Part shown: one piece after another, positions 1 through 64,000 of the stretch
Position numbering within the stretch: the first letter of the stretch is position 1
How the letters are laid out: the number at the start of each line of letters is the position of its first letter
From: Ectocarpus siliculosus
Taxonomy: Eukaryota; Sar; Phaeophyceae; Ectocarpales; Ectocarpaceae
DNA length: 64,000 nt
NCBI GenBank assembly: GCA_000310025.1
Contig: FN648574.1
Coordinates: 6,694 to 70,693, forward strand
Reading direction: 5' to 3'
The notes under the pieces: generated by a model
What the model saw: the letters and a program-made list of their open reading frames with translations, nothing else
Told to the model about the DNA's origin: nothing
Databases searched by the model: none
Made by a program: the position numbers and the translations under genes

Positions 1-514
1 GGAGTTTCGGAAAAGGGGCCCCTTCCTCTTCCACCCGGGGGTTTCTCCCCCGAACGGAAAGGGGGGGGGAATACCCTTTCTAAATTCCGGGGGGGGGGGG
101 GGGGGGGGAAGCACGTCTGACGGTGAGACACGGAAAATAGACGATTCTTCGGCGCGTTGTCCCCGTCGTGAGGGCAAGAGTGGCGCAAGAGCGTTGGTTT
201 TGCCTGTACGCCCGGCCACATGAGCACGGCAGAAATACCGTACGCTTGAAAAACGTTCCGGGTGCCTGATGGGCGGAGCAAAAGCAGGCTGCATAGAGCC
301 TACAAGTGCTGGTGCAGCTTCTGAGTTCCTCCGAGGGCACATTTCCAGAGCTCCGGGTCTGTCTGTCCCACAACGCGATGCCTACAAGGCACGCCGATAC
401 AGACGAAAAAAAAAGGCACATCAACGAGCAGCGCCGAAAAACCAAAACAACACACGCACACAAACCGCATCTACATACATCGAACGCTATAAAAGCTTCG
501 GTTGTGTTTTTCAC
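1..514. other. No exon recognised; low-complexity G tracts
   Basis: The expected last exons of the minus-strand MFS gene (TM9-TM12) are not visible here in any minus frame. The first 110 bases contain long G and C homopolymers, including about 18 consecutive G near 91-108, which may be poor-quality assembly. The remainder is likely intron. Confidence 0.4.
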
Positions 515-3500
515 CTGGACGCTCGTGGCCGCCCGGAGCGTGCGGACGGGGGAGCGAGCGGCCACCCGCAGCAGCGCGGCCGGAGAGAAGTACCGCGGCA
601 AGGCCAGCGCGGCCACCGCGATCGCCAGAACGACACCCGTGTCTGCAGCCGAGAACCCGAGACCGCCGTGACCCCCTGCTTCCGCAAAAAAAAAAAAAGG
701 TCGCGAAGCACGGAGCGAGGGTGGGCCTAACGCGGAAAACGCTTGGCCTAAGAAGCCTAGGCTGATCTGGGACGCACGATGGCTTGAGGAAGGGAAATTC
801 GCGCTGCAAGGGAGACCGAGGATGACCATCGACGACAACACCAAGCAGTGTGCATGCGGTCGCAACCCTTACAGACATAGTCGGGAACACAAAAACGCGA
901 GCATGAAGTGGGGCCTGCCGTGGGTCGACTTCGAAAGTTGGGCTGCTCTGCAGCAAAAGCGGCGACGGTACCCAAAACGGCGTCGTTGGAACCGTCTCGT
1001 CGAGAGCTTTTCCGATAACGCATCACTTGGTCGTCACGGATTTATCGAGCCTCAAAATACCAATCCAGCTCATGCGGCATCGTACGCCGCCTACGGTATG
1101 CCATGGCCCACTGCCTTCCTTACCAGGGGATAGCATCCACAACGGCAGCAAAGCCTCTGTGGCCGCTTCCAACGCCACCCACACCAGGTGCAGCGCCAGA
1201 ACCACCGCTGCCGTAGTCTCGCCGCCCTCGCTCCCCCCCGGGGGCGGGCCGTCCATCCTCCACGTCCTGACAATGTCGCCGCCGCCGCCGCCGCCGTTGC
1301 CGCCGTTGGCCCCGGAGGAGAAAACGCTCTTCGCTCCGCCCCGCGCCTGCTGCGCGGCTTGGATGGCGCGGATCAAGTTCTGCTCCGAGTTGTCCTTGTC
1401 GCCGTCGCTATCTCTGGCGGTTTCATCCTATGGTGCGGCCGCGGGAAGGTCGTCATCACGAAGCGTGAGATGGGAGCATGTACAACGGAAGCGAGAGCGG
1501 AGAGATGGCACCCCCACTTTTCAGAGCTCGATCGCTCCGCAACCAAAGGAGGTGCGGAAGAAGCCCGATACTTGTACGCCAAGTCCTCGACGACATGTCT
1601 CCAAAACCACCGTGTTTGATGTTGGCACCATCTTGGTTGTGGAGCAATCGAGCTTTGAAAATCGGTCTAGGGGGGGTGCCGTCTCTCCGACTCTTACGGA
1701 ATACCACGGTGCGGTATACGGTACGGTACAGACAATCTTGGTTGTGGAGCAATCGAGCTTTGAAAATCAGTCTGGGGGAGGGGTGCTATATTCTCGCCTC
1801 TTACGGTAGTTGTGCCGCCTCGGAGACGAGGTGTACATGGCACTTAGCCGAACGGTCTAGCAAGACCTACGGCAGGTGTGTAACTCCACCAAGCACCAGA
1901 GGCATTACGAGGCAGAAGGCACTAAGGCACCAATCGACGTGACCAGGCAATCCCTTTGCACCGCCTTCGAGAAGCGGGCAAAGGGGCCAAACACTTCAAA
2001 GAGACGGCCGAGCACAGGCACACAGCAGTATCCGATAAAAACACGCATACACACACAGACCGCAACACATCCGTGATGCAGCCGCCCCGCTTACCTGCGC
2101 GCCTCCTGTGTCTTTGCGCCTTGTTCTCTCGCCGACACCACCGCTGCCGTCGTTCCCTGTCGCCCCGCTTCGACCCCTCCCCTCGCCCTCCATCACCCAC
2201 ATCCGTCGGGCCGTGTCGTACCGGAATTTGTTCTCCACACCGAGGTATGCCCTAGTGGCGCCCCCTCGCATCCTTCGCACTGCCGACGCGAACCGCTGGG
2301 TCACGCCTAGCCCCCCGGTGCTGCCGCCGCCGTCTGCCGATGGTCCCCTCTCGCCGCCGTCCCCGTCTTCGCCGCTCCCGGGACCAAAGCTCGCCCCTTT
2401 TGCGTCGCGACTAGCGCCGCCGGCGGCGGCGGCAGCAGAGACGGCCGAGCTCTCGCGCGGCCGCGGGGACGCCTGCAGCGCGCTGCCTTCCTCGCCATCG
2501 CGAAGGCCATGGCTACTACCCCCGCCGCCGCCGCCGCCAACAAATTCACCAGGAATTCCACCCTCCTCCATGACCCCGCTCTCACTACCAACACCGTCGC
2601 TATAATCCGGGACAAGATGATCGTCGTCCCCGTCCCCGCTAGCGACACTGCCAACCGCCGACCCATCGCCGCTCCTTTCGCCGTCGCCGGCATCGGACCG
2701 CGAGGGTGCAGCCCCTTCTGGCGGCGGCGGCAACGACGTCGGACCCAAGCTAGCTGCCAGTCTACACAAGGCCATCTCATCCGTGGACTCTCCCAGGGCT
2801 TGCGGGCTATCACCGCCGTATTCCGAGGGTATCTGGCACAAAGGGGGGCAAGACAGACGCAGAGCAGTTTCGCACAACCGTGAGGCGTGTTATTTCCAAA
2901 ACCCTAGCCTTGACATCCCGTCTAGTCTTCCGGCCAACATCCTTGTGAGCAGTTCTGCCTTACAATGCTGAATCAACTCCAACATGAGGGGGGTGATTCG
3001 TACGCCAAAGAGGCAGCACGCTTGGGCTCGAAACATTTGGTAGTCACAGCAGTATTCAAACTACAAATACCAGTAGGCCGAAGACAATTGTAAATAACAC
3101 GTGAAATACATGCCTGCAAATGTCACAACGAAAGCAGTGAGTCCGTTCGTTCTTGCTGTTGCTTGTGTTGCCGCCTCTATCCAGGGCATCATATTCCCAA
3201 CTCTTCACAGTCTAAGTCATGCGCTTTCCTCCGGGTTCACAAGGCACTACCAATGGCCCTTACACAGAGCAAGCCCCAAACCGAAGAGCCAAAACCCAAA
3301 ACAACCAACACGGCACTCAAAACCCGTACCGGTATCAGATGCTATGCAGCAGTACTGCTTCGTTCGGCAAAGTCACGTCGGCCACAAACACACAAACACC
3401 TGCGAAGCGTCCACGTGCTCCAGCAGCGTCGGCAAGAAGTTCTTCCCCCTGATCTGCAGCTTCGCCTGGGTCCCCGAAGACAGGACTCCGGACACCCCCT

Positions 3501-6500
3501 TCCAGATGCCCGCGAACCACCACGGGGCGTTCACCACCAGGATGCGGCTCTGGCGCTCGGGGTAGTGCTTCTGCATCACCTCCGCCGTGGCGGCGAGGTA
3601 TCTGACGGGGGGGGGTACGCAGAGTGGGGAGGGGGAGGGGTATGTTTTGTATGCCTTAGTTGTTAGACCATTGGAGGGGGGGGTCTTGAAGCAGATCTAC
3701 CGGGTACGGCGCGTGGGAGGGGGGTGGTCGACATCATGCACGGCCATTGATGTAATGCTATTAACAACACCGTTGTTGCTGCAGCACCGGGCAGGAAATA
3801 AGCACACCAGGGTTGTGCCGACAAATAGCTTTTGGGACCAAATCAACTTAGCGCAAAGAGAACCAATGTATGTCAGATGATAGGTAGGTAAACGCCCGCC
3901 GCTTTCGCCCCGCAACAAAACGTCCGCCTAAATAGCCCTGAGCAAGTACCTTTTGGTAGCAGCCCAAGAAAGCGATTCCCAAAGACCAAACAAACGCTCA
4001 ATGACGTCTGGGCCAACGAGGGCGTACCCGAGCTCACCAGATCTATCCATCTGGGGAAGCCAGATACACACCACTCCGTACATTAGGGACCGTTCGTATT
4101 CTGATGCGATTTGTCCCAATGGTCCCTATATTTCCGAACCGTGTGGTATATATACTATAGGCTCACTTTGTAACGACCGTGTTGTTCTTGATGGTCGCCA
4201 GCCGGAGCTCCCCGACGTCGAGCACGGTCATGAGCTTGGCATCGTCGTCGTCCTCGTCGTTGAGCTTGCTGAACACGAAGTCGTTGAAGAACGCGTAGTG
4301 CATCTGGCGGTGTCGGATAAGAAACGAAGGACGGCAGACGACGGGAGCACAGGTTGGGAGAGAGGAGATGCAGCACACGCGACCCACGCTGCTGTGGCGC
4401 TGAGCGGAGCGTAGAGTAAGGATAGCGTGGCAGCACTGAGCGAGACAACAGGCGGATACCCCACAGTTAAAGACGTCTATACACAAGATGTGCTAAGCCG
4501 CTATATAGGCAGTTAGGACTGGGTTCTGGTAGGATTCGGAGTGAGACGAACGATAAGACGAATGTCAGAAGGCCGGGCCCACCTCCGAGGGAGCAACTCG
4601 CTCGCGCGATACCGCCGCATGCGTCCAAACCAACTGCTTCTTGCTCTTGATGCGACGTACATCGAACTCGCATCGACAACTCCATCATATTCGATTGTGC
4701 ACAACACACAAGACACGGGGTCTTGGCCAACACACACCCCACCCTGCCCATGAAAGAAACCCCAACCTGCATATCGAACGGGGAAACGCCGGCATCCGCG
4801 AGGCGGCCGAACTGCATCTTCCCCGTTTGCTCGTAGACCACTACTTCGCCCTTCTTGGAACGGCCGTGCACGAAGTAAGGGTAGCACTGCTTGATGATGT
4901 CCAGGGTCGGCTGGGGGGTGGAAAGCGACCGCTCGGCTCCTGTGTCCGTTCGCCATCTTCGACAAGCAGCAGGGCGACAAACACACGAGCTGAGACAATA
5001 GAACAGGGATGTGACCATGGACTGGTACCTAATATTGCAGAGGGCTACCGCAACTATCGCCACGTTTCTAGCAAGCTATCCTAGAAAGAAGTAGGACCCC
5101 TGCGAACGAGGTGCCGCTTGCGAGCGTTTGCACCAAAGACAAACACAAAGTTGACCAACTCACTTGACGGTTTCGTCCCACATCGCCTTCGCGGCGACCG
5201 TGTTTCCCTTGCAGGCGGCCAGATACCTTGCGCCAAAAATACGGAAAATAGAAGGAAATCAACGAAAACGCGGGGTGGTGATAAGGGGCCACAAGCATGT
5301 TGGTGTGGCCACACGTCACATGTCACCAGAAACACGCGACTAGAAGAATATAGGACTCGTACACGCTGAAACCGCTTCTTCTCATGGACGTGAGAGCGGT
5401 TCGACGTTTTCCCTTGTATTCAGGCTCCCTCCATCATACTGCTGTACTATCTACCGGTCGTGTCCGAAAATACCAGCAGTTTCAGTGAATCTGATGCCCA
5501 TTCTGCAGTTGCAAGCGCCCAGGAAAACGGTCGCAGGCGCGTGGAAAGAACCGAATCAGTTCCAACCGCTGACACGAGAACATACTCGAGACCCAAAGCA
5601 ATGAAATGCAAGCACACCCAATCCGCCCTTCCCACTCACACGCCCTCCCCTCATCTCACCTCGAAGACACGGGGCAATCAGCGCCACCCCCCGCCCCTGC
5701 CTCCACGTCAGTTCTCTCGCCCGGCTCAGACGCCGATGACGACGGCCCAGGGGCGTCAAGAGATCCACCAGCCAGCAAGGGCTCCTCCTCCCCACCGTCC
5801 TCCCCCTCCCCAAACGCCTCCTTTCGCCCTGCGGAACCCCCCTTACCATGCCGGAGGCGGCGGCCGAAGACGCTCAGGGCCCCGGTTGTTCGGCCGCACC
5901 CGACGACGGTTTCACTTTTTATCGCGCCGTCGTTGCCGGTGCGCCGCCAGGCCACCACGGCGACGGACAGCACCACCGAGCAGGCGGCAGCGCACGCCAC
6001 GAACGCGGGCTTGTCATCGAACCACGACGTCCCCTCCCCCCCGTCCTTCGCCACCACGCTGGATCCCCCCCCCCCTCCCCGGCCGTAGCACAGGCCGCCG
6101 ATCAGGAGGCCGAGCACCAGGCCCAGGTGCCACCCGGAGTCCGCGCGCCTGAGTCCGGCGGCGATGGTGCTGGAAGAGTTGCTGCTCAAGTCTCCCCCCT
6201 TGGAGGAAATTTCCGAGAAATGTCTCGATCCCGGGAAAGCGCTGCACCGCTCGCACGAGGAGGAGCGGGGGCAAGGCGCCGACATGGACAGTGCGCCGCT
6301 GCAGAGGGCTCCCGTGAGGATACCACCCAGTGTTCGCGCCCAAAAGAACTGAAGTCGGGGCGAAGGGGGGGGGGGGGGGCGGGGAGCGCAAGCAAACATT
6401 ATCTCCAGCAAGACGTGCTGCTGTCTACATAGCCTTAGGATCATCACCGTCCGTTTCTTTTTCTTCCAGCAACTATTATTAGACACAATCGTTCTCCTCG

Positions 6501-8630
6501 ATCGGCTTGTTCACTGGCTGTATCTCACCCTCGTTTCCGTTACGCCGGCCAGCCCAAGCCACGCCTGGGTGATGGCCACGCCGATCACGCCGACCGCAAC
6601 CACCACCCCCAGGCTGACCCGAGAAGCCGCGGCCGGGCCAAGCACTCTGCCGGCGGTCCTGCCCGCCAGGAACCCCGCAAACGCCTGCCCGAGGTGGAAC
6701 AAATGACGCGGTCATGGTGCGAGGCATGGGAGAGAGCCACTGTTGTCACGTCGGAATGAAGGCGACGGGACGAACAAAAGAGTCGGATAAGTACGGACCG
6801 CACATCCGTGCCGTCATTTTCAGAATGGCTGCCGATGTTTCTCCCCCTTGTCCAGTGCGACGCACCCGATGTGCTTTCTCCCCGACCCGCGCGATATATC
6901 GCTGACCCCGTACATTGGTGGACGCTCAACAAGATCGCCCCTCCCTTGCGTGTTGCGCATGAAGGACAAGGGTGTGTTATTTGCTACCTTCGCGACGCAA
7001 CGAGTTCAAAGTGGGCGGCTCCGTACGCATGCTACTGGTGCGCTGTCAACAGGCTCCGCGTGCGCATCGCCATGCAGAGATGAGAAGGCAACGAGAGAGA
7101 GATGCTGGGGGGGGGGGGAAGGGAATGAAGGCGGGAGGGATGGTGCACCTGAAAAGTTCATAACCTTCGGTGACAAACCTCCAATGAGTGTTGACCGGCG
7201 GGGGTAGCGCGACGAAAATGATTTCTTCGTTGCTTCCACATTCTCTTTTCTCGACTGATGTCGACTCTACCATCGCTATCCCATGTGTGGTAGCCCGGTG
7301 CTATGCATATTTCTATTCTAGGTAGATATCTCCGTGATCATTGGTGGATGGATACCAACAGTTTCGCGGTCTCGTGCTTAAAAGAAGCGAAGCCCTGATG
7401 GCAGACCTGCCGCAGAACAAACACTGCGACACCCCAATGTTTTCAACAATATGCAGTTCGTTACTGTACTCTCCCGGAGCTATGCTACGGAGCTATCCTA
7501 CGAACATGAATAGTACTTTTTTCTTTTTTGTGTATTCTTGTCGGGTGCAGTCTATGTACATGTCACGCGAGATAGGCAGCAAGCAGTTTGTGGAACTAAA
7601 GGAAATTGCTCTCCACCTTCGTTCTGCAGAACCTTTTCGTCAGCCGTTCTCCGGTGCGGAATCCGAATAATGGCCATGCGATGCCGCAAAAAATGAAACA
7701 AAGGCTGTCACTACTCGCTGAGTTACCGATTTGGCGCGCAATTTGCTCGAGATTCACCAGAGGAGCCGCAATTCCGCAATACCTAATGGCATGTCGCGAT
7801 CGAGCGGGGTTGGTGGGTGTTTTCCGTGCGACTACCCCGATTGTGCGACAATCCCGCCACGGCTACATACATGATACCGGTACCCATTCTCCTTCGGCCG
7901 CCCAACAACTTAAATGATGTCTCCTTCGGAGTATCAGTTTACGGCAAGGCCGGTGAGGTCACACGAGCTCCTTAATGGGTAAGTGTGCGTCGTGCGAGAG
8001 GGAGGGAAGGCAAAGCGACCTACTTGCATACGTGCAGCAGTACAGCTGCTGTGCTGTAGGCCTTCTCTTCGAATTATTTACTACACGAAGTGTGCAATCC
8101 ATGGAGCAAACGCGCAAGGGACTTGCCACACGCCGGTGCACCGATCACTGTTCGATGGAAAATAATACTGTGTGTGCACGTGCATGTTGTGTGCAGTATT
8201 CGGAGCTGCGGAGGCAGGCCACCCGGGAAACAGATAACAGCAATTTGTGGTTTGACTGTACACAGCGGGCTTGACAGCTGGGCTGTGGGTGCTCACCACA
8301 CCACCATTTCCGTTTGGCGGCAACGGTTGAAGAAGAATTATTTCCACACACGAACGGCAGTCATCTTGGGGTCATTGCCCTGCTTCCACCGCATACCTGA
8401 CTCCACAATCTCGCCACGACAGCCCAGTGCATCGAAACCTCATTGCCCATGCCATCCTTATGCGCCTGTGCCTGGAGAGGATCGACATCTTCTGCCGTGG
8501 TGAGGTAGGGATGGACAAACTCTAGATGCGACAGCAGCAGGAGCGGGCCCATGGGAACAATGAAGTTTGTGACAAGTCCATCCGTGAGGGTCGCGACTGA
8601 CCAGGTCGCATGCCTTCGGCAAATGGCCAT
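515..8630 (-). CDS. MFS transporter with a CRAL-TRIO (Sec14) domain in its central loop; 3' end outside window
   Basis: Ten exons, high to low coordinate: 8630-8397, 6684-6529, 6348-5660, 5226-5164, 4956-4767, 4303-4167, 3601-3400, 2832-2095, 1394-1124, 675-515. All junction phases agree and give 947 open codons. Residues 1-360 hold MFS TM1-TM6: TLTDGLVTNFIVPMGPLLL, then AFAGFLAGRTAGR (loop 2-3 signature region), FFWARTLGGILTG, GLVLGLLIGGLCYGR and a TM6. Residues about 361-575 read as CRAL-TRIO: AAKAMWDETVKWR, CYPYFVHGRSKKGEVVVYE, LMTVLDVGELRL, QKHYPERQSRILVVNAPW and IPSEYGG. A Gly/Ser-rich linker follows to about 803, then LHLVWVALEAATEALLPLWM and GGLGFSAADTGVVLAI, the TM7-TM8 pattern of ZIFL-like DHA1 transporters. 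TM9-12 were not found in 1-514. The start ATG at 8630 is the first in frame; the acceptor at 1394 is chosen for phase, with 1379 as an alternative. A membrane carrier that senses or handles lipid is inferred; the substrate is unknown. Confidence 0.72.
1507..1785. repeat. Three-armed foldback/direct repeat inside an MFS-gene intron
   Basis: A 48-bp arm beginning TTGGTTGTGGAGCAATCG occurs at 1633-1680 and again at 1738-1785, a 105-bp period. An inverted, diverged copy lies at 1507-1546 (GCTCGATCGCTCCGCAACC). The unit sits within the intron between the 2832-2095 and 1394-1124 exons. This could be a MITE-like foldback element or a local duplication. No coding content is evident. Confidence 0.6.
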
Positions 8631-8803
8631 CACCTCCGCAGAAGCCGCTTGTCTAACCTGATGTCTTTGTGTGGTATGCTCTCCGTACTGTAGCGAGTTT
8701 TGAGATGGCTATATATGGCTGCGGGGTTGCGGGGAATATGGGCGGGGCAAATGGAAATGTTACAAAACCTTTGCGTTGGCAAACATCGGGGGTGGTTGAT
8801 GAT

Positions 8804-8855
8804 CATCCCCGGAGCGGCGAGATTACATAACATCCCCGGAGCGGCGAGATTACAT
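8804..8855. repeat. Tandem duplication, 27-bp unit
   Basis: CATCCCCGGAGCGGCGAGAT... occurs at 8804 and again, without mismatch over 25 bases, at 8831. It lies just upstream of the MFS start codon (8630), so it could sit in that gene's 5' region. Confidence 0.75.
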
Positions 8856-9720
8856 GTTGGTTCTCCCGAAAGGGAACTCACAATGTCAACACATTTAGCT
8901 TTTCAACTTTGCTTAGCAGCTCTGGGATACTTACGCGCTGTGCATCTCTCTACCCTCTCTCATTCCACACACTATCTCGCCTCTTGGCATCCAGATTTTT
9001 GAATTGTGGTACAGGCGTGGTGGTCGATTTCTGGGCGGGCCGTGAACACATGAATGTGTATGCATGGTTTGAGAGGGCGCAAGACGCGGTCTCCCCGCGG
9101 GCAGGTCTAACTTTCTCTGAGGTTGTCGTTGGTGAAAGTTAGCTCTGTGGCGCAACCCGACAGTCAACCTCCGGTACGGTACGATGGTAGTGGCCTCTCC
9201 TCAGCGCCCTGTTCGAGAGCGAAACTCGAAGAGTTTATCCCCGCGACATCCAGCACCAACTCATGCGGAGCCGCCACCGGGTTCCGCCGTCCGTCATACG
9301 AAGTTTAACCACAAGAGCATAGAGAGGCTACGAAGCATAGGCTTTCCCAGGGCCAATGGAGGGGGCTTTGTAACCTCCAAGAGTGGTGGAATCAGCGCAA
9401 GCGAGTGAGTGTGCTTTTGTTCTTGGAGTTGGTAAAGATGAACACACACCGGGTGGCTGTGAATGAAGCGTTGAAGTAAGCCTTGATACAGAGAACTCTG
9501 CCTTTGCGAGGTTGAGTTGGCATCGCCTAGAGTGCGAAGAACACTCATGAACAGTGGTGCATAGAGTGGGTTATGTAGAGTGCAAAGTTGAGGTTCCTAC
9601 CCAGTGGTTACCACCCCGGATCGAAGCTAATACATGCTGAGCTTCTACTTGTATGACGCATTATAACGCCCCGGATCAAAGCTTACGCTGCTGAGTGTCT
9701 ATGGCGCGGTCATTCAGTCG

Positions 9721-9766
9721 TCGGGAGCACCCACTTGTTGTCAGTGTCGGGAGCACCCACTTGTTG
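9721..9766. repeat. Tandem duplication of a 20-bp unit
   Basis: TCGGGAGCACCCACTTGTTG is present at 9721-9740 and 9747-9766, separated by six bases. No function is inferred. Confidence 0.75.
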
Positions 9767-12208
9767 GTGGGTGTCTCGCACGTCTGACCGTGGCAATGGT
9801 TGCCATCGTTCCAATATCTTCTTGGGTGGTGCTCTGGAACATTTTTCAGCAGGCATGAAAATAATGAAGAAAATGCTACACACTTCTTACAGCACGGAAA
9901 TGTGTTGTTGTTGGCGATAATCGCGTGGGCATGTTTTTCACTCTGTTCATCACGGACAGAAAGCCGTTCAAGGACTGTCCTAGACACGCATTTTCCATAG
10001 AACTGCTAGTAGCCTGCTGGTGGTCACCTGGTACGTTAATAGTTTCTCCGGAAGCTAGCCATCGCGATCCTTGGTCACGGGCTGATCTCCCGCTGTAGCA
10101 CCAATGAAACCGAACGAGTCCAGTAGCGATTAAAAGCCACCCAAGCCGCGACCAAAGGCAGTGGACCTCTGGACGTCCTAGCGCTAGAAGCAATGCAGTT
10201 TAGCATTAATATGAGTATCCGCCGGGTTGCTTTGCAATGATGTCACCAATAGAAAACCAATGCTGTGATAAAAATACTTCTTCAAGTGGCAGATTTGGAG
10301 AGGGCAGAGCCGAACATGATCATCGAGTGAACCAAGATGGACACGGGCGGGGAAAAGGCGGGCAGTCTCAAGCTTCGGGCTTTCCAGCGAGGTAAGCGGT
10401 CGGGTAGTCGGCCAGCTTTGTGTGTGAAGGCCACCTGTTTTCGACCAAAGTGTTTCAAAGTTCCATCTGTGCCTTGAAAAAGGAGCGAATCGGGGTGAAA
10501 ACCGTAGCTTCAGAGACCACTACCTCCCTTCTTTCACCTGCTTTGGACCCTACGTTCTGGCAGGGGAAGGGGGTGATACTGAGCTTGGATGCCTATTACG
10601 GAGAGATCAAGTGGAAAAATACTGTCTGTGTCTTCCGTGTTCGTTGCGTTTACTCGTGCTTTGTGCTGTTCTACGTACGTGATATCGTATAGTTTTAGCC
10701 CGACATTAGGTTCGAATGTTGACGCAAACAGCAAAATTCACGTTTCCCTGCTTTCCTTCTGCTTGGGTGCGGCACGTCTCCTGAAAGAGCTGAGGCTGCC
10801 CCTTATCAGACAAATGGAATGCTGAGACCATATTTAGGCATCATCCGTTGAGACCAAAAATTTAATACAAGTTCAACACAAACACCACAGGGTCACGCGC
10901 ATCAGGACCAACAAAATCAAAGAGAACAGCTCTTGGTGTGAGTTTTCCATCTCCCCGCGCCCATTAAACCGCTGTCAGCCGCTCGGTCACGGAACGATAC
11001 GAACATTGCATCTTGAAACGTTTTCCCAAACAGCTTTGAACATGTGGGGGGCGGCGACAATGAAAAAGTGTGGAAGCCGGAGGACAAAAAGTCCCCCGAG
11101 GCATCCATTCCTCGCAGGACTAACGGGACGAAACGGGCGTACGAGCTGGCACTCAAGGCGTTCCAAGACCTAGCGCGCGAGGTGTGTCGATATCGCTAGT
11201 CTTATGGCGACGATTCTTCCCGTTCCGATCTGCTTCACCATGTTACATATGGACGCTGCCACGGCTGTCACCTTTCACAGTTTTTTTTTGGGATTTATCC
11301 GTGTTGTGTCTTTGTTTGCAGCAGAAGTAGTTAAAAACTGCCACCTTGTAGCTCTCGGTCTCTTCATTCGCCCACCATCCAATTAGAACATTTCTCGATT
11401 GCGTGCGTTTCGTCGTGCACCGAACAAGTTCGACTTGCCTTCGAGTCGCCGGCCTCTGACGCCCGAGGCGATAGGCGTTGGTTCCGTCGAAAGTGGAGGC
11501 CAGCCTCCAAGTGACGAATCAGTGGCATGCATGTCCGATCAGTCCGATCAGGGGGGAAGGTCTTCACGCACGGGGTCGAGGCCAGAGCAACAGGTGAAAA
11601 GGGAACGTGATAAACAGCCTCTCACTATAGTGCACGGAGGACGGTTGGCCTTGATATCGAAAAGAGATCAAAGCTTCCAGCCTCAGCGCCGAGCGCTTCA
11701 CTTGGACCCCATGTGCTACGCAACGCGCCCCCGTAGAGAATAGAAAGTGCCCGATGTTGTCGCATCATGTGAGGAACTGAAGGAAGGGCACGCTAACGTT
11801 GGGCATGTGAGGAAGCCAATAGCTGCAATGAATTTTCACTTCGACCACATGGAGGTTGTAAGGTACGATCATGGCATCTTCGTGCGTATCTCCACGTGAC
11901 AGGACAACGGAAGACTTGATCGTCCTATCGAGTACCACTGCTTACATCTAGAACGAAACCGCCTGTCTAACGCTTACGACCGTGCTCCAAGCCATGTGCG
12001 AGCGGGAACACATGTTTCGAACAGGCACAACAGGTAGGTATTTTCATCCCCGAAGGAATTACGGGGTTACTGTAACATCTCAACGTCGGACATCATTCGC
12101 ACCTGGGGAGGCTCGCCGCTTTGTTACCTCCTTTTTCCAAGAGGAAATACTACCTAGTAGCAAGTCACGGTACCCTATAGCGGCCTTGTATGTGTTGTCA
12201 GGATCACC

Positions 12209-15200
12209 ATGACTCCACCGCGTGTACCCCCCCCGCCACCTGCAATGCAACACGTTCAACTTTGCAAGAGCTGTTCGGGAGCCGAATGCTTCGAAGACGC
12301 AGGCGACGACTTAGACTCGGAGGGCCCGACCACCGGCGTCTGCACGGCAGCGGAAGTGGAAGATTTCGATCTGGCGCTGATGAAACCCTCTCAGCCGGCC
12401 GCCACGGCGGGGGAGGCGCGCTTCAGCAGCGCCAACGCGTGCAGCATGCGGAAGGATATGACGAGGAAGACGCGCCATCTTCTGATGCCGGTGACTGGCG
12501 ATCTAAAGCAAGTTGATTCCCTCGTGTCTTCTGTGGGCATGGGGGCCGCTGCTCAGGACGGAGTCAAGGAGCGAGGAGGGAAGGCGGCTGGTGGGGGACA
12601 AGGAGTAGAGGCGAACAATGGACGGCTTCCAGTCGGGGACGACACGGTGGACGTGGTGAGGCTGTCTAACCCATTCAGATCTGGTAGTTTGATCTGGTAG
12701 TTGAAATGCATTTCGATCTCACCCCGCTGAACCCAAAACCGGTAACAGCCTGGCCGCCCAACCGACTTGGTGTAACCGGATGTTTGCAGCCGGGGGTGTC
12801 GGGGATGAGTACAGCCCCCGCAGGAGGAGAACAGGGGCACGTTGTACCGGGGGACCACAAGGACGGCGTGGAGGTCCAGCAACAACGGAGACCAATGTCA
12901 GCGTCTCATTTCGACAGCAGCAACATTTTCAGCATTTTCCACGTACGTGTGACCGAGTGAGTTGTGGAACAGCACCAGCTTGCAACGATGCAGAACAGTA
13001 CCCTGGCCCGAAATTTCGAGAAAACGCGGGTGTAGCTTTGATTGCCCTGAACAAAAAATGGTCATCATGATCGGCTATTTGAGTCTCGCAAGTTGAGAGG
13101 TCATGCACTACTTCATTCCCAAGAAGCACAGCAGTGTGCAACGGATATCTGTCCGTTATGGCCGCTTGTCGGTGTTCAAGAGAGACCAAACGTGTTCTGG
13201 AATCATTGCACAATCGTTGGTGTCGAGGAGATGTCGACACACAAGAATCTCCACAACCTTTCCGTTGGTTCCCGTTATCGTTCGCGCGAAAAGAGCAGCC
13301 GGCCATGTGCAGCCACGCGGACCCCCTCCGCCCGCATCTGCGACGTCTCTTACAGTATTTATTTTCTAGCAACGATCATTTTCGATCTACGAAGGAAGTC
13401 GTTAGCGTCCCTGCACTTCCCTATCACTCGTAACGCCTCCCTATGACTTGTAACGCCCCACATCATGCCAACCGACACGTGTATGTCCAGGAGAGAGACC
13501 TGAGAGAACGGCCTGTCACGTCTAGAACAGAATATATCAGGGCGTGCGCCGAGCTTTCTCTGTCTCCCATCCCAGTTTTTGACCAACTACTGGCCTTCGG
13601 AAGCAAATGTGGAAATGGCTCTGTGGCGGCAGCAGAAGACGCAGGGGAAGACTCGGACAGTATTCCACTTTTCGATTTGGACCTCAGGAGGTAAGATTAT
13701 TTTTGTTCCCCAAGGGGCCACCCTTTCCTTGAATAAAGTCTAACCTCTCGGAGAAAGGACGGTGAGGGGTCATACCTTGTTTTTTGTGTTTTGAACCGTC
13801 CTCTCGGCCTGGGGCATGTAAACATTTAGCAACATGCTGGCCGGAGTAAGGGGGGATGGGCTAAGGTGCATGCGTTCATTGGTTCACACTCACGCAGGGC
13901 CGAATGAAACGGCGGAATTGGTCTCAAATCGTAGTGTTCTTCTTGGCAGTCATGCCAAAATCACAGAACGTGGTGAGGACAAGGGGGAGAATGGGGCGCT
14001 TTTTTAATCTCCCCCCCTCTGGAGGATAAACTAAAACTTTTTATCCATTGCTCGGCCGAATTAGGGGTAGAGGGCGTTCGCACTACCGGTGGGGAGGGGG
14101 CATTGTGGTACAACCACGCGTTGTTCTGTTTTTCTGTCGATCTTTAAACCTTCACCCTATCATGTAACGCACATATCGAAGCGCGCCTACCGCAAGACTT
14201 TTTAACCCAAACCTGCTAAGCGTTTGCTGTAGCCGCGGGCTTTGCAATTGTTCGGCGTGGCTTACCTCGGACCAGCAAGGGTTTCGGAATGCTGGAACTA
14301 GTCTAAACATCTAGCTAGTGGCAGACCTTGCAAATCCCCCCCGCAAACCATCGTTTTCAGTTCGCGAATCGAGTGACTCCCGTCATACCATCACCGTTAC
14401 AACACTTCGTCGAGATTCAAACATCCTTTGGCCCCAACACGGATTCGTACGTGCCACCCCTGTCTGGCTCACGTTGAAGTGCACCACGCCGATAACTGCC
14501 CCCCAACCTTTCACCGACACGATGAAATCGATGCCGCAACCTTCGTCCCAACAGCTACGGGTTAGGACCCAAGCGGTCGCTCGCCTTGGCGGCGTTCTTG
14601 AAGACTTTCCGAGTGGCAACGCTCCGGTCACTCAACATCGAGGACTGTGGCGTGCCAGAATCAGCCATGGTATCCATTTTGCAGGCTCTGAAGGAGGAGG
14701 GCCGAGGGATCGTTTCCCTCGACATTTCCGGGAATCAGATCAAGAGAGCGAGTACGGCTGAGATTCTTTCAGGTGAAGACGTTGCTCTGTAGTACGTCCA
14801 ATGTTGCAGATTTCAGGGAGAGTGTCTGCGCTAAAGCGACTCGGGTTTTCCCCGAAAAGTTCATGACAAGGGAACTTAACCAAAGGATGTTTATCGCTCA
14901 ACATTTTGCGTTAATTCTAACTAAGACTAAATGGTTTCGGAAGGGGGCCCCAAACGTTCCACCCACGGTGCTTTCTCCTTCAAAACCTGGCCTGGATCCA
15001 CAACTCGCCTCTCTGCCCGGTTCGTTTGTTGTTCTGGCAGAGCTTTTGGAACCCCCGGCTTCGTCTCTCAAGATCCTCCGACTGCGCGGCTGCAGTGTGT
15101 CCTTGGCAGCACTCACGGCCCTCTTGCCCCCAATGCATGACCGCCGGTCCAGCGTGAAATCGCTCTGCTTATCTCGAAATGGATTTGGAGGCGAAGGTGA

Positions 15201-18200
15201 GGAGATCCACGCCCCGCCAACCATAGGATGATGGAAACTGCAACCAATGCCTACCCGGTAACCCCCAGCGCCCCCACCCTACCAACCGGAGCTGAGAAGA
15301 TGGGTTTGCTTTTCCCTTCAGTATCAGGTTATCCGCATTGATCCCCGGGTTCCTTGTTGAAAGTGGTTTTGCTTCACGCATGGATCCCACCAGGCGTGAC
15401 GCGTGGGTGACTTTCGCGGGGACGAAATATCGTGCATGATGCAGGCCTGTACACACCTGTCGTATGTTGCGCCGGGTGTCTCTCACATACGGCCGATCTT
15501 AGCGCGTGTTCGGTACTGCCATCTTGAAGTGAAACTTAGCATTTGCACATTATTTTTCCTGGCAGTAAATGATCTCCAGTCACTGCACCCGTTTTCTCCA
15601 CCGCTGAATGTGATCACCATCGCCTCAGGAGCAGGGACAGCCCTGGCCAGCCTGATCGACATTAACATTAGCCTGAAAGAGCTCGACCTTAGTGACAACC
15701 ACTTGGGCGGACAACAGGCGAGATATCCCTCTTGGGATCATTGTTGCTGGTAGTGTTGTGGTAAATGTCGTTTACTGTTGGCGTATTTATTGTGCTCGGT
15801 CTAATTCGTCGTTGACGCACAATGCTGGGGCCTGATTCTTCACGTCGAACGCGCCCTTCGCACGGTGTACACGTCAACATTCACTTTGAAAAAATGGATG
15901 ACGAAAAAGCAATGAACCCGTACGACCAACAACCAAATGGCAATGGTGAGCCCCCTCCGTCCATCGCCTCAGCTGGCTATGATAGTTCAAGCGCTAGCGG
16001 TCAACTCCAGCCTGCGAACGCTCGATTTGGGATGGAACAGTCTCTCCGAAGAAAAGGTGAAGCCGTGTTTAGAGAACCTAGTAGCCTAGCACCCAGTTAT
16101 CTTGAACTATTTTCTGGGCTGTGATTATCCGTGTGACTTCACCGCAGTAACCCCAACTTCTTCCAAGTCGCCGCCCTCTCCGGGATTCAATCATGTAGTG
16201 CGTGATGCACTCCCTCCCAAAACTCTGTATTCCCAACTTCCCAACCAATATTGATGGCAATTCCTGTGTACAATTTGTCGCCCAGCTCAAACCGGGTTCC
16301 AACGGACGCAAAGTGCCCCCCCCGGTCGCCCCGGTGGTCTAGTAGGTATCCTCGAAACCTTCTAGAGGTCAGGTCAGGGGTTCGAATCCCGGCGTAATAT
16401 AGAGCTTTTCTTGCAAAGTGAGTTTTTCTCCCACCGAAGAATAGAGAAATAGTCCTGCAAGTCTCACAACATCTCGCCAATTCCCGCCACGATGAAAAAC
16501 ACGTCCGCGAACAGGTGGCCGATGCCCTTGTGGAAGCACTCAAAGAAAACCAAGCGCTCACCAGGCTAGAGCTGGGCTACGCGGGGCTGGGGGAAGAGGC
16601 TTGCGTGCGGCTATCGGAGGTGCTGGTGGGCAGCAATTATGGCATCAGGTTCGTGTGACTGCAGAAGTCATTTTGCCTGGACTCAGTCAACGAAGCAAGC
16701 CAAGACCTGTCCGCCAATAACCCAAAATTTGACAACCTAGGCTCGTTCATGCTTGCACAAGGTGAGGAGGTTGTAAGTGGTGCCCTATCGTTTACGTTTT
16801 TGAGGTTGCCCAACGTGCCTCTACAACCTGGATTGTTGGCCACTCGTGAGGCTCTGCCTCCACAACGTCCTAGAACAGGTTTGGCTCACGGTTGGCAAGT
16901 CGTGCTCTCGGCACCAGGCTTGGAGGCAGGGCTTTCTGGCGTCAGCTTCATGTGTAACCGAACACTGGACCCACTTGAGAGCTGTGCAATCCACGCGCAT
17001 TGGGGAGGATCTGGTCGAGATCGGGACTGACTCGCGAAACGTGCGCAGGATCTAATTGCCAACATTTCAAAGGGCTCAGAGGCGTCTATGGACAGGTTTA
17101 GCACCACATCGATGAATCCAAGCCGGGGTCCGCATCTCTTGAGCGGAACTTAAGGCCCCTCACAATAAGCATCCCACGAGACCGGTTGGACGCTTGTCAA
17201 TCTTAGTTTGAAACCGACGAGACGCATTTGACCTACCACCCAGCCGAACCTTTTAGCCAGCTAGCCTCCACCCTACTTGGCGCCCACGTCTGTCTCGCCC
17301 CGTTTTCGTGCCTCCCGCTCATGGGTTCCTTCCTTTCAGACATGTGGGCGTACCCGGCACCGCCATCGGCCCTTTCGGGGCCCAGGCGCTGCTGCTGGCA
17401 ATGGGAGTCGCACGGAGACGGGGACCTGGCTCAAACGGCCACAACGGCGACGGGGCCGACGATGGCGAAGAAGCAGATCGCTACCAAAGCACGGGGGGGC
17501 GGAGCGACGGAAGCCGCCGCCGCAGCAGGAGCAACAGCCAAACGAGCAAGAGGAGCGTACCAAGCCGTGAGAACAGCAGGGATACCGACAGCTGTGTTGG
17601 CGGCGGGAACGGGGCTTGGCTGACCGTTGACATGGCGCATTGCTGCTTGGCGAGGAAAGCGACCGACGACGGGTCGGTCGACAGGGCGGTCAACGCGTCG
17701 GCGTTCAACCCAACGTCGCCCAACGGGGAATACACGTGAGTTTTCAGGAGGTGTGGGTAGGGGCAAGAGGGGTGAACGGGGAGGGGCAAGCACGCCACAA
17801 ATTGATGGTAAGATGCGGCCACCCACACGCGCCTGTGGCCAGTTTCTGGTCCAAACGAAAAAGTGATCGATCAATCGTCCTGCTTGCCCACTGTGGTACA
17901 GTCCCAAAGGCTCAAGGCTTTGAGATTTAGTCGAGCCTCGCTCGTTCCCTTCCCGTCTTGCTGCGTCTGCGATTCGACAGGCTGGACTTGTCGAATGCGC
18001 TCGATCGACACGTCGCCCGCTGGCTGCAGAGGCTGGCCAGCACTCAGTCTGGCAAGTGTTGGGTTCAATCGAAGCTCAATAAGAAGGTGAGGAGGGAGTA
18101 ATGGTGCAACCTACTGATAGGGCCTAGGGGGCACATGGTGGTTGAACCAGCTGGATACTGAAGAAGATGCATGCAAGCAGCGACCAGGATCACATAACAA

Positions 18201-20314
18201 TGAATGGATTCATTGGGATCTCGCCCCCACCTGCGTCGTGCCAAAACTTGAATTAATTCAGGCGTTTTTGTTTCCCACGGAAGCTCCAAGTTCGTTCGAG
18301 CTGCCCGATTCCGGGCTCCTAGAGCTGACGTTCGCGGCGAACCGCCCCGTCCTACCTCCCGTCTGGAAAGATGGTCACGTGGAAGCCGCTATTCAGAAGG
18401 CAAGAGAACGGCTAGCAAGAACGCGAAAGCGTCTAATTTTCCGAAAGCATCGTGTCGCACGTTGGACACGGAAGCAGCTGGTGAGGTGGCATGCGCAAAG
18501 GAAAAGCGGTGCTGCAGTTGACCCTTCAGCCGCTGTTTGTGCTCCCAATGCGCTTGGAGAATGTCTCGTGACCGGTCGAGGCATCCAATCTTGTCGTCGG
18601 TTAAGCTTGTTTACAAAGCTGCCGCTTAACAGGGACAAGACTATACGTTTGGTACGCAATACCGCCATCAACAACCATTGCGGTCGCCCAAGAAGACAGC
18701 TGACCACCAGCTCCGAAAATAAGTTCCGTGTAGTGTTAGGTCACATCCGGCAATGTGTTTTGAAGTGGCGGAACGAACTTCTCTAAACTCCAAAGATCTG
18801 TAGCGCTCTCGTTTGCGGTGTTATTCTCTACACGACTTCCGGCCCTTTGGTAGGTCAAAGCCGGAGGTGACGGTGTGGACAGTCTCGTCGGCGTGCGACT
18901 GGCGGAAACAATCATGAGCCTCCATCCGGTCACCCTCGCGCAAGGACACGCCATCCTTTCGGCCTTCAGGTACGTCGAAAGAGCGACACAGCCCAAACCC
19001 GGCAATTGAATGAGGGCAGGGACGAGGAGGGGTGAGGGCTGCGGGGTTGAGCAAAATGGTACGTTTGTCTGTTAAAACTGCGGATACAGCGAGAGAACAA
19101 CCGAACGGCACCAGTCGCAGAAACACAAAACTACGCGACGGCGGAGCCCTAAAACACTCAGTGAAGGTCGTCAAGATTCCCATCATGTTACATATCATCT
19201 CGGTGCCACACAGGCTGTCGGTTTCCGTTCCTAACGCCCTCCCACCCTCCGTGGCCCACGCGTTGTGCTGAACTCACATCCTCCAGTGCTTGTACGAGGG
19301 CTGGGGTAGCCGCGGCGCTGATTCGACATAACCCTCGAACGGAAGATGCTGAGAAATATCTGGACGAACTGCCATCCACCGAGCGCGAAAAGGTGTTCCT
19401 TTGGTCTGGTGAATTTGTGCAGGCTAGATCGGTTGGTTGGTTACCCTAATAGAGTCCAAGTACCTCGTTCTATTTCCTCACGACTTGGTTCTGATGGGCA
19501 ACTTGACGACCTTTGCTGTGTGTTTTACGACTACGCTGTTGCATTTATTGTGTTTCTGCGACCCGTGCTGTTCAATCCATCTCTTCCTGATAATGCGGTA
19601 TTTCGTGTGTACTCAACAAACGTCCCATCTCCTTCAATGCCTTCCAGTAGAAGGTTGCGTTAGACGAACAAATGCTGTGGTAGATCAGTAAATATTCGTC
19701 AAGGGCTTGCCTTGCGCTCCCACCTACAGGTCAACCAAAGAGATAATGGCGACGGCCTTGTTAAGCCAACTCATCTATCTGAACTTTATCCCCCAAGGTT
19801 GAACACATCGGGTGTATGGGATCGTTCTTGAGGTGGTTCAGCTCGAGCAACCCCACCTGCAGCTACCGCCTCCGGCTAGGAATTCCTGCCGAGCGGCTGG
19901 CGGCAACCAGACTGGCGGATGTGAGTGACCTAGAGTTTCGTCCTGGAATAAAGGCGAATCATTTCTGAGGCACGACCTTCATGTTCTTTTTGAGACTCCT
20001 GCAGCGGTGTAGACCAGCAAACTCTAGAGATATGCATATTGTAGCAGACCCGAATCCAAAACAAGAAAGTTATATACATTTTCATGATCTTGGAGTTATA
20101 GATCGTATCCGTATTGAAAGCACGTCTGGAGCGCCCGGAAGAGTACGTGTATTGAGCATGACTAATCATATCAGTTTCTCTTTTTTGCGCGCCATGGCGG
20201 GGCATCCTCCGGATATTGAATGCTGCGCATCTACGTCAGTTGAGTATGATGGAGAGAAGTGCTTTTCAGCTGGCGGGAATGAAGGACGTAAGTCAGGTCT
20301 GTGAAAGAGGGAGG

Positions 20315-20360
<46 letters not shown>

Positions 20361-23300
20361 AGAAGAGCAGTGCACGAATGCGTCCTGGGGGTGGTGCTTC
20401 TCTCTCGTTTGGATCGCATACTAGATGCAACGCCAAAGAGCCTTATGACCATGTCGATGAGGCCCGTTCGAGGTCGACGCCAAAATGTGCGTATTGAGAA
20501 CTTGGGCGTTTTGCACGTTCCGTTTTGCACGTTCCGTCAAACTGCTAACCGTCGGGTTACGGCGCTCGTGTGTAGCTCATGCACATTATTTCGTGATTCA
20601 CCGACCAAACCTACATCCGAGAAAGAAACGACGCGAAAGCCGGTCTAGCGGTTCTGCGTTTGGCAGCTCTGGTTCCCTACTTGGCTTGACGCTTCCTGCG
20701 AGCTTCGCCTTGTAATGTGGACGGTCGCGTTAATATCTGTTTTATCTCAGGGACTCATCGGATGCCGTTTGTTGGAGCACTGATGAAGAAATTCCTGAAA
20801 TGCTGCTTGCTGCTGTTTCCTATAGAACGGCGACTGGGACAATTTCAGGAACGGAATGCTAGACGGGAACCCATTCGTGTATCCTAAGGGAGGCGGTTGG
20901 GTGCCTCCGCCACAGGGCCTACTGTGCATCGACTACGTCTCGCCCTTTGAACCGGTGAGCTGTTGTTCGCGTTCATGCTCATGAGGTGAGTACCGCGAAT
21001 AGAATATATTGCGATGGCGATGTAGCTGTGGAGGTAGCGATGGTGGTGAGGTTGCAACGTGTGCTTGTTTCAACCCTCCTGCTTACGTTGATGGGCGCCG
21101 GTATCGGTGCCCGATGGTAGTCCGGTTTTTTAACAGTCCGCTTTTTTAACAGTGGCTGTGGAGAACCTTGTTTTCTCTCCGCGCCCCCTTTCTGTGGCCT
21201 CATTCTCATGAAACACAACTTGAATCGTCGAAGGCATACATGGAAGACGGAGAGGAAACGTCGCCGTCGCCGATGACAGATCAAGAATTCCGAGTGTTCA
21301 TGGCTACCCATGTAATCCTCGAGGACCAGCCCGCTCCTTTACAGGGCGAGGTCGCCGAGGCATTTATTGCCGATGCGTTTCGAGCTTTTGACAAGGTACG
21401 CAAGGGGAGCCCAAACACCGAACGACCAGCAATACGTCCTCCCCTTTAAGCACTAGTCGTTGATTTCTTTTCCGCTGTTTGTCTCTAGTCCACGCCGTGT
21501 AACTACGACCCACGGGGGGGGGAGACTTCTCGAAGGGCGCTTTCGATGGAGGCATACTGAGCCTCGCCTCAACGGTATCGCGCGCCGAGGGGTTGCTGAT
21601 AGAAAACACTTCTCCACCAACACACACGGTCCCTCACAATGTGAACGGTTCGGATTGTGAAAATGTAAATATGTTCGTGTCGGAAGGTCTACGTTACCAA
21701 CGGAGGACTCAACTAGGCGAACATACCCAACGAAGGCTCCAGTCCTTACCTTCAACCTCCTCCGCTCCGAAACTGGATTTCTTTTTTTCTGCAGGGAGGT
21801 CAAGACCCTGTGATTGCGCAAACGCTCATGACAAAGGCGTCAGGGTTTCCGCGCACTCCAAGCATTCAGCAGGTGCACTCAGTGATGGTGACGGTGGTTG
21901 TCGGCAAGTGTGTGGCGCATGCGACCGAAGGGAAACTTCGAAACTACAGTACCTGAGTCGTGGCCCACCGCGTCTGCGAGCCGCCATCTGTTCGCGAAAA
22001 GTCGTACGTTGAACACAGAGGCAGATTAGACTTTCTCGCTCAACGACAGGCTTTTTAGTGTCAAGGTCCTGGCTAGCACCGATTTAACGATAAGTTGGAG
22101 AAAAACACAAGCGTTGAAAGAACGCTACTGGGTGGCTAGTGTGTACAACATGCGTTGTAGGGTTACGCCAGTATCGGTCACATGTCATGGGTCCTTCAAA
22201 TACATCCTTGACCTTCAGGCAGGAATGAAATTCGAGGTGGGGTGCAGTATGCCCAGAATTGTGTTTTGGCACTCCTGCTAAACATTGGGGCCCACCGACC
22301 GCCCCCTCATGAACGGTCAGGTCCGTGACGCCATCGCCGAGATCCAGACTATCCAGCACGAAGAAGACTCGTCTGCTACGGTTGATGATGACAAGGACGG
22401 CGATGGCAACACGGGTGGTGCCAACCAAGCTGACGACGACAGCGAGAGCGGAGACCAACAAAAGGTTTGCCAAGGCCTAGCATGTCGTCGGCCGTCACTC
22501 AGAGTGCAGTCAGGATGCTACCCATTGCGTGCACACAACTCTTGCGCGCGCACGGTGCATCCATCCGCTGATGAGATATCTCGTGTTGGCCCAAACGTAT
22601 TGGATACATGACAATTCGACGACTAGGCCTGCATTTGTCGTACTTTCCCCGCAACTCGGGTGACGGGATCGTCAAGCCATGCATACAAGGAAACTCGTCC
22701 AATATCCAACTACTGTAATTAGCTTCCAGCGGCTATGTGCGGCTTGTTGGGCAGACACATCATCGATGATCTACTACTCACTGCCTTGAAAAACCACTCA
22801 TTTTTATTCCAGCACCCGCCTGCGTGGGCCGTGTGCATCTTCAACTCAGCATATCGGTACAAGCTAAAGCAGATGCTTGCAGAATAAATATCGGGTGAAC
22901 TAAAGCCTCGCGATCTTTCATCTGGCACATGCACAACCAGATTGAGACTAGCACGGGCAACAGCACCAACGAAGAAAATATCAAAGAGGAAGATGGGGCG
23001 GACGAAGAAGACGAGGGTGACAAAGCCAAAGTCAAACAACAGCTTGACCAGAAGGATTTCGCGAATGTGTGGAGGTAAACAGCCCGTTGGACAAAGGACG
23101 TTTAGGGGGGAAAGAGGGACCTGTAGCACGTAGTTGACGTATGCGACTACTCGGTGTACTGAAGGTTTTGCATCTGTCCAGGGCAAGAAGGATCCCCCGC
23201 TCAAGCCAATGACGACCTAAGTGTAGCTGCCCGGACTAGGTATGACCTCGGTCGCTGATTATCTTCGTGACATGTCCGATGGCTACCAAACCCTTTGAAC

Positions 23301-25991
23301 GCCCTTATTTGAATGCCTAAGCTTGCCAATGATGAGCTTCTTATACACTGGCACACAACGACTCCTTCCCGTTTTCTGCTCAAGCCCGACCATAATTCCA
23401 CTAAAACAATGAACACAGATCACAAAACTGATGATCCCCCCCCATCCATGTCTAAATCCGGAAACACTTTGCAGGTTGCTAATGGTGCGCGAGTTGGCCG
23501 ATAGGCGGCTACCGACGCTCAGGAGGCTTTCTTCAGGAATCTGGCTCTCCACCGACCAACTAGCAAGGATCTTTTACGCCCTCAAGGTGACGCCACGTCA
23601 GTTCGCGGACCAGTTTGTCTACGAAGCAGCATGGAATTTGGGGCGGCTGACCCATCGCCCCGTTGTCTTCTCACCACGGGTTTGGCATTGATTGTCGCCT
23701 AGGGCACCCTATGGGTAGCAAAACGATTATCCAGCCGTGGCCTAGCCTGTCATCCCGTCTCCTAGTGTTGAGTTTTGAATGGGGAATTACAAAGTCCCGA
23801 GCCGTTCTTACCTCCCATATTGCAGCTTGCTTGTTGTCTTCCCACCCCTTCTATCGCTCCCTCTTCCCCCCTGTCACGATCCCTTCGTTGAAAACGTCAC
23901 CGCTCTAAGAACGACAAGGAAAACCCCTGCGATCCAGTGGAAGCCGTGACGTTCCTGTTTCGAAGACTGACAGACCGCGAGAACTTTCACCGGGTCACCC
24001 ACCAGGTGTGGACCATGTTTCCTCCGGCAGACGTGCCCCTTTAATTCGTGTGCTACACATTCAGCTCTTTGGGAATTCTTCTCTCTACATTGTTCAGTGC
24101 TGTGAAACAGGTCGTTATGAATTGGAGCTATCGGCACCACAGAGAACATATCTGTGCGTGGCTGTACGTAGACCATCCGCATTGCATTACAGTATATCTG
24201 ATTTACCATGTCCCCAACAGCAACCCGTGCGTTACATCAACGGATGCCAGCGGATGGCACGTCGTCTCAGGCGGCGTTGAGTACTTCAATCCCTGTCCTT
24301 AGCCGTGCACGAACGGTATTGTGTTACCTCCGACTTTCCCTAATCTCTGAGTATCATGGAAGTATGATCGGTGCGTGATGATCAGTTGGAAGGGGCGGCT
24401 CATGTTCAAGGTTCCGAAACCTTGAGCAGGTTCGACTCGAGTAGTCTACACAGATCCGACCACGATAATTGTCCACACATTGTTTTATTCAGCTCGAACT
24501 GGTACAGCGGGCAATATTGATTTGTAAGACAGACAACGAATCACTAGCCCCCATCCCCTTCAATCCTCGTCCGTGCCGTGGAAAGCTCCCCGACGAGGAC
24601 ATGGTACGAGTTGGAGACGCGTTGGGATGGCTGAATGTGTTCAACCCATTTCGCCCGGACGGAACATACCGGTTGAATCTCAACCGTCCTGACGAGAAGC
24701 GATTGGCGGCCGCCGTAATGGAGTTGGTCCGGATTCCGATGGATATTGGAAAGCCGGCTCTCATGCAGGCGTTTCCTTCAGGAGCGTTCGGATCCCACAC
24801 CGTGAGCAGTCATTGTTGTCATCATGAGAGCGTTCGTTGTTTAAACAAGCGGGCTTGTTGTTGCTAGTGTACAAGATAAACGATTAATTTAAAGCATGAT
24901 TAGCCCACGTGGACACATGATATACCCTCATGCTTACAAGCGCATACCAGGTATTATCTTAAAGGCATTCGAGGCCCCCGCCATGAGTTTCTATGACGTG
25001 TTAGACCTTTCGTTGGCGCAAGATAGTTGCTGTTGATGGTGATCTTGAGATGAACGCCATCCTACTACGTACGTGTTCTCGCCTGGTTTCTTCTGAGGGC
25101 GAACGGTTTCCCTACCAAGAGGGACGCAGGACATCGATGCGGCGCAATATCTGGCGACATCACCCCGAATCTCTTCGGGCCTCCGTGGTCACAACGACCA
25201 CCTACAGGAACGTCCTCGCACGCGGTAAAGTGCCGACGGACCTTGCCCAAGTAACACCCCCCACCGCTCGCTCCACATGTTCTCTCTACAAATCACGAAT
25301 GGTGGCTGGTGCTTTGTGTCTTCAGGAAAACTTTGTACCGCCCAAGACTTGGAAGAGAGCGCTGCCGTCCTCCGGTCGGTGGTCTTTCAAATTGGCCGTG
25401 GAGACACAGAGGACTGATCCATCGTCCGCTGTGCCCCCTTCAAACGAGAACGTCGGTGGCAACAACGGGAGCAACAACATCGACGAAGACAATGACAAGG
25501 TGGCACAGCAAGAAGAAGTGCAGCAAGAGCGGGACAACTTCGCCGATAAGGATCCTCCCTCCGCCGGCGAAGGTCTCCAACCGAAAGACGAAACCCAAGG
25601 AAAAGGAGGAAGCACCGACGAAAATATTCGTTCTACTCCAGAGACCTCAGGTGTTGACGACACTATCGGCGGCGCATCACCTGTTCTCCAAACAGTGGCC
25701 GTTGCTGATGCAGCGGAACGAGGCTTTGACATTTGGCCTGGCAGGGCCACATGCCGTGAAGTATGTGAGAAATATCTAAGCTGGGAGCTCGAAGACGATG
25801 ACTTTCGCGAGCCAGACGAGAGGGGAGGGCTGGAGGGTGACGCCGTAGAAAGCGGTCTGGGGAACACTGAGAAGCAGAGGGAGGAAGAGGTCGCGGTAAG
25901 GGCGGCCTTGATGAGGCGGCAGGCGAAGCTGCTGGCCGCTCTGAGGGACATGCAGACTAACGACCAAGCGGGTGGTGTTGATGTCGGATGA
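12209..25991 (+). CDS. Large RNI-type leucine-rich-repeat protein, 28 exons, about 1,554 aa
   Basis: Exons: 12209-12655, 12790-12942, 13491-13690, 14555-14772, 15041-15196, 15629-15717, 15973-16056, 16515-16648, 17340-17735, 17981-18086, 18262-18480, 18854-18969, 19287-19392, 19798-19920, 20240-20287, 20826-20954, 21234-21395, 21795-21872, 22321-22464, 22813-22856, 22941-23074, 23182-23239, 23475-23586, 23910-24005, 24111-24153, 24221-24315, 24493-24801, 25326-25991. All phases match (4,665 nt, stop TGA). Residues about 255-530 are RNI-like LRRs (ATLRSLNIEDCGV, LKELDLSDNHLGG, LRTLDLGWNSLSEE, ALTRLELGYAGLGEEA). A Ser/Arg-rich stretch follows to about 625, then helical basic segments. Residues 866-908 are Pro/Gly-rich (GGGWVPPPQG). 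The segment near 1280-1300 (FNPFRPDGTYRLNLNRPDEK) is the best conserved in the downstream duplicate. No enzyme motif is seen. Least certain are the junctions among the exons at 22813, 22941 and 23182, and the exon at 24111. Confidence 0.72.
15718..15972 (+). other. Apparent GC-AG intron in the LRR gene
   Basis: The LRR exon ending GGACAACAG at 15717 is followed by GCGAGA rather than GT. The next LRR exon starts after CCTCAG at 15973 with CTG GCT ATG. Using this GC donor joins two LRR segments in phase (LDLSDNHLGGQQ followed by LAMIVQALAVNSSLRTLDL), so a non-canonical GC-AG intron is the simplest reading. A donor mutation or a sequence error are alternatives. Confidence 0.55.
16328..16430 (+). 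mobile_element. tRNA-derived SINE copy in an LRR-gene intron
   Basis: Contains a pol III A-box-like TGGTCTAGTAGGTAT and a B box GGGGTTCGAATCCCGG, followed by a tail AGCTTTTCTTGCAAAGT. A second copy with the same head and tail lies at 52266-52370. The two share about 100 bases at high identity. The acceptor stem does not pair and one T-stem pair is broken, so it is not an ordinary tRNA gene. Confidence 0.7.
20319..20358. repeat. (GA)n microsatellite
   Basis: About 20 uninterrupted GA units in the intron following the exon that ends at 20287. It generates spurious open frames on both strands. Confidence 0.9.
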
Positions 25992-26457
25992 CGTCCACGC
26001 AAACTGTATATACACGGCCGTGGGATGGGGGTTGCCTTATAGGGTTGGTGGATGTTGGCTTTCGCAGCTAGTCGTTGACCTCGCGAGATGCCCAAGTCCA
26101 GGCGGAGAACCCTTTGGTGCTGGAAATAGCATCAGTCGCTCTGCAGGACGAGCGGACCAGGAAAGAAAAGCTGGTTCTGGTGGCGTGTATGTTTAACACA
26201 AACGACGCGCTGCACTGTACTTGCTTCCACAAGTCACTGTCCCAAATGAGCCGTCGGTGGGCGTAGATGGGGGCTTTTCGTTTTTGTGTTTAGGTGGGGT
26301 TGAACTTTAAGTCGGTTACCATGTCAACACGGAGAATCGCTTGTTCGGCGATTGGGATAGATAAGTAAAGACGTCCTCGTTAGATGTCAGCACAGGTAAG
26401 ACCAACGACCAACAACAAATCCACCAAGAGCAAGAGCATCACCAACAAGAACAACAA

Positions 26458-26496
26458 GACGACGATCGCGACGACGACGACGACGTCGACGACAAA
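26458..26496. repeat. GAC-rich trinucleotide tract
   Basis: Runs of CGA/GAC units, partly imperfect, between the LRR gene's stop codon and the convergent 287-residue gene. Confidence 0.7.
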
Positions 26497-26658
26497 AAAC
26501 AAAGGATCAAACAACAAATAAACACACGAAAACTTTCTGGACCATGCCGGAACGTGCGTACATTCTATGATGCGCTAGTGAGACGTGCCAAGACCCATAA
26601 ACATATCAACAACGTATACCAAGGCCAAGCACAGCTGGATGCCGGCTTACGATACAGC

Positions 26659-27522
26659 TCAGTCACACAAGTTATGACACGCCTGGATTGCGATAACACC
26701 AACCAGGTTTCCGGTCGCGGGCGACACCCCCAGCGCCAGAAGTATCACGTCAGAGCCCATATCCTGATCGGATAACTCAGCATATTGCCTCCGGTCCGTA
26801 TGTATCAGAACATAGAAAACTCGCTGCTTCAGCACGTACTGCTTCAGGGAGGTGAGCTGTGCCCGGCTTCGCAACGTGATCTCACGGTACGCTTCAGCTC
26901 CAATGTCACCTTCATCGGCCTCCGGGTCAACTACTTCAGATTCTGCCTCCGCTACCGCCTCGGCTAAATCTTCGGAAGTCGCGAAAATGTACTGTTTTTC
27001 GTCGTCCTCGTGAACCTCGTCGGCGCACGCGAAAACCAGGTAACCCAGGTAAGGCAGGGGGGCGCCGCTACCGTCGTCATCCATGTCGGTGATGGCGCTC
27101 TTGAAATTTCCGGTCGCCTTGAGGTCTGCGACAAGCGTGGCGGGGGTTGGTAGGTTGTCCTCGTCGTATCTTGACTTTTTACCTCCGCCGGCTGCTGCAG
27201 CTGCTGGAGACACCATGAACCTCCGGAGTGGGGCGATAGCCGCCCCGCCGGCCTCGAGCCCTTGGAGGTTCAACCCGCGCAGAAAATCGACGTCAGCGAC
27301 TTGCTCTGGTGAAAGCGCCTCGCGGTTTTGATCGTCGTTTCCGTCACCATTGAAAAGCACGCACGCGTGTTCCCCGGCGAACTGTGACACGAATGTGTAG
27401 ATCGGTAGATGGCTGCCTCGCGCGACCAGAGATTCCTCGAGCGGCCACCACACCGGAGACGGCGGGTCTTCAGGGAGGACGGGTGGCTCACCACCGGCTT
27501 CGTCGACTACCAGGGCCGCCAT
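26659..27522 (-). CDS. Unrecognised 287-aa protein, family copy 1
   Basis: An uninterrupted ORF from ATG (27522) to TGA, convergent with the LRR gene. I do not recognise the family with confidence. Features: Pro/Trp-rich start (PPSPVWWPLEESL), an Ala/Gly stretch near residues 110-118, an acidic middle (DEVHEDDEKQ, VVDPEADEGD), and a C-terminal block LKQYVLKQRVFYVLIHT then LALGVSPATGNLVGV. The C-terminal alpha/beta pattern vaguely recalls nuclease A inhibitor (NuiA-like) domains; this is a weak guess. No signal peptide or membrane segment is seen. Three relatives lie at 43186-44035, 46350-47381 and 55898-56761, all minus strand. Conservation of the whole frame in copies 1 and 4, despite decayed surroundings, argues that it is a real gene. 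Homology with copy 3 continues upstream of the ATG, but copy 4 has an in-frame stop there, so the MAAL start is preferred. Confidence 0.7.
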   Translation of the reverse strand: MAALVVDEAGGEPPVLPEDPPSPVWWPLEESLVARGSHLPIYTFVSQFAGEHACVLFNGDGNDDQNREALSPEQVADVDFLRGLNLQGLEAGGAAIAPLRRFMVSPAAAAAGGGKKSRYDEDNLPTPATLVADLKATGNFKSAITDMDDDGSGAPLPYLGYLVFACADEVHEDDEKQYIFATSEDLAEAVAEAESEVVDPEADEGDIGAEAYREITLRSRAQLTSLKQYVLKQRVFYVLIHTDRRQYAELSDQDMGSDVILLALGVSPATGNLVGVIAIQACHNLCD

Positions 27523-28439
27523 CAGAGGCTTTGTTCGCGGCCTGAAGCTGCTCTCGCCTGGGAGCGAGTGGGGAAAATGGTGAGGGTGGGGGGCGGATGT
27601 ACGCTTGGGATAAGGTGGTAGCGGTAGTCATGAACAGAGCAGTGGAAGCGTGATACAAACAAGACCCGTACACCATTTTGGATCTACGACCAACCACGTG
27701 CTCCTTGGTCGTCGTGGAGACAGGGCATTGTTAGCAATGTCTATTTAGTGTAGAAGTCGCCACATTTAGCTCATGCTCTTTGCAAAGACCCCTCTGGGAT
27801 GACGCCGTTTCGAACCCCAAGGTGTCTTCTCAAGCGCACTGGAAGTATTCTTGGTTGATGACATTTAGCGATGTATTTAATTTACAACCCACGCACGACG
27901 CCATACAGAACTCCACATAGAGCGCGGGAAGGTATCAAGGCGAGGACACCCGGGGATTTTGGACGTGAGGCAGCAAGCTACTTTGGTACGTTTCAAATAC
28001 ATACGCCTCTCAGCAACCTAGAAAAACTCTTTTCGAGCCATTGCTTTGGACGTGCTTGTCAACTCTCTGCTCTCGGACCTTCTAGTCAAACTCCTTTCAA
28101 TGTCACCAGCTGGTTTGGTGACAGTTTTTATTGATCACGTTTGACAACACAAGGCGGAACTCAAGCATCCGACAGTGAGGAATCACCCGATCGATCGATG
28201 AAGAGTTTCTTAGAAACCAACAGAGAAACACAGAAGAATATTCGTTCGAGATAGAGCGGACGGGGGGCGCAGAAGCAGAGGAATGTGTCGACCATGAAAA
28301 ATTGCCCGTCGGGATTGCCAGGTAGTGGACTGTAGGTTATGATGTGGAGTGTACAGCAGTACTGTAGTTGGCAACTAAGTAAATACCACTCTGGCCTACA
28401 ATGTAAGGGACATTTCATGGAACAGACAATATCTCTGAC

Positions 28440-28510
28440 TGGACGTCTATCTATTTCGTAGGTCGTAGGTTCGAGCTCCGGCAAAGAACTATGTTTCTTT
28501 CCATTTGAGC
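28440..28510 (+). mobile_element. Possible tRNA/SINE-like fragment upstream of gag
   Basis: GTCGTAGGTTCGAGCTCCGGC at about 28463-28483 resembles a pol III B box or tRNA T-arm. No clear A box is seen upstream. It could be a degraded SINE or, since gag begins 140 bases downstream, part of a primer-binding region. The match is weak. Confidence 0.3.
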
Positions 28511-28616
28511 AATTATTTTTTTTCGATTTTTTCTGCTTGTTTTTCCTGGCCCAAAGTAGCAGCTCAGTTTTCCTTTGTCCCATTTCCTCCGGTAATTTGG
28601 CGGAGGAAGAGAAGAG

Positions 28617-30716
28617 ATGGCGAGGGAGAAGGACATGACGGAGAGGGAACATGGGCATCTATCGGAGAAGAATGATGCACCGGCAAGAGTAATGGCTGCC
28701 GGGAGAACGTCTACCTGGGCAGCTGGTGGAGCTGGTCTCGGTACACAACGGGTGAGCATGATGAATGACGGAAATTGTGCGTTGAGCGGCTACAGCAGCA
28801 GTCGCATACCGCCCAAAATCCCGAAAGATTCAGCGAAGGCCGTGAACTGGTTGCGGAGATTGCGGATTTTCCTGGCTAGCGAGGGTTTGGAGCAGACGCT
28901 TGAAGACACCTATCCCACTGGCTATGTTCCTGTCATCAGCTGTTTGGATTGCATATATCTGAACCGGGTTCATGGTGCGGCGCTCGTTACGGCACACAAG
29001 CGGGCGTGGGGATATCTGTTGGAAGCAACCTGCGGCACGGACATTGAAGAACGGTTGGCTGCTTGCGACTGCGTCCCTGAGGCGTGGAGGGTGATCCGCG
29101 AATGGGTTTTGCCTACTTTCGACGCCGAGAAGACATTGCTTGTGCGACGGTTGGAGGCAGTTGAGATGTCCCCTGGCGAGAACCCGAAGCTTTTCTTTGC
29201 CAGAGTTGATGGCATCATCAACATCATGCGAGCTGTCGGCATTGAAAAATCCGAGCGGGAAATCGTCCACATCATTGTTCGCCAGCTTTCGCCCGAGTAC
29301 GATGTCGAACGCAAGTCTATCCTGGCCGACCCCACCATTCCCCGAGCGAAAGTGGAAAAAGTTGTTCGCACGGCATACGCTGACAACGTCGAGATCAAGG
29401 AATTGGGCAAATCGAAGGCGGTCGGTGGTTTGGGGTGCGGTCATGGCGGCGTCGGTCAGAAGGGGAAACAACGGCGGCGGCAGCAGCAGCAGCAGCAACA
29501 ACAGTGGGTTCATCCACAACCACCACCTGTACACCACCCACCTCCTAATTTCCCCACGTGGGGATCTGGGGGGCTCTATGACTGTGGGCGCAACGCCGTG
29601 TACCCGCAAGAGGAGTCAGCTCCGCCGCCAGGCGCTCCGATGGGTGCCGTTCATCAGTGCGTGAGGTGCGGGAGGCATGGACACTCACTCGGCGACTGCA
29701 ATGCGCCACGACGCTTTGAAGGCCACTGCACTGCCTGCGGTGAGTATGGTCATCGGCGCCGCATGTGTTGCACAACCGGCCGCATGCAACAGCACGTGCA
29801 TGTCGGTGATGGAGAGGGTCTCAACGCGAGTGGCAACGACCCTATGCCGTACCAGCAGCGGAAGCGACGACGCTGGAGGAGGCACAGGCACAGGCATCAG
29901 CCGGAGTCGCTCCTCCCCTTTGCAGATGGAGCGGTGGCATGGGGCACAGCAACTGCTGTGGGAGCGGCGACCGGTGGTGGTGGTTTCCCCGCTACGGTGG
30001 CGGGGGGAACGGCCGCGGCGCAGGCACTCGCGGCTGGAGCGGCGGCACCGGAGGCAGCAACGGCGGCGAGAGCGGGGACCCCCGGCAACAGAGTCTTCCC
30101 CGCGGCGGCGGCTGGGGGAACGGCCGGGGAGCAGGCACTTGCTGTTGAAGCGACGGTATCAGTGGTGCCACCGGCGGCGGCACCGGCGACGGATGAACTC
30201 GAAAGCATGAAAGAAGAGCTTGCTGACATACGGAGGCAACGGGGGGAATTGGCGGCCAAGAAACCGGCACTGCATGTGCAGCCGGGCCCACCACTTGTGT
30301 CGTCAGCAGGCGTGGCTTCAGCAGCGGAAACAACGGTGGGGACGACGACAGGTATTGGTGTTTTCCCCGACTCGTCGATGGGGGGAACGGCCGGGACGCC
30401 GTCAGCTGCAGGAACGGTGGCACTGGAGGTTTCGTCGACCTGCGGTCAGATACCCCCCGCCGTATTAACTGGGGGGGCGATCGCAGTGCCCACATCAGCA
30501 GCTACACCGGCACCAGCAGCGCAAGAAGCGGAGGACGCGTGCGATGAGGATGGCTGTTGGTTGGACAATGGCGGCGAAGGCGGCAACAGCAACGGCGGCA
30601 GCGGCGACGGCAGCTTCGTGGCGTTGTCTGCGGGTGCGGGTGCGGGTGCGGGGCATCCCGGCGCCCATCCGACCGTGTACAATGGTATCTGCGTGGTGCG
30701 GGACGATGGGGGGTAA
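28617..30716 (+). CDS. Copia-like Gag polyprotein (UBN2-type) with two CCHC zinc knuckles; no pol
   Basis: A 699-residue uninterrupted ORF from ATG. Residues about 65-265 follow the Copia Gag/UBN2 pattern (AVNWLRRLRIFLASEG, AWRVIREWVLPTFDAEKTLL, VEMSPGENPKLFFARVDGII, EREIVHIIVRQLSPEYD). A Gln tract follows. Two zinc knuckles, CVRCGRHGHSLGDC from residue 348 and CTACGEYGHRRRMC, fit CX2CX4HX4C exactly. Residues about 430-640 are an Ala/Gly-rich tail with three degenerate repeats of the form VFP-(4 to 6)-GGTAG. The ORF ends before any protease, integrase or RT, and no such domain is visible in the following 5 kb. It is therefore probably the capsid gene of a non-autonomous LTR retrotransposon. 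I could not find a matching LTR pair. A G-rich tract at 31,095 may be the polypurine tract. Confidence 0.75.
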   Translation: MAREKDMTEREHGHLSEKNDAPARVMAAGRTSTWAAGGAGLGTQRVSMMNDGNCALSGYSSSRIPPKIPKDSAKAVNWLRRLRIFLASEGLEQTLEDTYPTGYVPVISCLDCIYLNRVHGAALVTAHKRAWGYLLEATCGTDIEERLAACDCVPEAWRVIREWVLPTFDAEKTLLVRRLEAVEMSPGENPKLFFARVDGIINIMRAVGIEKSEREIVHIIVRQLSPEYDVERKSILADPTIPRAKVEKVVRTAYADNVEIKELGKSKAVGGLGCGHGGVGQKGKQRRRQQQQQQQQWVHPQPPPVHHPPPNFPTWGSGGLYDCGRNAVYPQEESAPPPGAPMGAVHQCVRCGRHGHSLGDCNAPRRFEGHCTACGEYGHRRRMCCTTGRMQQHVHVGDGEGLNASGNDPMPYQQRKRRRWRRHRHRHQPESLLPFADGAVAWGTATAVGAATGGGGFPATVAGGTAAAQALAAGAAAPEAATAARAGTPGNRVFPAAAAGGTAGEQALAVEATVSVVPPAAAPATDELESMKEELADIRRQRGELAAKKPALHVQPGPPLVSSAGVASAAETTVGTTTGIGVFPDSSMGGTAGTPSAAGTVALEVSSTCGQIPPAVLTGGAIAVPTSAATPAPAAQEAEDACDEDGCWLDNGGEGGNSNGGSGDGSFVALSAGAGAGAGHPGAHPTVYNGICVVRDDGG

Positions 30717-31189
30717 TGCCAGGGCTGGACATTCGATCGTGGCTGGAAGGGTGCGGCATGAATTGAGAGGCTACGTGTTCGGGAGCTACCGTGCGAGATG
30801 ACCGGTGGTTGCACCATGAGTCTACGCGCGATTCAGGCACGTTCGTGAGAATTATGTTCATTTGGCTTTCTATTTTCTGGGTCGATTTTGTTTGTTGAAA
30901 GCCATGAGTTTGAGAACTGCGTCGACGTAGGCTGCTGTGTTGCGATGCGCACGAACGAACGTGGTGTTTATGGTCTGTGGTACATGTGTTTTTCATTTGT
31001 CAAGGATATATGGTTTGCATAGTCTAGGACTTCACCGCGCCGAATGGTGCAGTTGATGTTGTTGGGTCACTGCTAGCACTGCTGTCGAAAATCATGGGGG
31101 GGGATGAATGTGATGCTGAGATGCCATGATCTTCGCCGCAGTACAAGCAGAGTTCTAGCGGACGTTCGGGTTTGATTGTTCATTTTGTT

Positions 31190-31450
31190 CACGTTTTCCG
31201 CGTTTTACCTGCGGAAAATGAGGAGAAGTCCTCCATTGTTGTTTGTTTGCGATTCCGCTTTTACCTGCGGAGTTTGAGGCAACTTCGTCCTCAATTCTTG
31301 TTTGTTTGCGATTCCGCGTACACCTGCGGAGTTTGAGGCAACTTCATGATACTTGTCTGATTCCTCGTTGCTAGGATAAGAAATATATTTATTTCTTGTT
31401 TATTCGCGATTCCGCGTTTTTCCCGCGGAGTTCGGAGGTAACTTCATGAT
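31190..31450. repeat. Four imperfect tandem units, each with a TCCGC/GCGGA hairpin
   Basis: Hairpins of the form TTCCGC-(about 8 nt)-GCGGA occur near 31196, 31253, 31311 and 31410. Three are followed by a GAGTT(T/C)...GGCAACTTC-like tail and preceded by TTGTTTGTTTGCGA-like sequence. Spacing is about 57-100 bp. They lie about 500 bp downstream of the Gag stop codon, in DNA that is clearly more AT-rich than the gene. Confidence 0.65.
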
Positions 31451-32689
31451 ATTCGTTTGATTTCTTGTTGTTTGGATCCGAGAGTTGTTGCAGCAGGGGG
31501 GCTGTTAGCGTTTGTGTTTTGGGCGATGATGCAGCAGGAGGGCTGTCAAGAAGTCCATGTCTGGATGTTTGAGAAACGGCATAATAATTGGCGAAAGTTT
31601 CCTCTGGCGTCTTTGAACGCCGGGTTTTTAACGTTTGTCTATTTGTGCCGCATGTATTAGGTATTGATGACTTTTCTGAACGATGTATTGGAGGAAGGAT
31701 TTGACATATTTTGGTAAGACATGGTTGAGGCCTATGTGCTTCCGAAGCTTAGTTCAAATTGGTCAATGAGTTGAAACATAGTTTTGTGCGAGGGTTTTGT
31801 TCGAGGTATTTGTTGACGCGTTTTGCCAGAGTTGTCCGTCCAGAGTCTTTATGACGTGGCTCTGATGTAATGTTGATCTTTGCTGAGTAATCTTCCAAGG
31901 ATAAATCTTTGTGTTTGACTACTTGAGAATGTGGTGACGACATTTTCTCGAGAGGGGTGCTTGTTAAGACTCTTAGCGAAGTTCCATAGTCGTAGGAGGA
32001 GTAGTAACCTGAAACTTGAATATTCGATAGATCCGGGAGTTGAGATGATTTATTTGTGGATACGAAAGATGAATGGTTTTTAGATTTGTTGCCGTTTTAC
32101 CTGGCGTTATGTACGGAGGATCTCGTAGATCGTATCTCGTACCGAGTAGGGGGGCTGTTTGTGTGTGTACACGGCAGGATACAATTCTCCCAGATCTCCG
32201 AGGGGGTTACGCAGATGAGATAGATATGGGTATGATAGACAGACTTGGTGCAGCAGGCTTTGCCTCTTCTTGCTCACGTCTGTCACTCGTTAAACTCTCC
32301 AATAATCAAGGAACTTGAGTCACTCCTTTGTGCAACACGCTCTCGACAAGAGCCCGCGAGCGTGATAACATAGTACACGCGCCGACACCCCAAACATTGC
32401 ACATCACATTCATTCATCATGTGTATGGTGTAGGAGTGTTGCCGTGAACTTTTTCCGGTCTAGAATTATGTCAGACACATTAAATTCCAAATGTCCCTTA
32501 TATCCCGGTAACTCCAAATGTTCCTTTTATGGGCCAGACAGAGTGAGTGGTAGCAGGTTTGTTTGCCGCTAGACACGGTTATGTTTGACTTTCGATGTAA
32601 AGAATGGGGAAAGAGAATGTGCAGTCGAGCCCCGACCCCGTGTCAACGTTGGACCGATAGACTACTGTATGTCTACATCACGTTGCAAC

Positions 32690-32965
32690 CATATTTCATT
32701 TCCCTGTCTGTGTGCCGTAGCAGAGGGCATCGACAAATATGTACATATAAGATTTGGCCACTTTTCATGCTTCGGCGCTTCTTTCTCTCGCGGCAGCGAG
32801 TCTTTTATCGCAATTCCTTCTCAGGGGCACGCAGGAGGCTCGTCGGTACATTAACGCCCGTGCCCGGAGCTCGGTAGACCTCCGTGGCGCGTGTGGTTGA
32901 CGGCCAAAGTTGCGAAAACTGGCTCAAAACCCCGGGGACGTGTTCCGCTCTGACAAAGCTTGGCG
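32690..32965 (+). repeat. Diverged copy of the 33.4/34.1-kb direct repeat
   Basis: The segment carries the same landmarks in the same order as the two downstream copies: TCTCAGGGGC near 32820, CGTGGCGCGTGTG near 32882, then AACTGGCTCAAAACCCCGGG and GTGTTCCGC near 32940. It is more diverged than the other two. Confidence 0.6.
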
Positions 32966-33433
32966 AACCAATTCTAAACCTATCAAACCCATCAAATACG
33001 ACTGTTTGAAATATTTGCCTCTTGCTTCTCCACTTTCATCCATCCATTCATTCATTCATTCGATGATTCATGGCTGTGACTCTTCGTGTCATCGCATTGT
33101 CCAACAGCAGTACCTACGTTTACTACACTTCGCAGCGGGCCAAGTGTAGACAAGTCTGAGAGCATGCATCCAGCCGCAGTGTTGAACATGTCCCATTTGT
33201 GGTGATGTTTCAGCTTCAAATTCGGTTCTCATCGGAAATCTGCCATCATCAATCAAAGACATCATGGAAGTCAGAGTTTTCGCTGCCAAAATATTGTCCG
33301 CTCGACCTGGCTCCAATTCAATGCAGAATAACAACGTGCGCGATGTTTTGTGCGGAAATACAAGCGTTGTACGACACACAGTCCCTCTTCAGGCAATGCG
33401 CATGTGATCTTGCGTCACCTGAGGGAGGGTAGA

Positions 33434-33866
33434 CACCCACGTCCCGAAGGGAGACCTTGTATGTATATGTATCATTTCGCCTGTTTTTGTGCTTCGGGAC
33501 ATCTTTCGCTGGCGCAAGTCAATCGTTTCTCACGCCTCCTTCTCAGGGGCGCGCGGGGGGTTCGTCGGCACAATACCGCGCACGCCCGAGGACCACTATC
33601 CAGCCGTGGCGCGTGTGCTTGACGCCCAAAGTTGAAAAAACTGGCTCTATACCCCGGGGATGTGTTCCGCGCGAAAAAAGCCTTCGTAATAAATACAAAT
33701 TAAACTGCTTGGCGTCCCCAGAAACAAAAATGATGCCTGTGCAACGCACACATGTCCCACAGACCATGGCAACATGAATACGTAAGAGTGAGTAATCAAA
33801 CGCAGCGGATTACAGCAGGCACTAGGACCTGCAGCAAAGACGCCACTAGCCAACACGTACACACAT
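33434..33866 (+). repeat. Direct repeat copy, about 430 bp
   Basis: Begins CACCCACGTCCCGAAGGGAG and ends near ACCTGCAGCAAAGACGCCAC. It matches 34059-34505 across most of its length, with a large indel in the middle. The left half also matches 32690-32965. No coding potential is recognised. Likely a non-autonomous element or LTR fragment duplicated locally. Confidence 0.65.
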
Positions 33867-34058
33867 GCGAAAAATCACAACGAGAAAAAAATACCCCTCA
33901 CGGGTTGGTTGCACATGACGCAAATTTCAGGCAATTTCTTCTGCAGGTTGTACGCGAAACCGGTACTACCGAACGTCATGACTTTGAGATGTAACGAGCA
34001 ATGATGCGACCGCGATGACATTGGCCATGGCCTCTTGCGTCCCCCCCGGGAGGCAAGC

Positions 34059-34605
34059 CACCTATCTCCCGAAAGGGGAGCCTTGTAGGTATATGTACAT
34101 TTCGCCTGTTTTCGTGCTTCGGGACATATTTCGCCGGCGTAAGTCAATCTTTTCTCACGGTTCTTTCTCATGGGCACGTACGAGGGTCGTCGGTACATTA
34201 CCGCGCACGCCCGAGGACCGCGACCCACCCGTGGCGCGTGTGCTTGACGCCCAAAGTTGAGAAAACTGGCTCAATACCCCGGGGACGTGTTCCGCTGCAA
34301 GAAAGCCTTCCCAAGAAATACAAAAACATTTATGCTTTCGAAAAAACAGAAGAATTAGAGCACACAAGTCCCACAGGGCATGGGCAGCACCACGGTACTA
34401 CCGTAATACACGAGAGCAAGTGGGTCAACGCAGCGGATTACAGCAGCAGCAGCAGTAGGACCTGCATCAAAGACGCCGCTAAAACACACACGAATTAACG
34501 TACACGCGAACAGCGGTCGCATCAGCAGCAGGACGACAGCAGGAGGACTTGCAAGAAAGACGCCACTGCAGAACACACGAACTCACGTACACGCGAACAG
34601 CAGTC
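34059..34605 (+). repeat. Direct repeat copy with extra 80-bp tandem duplication at its end
   Basis: 34059-34505 matches 33434-33866 in order. Its 3' end, containing AAAGACGCC and GTACACGCGAACAGC, is duplicated again at about 34530-34605. A fragment of the left end (CTTGCGTC then GGGAGCCTTGTAG) recurs at 38765-38830 beside the OTU-like ORF. Confidence 0.6.
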
Positions 34606-34929
34606 TGTGAGAAACAAAAAAATACACCGCCCATGGAGCAAGTTCCACGCAAATTCTGCACGTTTGTATTGATTTCCTAAAGAGAGCTTTTTAAGTCCTG
34701 GAATTCGTTGAATCTTTACGTTCTAGAGAAATAGATCGTGACACCATTTGCTAAACGCCGAGGATCTACTGCCGTGTCTTTGCAGGCAGGAGGTTGGTCC
34801 CCATTTGTGCGATCACCGATGATGCAATCAGCGGTGGTGGTAATAGCAGTCAGTCACGAATACAGGAAGGCATCAGAACATACATAGCGATGTGTGTAGT
34901 ACGTTAAAAATATTGGAGTTCCGCTCGAG

Positions 34930-35540
34930 TTATTGGTTGTGTGAACCGTTCGCCCTTCATTCCGAATATTCATTTCGGAGGGAATCTTTCCAGATTGGTT
35001 GTTGGTGAACCTTTCGCCCTTCCTTGGGGTAAAATCTTTGAAGCTCACACAAAATGAGGAATACAACGTAGTTTGTGAATGATGCCGCTCCCGTACATAT
35101 GTAGCTGAAATGAAGTGCTAATGTAGCCAGTCCCGGGTAACAGAAGGGTACAGTAGGTAGCTGCTCAGAAGAGTGCGCCGATGGGTATGCGTACGCACGC
35201 TATAAAGCATGAAGCTATTGGATCATGGAAATAAGAAACTTAGTCTATTAGATTGCTCCGAGTACCATTCCTGATTGTTTTTTTGAGTGGTGAACCTTTC
35301 GCCCTTGCGTTGGATCTTTACAGACAGGTCACGCATATTATAAAATATGTTTTCGGTTATACGGTTTCTATGTACATAGATAGATAGATAGATACTTCAG
35401 AGTAGATCCAATGAACTTCTTGATGCAGTCAGCCTCAGGTAACACAAGGGGTATGCATAGGTACCTGTTGTGCAGACTCCGCTGATGGGTATACGTACGT
35501 TCGAAACCCTCCCATGAGCTGGACTGGATCATCTGAAAAA
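34930..35540. repeat. AT-rich repeats: GGTGAACCTTTCGCCCTT motif and a 100-bp duplication
   Basis: The motif TGAACC(G/T)TTCGCCCTT occurs near 34936, 35005 and 35290. A separate segment of about 100 bp (GGTAACA...AAGGGTA...GATGGGTAT(G/A)CGTACG) occurs at about 35118-35215 and again at 35425-35535. No gene is seen in this stretch. Confidence 0.55.
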
Positions 35541-35658
35541 AATCCTCCAAAATCACAACACGACCGTTCCTCCTCTTAGATTCCTCGGAAAAAAAAATCA
35601 GATAGAATCTTTCTTCATCAACGATCCTTTTCTGAATGGGTATAGGTACATCAATCTA

Positions 35659-35685
35659 CAGTCGAGGGACCCTTTTAGTGCCGGT
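35659..35685 (+). repeat. Left terminal inverted repeat
   Basis: 27 bp, identical to the reverse complement of 38120-38146; starts CAGTCGAGGG and ends in AGTGCCGGT. Preceded by the TA duplication. Confidence 0.9.
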
Positions 35686-35945
35686 TGAATAGTGCCAGAT
35701 GCCCGGTATAGTGCCGGTAAAATCTCTGCACACAGGCGGAGCTCTCAATAGTGCCAGACCGGCACTAATGAAAGCATGCCCGATATAGTGCCGGTTCGGC
35801 ACTGCTGTCACCCCCAATAGTGCCGGTACTCCGCACGCGCGAAACACACACACGCACAACCCAGGGCAGAAAACATAGACTCCACACACAGAAATAGGGT
35901 ACACGTGCTGCTGCAGACCCGAACAGCTCTACACAGGGGCGTACC

Positions 35946-37517
35946 ATGCCCTGTGCGGAAGGTGAACTGTGCCAACTACAGGACACTACGCCGCAAGAAC
36001 CTCATGGTCACGGCTGCCAGGGAGGATGTGGCGGGCGACTGCACGGCATTTGCGGCAGTGTGGTTGACGTAGGCAACGAGAATCACCGCATCTGCAGCGC
36101 GTGCGTCGCCAAAGCCGGCAAGCGCAAAGTGTCAGCAGCAGACAGCACTGGGAAGGCACAATCTAAACGCCCGAAGGCCACGAATGGGGGGAGTAACAAG
36201 TCTCAGCCTCGTGCGCGGCCAGATTTCAGCGCCAAGTGTGAGATGCTGAAGCTGATGGATCAGAAGGTGACTCATGAGCAGATAGCAGATCGCTTCAAGT
36301 GCTCGGAACGGTTGGTCCGGGATGTGAAGAAGAACAGGAAGAAGTACGAGACCGAGGCTGCTGCAGGACGCGGAGGAAGCAAGAAAAACGTGCGCACAGG
36401 CAATAATCCGGAGGTGCGCTACTCTGCTGTTGTTTTTTCAAAAAAATACGCGTAGTTCCCGCGCCTTCTTTGCCTTTTTTTTTTGCCGGGCCTTCCTTGT
36501 TTGCAAAGAGTTTTCTTTTTTGCAAGGACCTTTTTCTGTAGCCTTGTTCGTCTATCTGATGTTCTTGTTCTTTTTTCTTCTTCTCTTGTCAAGTTGTTCC
36601 CTGTTCTCTGTTCCCTTTCCCCAGTTTTCTTCTATTTCTCGACTGTTACAGTACTTGTTGAGCTTGTTCCCTCTCGTCGTTCGTTTGTATATTTTTTTGT
36701 GTTACCTTTTTTTTCAACTTTCTTCGTTGTTTTATCGTTCGTGCGCTGCTGCGCCAGCATATAAACTGCGAACCAAAAATAAATGTGTAATTGTATTGTA
36801 CTGTACTGGTACATTACATCGCACGCACACCTATTCTTTCAAACGAGTTACAATACATAAATACACATGCGGATGCAGCGGCGAGCTTCTGTGGTTTTTC
36901 AAATGCCCGGAAATGTTTCCTTCCCACTACGATGCACTGTGCAACGAGGCTTAATGTTCGAAACTAATCGTGCTATCTTTTGTACCCTCTTTATTGTTTA
37001 CTCCTCGTTTGACGGTCAATAGGTGGACGCCATAGCTCTTGACCTACTAGAGAAAGCCCGGAAGACCAAGATGCCCGTCACGCGCGACGTCCTTCGAAGC
37101 TTCGGCCGTGCCGCCAGGGCAACCCTGCTGGCTGATCCAGCAGCTTCTAAGGAAGTGAAGGCGAGGGTTCAAGGGTGGGCTACCATCGAGGACGACGATG
37201 AAGTGGTTGAGGCTCTCAGAGAGGATACGGTGGAAGACATGACGGCACAGCTGGCTGGGACTCGAGTGTCTACCGGCCGCGAGGAGGAGGACGAGGAGGA
37301 GGACAGCGGCGATGACAACACGGGGCTCGCGCGCCGTGTCCCACCGGCTTATGGTGAACTGTCGTCTCACTTCGGCATCCTGGAAGCGGCAGCAGAGGAG
37401 AGCGGCAATGGAGACGCGGCGCTCTACCTAGCGAAAGCGAAGATGACGATGATTGCAGCGCATTCCAAGAGGCGGGTGCGCCAGGCAGACATGAGGGAGT
37501 TTGTTGCTACGGAGTAA
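35946..37517 (+). CDS. Transposon-encoded zinc-finger and CENP-B/pogo-type HTH protein, two exons, 320 aa
   Basis: Exon 1 is 35946-36413 (156 codons, donor GAG followed by GTGCGC). Exon 2 is 37023-37517 (acceptor CAATAG, ends TAA), joined in phase 0. Exon 1 has a Cys/His cluster (CQGGCGGRLHGIC...HRICSACVAK), a Lys-rich linker and a psq/CENP-B N-terminal HTH-like helix set (AKCEMLKLMDQKVTHEQIAD then FKCSERLVRDVKKNRKKYE). Exon 2 begins with a second HTH resembling the Tc5/CENP-B domain (AIALDLLEKARKTKMPV then VLRSFGRAA), then a Glu/Asp run and a helical C-terminus (ALYLAKAKMTMIAAHSKRR). The DDE nuclease that normally follows the HTH pair in pogo transposases is absent. It may bind the subterminal AGTGCCGG sites. 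Alternatives are a truncated transposase or an accessory protein. Confidence 0.68.
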
Positions 37518-37800
37518 GGGCGGGGAACAGCTGTGGCACTAAAAAAACGGTTGTTTGATTTTTGCGGTGCGCTGCCCGTCGTGCATGTCATTTTTTTTTT
37601 TTCTTGCAACATGGAAGCGGGTGCGCTAGGCAAAAAGGAGAGAATTTGTCCCGACGTACAGTAGTGAGGGCAGGGGTTACAGCTGTGGTAACGGTTGTTT
37701 GATTTTTTGCGGTGCGCTGCCTGTCGTGCTTGTCGTTTTTTTTTCTTGCAACATCGAAGCGGGTGCGCCAGGCAAACAGGAGAGAATTTGTCCCGACGAC
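37469..37800 (+). repeat. Tandem repeat, about 143-bp period, running from the ORF end into the 3' region
   Basis: Units start near GGCGGGTGCGCCAGGCA (37469), AAGCGGGTGCGCTAGGCA (37613) and AAGCGGGTGCGCCAGGCA (37756). Each carries GAGAATTTGT or its diverged coding equivalent, and the first two continue into ACAGCTGTGG and ACGGTTGTTTGATTTTT. The first unit overlaps the last codons and stop of the transposon ORF. Confidence 0.7.
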
Positions 37801-37998
37801 AGTACACAAATACGCAAATAAGTGAGGTGCAGAAGAAAATGAAGAACCAAAGAGCGCCCCAAGACAACAAAAAGAAAACGCAACTCTGCCCACGCCCATG
37901 CTGGAACTTCACTCAACAGTACAGTAATAATAGTGTCGATCCATTTCGTTCTTTGTTGGCCCCGTAAGCGTGGGCGCTACACCATAAATCGAACACAA

Positions 37999-38030
37999 CC
38001 TCATTAGTGCCGGTACCGGCACTAATGAGG
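37999..38030. repeat. Perfect 32-bp palindrome in the right subterminal region
   Basis: CCTCATTAGTGCCGGT followed directly by its reverse complement. It contains two head-to-head copies of the AGTGCCGG motif found throughout both element ends. Further copies at about 38045-38130 lead into the right TIR. Confidence 0.88.
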
Positions 38031-38119
38031 GATTGGCCAGCCCTCAATAGTGCCGTTTTGGCACTATTCGCATTAGTGCCGGGTGCCCGATTTAGTGCCG
38101 GTGAACGCTCTGTGCACGT

Positions 38120-38146
38120 ACCGGCACTAAAAGGGTCCCTCGACTG
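38120..38146 (-). repeat. Right terminal inverted repeat
   Basis: Reverse complement of 35659-35685, ending CCTCGACTG and followed by TA. Confidence 0.9.
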
Positions 38147-38386
38147 TATATCCAAAATACATTTGAGCTTTTAGTCCTATTATTGGAATTGGTTGAATCT
38201 TTAACTATTATTGGAATTCGTTGAATCCTTAGATGACCAAAACAACGGCAACAACAACGGAAATGACAACGGCAATAACCTTCCAGTGGCTCTGGCAGCA
38301 ACGGGTCCTGGCATATTGTCGACGAAATTGGTGATGGTGCATGCCTACTGCGATGTATCGCCCGTCCCGTCTTCCATGATCCTAGC

Positions 38387-38860
38387 ATGCACTCTTCGGT
38401 CCGAGGGCAACTCATCGACCACAAAACGAACAACCTTCATATCCCCTTCCCAGGCTCAGGTCAAACTACCTTCTTCCAGAGCACCTCAGCGGGAATAAAT
38501 TCAGAACACGTTCAAATAATAGCCGGTCATCCTCAGCAAACCTATCAAAGTGTCGCACACTACCTTCAACTCATGGCAAACCCAACCACCTACGGAACGG
38601 GAATAGAGATTGTAGCTGCCCAACAGTTGTACAACATTAACATCAAAATTACACTCGTTGGCCAACCGTACCCGCCTCCAGCGTCCGATGATACGTGCGA
38701 TTTATTATACGGCCACCAGCACTACCACCGCACGCTACGATACAACCCCATAATTAATTTCCACTTCCTCTTGCGTCGCCCCCGGGAGGCCATTGCACCT
38801 ACATCCCGAAAGGGGAGCCTTGTAGACTATAGTCTATGTACTGGTGCGTGTAGTACCTAG
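38387..38860 (+). pseudogene. OTU-like cysteine protease fragment
   Basis: A 157-codon ORF. The middle (HYLQLMANPTTYGTGIEIVA, then AQQLYNINIKITLVG, then YGHQHYHRTL) follows the second half of an OTU domain, with the typical G-x-x-x-E-I segment before a beta strand and a HY pair in the position of the catalytic histidine. The expected N-terminal GDGNCLF box with the catalytic cysteine is not present; GSGQTTFFQS stands roughly there, without Cys. The last 30 codons derive from the 34.06-kb repeat (RRPREAIAPTSRKGSLVD). It is best read as a degraded, possibly transposon-borne OTU gene. Confidence 0.5.
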
Positions 38861-39979
38861 ACTACAATTGTACACAGCAAGAGAAAAGGTGGTGAACGTT
38901 GAACGCCTAACGATTACCACAGCTGCCAGAAGGAGCCCAGAGAGGTCAAGCGAACTACTGTACACATATTATTGTTGTCTGCAGGTGCCGGGGTTTGAAT
39001 TATAATAAGACATCCCGACACACAGTCATCAGTACAGTATAATGACGACTGCTGTCTGCGCCAGGCTCGAAACCTTGTTGCCACAGCTACAGCAGTGCAT
39101 GTATTCGTTGTTGTGGTTGTTGTGGTTCGGTGCCTCACTCACAAGGAAAGACAAGAAAATTCCGCAACAACCTCTGTCTGGTAAATCCATCTGAAGGGAC
39201 ACAGAAAACACGCACGCGGCCGACAGCAGTAGGTACATTTGATACCAATAGAAACTCCCCAAACAACAGCAGTAGCCAGACCTCGCAGCAAGTGACTTGC
39301 ACAAAGGAGATCGACTACATTTTATTACATACATACACACAATAACAGCAAAGCAGAAAGAAAGGTCCACACACAGCTTTCCACTCGACACGCGAGACCG
39401 CCACAAAACAAAGAGCCAAAAGACGTACCTATGCTACAGCAGCAGCACCAGGTTATGCGATATTTGGTCCTCCTCTTGCTTCTGCCACTTATCGAGAGAT
39501 ATATCTCTCGCATTCATGCCCGGATTTTTCTTCCTCTGGTACAAGGATAGGAGACATGGACTTTCCCTGCCATGTTGGCGTCTTCTCGTCGTGTGGTACG
39601 CCCAAAAGGTGTCGCAACGCGGTAAAATATACCAAAACGTCCCATGTCTCAGGTGTCAGGTCTCACAGCCTTCCTGGGGGCCTGGGGGATGAATGTGAGA
39701 CGAACACACACACAAGGGAAATTCAGACAAGCCTAGAGTACTTGCCTGCTGCTTTGATGGGTGTATCAAGAAGAGGGGTCAGCTCGCAGGTACCCAGGCG
39801 ACAGAAGATGATGTAAATGTCGAACCACCCGACAGAGATGGGGATGGGTGTGCCGCCGCTTCCACGAGGGGGGTTGGAGGTGTGGAAAATCTCTAGCGGC
39901 TCGCGGCCCGTTCGACCGTCGGCAAGTGTTTAGGGTCCGCAAAATCCACCGCGCGCTGTTCCTCGTGTTCCTCCGCATG

Positions 39980-40690
39980 CGGGGTCGCCGTGGCTGACTA
40001 TTTCCAGAACACTGCCGTGTCGCGCTTGCTGGCGATGCCCCTTCCTTCCACAGGAGTGGAACACACAGCCACCTCTTCTGTGTCGGCCCAGAGAGCAGCA
40101 CACCAACAACGTCTGCTGTAGGCGCGCGACATGCACCACGATGAAGGCTTTTCTTGCAAAGCGGAAGAACACGGCGATGGGCCAAAAGAAGGTCAGCCCA
40201 GATTGTGGCTCTGACGGCAGGTGCGCGATTTGCCGTGTTTGGAAGGTTGAGCAACATGCTTGTTCTCCTCGCTGTGTTGCTGAAGCTCGACAAAATCTCA
40301 TGCTTGGAACGGAAGCTCATGATTTCATCACTACTGCTGTGCAGAATGAACGCTTCGAGGTCGCCATCAGCTTTTGTGATATCATGACCACAGCTGATTG
40401 AAAGTTCTTTTTTTTTTTGGACTGGAGATCTTTCTGAGGTTCTGATGTCAGGTTTCAGATTAGAAACAGGTACTTTCTGACGCTATGAATCCATTGCTGA
40501 TCTATCTCAGACTCTATGATAGAGATGGTTTCGTTGTGTCATATTAAGAAGAAAAAAAAAAAATCAGCCCCCTTCCCTGGAACGGTCGTGACAGTCCCGC
40601 CTAATTTCTATTCAGAGTTACCTATGCATACAAGTACCGGGAATCGGGATACCAGGTATGGTATTTTGTATTTGTAGCAAATGGTAAAAC
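39980..40690 (+). repeat. Dispersed repeat family R, copy 1
   Basis: Shares ordered blocks with 50940-51830 and 59065-59760: GGGGTCGCCGTGGCTG, CAGCACACCAACAAC, GCGCGACATG, CTTGCAAAGCG and TGAAGCTCGAC. It contains an 86-codon ORF from ATG 40141 (MKAFLAKRKNTAMGQKK...) with a Cys/His cluster (CAICRVWKVEQHACSPRC) that is not preserved in the other copies. Probably a transposable element; the family is not recognised. Confidence 0.5.
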
Positions 40691-40928
40691 ATCACAAGAG
40701 GACCTCCGGTGCGATGAGGTAGAGACGCTGGACACACCCAGACACAACCTAACGAATGGCCAACAGAGACCCATCTTATACCACCCTACAGTACAATTGT
40801 TAGCGCTCCAGACAGGAGGGATCGTTTTTGGGGCGTGCGCGCCCTCTGTGGGTTCCAACAAACACCAATTTGACCTGACTGAGCACCACAAACCACCACA
40901 AGTAACAAGTATGCATAGAACGAGGGAT

Positions 40929-40937
40929 AGAGAGAGA

Positions 40938-41023
<86 letters not shown>
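40929..41023. repeat. Long (GA)n microsatellite
   Basis: About 95 bp of nearly pure GA with one or two interruptions. It is more than twice as long as the tract at 20319. Confidence 0.92.
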
Positions 41024-41025
<2 letters not shown>

Positions 41026-41103
41026 GAACAGCTATTGTAGCTTCCGCGATCAGTCTACAACAAGGCAAACCCTAGACTAAACAAACGCGAGGTACAGTCA
41101 ACA

Positions 41104-41814
41104 TCACAGAGAAACTCTCAAATGTCTTGATCCGCAAGAGTGACTGCGGGCGTTAGGGCCCTCCCCGATCGGCTGACCAATGTTATAGCTGCATCCAATG
41201 CAAGACCTATGAGCCATCACGGTATCTGGGTCTCCACTGTAATTTCTAGCGACAGTTTCATGCTCTGACTGCCGAAGGATTAACCCGCCAAACCACCCCG
41301 TGCCCAGCATAACAAACACTTCACGCTGCAGAATCGAACTATCAAGAACAGCTGGCGCAGATGCCTGACTGCGAACACCGTCCGGTGCTTCCGTGCCCTG
41401 TATCTCGTCGTCCACGTCCATGCTGTAGTTTTCGTCCAAAAGGCCCAGCTCGTCGTTCTGGCGGTGGGACGTATCTGCGTAGAGCAGCACAGCGAAATAT
41501 AGCGAGGAATGTCACCGCCGTTACCAAGCAGACACGGGCATTCATCAGTACGAGAGAAAGTAGTGGACGAAAAACAACAGGTAACAACGACGAAGACGAG
41601 AGGGCGACATAAAAATCTGATAAATAATTAGCTTGCCTTCTTCATCGCGCTGAAACCGCCGTCCTCTACAGTATGCCCCTCCCTGTTGCTGTCCTCCCCC
41701 CCCACCCCCCAAGTCCGTGAATCCGCCCCCACCCCCCTGATCATTGTCCCCTCCGCACCCCTCATTGCCAGTCTCTAAAGCTCCGTCGTTGTCGCTGGAG
41801 CCTTCTGCGTCCAT
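41104..41814 (-). CDS. Unrecognised two-exon protein, about 182 aa, GC-AG intron
   Basis: Exon A is 41814-41637 from ATG (MDAEGSSDNDGALETGNEG), acidic and then Gly-rich, ending GATGAAGAAG before GCAAGC. Exon B is 41474-41104 after CTACGCAG. The join is in phase (549 nt with stop). Exon B carries SMDVDDEIQGTEAPDG and a hydrophobic block REVFVMLGTGWFGGLI that recalls the aromatic start of small chromatin-reader or transposon-linked barrels; this is only a resemblance. The donor is GC, so the splice is less sure. It lies among repeats and could be part of a transposon. A longer 5' end is possible because the frame stays open upstream of the ATG. Confidence 0.35.
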
Positions 41815-42009
41815 GAAGGGATATGGCTTGTCGTATCCCTCCAACGTGAATAGATCGTCACGTGAACCGCCCACGGTGTATCATGGCCATGCCATACTTT
41901 TCGAAAAAGCGAAACCGGTAGTCTTGGCGATTGCCGAGAATTCCACGGATAGGACAGATCAGATCCCTACAGATCGAGCTAGCTCGCTCGGACGAAATGT
42001 TCCTTGTGA

Positions 42010-42165
42010 TCGGTAGGACATAGGTGATCTGGGTATGTTTGCTCCTTCATGGTTTGGAAGGGCATACAAGGTGTTCTGAGTGTGTTTGCTTCGAGGTGGT
42101 CTGTGGGGCATGAGTGATCTGAGTATGTTTGCTCCGAGGTGATCTGCGGGACATAATAACCCGGG
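42010..42165. repeat. Degenerate tandem repeat, about 40-50-bp units
   Basis: TGATCTGGGTATGTTTGCTCC, GTGTTCTGAGTGTGTTTGCTTC and TGATCTGAGTATGTTTGCTCC alternate with GAGGTG(A/G)TCTG(C/T)GGG. About three and a half units. No coding role is seen. Confidence 0.6.
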
Positions 42166-43185
42166 TCGAGGTCCCACAAAAGCAAAAAAAGGGGATCCGT
42201 GAAACCCCATGGTGCCCCGCTTGCGCCCTTTTTTATTTGGTGCCTGGTGTCACCATCTGGTCAACATCTTTGTCACCGCTGGTGCTCCCCACACAGATGG
42301 CTACGTGGTGTGAACCACGTAGAAGACCTCAAGCATGCTGTGTTCAACACGCGCAGGCATTTGGTACGCCCTGGTTTCGCTCTGAACCCGGCAAATCGCG
42401 TGTTGTGAAAAGTAGACGAGCTACTGGTTCAAGCCCGCTTCGCAGCTCTCAGCATCAAACTTCACGCTGCTGTGAGAGGAGTTCACGAACTCGCTCGAGA
42501 CTTCGCCACAGTGGACTACATAGGCGTAGGTGGCATTGAGGGGTTGGCGCATTTTTGGACCGCCACAGCGAGGGTAGTTCCGTGAAGCATGTATCAAGCA
42601 AACACCTCCTGTGTATCTGCCTCCAACTGTGGTAATATTCTCAGGCAGAACATCCCAAACACCATGACTGCCCCGACCCATTGCGTGATCAGCACACGTC
42701 GGCCAGACGCGGTCAACCCGCGTTGCTTTCTACTCGGAAAGTTTACCGAACTCCTTCAGCGTATGCTGTGGCAAAGACGTCGTCCACCCCCTTTTGCACA
42801 GACCTCGTGGGACGCACCCATGATGCACCAAGGGTAAACGACATTTTCGAGCTGGCAACCCTACTTCGTGTTCATGTGTTCTTGGAAGCACCTCTTTCCC
42901 GTCCCCGGCTGGACTCAAACTTCTTCACCCCCGACCAATCACTTATTTCTCAGCACGTTGCGTTTTGGGCTCCGCTCGTATCTTGTTCCCCGGCGTTACA
43001 TCTCATGTATGGGTTCTGGCTCTTCTTGCACCTCCAAACTGAGCAAATATTTCTATGTTTTCTTTTTTCGTCAAGCCTGAGTTCCTTAACTGCTAGTCTA
43101 CTGCTGTAATTCTTGAGCATGGGCGCGTTCTGTGCCAACAAGGACACTAAGGCCAACCACAACTGAATTCCGTTTATGATGCAGC

Positions 43186-44035
43186 TCATTCACAAAAGTT
43201 ATGGCACATTTGCATTGCATTGACACCGACTAGATTTCCGGTCGCGGGTGATACCCCCAGCGCCAGAAGTAGCACATCAGAGCTAGACGGCGTGTCGAAC
43301 CACTCAGGATATTCAACGATCCTTTCCGTATGTATCAGCACGTAGAAAACGCGCTGGTTCAGCACGTACTGCTTCAGCGCGGCATGCAGTGCCCTGCTTT
43401 CCACGTTCTCACGGTGCCCAGAACATCTCCGATCACCTCCATCGGTCGCCGGGTCGACTACCTCAGATTCTTCGGCCGCTTTTGTCGCTGCGAACTCTTC
43501 GGAAGTCGCGAAAAAATGCTGCTCTTCGTCGTCCTCATGCATCTCGTCAGCACACACCCCGTAACCCAGGTAAGGCAGGGGAGCCCCGCTACCGCCATCA
43601 TCCATGTCTGCGGGCGCTCTTGAAATTGGCGGTCGCCTTGAGGTCTGCGACGAGCGTCGCAGGGGTTGGTAATTTTTTCTCGTCGTATCTTCGCCTTTTA
43701 CCTCTTCCATCAGCTGCTGTGGCTGCTGGAGACACCATTACCCTCCAGAGTGGTGCAGGGCACGGCCCGGTGGCCATTTGCCCTTCGAGGTTTAACCCCC
43801 GCAGAAAGCTGACGTCAGCGTCGACTTGCTTTGATGAAGGTACCTTGCGACTTTGACAATCGTTTCCGTCATCATCGAACAGCGCGGACTCTTGTTCCCC
43901 GGCGAACTGCGACACGAAGGTGTAGATCGGCAAACTCCCACGCGCGATCAGAGATTCCTCGAGCGGCCACCACGTTGGGGACGGCGGCTCGTCCGGGAGG
44001 ACCGGTGGGGCATCGTAGTCTTCTTCGACGAACAT
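43186..44035 (-). pseudogene. Family copy 2 of the 287-aa protein, frameshifted
   Basis: The 5' half reads from ATG 44035 (MFVEEDYDAPPVLPDEPPSP) to ATANFKSA and then leaves the family frame near 43610. There GCCATCACCGAC of copy 1 is GCCCGCAGAC here, a net loss of two bases. The 3' half continues in another frame (MDDGGSGAPLPYLGYG to LALGVSPATGNLVGV and the terminal HNFCE). Both halves remain otherwise open. The 5' flank (44090-44230) is homologous to those of copies 3 and 4. No LRR-gene remnant is recognised on its 3' side. Confidence 0.75.
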
Positions 44036-45590
44036 TGCCGCTATCAGAGGCCTTGTTCGGGGCCTTACGATGCTCCCGCTTGGGGGCGGGTGGGGAAACG
44101 GTGGGGATGGGGGGCGTATGCACTCGTCGGTGAGTCAGTTGTTTACCCACGCATTGTCTCTCCGTTCTCTATTGAGGAGAATGTTCTCTCGGGCCCTCAC
44201 AGCGCTGCATTTCCCAGAACCCGGACCTCTGACCGAGCAGTATTCGCGGTTCACTTGATTTCGAGTACCCCCATGTCTCTCATGTCGCTCAGCGGCAAAA
44301 CAGGGCCAACCGGTCGTCTACGGACGCCAGCAGTGGCTCAACCGATCTGGGCGGTTTGTGGGTGAGCTCTTCATCTCTCGCTGGGGCGTTCATCTCAGTT
44401 GTACCTCCGCATTTGAGCACCAGCCAGTTGCGATATGCCCGGGCAATTGACTTTTTCTAAGGCTTCCGCCCTCCAGGAGGCCTTTCGGAACTCAGCTGTA
44501 CCATGACGAGTAGACACCGGGCACCCTTTCCGCAACTCTGGCAGTGAGGCTCGTTCCTCTCAAATATTACACCTCCATCGACCCGTTTCTCTACCAACTC
44601 TTAACCCCACAGCTGGCGTGCTGTCTTTCGGTATGTATTGACGCTAGCGTACAGCTTTTTCGGACTGTTGAGTGTCCGGTACGTTTTTGACATAGGTGTG
44701 AATCGAGAGTCTCTCTCTCCACTCCCTTTCTCACGCCGCTGTGCTCCCCGCTCCATCAGTCATAAACCCTCTACGCACATGCCTTCGAGGAACACATGGG
44801 GCATGTGAGGGTCTTTTACTACCAATATCAACATCAACCGTATTTACGGGCAGAACAATGAAAATGCGTTCGTCTCAGTGCGACTGAAAACAGAAGGAGC
44901 TTCTGAAGGCCATGATCTAGAACCCTGGGAGGGTGTGTGTCATGGGAGAGGCTATTTAGGTTATTCGCCTGGTCAAAGGCAGACACAGTAGTAGATGAAG
45001 AAAATGCCCTCGTCTACCGAGGCTTCTACTTCTGCTCGGGTTGTTACTGTTTTGGTCGCATATTGTTGCTGCTTCTGCCATCCTCCTTGCGTTCATCACT
45101 CTCATAGCTAACATTTCTAACTTTACGTTTGGGCAGTTATGCATTCTCCGGCGCTTGTTGCGTGGAAGATCAGCAGGGTCGGATGGTTTTCTCTCTTCCG
45201 TGCCACCTCTTTCTTCGTTCTTGTTTCAATTCGTGGCGTTTCTTCCATGTCCTCCTCTTTCATTGCAACAAACATTCTCCTCCGAGCCACCGTCAGCATG
45301 TGTGCGTACTTGTGTCAGACTCGGACCCGTTCATGTCATCATTAGCGTACAGATGCAGGTGCGTCATTGTGTGTGCTTTTGTTGTACACACAACGCGTTT
45401 TCGTTTTTTTTTTATTTTCGGATGACTCGAATCAAGCGCGTAGTCCGTCTACACGCTCCAACCTCGCAGCCGAGCCATTTATATTCCTGTGCAAGAGTGT
45501 GGATATCGCTTATGTTGGAATCGATCCTTGATAAACGGGGCGGCCAAAGCCGCCGAAACTTGGACTAGTACTTTAGAATAGCACTACCGG
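44036..45590. other. Flank of copy 2; no independent gene recognised
   Basis: Holds 5'-flanking sequence shared with copies 3 and 4, including a GAGGAGAATGTTCTCTCGG block near 44175. A CTCCGGCG(C/T)TTGTGG(T/C)GTGGAAG-like block near 45150 matches about 57525. A 175-codon hydrophobic frame at 45041-45568 lacks an ATG near its start and was not called. Confidence 0.45.
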
Positions 45591-45619
45591 TTAAGAACTT
45601 GGCAGTTTATGTATATGGC

Positions 45620-45860
45620 CTCGAAAAATCACTTGGGCCATAGGATAAGATGCGCTCAGTTCCGACTTGATACTACGACGATGGCTCCGCGTGCAAAGGA
45701 GGGGGTTGGGGAGGAGGGCGATGCTGTAGATAGTCTGGGGGGCATCGTGGAGCAGAGCGAGGAAGAGACAGACCAATGAAGAAGCGGATGGTGCGTTGAT
45801 GTTGGATGTGGTCCCCGCAGACTGTACACACGGCCGTCTAGGAGATGGGGTGGTATTCTC
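45620..45860 (+). pseudogene. Remnant of the last LRR-gene exon, duplication unit of copy 3
   Basis: GGCGATGCTGTAGATAGTCTGGG...GAGCAGAGCGAGGAAGAG matches the end of the LRR gene's last exon (25838-25890, frame DAVESGLGNTEKQREEE). The next 200 bases match the sequence after its stop codon. Only the tail survives. It has the same orientation and position relative to copy 3 as the real exon has to copy 1. Confidence 0.65.
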
Positions 45861-46349
45861 GGGTTGGTGGGTGTGGGTTTGCACAAGAGGTCGAACTGTG
45901 ACCTCGCGACATGCCCAATTCCAGGCAGAGAAGCCTTCGGAAAGGTACAATACCTCTAGAGTATGAGCAGACAAGGAAAAAGCCAGCTCTTGTGGTGTGC
46001 GCGGTGTGTGCGTTGTGCGCTCTTGGCAATCTCGGCCAGGCGCTACAAGTGCCCCCACTAGCCCCTTTCCCAGAAAAGCCCAGAGGGACGTACATGCTCG
46101 TTGGCGCGTTGGTTTGGAGTTGCACTCGGATATTTTTCTCTTTGTATGGCGATAGGTCGAAAAATAGCCTGGTGAGAGTTAATTTAATCTTTGCACGACA
46201 ACACGGCAAAGAAAACAAACAATATTCATGTATAGCATACATTCGGAACTTGCGTGCATTCGGTGATGCGTGAGTTGGCTGAACAAAGCCTCTCAAACAT
46301 ACCAATGCGGTACACCACCGCCAATCGCTAAGCTGGCTTACGATGCAGC

Positions 46350-47381
46350 TCAGTCACACAAGTTATGACACATTTGCATTGCCATAACACCGACTAGATT
46401 TCCGGTCGCGGGTGACACCCCTAGCGCCAGAAGTAGCACATCGGAGCTGAAAGGTATTCCCCCTACCACAGTACTGGTAAGTCTATTGACCCGTTCCGTA
46501 TGTATCAGAACATGGAAAACTCGCTGCTTCAGCACGTACTGCTTCAGGGCGGCGAGCTGTTCCCAGCTTCGCAACGTGATCTCACGGTACGTTTCAGCTC
46601 CCATGTCACCTTCATCGGCCTCCGGGTCGACTACTTCAGATTCTTCCATAACTATCGCCCCTGTCAACTCTTGGGAAGTCGCGAAAAGGTGCTGTTTATT
46701 ATCGTCCTCATGAACCTCGTCAGCACACCGGAACACCCCGTAGCCCAGGTAAGGCAATGGAGCAATACTACCGTCGTCGTTCATGTTGGCGATGGCGCTC
46801 TTGAAATTTGCGGTCGCCTGGAGGTCTGCGACTAGCGTGGCGGGGGTTGGTAATTTTTGCTCGTAGTACCTTCGCTTTTTTTTCCCCTTGCCACGCTTTT
46901 TCCCTCTGCCATGCTTTCTGCGTCTGCCAGCTAGTGTGGCTGCTGGAGACACCATTACGCTCCAGAGTGGGGCATCATACGCCCCGTTGGCCCGGAGCCC
47001 TTCGACGTGCAACCCGCGCAGAAAACTCACGTCAGCGTCGACTTGCTCTGGGGAAGGTGCCTCTCGGCTTTGATCATCGCTTCCGTCACCATCGAGAAGC
47101 GCGGACTCGTAACCTCCGGCGAACTGCGACACGAAGGTGTAGATCGGTAACCTCCCACGCGCGATCAGAGGTTCCTCGAGCGGCCACCACGTTGGCGATG
47201 GCGGATTACGCGGGAGGACGGGTGGCGCATCGTAGCCTTCTTCGACGAACATTGCCGGTATCAGAGGCCTTTTTCGGGGCCTGAAGATGCTCCCGCCTGG
47301 GGGCGGGCGGGCGGGGAAAACGGTGGGGGTGGGGGTGGGAGGCGTATGCACTCGTCGGTGAGTCAACTGTTGTGCACGCAT
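46350..47381 (-). CDS. Family copy 3 of the 287-aa protein, with a polybasic insertion
   Basis: The ORF is open for 343 codons from ATG 47381. The ATG at 47252 (MFVEEGYDAPP) matches the start of copy 2 and would give 300 aa, so it is the preferred start. All family blocks are present: PPSPTWWPLEEPL, LPIYTFVSQFAG, LPTPATLVADL, LPYLGYGVF, LKQYVLKQRVFHVLIHT and LALGVSPATGNLVGV. It differs from the others by a Lys/Arg/Gly-rich insertion (GRRRKHGRGKKRGKGKKKRR) where copies 1 and 4 have GGGKKSR or GGGRRSR; this could be a nuclear-localisation-like signal. Function unknown. Confidence 0.65.
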   Translation of the reverse strand: MRAQQLTHRRVHTPPTPTPTVFPARPPPGGSIFRPRKRPLIPAMFVEEGYDAPPVLPRNPPSPTWWPLEEPLIARGRLPIYTFVSQFAGGYESALLDGDGSDDQSREAPSPEQVDADVSFLRGLHVEGLRANGAYDAPLWSVMVSPAATLAGRRRKHGRGKKRGKGKKKRRYYEQKLPTPATLVADLQATANFKSAIANMNDDGSIAPLPYLGYGVFRCADEVHEDDNKQHLFATSQELTGAIVMEESEVVDPEADEGDMGAETYREITLRSWEQLAALKQYVLKQRVFHVLIHTERVNRLTSTVVGGIPFSSDVLLLALGVSPATGNLVGVMAMQMCHNLCD

Positions 47382-47399
47382 TGTCTTTCCGCTCTCTGC

Positions 47400-48852
47400 T
47401 GAGGAGAATCTTCTCTCGGACTCTCACAGCGCTGCATTTTGCAGGGACTCGCAGATTAGGCAAGAGCAATATCCGCGTTTCACTTGAAGTAAGAGGGTTT
47501 CCCCATGCCTCACATGCCGCTTTCTCTCGTCTTCAGCCGCGTCTCTCTCGGCCTCTCAGCGGAAATCGGACCAGCCCGGACAGCGGACGCATGAGCAGCT
47601 CGAACTCTGCGGTTTTTGGGGTCAGCCGTTTTTCTCTCGCCTGGGTCGCTCTCCGCAGTCATCTGTGGTCAATTTTTTCCCCTACATTGTTTTGACCCGT
47701 TTCTGGAACGAACCATCCTTCCATTTCACTCCTCAGTTGTTAGACGCCCGTGGCTCTACCGTACCTTCACCCGTCTCATAGATAGGCTTGGTGTTGTTTT
47801 CCGCTGGTATTTGCTTTGAGCAGCGGACACGCAGCTTTCTAGAGCTGTTGCGTGTCGGGGGCTGTGTCCATAGATATTGTGAATCTATAGTCTATCCTCC
47901 TTGCTCCATTTTTTGCCCTCTCTGCACGTGCATAGCTTCGAGGAATACATCGGGCCCACATGGAAAGTCGCGGCCGTTCCATATGTGCGCGTGTTCACAC
48001 AAACATGATGATTTTTTGCGATGGATTTTATTGTGACTTCTCGATCTATTTGCACAATACGTTGCTTAGCCTTGTGAAGGGGATAGGCCATGCACATGCT
48101 ACCTGTGTTAGATACAAATGAGCACTGTCATAGCTGGCTGGTGCCTTCCTACACCACAAGTTCTTCCTCACCGCGTGTCCACCACACCAGGCACGCACCG
48201 AGCAAAGTACTCCTTTCCTCAAAATATTGCCATGAATGGTTCTTCTGTGTTGTGGTACTGCGTTATTCAGTCGATCATCGGCAACTCTCGAACGGCTCCA
48301 CACCGCTGAAAGTTCATTCACATCTTCAGTTGCAGGCGACACATTTACCGTACCCTCCGGACTTGCCCCTGCTCTTTTATGCTGATGTAGTATCTGTTTT
48401 TCACCCTTCTCAAAATATATACCGTCCGTCATATATCCCTCGAGAGCACCCCGGTGGTGGCAGGAAAATCTAGATGCGTATGAACGCCCCGGGGCATTTC
48501 TCCGAGGTAGCGGGGGAACCCCTGGGCGAAAGGTCCTCGAGAGCGTGGTGGGCGTTCTTTTCTTGCCACACATAGACTACATGGCGGGCCTCACGATCTC
48601 TCACATCGAGCAAGCGCACAGCAATCGAGACTGTAATAACGAGGATGCAGGTAAGAAACAAGAGAATGGCGATTGGGCGCCGTTCAGGCTTTGCGGTCAC
48701 CTGGGGTTCACACCTCCACCATCAAGCTACGATTGATTCCAGACCTACCAAAATTCGTTGTCAGTTGGTGCAAGGGAATGCGCGAAACAAATTTCAAGAC
48801 ACATAGGCCTACTAATCGAAAATCGGGGTCCGTGGGAGGGGGGGGGGGGGGG
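47400..48852. other. 5' flank of copy 3; no gene recognised
   Basis: 47380-47470 and 47690-47810 share blocks with 44150-44230/44580 and 56865-56940/57300 (for example AGGAGAATCTTCTCTCGG and GGCTTGGTGTTGT). Beyond 48 kb I see no coding pattern. A G homopolymer of 14 or more bases lies at 48838-48852. Confidence 0.4.
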
Positions 48853-48957
48853 GTACTCATAGCCGTGCATGCCGTAGTCGTTAGACCATTGACCTCGCAT
48901 CCCTACAAAGCCGGGACGGAGCACGCCGGGTTCTCACCGGACCAGGCTCTCACATCA
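48853..48957. repeat. 105-bp repeat, nearly identical to 62181-62287
   Basis: GTACTCATAGCCGTGCATGC through CACATCA differs from the second copy at only a few positions. A short piece, TAGTTGTTAGACCATTG, also occurs at 3657-3673. It has no obvious pol III boxes and its class is unknown. Confidence 0.75.
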
Positions 48958-49021
48958 CCATGCGCGAAGCACCGTCAGGTATTCGGCGAGTCGCATGAAG
49001 GGTGAGCTGCATCCTGCTAAG

Positions 49022-49373
49022 NNNNNNNNNNNNNNNNNNNNNNNNNNNNNNNNNNNNNNNNNNNNNNNNNNNNNNNNNNNNNNNNNNNNNNNNNNNNNNN
49101 NNNNNNNNNNNNNNNNNNNNNNNNNNNNNNNNNNNNNNNNNNNNNNNNNNNNNNNNNNNNNNNNNNNNNNNNNNNNNNNNNNNNNNNNNNNNNNNNNNNN
49201 NNNNNNNNNNNNNNNNNNNNNNNNNNNNNNNNNNNNNNNNNNNNNNNNNNNNNNNNNNNNNNNNNNNNNNNNNNNNNNNNNNNNNNNNNNNNNNNNNNNN
49301 NNNNNNNNNNNNNNNNNNNNNNNNNNNNNNNNNNNNNNNNNNNNNNNNNNNNNNNNNNNNNNNNNNNNNNNNN
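49022..49373. other. Assembly gap (352 N)
   Basis: A run of 352 undetermined bases. Continuity across it is an assembly assertion, not something visible in the sequence. Confidence 1.
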
Positions 49374-49528
49374 TTTTTCAAACGAGAACCAGAGCAACTA
49401 GCTGACGTCAGGGCATACTACTGATGGGTAGGGGGGGGGGGGGGGACTCATTTGGTGGGGGGGGGGGACATATACCCATGTATCCCCGGGTTTCACGCCG
49501 AGGCGTCGGCGTTTTGGCGTCCGACTCT

Positions 49529-49571
49529 CTAACCCTAACCCTAATCCTAACTCTAACCCTAACCCTAACCC
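49529..49571. repeat. Interstitial telomere-like (CCCTAA)n tract
   Basis: Seven CTAACC-type units, five perfect and two with single changes (CTAATC, CTAACT). This is the complement of TTAGGG repeats. It lies 155 bases right of the assembly gap, after several poly-G runs. Confidence 0.85.
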
Positions 49572-49599
49572 GTAAGCTCTCTCTCGCAGAAGAGAACGT

Positions 49600-50939
49600 A
49601 GCGAGACACAGCGCGTGAACTCGCAAGCAGGGGTCCGCATGATTAAGCGGGGTAGATTGATCGAGTCAAACGTAACCCTACAAGACCAAGGCTGCCACCA
49701 GTAGATTTGCGAGGCTACGTTCCCTGTTGTGCAGTCCTAGAAGCGGCAAATACAAGTAGTTTGCAAGGCAGGTGGTTGTGTTGGATGGTGATGATGGTGG
49801 TTAGCTGTGAGCTGCTTCCGAAGCATTGCGCATATCGTACTTGTAGGTACGGGGCGCTACCGCACGTACGTGTGTTCCTGTAACACGCCTGGGTGAACGT
49901 GGGCCGGCTTCCGACGAGCGGATGGATGCGGAAGGGGTAACAAGAGCAAGGCACATGTTTGCAATCCATTTAACCTCATGGCAACTTTTCGACGATGCAG
50001 GGTAATTTTTCGAATTTCTCCCCCCTCCAGGGGGGGGGATGGTGGGGCCTGTGTGTCCGGATTTTTTTTCGCGAAGACCTTTGGTTGGTGTTGCGTGTCA
50101 GCTGCAGGCCTGTGGAAACTTCACTCGGAACTTCAATACAACTGTCAACAACACTCTCAGCAACAGCAAAAAACCACCAATATCGCCATCAACAACAACA
50201 GACAGCAGCAGTCACCGGACAGCAGTTCTTCTGCGACCTCCGCCCCCAGGGGTCGGCAAACTGGGTGAAAAATTATCCCCGGGGGCGCTCTCAATGGTGG
50301 TCTGTGTGGAGGGGCGAGAAAAACAAACAAATCTACCGTATATTTAAAGAGAACTCCCCGGGCCCTGGGGTGCTCTCAAGGCTTTTGTGGTACAACGGCC
50401 GTAGTTTTGGAGCCAGCTATTGGGGGGGGGCGTCATCAAAGGATATTGAGCATTTGCGTACGTATGTGCGTTCACGTGTACACACATACATCTTTCTGTG
50501 GATATATATGCTAATGTAGACAACATACACCGCACGCGCGTTCATCATTATTTTTTCTCTGCACTCCAAAGTAGAGAGTTACAGTAGCCGTGACTCCTCC
50601 ATACCCAGCACCTGTATACACACGCCCGAACGCACCCGTTGGCGAACTACAGTAGACACCATGGTCTGCATGCACTACTGCCTCGTGGATCATCCTGGGG
50701 GGCCTGTTTGCTCCCGCGACCGCGTTCTATATGTGCTTGCAATGAAAACTACACATTTTCCCACCATCTTCAGGGTGTTCTACTTGGAATGCAGTCTATG
50801 CCTACCACCTTCTAACTACGTTACACTTCCACCTTTTTTTTTTATCTGAGGACCGGGGGGGGGGGGGAGCCCTCCCGTGTGTGCATACGGACCTTGTACT
50901 ACATACAAATCCTGTTGCTGCTACGGCGGACGGTAAAAA
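49600..50939. other. No gene recognised
   Basis: Several G homopolymers (near 49430, 49460, 50030, 50425, 50856) and short open frames without family patterns or convincing splice chains. A CAG/CAA-rich stretch lies at 50150-50225. Confidence 0.4.
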
Positions 50940-51830
50940 CAGTCTCTCGGGATGTACACTTGCCTGTTTCGGGACGAAGGTGTGCTAGCGGGTGGGGGAG
51001 GTATCCGCGTGGTAGAAACTGATGTGCGTATCCAATCATCGGAAGGGATGGGTGCCTGTCTCGCGGGGGGCGAAGATTTGTTTGTGTCCGCAAGCAGTGC
51101 AAGCAGTGTCGGAGTGCGGCGGGTTTGGTTTCTACTCGGAGCGAGGGTCGCCGTGGCTGTGAAGACATTTCCGTACCCCCACCCCAGACTGTTTCTTGGC
51201 TTGCGATCACGCGATGCCCCTGCTGCTAGGTCGACGTCGATTATACAATCATGAGTCTTTGACGTCCATCGCTGTCGCGAACAGCCAGGGGCAACGATCA
51301 GCACACCAACAACACGTAAGTGTGTGGAGGCGCGCGACATGGACGACGATCTCAGCCTTCTTGCAAAGCGAAGGAAGACGGGGATGATTGACCAGAGGAA
51401 GGCCAGCTTGGATCACGTCTATCTAAGAGAGACCACACAGACTTATTATTTGTTGTTGCGCGAGGTTGCAGTTCACACAGAGTTGTTGCGCGAGGTTGCA
51501 GATTTTGTTTGGAGAGGGGTCGGCAACGTATCCCACGATCCGTGTCTCCGGCCTGGTCTCCTCTCTGTAGTTGAAGCTCGACGGAATCGTACGGAAGCAC
51601 ATGAGTTCGTCACTGTGTAGAAAGAACTCTTCGAGAGGTTTCCAAGTTATTCGGAACATGTGGCCCACAAGAAGACAAAGTGTTGCTTTTAATTTTTTTT
51701 TCGTGGTGGAAAATCTTCTTTCTGAGGATTCTGATTTTAGAAGTGAGCCCAAAACCATGCCCAGTCCCGCCTTATTTCCGTTCAGATATTTCACACCAGA
51801 TACCAGATATAACTTTGCAGAGAACATCAT
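50940..51830 (+). repeat. Dispersed repeat family R, copy 2
   Basis: Shares GAGGGTCGCCGTGGCTGTGAA, the AGCACACCAACAACA block, GCGCGACATGGACGACGAT and TTCTTGCAAAGCGAAGGAAG with the copies at 40 and 59 kb. The downstream TTCTTTCTGAGG and CAGTCCCGCCT blocks match 40430 and 40594. A 20-bp GTTGTTGCGCGAGGTTGCAG is tandemly duplicated at about 51453-51500. Reading frames are not conserved among copies. Confidence 0.5.
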
Positions 51831-52265
51831 CACCAATTCCATGTATTATGTGCCTTTTGTCGGAGGATAATAATAGTTGATCAAAGCACCACTGATTGTT
51901 TTTTAGTCTCGTTTGCCGGGCATCGACCCATCAATCTGCATTCAATATTGATGATGATCCGTCCCTCGTCGCTTGATTGAACGATAAAAAAACCATGAGG
52001 CTGGAGCATGCCATCCATGCAAGAATGCGTTTTGTCGAGGTGTCCTGTTCCCAAGGGTTTGTAAAGAAAGGCGGTTGGATACTGCAAGCCTGTCTGTGTG
52101 CAGTTCCAGACCGAAGTCTGTGTAATGTTCAGACCTACCTAGGGCTGCTGTATTTCTCAGATTACAGCTTGCGAGTTGAGATGTTCAGGGATAGTTGGGA
52201 GTGAGCCTATAGTGGGGCTCGCATTATCTCGTGATCTCGCTACAATTAAATCTCCTAGCCCTCCT

Positions 52266-52370
52266 AGCCCCGTTGGTCTAGTTGGTATAACTTCGAAACC
52301 TTCTAGAGGTTAGGTCAGGGGTTCGAATCCCGGCGTAAGCGAGCTTTTCTTGTAAAGTTAGTTTTTCTCT
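52266..52370 (+). mobile_element. tRNA-derived SINE, second copy
   Basis: Same A-box-like TTGGTCTAGTTGGTATAA, B box GGGGTTCGAATCCCGG and tail AGCTTTTCTTGTAAAGT as 16328-16430, in the same orientation. The shared tail beyond the tRNA part shows this is a mobile family rather than two tRNA genes. Confidence 0.7.
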
Positions 52371-52789
52371 CGCTTCCGCTCCTGGCCTATAGTGGATAGT
52401 GCTAGTTGTGTACACAGAGGGAAGAGAGTGCTGAACTCTTCTCGCATTAAAAATCGAAGGAAAAGTACCGCAAGAGGGCACGGTAGAGAGGGGCTCTTCT
52501 GTGTGACCACGAGTTGGAGTAAAACGGCACTACTAGTGCTGTTAGCGCTGATTTGAAGTGAAGACAATCAATTCATTCACGAGCTCGCAAACTCGTCGTT
52601 ACATGTTACGTTGTATCTGTTGAGAAGCGTCACTTTTCACTCCGCGTCTATGTATCATTGCATACAGCACTATACAACCCTACATTATTACGGCAAACAT
52701 CCTGCCAGCAGTGATGCGCTGTATTAAAAAAGCTTGTCATTGACCAGCATTTTAGTGAAGGTACAACGTGGCATATGAAGCGTTTCCCT

Positions 52790-55340
52790 CTCATTTTCCC
52801 CAAGCCGGACCATCATGCACAACGAGACGAACATAGACCAGAGGAGGAGCCCTTCCCCCTCCAAGTCTACAATGCGGAATCATTTTCCAGATGGCTAATG
52901 GTGGTCGAGTTGACCGATAGACGGCTACCGACCCTCGGCAGGCAATCTTCAGGAATCCGGCTCTCAACCTACCAAGGGCCTAAGGTACGCTGACCCCAGT
53001 CCTAGGATCGGTTCGTTTACGAAGCAGCACAAGTTTGGAAATTCTACTGCTGTTTCCCCGTTCTGTTATTGTCACGAGTCCAGCGTTGACGGTCGCTCGA
53101 GGCATCATTTGCTAAGCAGGGGATACAGCCGTGGCGTAGTCTTCCATCCCATCTCCCTAGTGTTGTTTTGAATGGGCGTCACATTGACCAGAGCCTTCAT
53201 GCCCTACATCCACCCGCTTGTTGTCTGCCCATCCCGTTCATCACGCCCTCTCGCTTGGTCACCTCCTCTTTCTCACTTTCATCTTCCCTTCGTTGAAGTT
53301 GTCACGACTCGAAGCACAGCAAGGAAGACCCCCAGCGATCAGTGGAAGCCGTGATATTTAAGTTTCGAAGACTATATAGACCGGGAGAACATCCATAGGG
53401 TCGCCCACCAGGTGCGGATCATCTTGCCTCCGGTGGACACGACCCTGTCGGGGTAGTGCATGTTCGGATCATGTGGAGTCTCTTCCCCTACTTGTAAAAC
53501 ATGTCGTTATGGATTAGAGCCAAACGTTGTGTGTTTAATGTAGACTATTGATGGTACCGTACCCCAACAGCGACTCGCGCGATATCAACGGATGCTGGCG
53601 GATGACACCTCGTCCCAGGCGGTACTACGCGACACCGTTGTCCATAGCCGTGCGCGAATGGTGATGTCTTTGATGTACCCGTGTTTCATACCCCGTGGGC
53701 AAATTGAGATCTTTCGATTAAAAAAGGTGAATATAGTGCCCAGTGAATGTTGACCATATAGAACGGGCATCCTATGTTGAAAGTTTCGAAAGCTAGAGCA
53801 GGCTTGATTCACGTAGTTGTACGCAGGCCACTTATACCATCTTCACCACAATGTATATTTGAACTCGAACTGGTAGAACTGGCAATTCTGTTTTAAGGCA
53901 GGCATCAAATCACTACAGTAGGCCTCGTCCTCCAATCCCTCTTGCGTGCGGTGGAAATCTCCCCGACGAGGACATGGTTCGAGTAGGAGATGCCTTGGGG
54001 TGGTTCGATGTGTTTAACCCATTTCGACGGGGCGCAACATACCGGTTGAACCTCAACCGTCCAGACGAAAAACGAGTGGCGGTCGCGGAGATGGAGTGGG
54101 TCCGGGTTCAGATGGATATTCGAAAGGCGGCTCTCATCCCGGCGTTTCCTTCGGGAGCATTGGAGCCCACACCGTGAGTAGTCGTTATCGTCGAGCATGA
54201 GAGCATTCGTTGTTTCGAAAGGCGGGGTTGGTTTGCGTAAGTGAAGCGTGTCAAAGCGTGGCTTGCCAACATGGACGCATGCTATGCCCTCATTCTTAGA
54301 AGCATGCTTCAAGGGCATTCGAGACCGCCAAAGTGAGTTTCCGCGACGAGTGTTTGGGGCTTGTGTTAGCACGCAGTTAGTTGTTGCTGTTGATGGTGGT
54401 GATCTTGAGGTGATCTCCATCCTTCCACTTTTCGTCTGATTTTCGTTTGAGGGCGGACGCCTTCCGTATCGAGAGTGGACGCACAACATGAATGATGCCG
54501 TCTGACATGGTAATAAGGCCCGGAACCTCTTGGGGCCTACCCCGTGGAAACAAACGACCAGCTACAGGAAAGTCAACGCACGCTGTAGTTCCAATAGACT
54601 CTATCCAAGTGACTCTGTCCCCCCCCCCACCCGCTCCGCATCTTCTCCCTACAGTTAACGCACGATGGCTGGTGCTTGTGTCTGGTAATAACCCCGTACC
54701 GCCCCAAGATTTGGAAGAGAGCTCTGCCGTCTTCCAGTCACTTGTCTTTCCTGTTGGCCTTGGAACCAAAGAGGATTAATAGATCATCTGTTGTGCCCTC
54801 ATCAGACGAAAGCATCGGCGGGGGTGTTGGCGGCAACAACGGGGAGCAACTAACACGACCACGACAGCGGCAAGGAGATCGCGGAGCCAGATTCGCCGAA
54901 TGGGGATAACCCTCTATCGGCGAAGCTTTCCATCCGAATGACGAAAACCAACGACCAAGGGAATAAACAACGACCAAGGGTGCTACTGTAGCTGTACTGT
55001 AATCCAGAGGTCTCAGATGTTGACGACACCATGACACCTGGTATCCACACAGTCGCAGTTTGTCGCTGATGGAGCGGTGACAAATTGGCCAGACAGGACT
55101 GCATGCCGCGAAGTGAGAAACGACATCAGCTGGGAGTTCGAAGACGACGGCTTTTTCGCGTGACAGATGGGAGGATCGGCGAGGAGGATGAGAACGTAGA
55201 AAGTAGTCTGGGGGCCACCGAGGGGCAGAGGGAGGAAAAGGTCGCGGTAAGGGCGGCCTTGATGAGGCGGCAGGGGAAATTGCTGACTGTTCTGGGCATT
55301 CAGACTAGCAAAGAAGCGGGCGGTGCTGATGTCGGATGAG
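52790..55340 (+). pseudogene. Decayed duplicate of the 3' third of the LRR gene
   Basis: Exon-like blocks in the original order: 52885-52985 (RLPTLGRQSSGIRLST, compare the exon at 23475), 53316-53411 (exon at 23910, with an in-frame TAG), 53580-53660 (exon at 24221, with a 2-base deletion), 53860-54176 (exon at 24493, keeping GDALGWFDVFNPF and TYRLNLNRPDEKR), and 54690-55340 (last exon, keeping EEKVAVRAALMRRQGKLL and ending GGADVG-stop). No LRR-coding exon is present, so the duplicate lacks the recognition part. Sequence between blocks aligns with the corresponding introns. Frameshifts and stops make full expression unlikely. Confidence 0.78.
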
Positions 55341-55897
55341 GTTCACGCGGGCTGTATACTCCGCTGTCTGGGGGACGGGGTTGGTGGATGTTGGCTTGCA
55401 CACTAAGTCGAAGGTTGACCTCACGAGGGGCCCAATTCCAGGCACGGAAGCCCGTGAAAGGTGGGAGTCACAACAACAGTCGCTCCGGAGGACGAGCGGA
55501 CCAGAGAGAAGCCAGAGCTGGCGGTGTGTACTTTTAGCATGGTGGAAGCCCAGGCACTATACTAGTCAGTTTCCCAGATAAGCCGGAAGTGGACGTAGAG
55601 GAGGTATGTTCGTCGATGTGTCGATTTGGGGTTGCACCTGATGCCGTTTGCCATGTGAAGACGGAGATTCGCTTCTCATCGGATTGGGATTGGTCGTAAA
55701 GAGACCTTTGCTATTGTAGAGGTCAGAAGAGGCTAGACCAACAGTGACAAACAACAAACAAACACGTAACAACACTCTGGGCAAACCGGGAAATGCTTGC
55801 ATTCTGTGATACGTTAGTTAGCTGTACCAAGCCTCTCAAACACGTCAACAAGGTACACCAAGGCCACGGTCAGCTGAATTCCGGCTTACGGTACAGC

Positions 55898-56761
55898 TCA
55901 GTCACACATGTTATGACATGCCTGGATTGCGATGACACCTACTAGATTTCCGGTCGCGGGCGACACCCCCAGCGCCAGAAATAGCACATTAGAGCTCATA
56001 TCCTGATCGGATAACTCAGCATATTGCCTCCGGCCCGTATGTATCAGAACATAGAAAACTCGCTGCTTCAGCACGTATTGCTTCAGGGCGGCGAGCTGTG
56101 CCCTGCTTTGCAACTTGGTATCGCGGTACGCTCCAGCTCCCACATCACCTCCACCGGCCGCCGGGTGGACTACCTCATATTCTGCATCCGCTATCGCATC
56201 TGCTAATTCTTCGGAAGTCGCGAAAACGTACTGCTTTTCGTCGTCCTCGTGAACCTCGTCGGCGCACGCGAAAACCATGTAACCCAGGTAAGGCAGGGGG
56301 GCGCCGCTACCGTCATCGTTCATGTCGGCGATGGCACTCTTGAAATTGTCGCCCGCCTTGAGGTCTGCGACTAGCGTGGCGGGGGTTGGTAGATTGTCCT
56401 CGTCGTATCTTGACCTTCTACCTCCGCCAGCTGCTGCAGCTGCTGGAGACACCATGAACCTCCGGAGTGGGGCGTAAGCCGCCCCGCCGGCCTCGAGCCC
56501 TCGCAGGTTCAACCCGCGCAGAAAATCGACGTCAGCAACTTGCTCTGGTGAAGGTAACTCGCGGCTTTGACCGTCATTTCGGTCACCATCGAACAGCAAG
56601 GACTCGTGTTCCCCGGCAAGCTGTGACGCGAAGGTGTAGATCGGTAGATGGCTGCCTCGGGCGACCAGAGATTCCTCGAGCGGCCACCACACCGGAGACG
56701 GCGGGTCTCCAGGGAGGACGGGTGGCTCACCACCGGCTTCGTCGACTACCAGGGCCGCCAT
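55898..56761 (-). CDS. Family copy 4 of the 287-aa protein
   Basis: Open from ATG (56761) to TGA, exactly 287 codons, and very similar to copy 1 (same start MAALVVDEAGGEPPVLP, same end ending in HNMCD). Differences are mostly conservative. Upstream, the frame is closed by a TAG in the position where copy 1 reads on, which supports the MAAL start. It is convergent with the decayed LRR duplicate at 52790-55340, reproducing the arrangement of the copy-1 locus. Its intact frame next to a decayed neighbour suggests selection on this gene or a recent duplication. Function unknown. Confidence 0.7.
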   Translation of the reverse strand: MAALVVDEAGGEPPVLPGDPPSPVWWPLEESLVARGSHLPIYTFASQLAGEHESLLFDGDRNDGQSRELPSPEQVADVDFLRGLNLRGLEAGGAAYAPLRRFMVSPAAAAAGGGRRSRYDEDNLPTPATLVADLKAGDNFKSAIADMNDDGSGAPLPYLGYMVFACADEVHEDDEKQYVFATSEELADAIADAEYEVVHPAAGGGDVGAGAYRDTKLQSRAQLAALKQYVLKQRVFYVLIHTGRRQYAELSDQDMSSNVLFLALGVSPATGNLVGVIAIQACHNMCD

Positions 56762-59064
56762 CAGAGGCTTTGTTCGCGGCCTGAAGCTGCTCTAGCCTGG
56801 GAGCGAGTGGGGAAAATGGTGAGGGTGGAGGGCGGATGTACGCTTAGAGTGAGTCAATGTTATGAAGTGTCTTCTGCTCTCCGTGGAGAAATCATTTTCT
56901 CTCGGGGTCTCACACCGCTGCGTTTTACAGGGACTCCGAGCTCTAATAAAGAAGTTAGGGGACAGTATTCTCATGCCTGTCATGCCGCCTTCCCCTGTTG
57001 TCAGTCCGCTTCTGGGCTGTCTGCTCAGCGGACACAGGACCAACCGGTCAGCGAACACCGGCAGTAGCTCAATAGATATGGTTTGTGGCTCAATTACTTT
57101 TCTCTAGCCAAGGGGCGCTCATCTCAGTTGTTTCTCCGCACTTCTCACGCACTTGTCAGTCGTGATGACACGTTACTGTCGGGCACTTTCTGTAACGGGT
57201 CTTTCACAATTCAGTTGTTTCACGACTAGAAGGAACCGCGGGCGCACTCTTCAAATACTCTGTACTTGTGGCAGTGAGGCCCTTTCCTCTCGGAAGACGC
57301 CCATGGACCCGTTGCTGCAGGACCTCTTCACCCCTCTCATAGTTGAGCTTGGTGTTGTCCCCACCGGCGTGGCATGTGCGTTGAGCCGCGGGGCACCGAA
57401 TGTTCTTTGGCAAATGCCTATGAGCATGTGATTCGAGAGTCTCTCCCCGCTCTTCCTTGTGTGCATTGCTCTCCTAAAAAAAATAAAATTATCATTCCTT
57501 TTGGGCAACTCTCTACTTGAGCCTCCGGCGTTTGTGGTGTGGAAGGTCATCTGGCTCAATATTCTTGTCGTGGTACCTGCTGTGGAAGACTTGAATGATT
57601 CAACGGTGCCCCCATGCTGCGTCAGCCTGTGTAGGGTGTAGGGCACTCTCTTCCCTCTCTGCCTGTCCTGCCTTTGCACTGCGGATGCCATACAAGCCAT
57701 CAACGAGACTCTCTCGTCACTGTCACAACTACGGGCATACCCGGCACATAACTCCGGCTCTAGGAGTTTCCAACAATCAACATGTACAGTAGTATTGGGT
57801 GCTTTCGACGCACACCAACCCCGCGTGCGAAAACTCCAGTAACACGTGCGATACTCAACATGCCACACCCATAGAACACAGTATTTCAACATGTGTACGC
57901 GATGCCGCCTATACTACAACATCTTTCACGGTGCCTCCGGCGCAGTGAGTGTCCCGGAACCACTCGGGGCACTCGGTATCGGTGATGCCGCACACCCGGA
58001 CGATATTACCGATCCCCGCGCGATCATCGTTGTTGGTTTTTATCGCACGGGGTTGCGATATGATTGGCTCGTGCGTTCTCCGGTACACTAACGGCACATA
58101 CATACATGTGCGGGGCCAAAGCACCCGCACCACTTAGCATACGATGCCTGTTGCACGGGGAATTTCGACTACGAAACAAGGCTTATCATATCAACAGGAT
58201 TCGGTGAGACGGTTTACCTTCGAGCTGGCTCGTTTTCTGTCGGTACGAGCACGTGATGTGTTCAAACGTCATGACCTACTGATCGACCAGTTTCCACCAC
58301 GGCCAAATAGGTTGGGGTCTAAGTAGTGCAGATGAATACGATCGTGATGACAATGAATAGAAATCGTTTGGCAGCGATGAAGGAGGAGGAGAGGGAAAAC
58401 CGTAGCGGGAGGACACGACAAAGACCAAGAAGACAGCAATCGACGAGGGAATCATGGCGTGGAAGAGAGCAAAGAGTTTGAGCCACATGACTGGAGAGGA
58501 CCTGCCAAAAAGTAATGGGAATACCCGGCTGACCACAATGAAAAGACGTCAGTGATATATAGTGCGGTGGAGAACACAGAATTTTCGATAGACCACAATG
58601 CGGGACTCTGTGACCGAGCGTCATGGGGGAGTATACGCTATTATTCTCTCCGTTAAAGACGGATACCGTAGCAATAACAGAAGAAAGCTGCGCGTGTTTG
58701 CTATGGCTGCTACTACTTTGGATGCGCGAGAGCGTTCTGCATTACTTTCATCTTCCGATAAAGCGGTCGATGTACATAGATAGATAGCCTCTCTGTATCT
58801 GGGGTATATGATAAAAGACACACACGAAAGCGCCGCAAGATTCTTCTGTCTTTTGGGCACGACGAGGTACACACGACGGGATTTGCGCACTTTGTTTCTG
58901 TCATTCTTCGCTCGCTCTGAGGTTTCTTCCTGCAGATGCGAGGAGACTTTCGCTGCCACCATCACACATCCTTACGTCCGAAGTATCGAAACGGTCGTGT
59001 GTTGCCGCGGGCCAAAGTGATGCGTCGACCATGTTCTGTGCCCACCTAGATTGATCTCCAAAAG
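56762..59064. other. 5' flank of copy 4 and unassigned DNA; no gene recognised
   Basis: 56860-57600 shares blocks with the 5' flanks of copies 2 and 3. Beyond 57.6 kb the short open frames have no recognisable pattern. I could not build a splice chain. Confidence 0.4.
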
Positions 59065-59760
59065 ATAAAACACTTGCCTGCTTGTATATAGAGCGGGTGG
59101 GGGGCGTATCCACGTGGTAGGAACTGGTGTAGATATCCAATAAATCGAAATGGCCGCATGGTTTACCGCCTGCTCCACGGGGTGCGAAGGTTTGGTGGGC
59201 CGCAAATTGCATTGTTCCGAGATTAACTCCGTAGTAATTTGCCCGTTTGCCCGCGAGCCGGAGGTGCGGGGTCGCCGTGGCTGTGAACACATCTACCAAC
59301 AACCCCCCCGTACACTGCTGTCTCTTGCTGCGATCACACGATGCCCCCCGCACAAGTTGATCAAGTTGATATGTTCAGTCTGTGTCGTGCAGACAGCTGG
59401 GTCTCTTTCTCTGTCTCGTCGACCAAGATAGCAGCACGCCAACAGCACGTGGTCGTAGGCTCGCAATATGGACGACGATGAAGGCTCTCAGCCTTCTTGC
59501 ACGGCGAAAGAAGACGGGGATGGACCAGAAGAAGGCCAGCTCGGGTTACCTCGAAGTCAGACCAGGTGCGCGATTTAGAACAAGCGTTTGGGAAGGTTCG
59601 GCCAACGTACGTTTCCCTGACCACCTCTCCGTAGCTCCAGATTCGTACGTCTGGGACGTAAGCGCATGCTTTCGTCGCTGCGCACAACCTTCCAAGGTCA
59701 CCGGTCTCTACGTTATCGTGAACTTGGACCCATCCTCTAGTTGAAATATAAATTTAACCC
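59065..59760 (+). repeat. Dispersed repeat family R, copy 3
   Basis: Carries GGGGTCGCCGTGGCTGTGAA (59270), GCAGCACGCCAACAGCACG (59431), ATATGGACGACGATGAAGGC (59467) and CTTGCACGGCGAAAGAAGACG (59492), in the same order as the copies at 40 and 51 kb. GTGCGCGATTTAGAACAAGC and GGAAGGTTCGGCCAACG align with 40220-40260 and 51500-51540. Confidence 0.5.
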
Positions 59761-60728
59761 TTTGACCCGCCGCGGTGACGTTTGGTGTTGCGGTTCGTCG
59801 TAACCCTTCTTGGTGATCCGTACATAGCGACCGGAAGGCTAGCTTGTACCTCTGGTGCTTCGTACTTCCCCGGGACAACTCAACCGGCCAACCTATACCG
59901 AAATACCAGCTAGAAGGCGGATATCTTTGTGCCTGCTCTATAGGAGCTTGTTTAGTACCGCACGGCGTCACAGAAACTAGAGTGCGGACTTCAACAAACA
60001 CCTTCTTCAGATTGACACTCTCCAGGCCCAGCTTTAACACTGCAGTAGTCTGGGAACTTGCAATCTTGCGTGGGACTTCAACACTTGAACACAGCTTGAG
60101 GCCTGCCCGGGGATGGCTATCCTCACATGCTCTCTATTGGCGAGCACAGCAGCACGGGCCCGAGATATCTGCTGTCGGCTTCGAAGCTCATCAGAAATAT
60201 TGAAATTCGAGACATGTGACCGTTGATAACGCAAGTCAAGGCTAAGGTACCGCATACGTACTCTACATACGTCGGACGCGAGGCCTGCCGAAGAACGACT
60301 TTTCTTGGGCGACTTGATTGTGATGATGATTTTCTTCGAGCTCTCTTGACACTTCCAGGAGAGCGTGCTGCTGTCAACTCGAACCTTTTCAGGGTTGGTT
60401 GCATTTTTGCGGTCCAACCCGAAAAAAATCATGTCCTCATGTGTGCGCCTCTCCGTTGAGAATTATTTAATCTGATTTCAACAACAGAATGAAAGAACAG
60501 AATGAAAGAGGCCGAAACCCTCCCAAGCTCTCCTGTTTACTCTGCGTAGCTACATATGAATATATCTACCAATGCATTCTTTTCAAAATTGAAAGAAGTG
60601 GGGGATTTTCGAGAGAATCCGACAGCCTGATGTGTGTGACCACGGAAAGCGTCTGCGTCAATTGGACTAGTTTGGACGTTTGGAAGTACTGATTCCGCGT
60701 ATGATAGAGATCAGACACGTTTTTTCAA

Positions 60729-60998
60729 ATGATAACAAAACAACAACAACATCAGCAGAGGCAGCAGCAGCAGCCGAAGGAGACCGACCAGCGCTTGGAG
60801 CCGCGCAAACGTATGCGCTCAACACGCGGTTGCGAGGAGACCCACACGCGGGCTGAGCTACTTTTGTCTTGCGGTGGTCGGCCCTGCTTCTTCCCCAATA
60901 AACCGCCGTGGTGTGCAAGTTGCTCCAAAGCACAGCAGCTGCGAAAATCTTCAGCAGCTCGAGTACGACTTCGAATAACAAACCCATCGTTCCCGTGA
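60729..60998 (+). CDS. Unrecognised Gln-rich, Cys-containing ORF (89 aa), tentative
   Basis: Opens at ATG with a Gln/His run (KQQQHQQRQQQQ), then a basic stretch and a Cys cluster (LSCGGRPCFFPNKPPWCASC) that could bind zinc. Stop at 60998. A longer minus-strand frame (60752-61495) overlaps it but has no family pattern and looks like GC-rich chance opening. No splice context is established. Low confidence that this is a gene. Confidence 0.2.
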   Translation: MITKQQQHQQRQQQQPKETDQRLEPRKRMRSTRGCEETHTRAELLLSCGGRPCFFPNKPPWCASCSKAQQLRKSSAARVRLRITNPSFP

Positions 60999-62005
60999 CG
61001 TGTTGGCGTTCTCTTGCTGCCTTGACGCGCTACCGCTCGGAAAGGTTGCTTCTGGAGGAGGACCGGCCGATCACCTCGGGATCGGAGCACGGACCCCGTC
61101 AGGAAGAACAGCAGGCCTCCGCTGACGTCATCCGGATCTCGAGGAGTCCGTCCTTGCCGCTCATGCGGCGGCGCACGGCGTCGGTGTCGAGGAGGCGTCT
61201 CCATTCTTTCGTGGCAAGCTTGGTGTCTGACGTCGAGGTGCGCCGGTGTTTGAGCTTCTAGCAATGCTGATGCGTATGCTGTTTTTTCCTCCCCGCTGGC
61301 GCAGCTGCCGCCTCGTTTTCGTGTTCCCTCGTGGACTTTGTTGGTGCGGCACACTCTTATTTGTGGTCCACCCGTTGGTTGGTCGAAGCGTGTTGCGAAC
61401 GCACGGGGGGGCGGCTTCGCGCAGGAGCAGCAATGAGTCGGCGCGGGAGGGCGTGGACAAGACGTGAAAGAAATTCCCTTTAGAAACTCTGGCAACCTCC
61501 TTCGTTCACCCGGACTCTTGATGGCAGGCGAATAAACCGCTGCGCAAATTCCGGCTTAGTGGTCGCTGGAAGATATCGCCGTCTAGTGGGTTGCTTGGGG
61601 TCTCTATGCCCTGTTTGTTCGTCAACAACTATCTGCTGAAGACGAGGCGACGAACGCAAGGAGGTATCCTTTGAGCGTGTGTTGGGTCCTGCGCATGGCA
61701 AGAGGCATCTGCATCGTGGGTGCTTAGACTGGTGTTTTTTTTGTTTTTTTTTCTCTATCTGAACAGTTCACTCTGGATCGAATCCGAAACTTCCAGTTTT
61801 CCTCATGGAACCACGTCACAAATAATGTTACTGTTTGGTTGGAACTCGTCTCGCCATCTTCCTGAATCTGATGGCGGTGTTACGAACCGCTGTGTCACTT
61901 CAGACACCAGCAGTCTAATCACATCAACCTTCTCAAAAGAAAGCAAGAGCACTGCTGTGTCCTCCCCCCCTCATCACGTCGCGCCACACGCCCCCTCCTC
62001 CTTAG

Positions 62006-63312
62006 GAATACGCTGGGCGGGGAGGGTACGAGTTGTCCCCGGATGACCGGGAGGACGACGGGTTGGGGTGTGGCACAATCTTCTCCGACGAATCGGAGGT
62101 GGACGCGTCGGAAATGGAAGCTCCGCTGCTCGAAGACGCCACCGGAGGGGACTGGTGAGGACATCGCTCTACCGTGGGATGTACTCATAGCCGTGCACGC
62201 CGTAGTCGTTAGACCATTGACCTCGCATCCCTACAAAGCCGGGACGGAGCACGCCTGGTTTTCACCGGAGCAGGCTAGCACATCAGCTAGAGGGGTGGGG
62301 TGGGGGGGCATCTGTAGTGCATCAGGCGGGAGAATATGGTTATTTCGCGGGTTTGTTTTCGGCCGCTTTTTCTGCACAGAGCAGGATTGGCGACATGCTT
62401 GTCTTGCCTCTGGCGGCACTCCGCGGCTCGTGAGAGGCGTACAGGGACGTTAATGATGACGGCGGCTCTGAACCCCTGCTGCTTTTGCTCGCCGTTCCAT
62501 GCAAGTATGCGGCGGGCAGGTTTGTGTGTGCCCGTGGCACGGCCCGGTAAGAGCCCTGTTTTCGTGGGAAGATTGTGTCCGCGCGGTTTAACCACGAGTG
62601 ACCGACCATCTCGTCCCCCCAGGACGTGTTGGATCCCCATGCACATTTCATTACGCCGACTACATGTTCAGCTTATTGCGTTCTTCATATTGTAAGAGCT
62701 TCAGTTGCTTTTCTGCTCCACACAGGAGCTGCGGCGGGGGGGCCGACGAAGAGGAGGAGGGTGTGGGGATGAGTACCGCGCTGCTGACGGAAGCTACGCC
62801 CGGGGACAATGGAGTTCTTCGTGCGAGGGGACGGCAGAACCAGCCGCCGGGGCCGCAGGTGAGGCCTTCCCTATGATCTTCTGGTGTGCCAACATACACG
62901 GAAAGCGGGTTGGATGGGTCGGACAAAAAGATCCGGGCTGTGATGAATACGGCGGATGAAATCAGGGGGGCGAAGCTCTTCAGCGGGAGATATTGTGCGT
63001 TGCTATGTATGACTCTTCTCTTTGTTGTCTGGCACGACCTTTTTCGGCGGTATTTCTGGCCACACTTGGCAGCGTAAGCGCGCTTTTTTGCGGGGCTTTG
63101 CTGCCCGCCGCTGTTGCGGCAACCGCCGCACCAAGTGTTTTGTTCTCAACGAAAATGCCGCACCATGTGTGTTTGCTTTTTCTCCGTCCCTCCCTTGGGC
63201 AGGAGTTTATCTTGAGGCGGGCACACTCGTCATCAGCAGCCCACTACGGAGGAAACTCGGTCGCCAGGACCGTTGTCACCTACTTGAAGGGGATGGTGGG
63301 CTCGTACGTTTT
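62006..63312 (+). CDS. Internal exons of an unrecognised plus-strand gene
   Basis: Four phase-compatible exons: 62006-62154 (after CTCCTTAG), 62726-62858, 62984-63073 and 63203-63312, with donors GTGAGG, GTGAGG, GTAAGC and GTGAGT. The first two encode acidic text (EYAGRGGYELSPDDREDDGL, SDESEVDASEMEAPLLEDA, GGGADEEEEGVGMS) and then GPQ. The third is moderately hydrophobic (SAVFLATLGS). The fourth reads RRAHSSSAAHYGGNSVARTV then VTYLKGMVGSYV. No domain is recognised. A start exon was not found upstream. The gene may continue past 63312, where a hydrophobic open frame (63324-63854) contains FPLAPLVWFPPVGYMVVFG. The third exon is the least certain. Confidence 0.42.
62181..62287. repeat. Second copy of the 105-bp repeat
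   Basis: GTACTCATAGCCGTGCACGC to CACATCAGC, nearly identical to 48853-48957. It lies 27 bases after the exon that ends at 62154, that is, in an intron of the plus-strand gene. Confidence 0.75.
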
Positions 63313-64000
63313 GTGAGTCAAAAATGGCAGTTCATATTCATCGCATAAATGGTCCTCCATGTTTACCGGTTCCGTGCTTTGAAGCGGACCGCGGCGTAAT
63401 TTTCACCCCGAGACGTTTCCCTCTCGCTCCCCTGGTGTGGTTCCCGCCCGTTGGGTACATGGTCGTTTTTGGGCTGCCTGGTATTTTCGTGCCTGCCTTG
63501 CGTGTTTGGGGTTTTAACGCAGCGGCCGCGCTTGGGGCGCACGAACAAGAAATAACGGTCTCTGGCGACGACCCACCAAGTTTTGTTGAATCAACCGAGA
63601 AGAACCGACGTGGTGTGACTTGCGACTGTTCAGCCCGGAGCGTGGCGACGATGCGTACCTCTTATGAGATAACAAAACACATCCAATGGGCACGTTGTGC
63701 GATGTTTGAATCATTGAGGTTACGTAGAGCTAGAACGGCCGTGGGGTGTTCCCCAACTGGGAGAATCCCAGCTTTTCTCGGGGCGGTATGCATGTATGCT
63801 CTTGCGCGAGGGCTGGCCATACTGTACCCCCGTGTTTTTGCTTTGCCGCCGTGAGTGTACGCTGAGTGTACACATACATCTCGTATTTGTGCTGCCGGGC
63901 TGCCGGCGGGAAACAGCCCGCTCTCCAACCGAGTCGTCGAGCCCATCCATGTACGCGGGTCGTCGTGGTCTTCCGACCTCGGCTAATGGTCATAACCGCC

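Follow-up and report, generated by a model that had tools for sequence, protein, structure and literature searches.

Gene structure

The window analysed here is a stretch of 64,000 nucleotides from contig FN648574.1 of Ectocarpus siliculosus, whose genome is large and rich in introns. Near its start lies a gene of ten minus-strand exons spanning 8630-515. Spliced together, these exons give a stop-free translation of 947 aa; all nine introns are GT-AG and the exon phases match. The ten phase-fitting exons claimed in an earlier note on this DNA were recovered at the same coordinates. The GC3 of the model is 0.785 (0.65-0.94 for single exons), compared with a GC of 0.534 in the introns.

Exon 1 (8397..8630) carries the start codon and a first hydrophobic segment with the pattern D-x8-P-x2-P (DGLVTNFIVPMGP, aa 17-29). 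Exon 2 (6529..6684) encodes a hydrophobic segment at aa 101-119, in the TM2-3 region, without a canonical motif A, and exon 3 (5660..6348) adds three hydrophobic segments in the TM4-6 region and the start of a loop. The final codon of exon 3 is split (AG|G), and its splicing to exon 4 creates Arg360 of an RYL motif. The Sec14-type domain begins in exon 4 (5164..5226; YLAACKGNTVAAKAMWDETV), continues through exon 5 (4767..4956; KWR and YPYFVHGRSKKGEVVVYE) and has its core in exons 6 (4167..4303; TVLDV) and 7 (3400..3601; HYPERQSRILVVNAPWWF). Exon 8 (2095..2832 for the whole exon) contains the end of the domain (IPSEYGG) and a long Gly/Ser/acidic linker with the conserved motif ATRAYLGVENKFRYDTARRMWVM. 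Exon 9 (1124..1394) encodes SEQNLIRAIQAA, more linker and TM7 (EALLPLWMLSP), and exon 10 (515..675) encodes GGLGFSAADTGVVLA and the TM8 region. An alternative acceptor would start exon 9 at 1379, also in phase.

A hydropathy scan found five segments before the CRAL-TRIO domain and two after it, the 3' end of the gene being missing. Contig bases 1-6693, which adjoin the window start, read N, and TM9-12 are therefore out of sight. The gene is expected to continue past the window edge into those bases.

A second gene with the same layout

Another contig of the same genome, C1, carries a second gene of this kind (C1:3096858-3101581). Its hydrophobic N-half and the start of its CRAL-TRIO domain lie inside one 408-aa open frame and exon, and its RYL motif is uninterrupted within one exon. 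The LGxENxFxYD motif comes next, as in the window gene, then a linker with AIQAA and a C-half that is hydrophobic and contains LPxWxL-x5-GGLGxS. The hydropathy scan of this gene gave 6 + 6 segments, one being poly-Ala.

The two CRAL-TRIO domains are 32-35% identical. BLASTP aligned the two proteins with E 1e-39 across this domain and with E 4e-5 from the linker motif through AIQAA. Their C-halves also align (z 5.2, with none of 300 shuffles as good); the N-halves do so no better than chance (z 0.58, matched by 81 of 300 shuffles). D-x8-P-x2-P is present in TM1 of the C1 gene as well and was found in the first 60 aa of none of nine K-12 MFS proteins and none of ten other K-12 membrane proteins, a comparison that uses a pattern picked after inspecting the window and C1 genes. 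A query combining the C1 N-half with the initial portion of its CRAL-TRIO domain found no third copy, nor did the C1 C-half. Both searches missed the window gene's own membrane part and would likewise overlook a copy that had diverged as far.

The window gene model comes from genomic sequence, its 3' end is missing and its membrane halves match no family, all of which would suit an artefact in which two or three adjacent same-strand genes (a membrane fragment, a Sec14 gene and an MFS fragment) had been forced into one model. We consider this highly improbable. In the C1 gene the first junction falls within one exon and the order is the same throughout, which makes a mis-joined model unlikely. 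Both genes conserve the linker motifs that flank the second junction, and the SSEDMTVLAIQ part of the linker is located in the CRAL-TRIO exon of the C1 gene. The splice sites and phases of the window gene are consistent too. Separate or nested genes, which the earlier note had named as the case against its model, are unlikely given the exonic first junction in the C1 gene. The independent C1 gene thus upholds the proposed order of N-half, Sec14 domain, linker and C-half in one protein, and from the two sequences this architecture is very probably that of a single gene.

The Sec14-type domain

Residues 404-564 of the window gene product match CRAL_TRIO (PF00650) with E 1.3e-23 and 83.9 bits (curated cut-off 22.6), and the C1 gene reaches 99.8 bits against the same profile. 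Yeast Sec14 is the best solved relative of the domain; phmmer aligned it with aa 360-564, through the GG end, with E 7e-14. The alignment begins at chain residue 58, in RFLRARKFD, and a Pfam search of the N-terminal piece (CRAL_TRIO_N) gave no match. The Sec14-type central domain of the earlier note is confirmed, and at the level of sequence the CRAL-TRIO/Sec14 identity of the middle of the protein is unambiguous.

We take the PtdIns pocket of Sec14 to comprise Arg65, Lys66, Asp115, Glu207, Thr236 and Lys239, and its PtdCho pocket to comprise Tyr111, Tyr122, Tyr151, Ser173 and Thr175. Glu207, Thr236 and Lys239 are retained in both genes, aligning in that order with Glu505, Thr534 and Lys537 in exon 7 of the window gene. 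Lys66 is retained in the window gene only (Lys366, exon 4) and is Ala in the C1 gene. Arg65 is replaced by Cys in both genes, and Asp115 by Ser/Ala. Within the PtdCho set, Thr175 alone is retained, in an alignment that is gapped nearby, while Tyr111, Tyr122, Tyr151 and Ser173 are changed. As aligned, the predicted PtdIns-pocket residues are partly retained and the predicted PtdCho-pocket residues are mostly gone.

Two further CRAL-TRIO genes of this genome (C6:69-73 kb and C33:1814 kb) start with RY[LIV]xxxxGDxxEAxRRW, as does the domain of the C1 gene. Unlike them, the window gene retains this start in part only (RYLAACKGN), and unlike the window gene they have no membrane part in the sequence read around each.

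A linker of about 300 aa (aa 564 to 863), low in complexity for most of its length, separates the CRAL-TRIO domain from the C-half; within it the motif LGxENxFxYD..WV is conserved in the window and C1 genes. This motif may resemble part of Sec16. A 21-aa Sec16 consensus and the Pfam family TPR_Sec16 both found nothing, each in a search without a positive control, and a Pfam search of the linker piece containing the motif yielded no family.

The membrane part

The halves of the window gene product reached no family in Pfam or NCBIfam, including MFS_1. The C1 gene likewise matched none of the MFS Pfam profiles, against which the N-half of an ordinary paralogue, C472, served as control and scored 79.3 bits for MFS_1. 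Sequence searches of the membrane part against the PDB returned nothing useful, and a PHROGs search of the N-halves returned a single meaningless match (E 0.043).

Motif A, between TM2 and TM3, was sought with a profile of 12 in-genome sequences that placed seven of nine K-12 MFS proteins above the inclusion threshold. The window gene scored -0.6 bits for its best domain and the C1 gene 2.4 bits overall or 0.5 for its best domain, both within the range of shuffles. Its absence from both genes argues against an ordinary MFS cycle. An N-half profile made from C472 and seven carriers of K-12 gave 3.4 for the C1 gene and 2.6 for the window gene; the best shuffle (9.7) and one non-MFS control (4.9) scored higher. 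Pairwise comparison of the N-halves with single K-12 proteins gave overlapping values for MFS and non-MFS proteins (z up to 3.0 and 2.5). We also ran hhalign on the halves against nine MFS proteins of K-12, both with the C472 paralogue included and with it left out. The top scores of 26-27, at a reported probability of 4-6%, belonged to MFS targets; none of the ten non-MFS controls exceeded 19. Without C472 the margin was nearly gone (20.4 vs 19.0 for the N-half, 16.5 vs 18.1 for the C-half), and for the N-half eight of the nine single K-12 MFS proteins did no better than the non-MFS controls.

A signal came from TM7. A profile of the signature PLWALS-x4-GGLGW, built from 14 sequences of ordinary MFS genes in the same genome, gave 13.8 bits for the window gene and 14.3 for the C1 gene, compared with 11.6 for the best of 2000 whole-protein shuffles. 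When the C-halves were scored alone, none of 3000 own shuffles reached the score of either gene, and none of 19 K-12 membrane proteins was reported by this profile. The signature reads PLWALSTVASGGLDW in C472, PLWMLSPGGHGGLGF in the window gene and PVWLLAGVEAGGLGA in the C1 gene.

The C472 paralogue (C472:395-402 kb) resembles the window gene in having this signature and a long acidic TM6-TM7 loop, but it has motif A and the MFS_1 match, and the window and C1 genes have neither. In 12 ordinary MFS genes bearing the TM7 signature, each with a TM2-3 exon plus a TM7 exon, no CRAL-TRIO match was found between those exons; the loop of one of them, read at length by eye, is an acidic low-complexity open frame. 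The ordinary paralogues and the ancestor of the membrane part presumably belong to the ZIF-like branch of MFS.

On this evidence it is chiefly the TM7 signature that supports the MFS label, and the predicted membrane part is very divergent; that it derives from MFS is nevertheless probable. The labels 'MFS TM1-6' and 'TM7-8' of the earlier note are supported in part, by the TM7 signature that these genes share with ordinary MFS genes; a Pfam MFS match and motif A were not found. HMM searches of the 947-aa translation, suggested in that note for both families, yielded CRAL_TRIO and not MFS_1.

With motif A and recognisable MFS sequence absent from both genes, the membrane part might be a non-transporting, MFS-derived anchor or receptor that holds the Sec14 module at a chosen membrane. 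There the module could present PtdIns to lipid kinases, or the WV motif could recruit partners. The CRAL-TRIO domain is much better conserved than the N-halves, which lack a significant alignment, and its relatives on C6 and C33 stand without a membrane part in the sequence read; both observations fit. However, the window and C1 genes both preserve the TM7 signature and the C-half, beyond the needs of a mere anchor, and we think this explanation rather unlikely.

Possible function

The reading we put forward, tentatively and at somewhat less than an even chance, is an MFS-derived membrane protein whose activity would be regulated by a Sec14-type lipid sensor in its central loop. A complete CRAL-TRIO domain in the TM6-TM7 loop, followed by the low-complexity linker with LGxENxFxYD..WV, would lie on the cytosolic side, close against the inner leaflet. 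There it may take up a phosphoinositide, as suggested by the partial retention of PtdIns residues and the loss of most PtdCho residues. The loaded or empty domain would then alter the movement of the two helix bundles, and transport or another membrane activity would thereby track the lipid state of the membrane. Lipid-regulated transport as the use of the protein is possible, with a likelihood a little below one half.

CRAL-TRIO members carry hydrophobic ligands, and the Sec14 domain could instead pull such a molecule from a membrane and feed it directly to its own MFS-like pore. The protein would then be a lipid or isoprenoid translocator, its cargo a lipid, tocopherol or carotenoid-like compound. 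The loss of most PtdCho residues agrees with this, and a changed substrate or cycle might permit a membrane part that has drifted so far, without motif A in both copies. Some PtdIns head-group residues are retained, however, which suggests phosphoinositide sensing and not a new cargo, and the long, mostly low-complexity linker offers no fixed docking to the pore. We regard such a hand-off as doubtful. We are similarly sceptical of a self-contained lipid machine in which the hinge-loop Sec14 domain and the MFS-derived pore would extract, sense and translocate or gate on the same lipid; if true, it would represent a type of MFS protein supplied with its cargo or switch by an internal lipid-transfer domain.

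That two genes of one genome have kept this layout despite strong divergence suggests that selection has acted on the combination of Sec14 domain and membrane part. Such a combination with a transporter-like protein could connect membrane lipids with transport. Should the domain gate or feed the membrane part, these genes would offer a directly testable case of a carrier tied to the levels of phosphoinositides or other lipids.

Comparison with known proteins

An alignment of the two CRAL-TRIO sequences gave 45 pattern matches in viral contigs and 73 in bacterial and archaeal contigs, with no confirmed relative in either; coming from these collections, the result is silent on algae. Our literature search found no protein with a CRAL-TRIO/Sec14 domain in the central loop of an MFS carrier. 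In the available portion of PMC11481519, CRAL-TRIO and MFS names belong to different gene entries.

Yeast Sec14 has in common with the window gene a domain running from RYL to YGG, as well as Glu207, Thr236 and Lys239. Sec14 is a soluble protein, whereas the CRAL-TRIO domain of the window gene sits within a membrane protein. Fusions of soluble domains to MFS carriers are known already from SPX-MFS proteins, and we came across no account of an MFS carrier with a lipid-transfer domain in its hinge loop. As presented in the accessible part of PMC4821872, the SPX-MFS proteins (PHT5/VPT vacuolar phosphate transporters) resemble the window gene in having a soluble domain of proposed regulatory function fused to an MFS-type membrane part. 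On the same account, the SPX domain is not a CRAL-TRIO domain and the MFS part comes after it and not around it, whereas the window gene has its CRAL-TRIO domain in the central loop.

Gene model and CRAL-TRIO domain

Ten minus-strand exons (8630 to 515) splice at GT-AG sites in compatible phases into 947 aa, which bears out the ten-exon model of the earlier note. GC3 is 0.785 for the whole model (0.65–0.94 per exon), and intron GC is 0.534. In the 189-Mb genome the window is C119:6694-70693, and the expected TM9-12 are unreadable because contig bases C119:1-6693, before the window, are N; the 3' end of the gene is hidden there. Intron 8 contains two identical 32-bp copies of TTTTCAAAGCTCGATTGCTCCACAACCAAGAT (1630-1661 and 1735-1766); a further copy, inverted and differing at 6 positions, lies at 1518-1549. 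Similar copies with 2–5 mismatches occur at three further places among the loci examined, a pattern as of a short interspersed repeat.

The Sec14-type domain described earlier was confirmed by the CRAL_TRIO profile (83.9 bits, aa 404-564) and by an alignment to yeast Sec14 (E 7e-14) that covers aa 360-564 and reaches the GG end of Sec14. We take Glu207, Thr236, Lys239, Lys66, Arg65 and Asp115 of Sec14 to be positions of its PtdIns head-group pocket. In the alignment, Glu207, Thr236 and Lys239 are retained both in the window gene and in a second gene of equal domain order on contig C1; Lys66 is retained in the window gene only, Arg65 is replaced by Cys in both, and Asp115 by Ser and Ala. The presumed pocket thus appears partly conserved in the two genes. 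Among the positions that we presume contact PtdCho, Thr175 is the sole one retained.

A second gene with the same domain order

A genome search with the window CRAL-TRIO domain and linker motif as queries gave matches in the same order at C1:3098097, C1:3098619 and C1:3099706, the weaker two with E 0.1–0.16. The gene read out there has five exons and 1151 aa in total, terminated by a stop. Exon 1 (3096858-3097865) holds six hydrophobic segments and the CRAL-TRIO start (DIPGRYLRGCAGDPVEAERRWRLTLEWR) in a single uninterrupted frame of 408 aa, so this junction is exonic, which supports the earlier proposal that the membrane N-half and CRAL-TRIO belong to one protein. In the window gene the equivalent place is split by the intron between exons 3 and 4, where splicing creates the Arg of RYL. 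Exons 2 (3098058-3098408) and 3 (3098616-3098704) are followed by exon 4 (3099114-3099933), which completes the CRAL-TRIO domain and carries a low-complexity linker, STVAHLGQENGFQYDSEQHRWVL and SSEDMTVLAIQ, and by exon 5 (3100394-3101581), which begins AAHH and encodes the second hydrophobic half. In the window gene, exon 8 carries ATRAYLGVENKFRYDTARRMWVM and exon 9, the TM7 exon, opens with SEQNLIRAIQAAQ.

The two CRAL-TRIO domains match by BLASTP at E 1e-39 (32% over 250 aa), and the motif plus linker at E 4e-5. Intron positions inside the domain differ when the alignment is inspected by eye, and the two genes have therefore presumably been long apart. At the level of predicted exons, the C1 gene is the strongest evidence for a one-gene architecture.

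Is the membrane part MFS?

'ZIF-like' denotes here the MFS branch that C472 presumably represents, and 'motif A' the canonical MFS motif between TM2 and TM3. The earlier note had labelled both hydrophobic halves MFS. In a genome search with window TM7-TM8, the sole non-self match was the C472 gene, an ordinary MFS paralogue (43% over 37 aa, E 0.197). A TM7 profile of 14 sequences from ordinary C472-type genes of this genome scored 13.8 bits on the window protein and 14.3 bits on the C1 protein, at the correct position in both; the best of 2000 whole-protein shuffles reached 11.6. The C-halves alone scored 17.6 against at most 16.5 and 15.9 against at most 14.1, and none of 3000 own shuffles reached either value. 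None of 19 K-12 membrane proteins was reported by this profile, and the TM7 signature is therefore one of this branch, not of MFS in general. The two C-halves also align with each other (z 5.2; 0/300 shuffles).

For the N-halves, the pairwise alignment was no better than chance (z 0.58; 81/300 shuffles). In the forms searched, neither protein's membrane part matched a Pfam or NCBIfam family; the C472 gene, taken for comparison, gave MFS_1 at 79.3 bits with its N-half. A TM2-TM3 profile of 12 sequences from ordinary MFS genes of this genome, which placed 7/9 K-12 MFS proteins above the HMMER inclusion threshold, found nothing in the two genes (best-domain score of -0.6 bits for the window gene; 2.4 bits over the whole C1 protein). 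When seven K-12 carriers and C472 were combined into a profile of the N-half, C1 (3.4 bits) and window (2.6 bits) fell below the best shuffle (9.7) and one non-MFS control (4.9). The top hhalign scores (26–27) went to MFS targets at a probability of only 4–6%, and ten non-MFS membrane proteins scored no higher than 19; leaving out C472, the margin was nearly gone (N-half 20.4 vs 19.0; C-half 16.5 vs 18.1), and for the N-half 8/9 single K-12 MFS proteins were not above controls. Both genes have D-x8-P-x2-P in TM1, near residue 17-31. A looser form was absent from the first 60 aa of all nine MFS and ten other K-12 proteins; the pattern, picked after inspecting the two genes, is a link between these two and not one to MFS.

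Because the evidence is mixed, with TM7 and the C-halves for and the family profiles, the lack of motif A and the N-halves against, we consider the membrane part probably MFS-derived, short of proven membership. The MFS label is thus partly supported, by the TM7 signature but not by Pfam, NCBIfam or the TM2-TM3 profile.

Distribution and origin

Twelve loci of this genome combine a TM2-3 exon of canonical type with a TM7 exon (two on C472, one on C3, two on C11, three on C16, one each on C12 and C13, two on C133). Between these exons lay none of 20 CRAL_TRIO matches and none of 14 window-CRAL-TRIO matches, counts of the best-scoring candidates that include the window gene and that a highly diverged insert could escape. 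Relatives of the window CRAL-TRIO outside such genes, with an RY[VI]xGxxGD exon, occur on C6 and C33, and no membrane part was seen around them in the stretch read. The likely origin is capture of a CRAL-TRIO domain by a carrier-gene loop, then duplication and long divergence.

Nine CRAL_TRIO matches of similar score (C32, C196, C288, C142, C182, C266, C50 twice, C316), at nearly the same profile positions (about 95–153), suggest a multi-copy CRAL-TRIO gene family. At C472:396473-396884 (minus strand), an ordinary MFS gene has adjoining, similar TM7 stretches, FGEIYPLWALSTVASGGLDWTTKQIGQV and FEAVYPLWAISSVGSGGLDWSTKDVGQV, in different frames, as if they were alternative exons.

Other elements in the window

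The plus-strand open frame at 28596-30716 (706 aa) resembles copia-type gag (Pfam Retrotran_gag_2 at E 9.1e-6 and 25.7 bits, slightly below the cut-off of 27). Two CCHC zinc knuckles can be made out in it by eye, and it is probably a retrotransposon. Long minus-strand frames at 26659-27627, 46350-47423 and 55898-56791 belong to one multi-copy family with a common PPVLPx[DN]PPSPxWWPLEE ... CHN[LM]CD and had no Pfam match.

Possible mode of action and related systems

In MFS carriers two six-helix bundles rock about the centre, connected on the cytosolic side by the TM6-TM7 loop, and the Sec14 fold opens and closes upon lipid exchange. A CRAL-TRIO domain in that loop would face the cytosol and could contact the inner leaflet. 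The partly retained PtdIns pocket suggests a phosphoinositide ligand. Our top-rated reading, held tentatively, is that lipid state would control the membrane part. What speaks most against an ordinary carrier cycle is that neither gene has motif A. Its absence feeds two other readings, each of which we consider rather unlikely: that hydrophobic cargo is handed directly to the membrane part, and that the membrane part is a non-transporting anchor and no carrier.

We found no MFS-CRAL-TRIO protein in the open literature, annotated algal proteomes and most subscription papers being beyond reach; public databases may well hold unremarked predicted proteins of the same layout. The nearest known system in principle is SPX-MFS (PMC4821872), a carrier with an added domain. 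The window gene would likewise join a carrier-like protein to a ligand-binding domain, and its novelty would lie in which type of domain is added and where.
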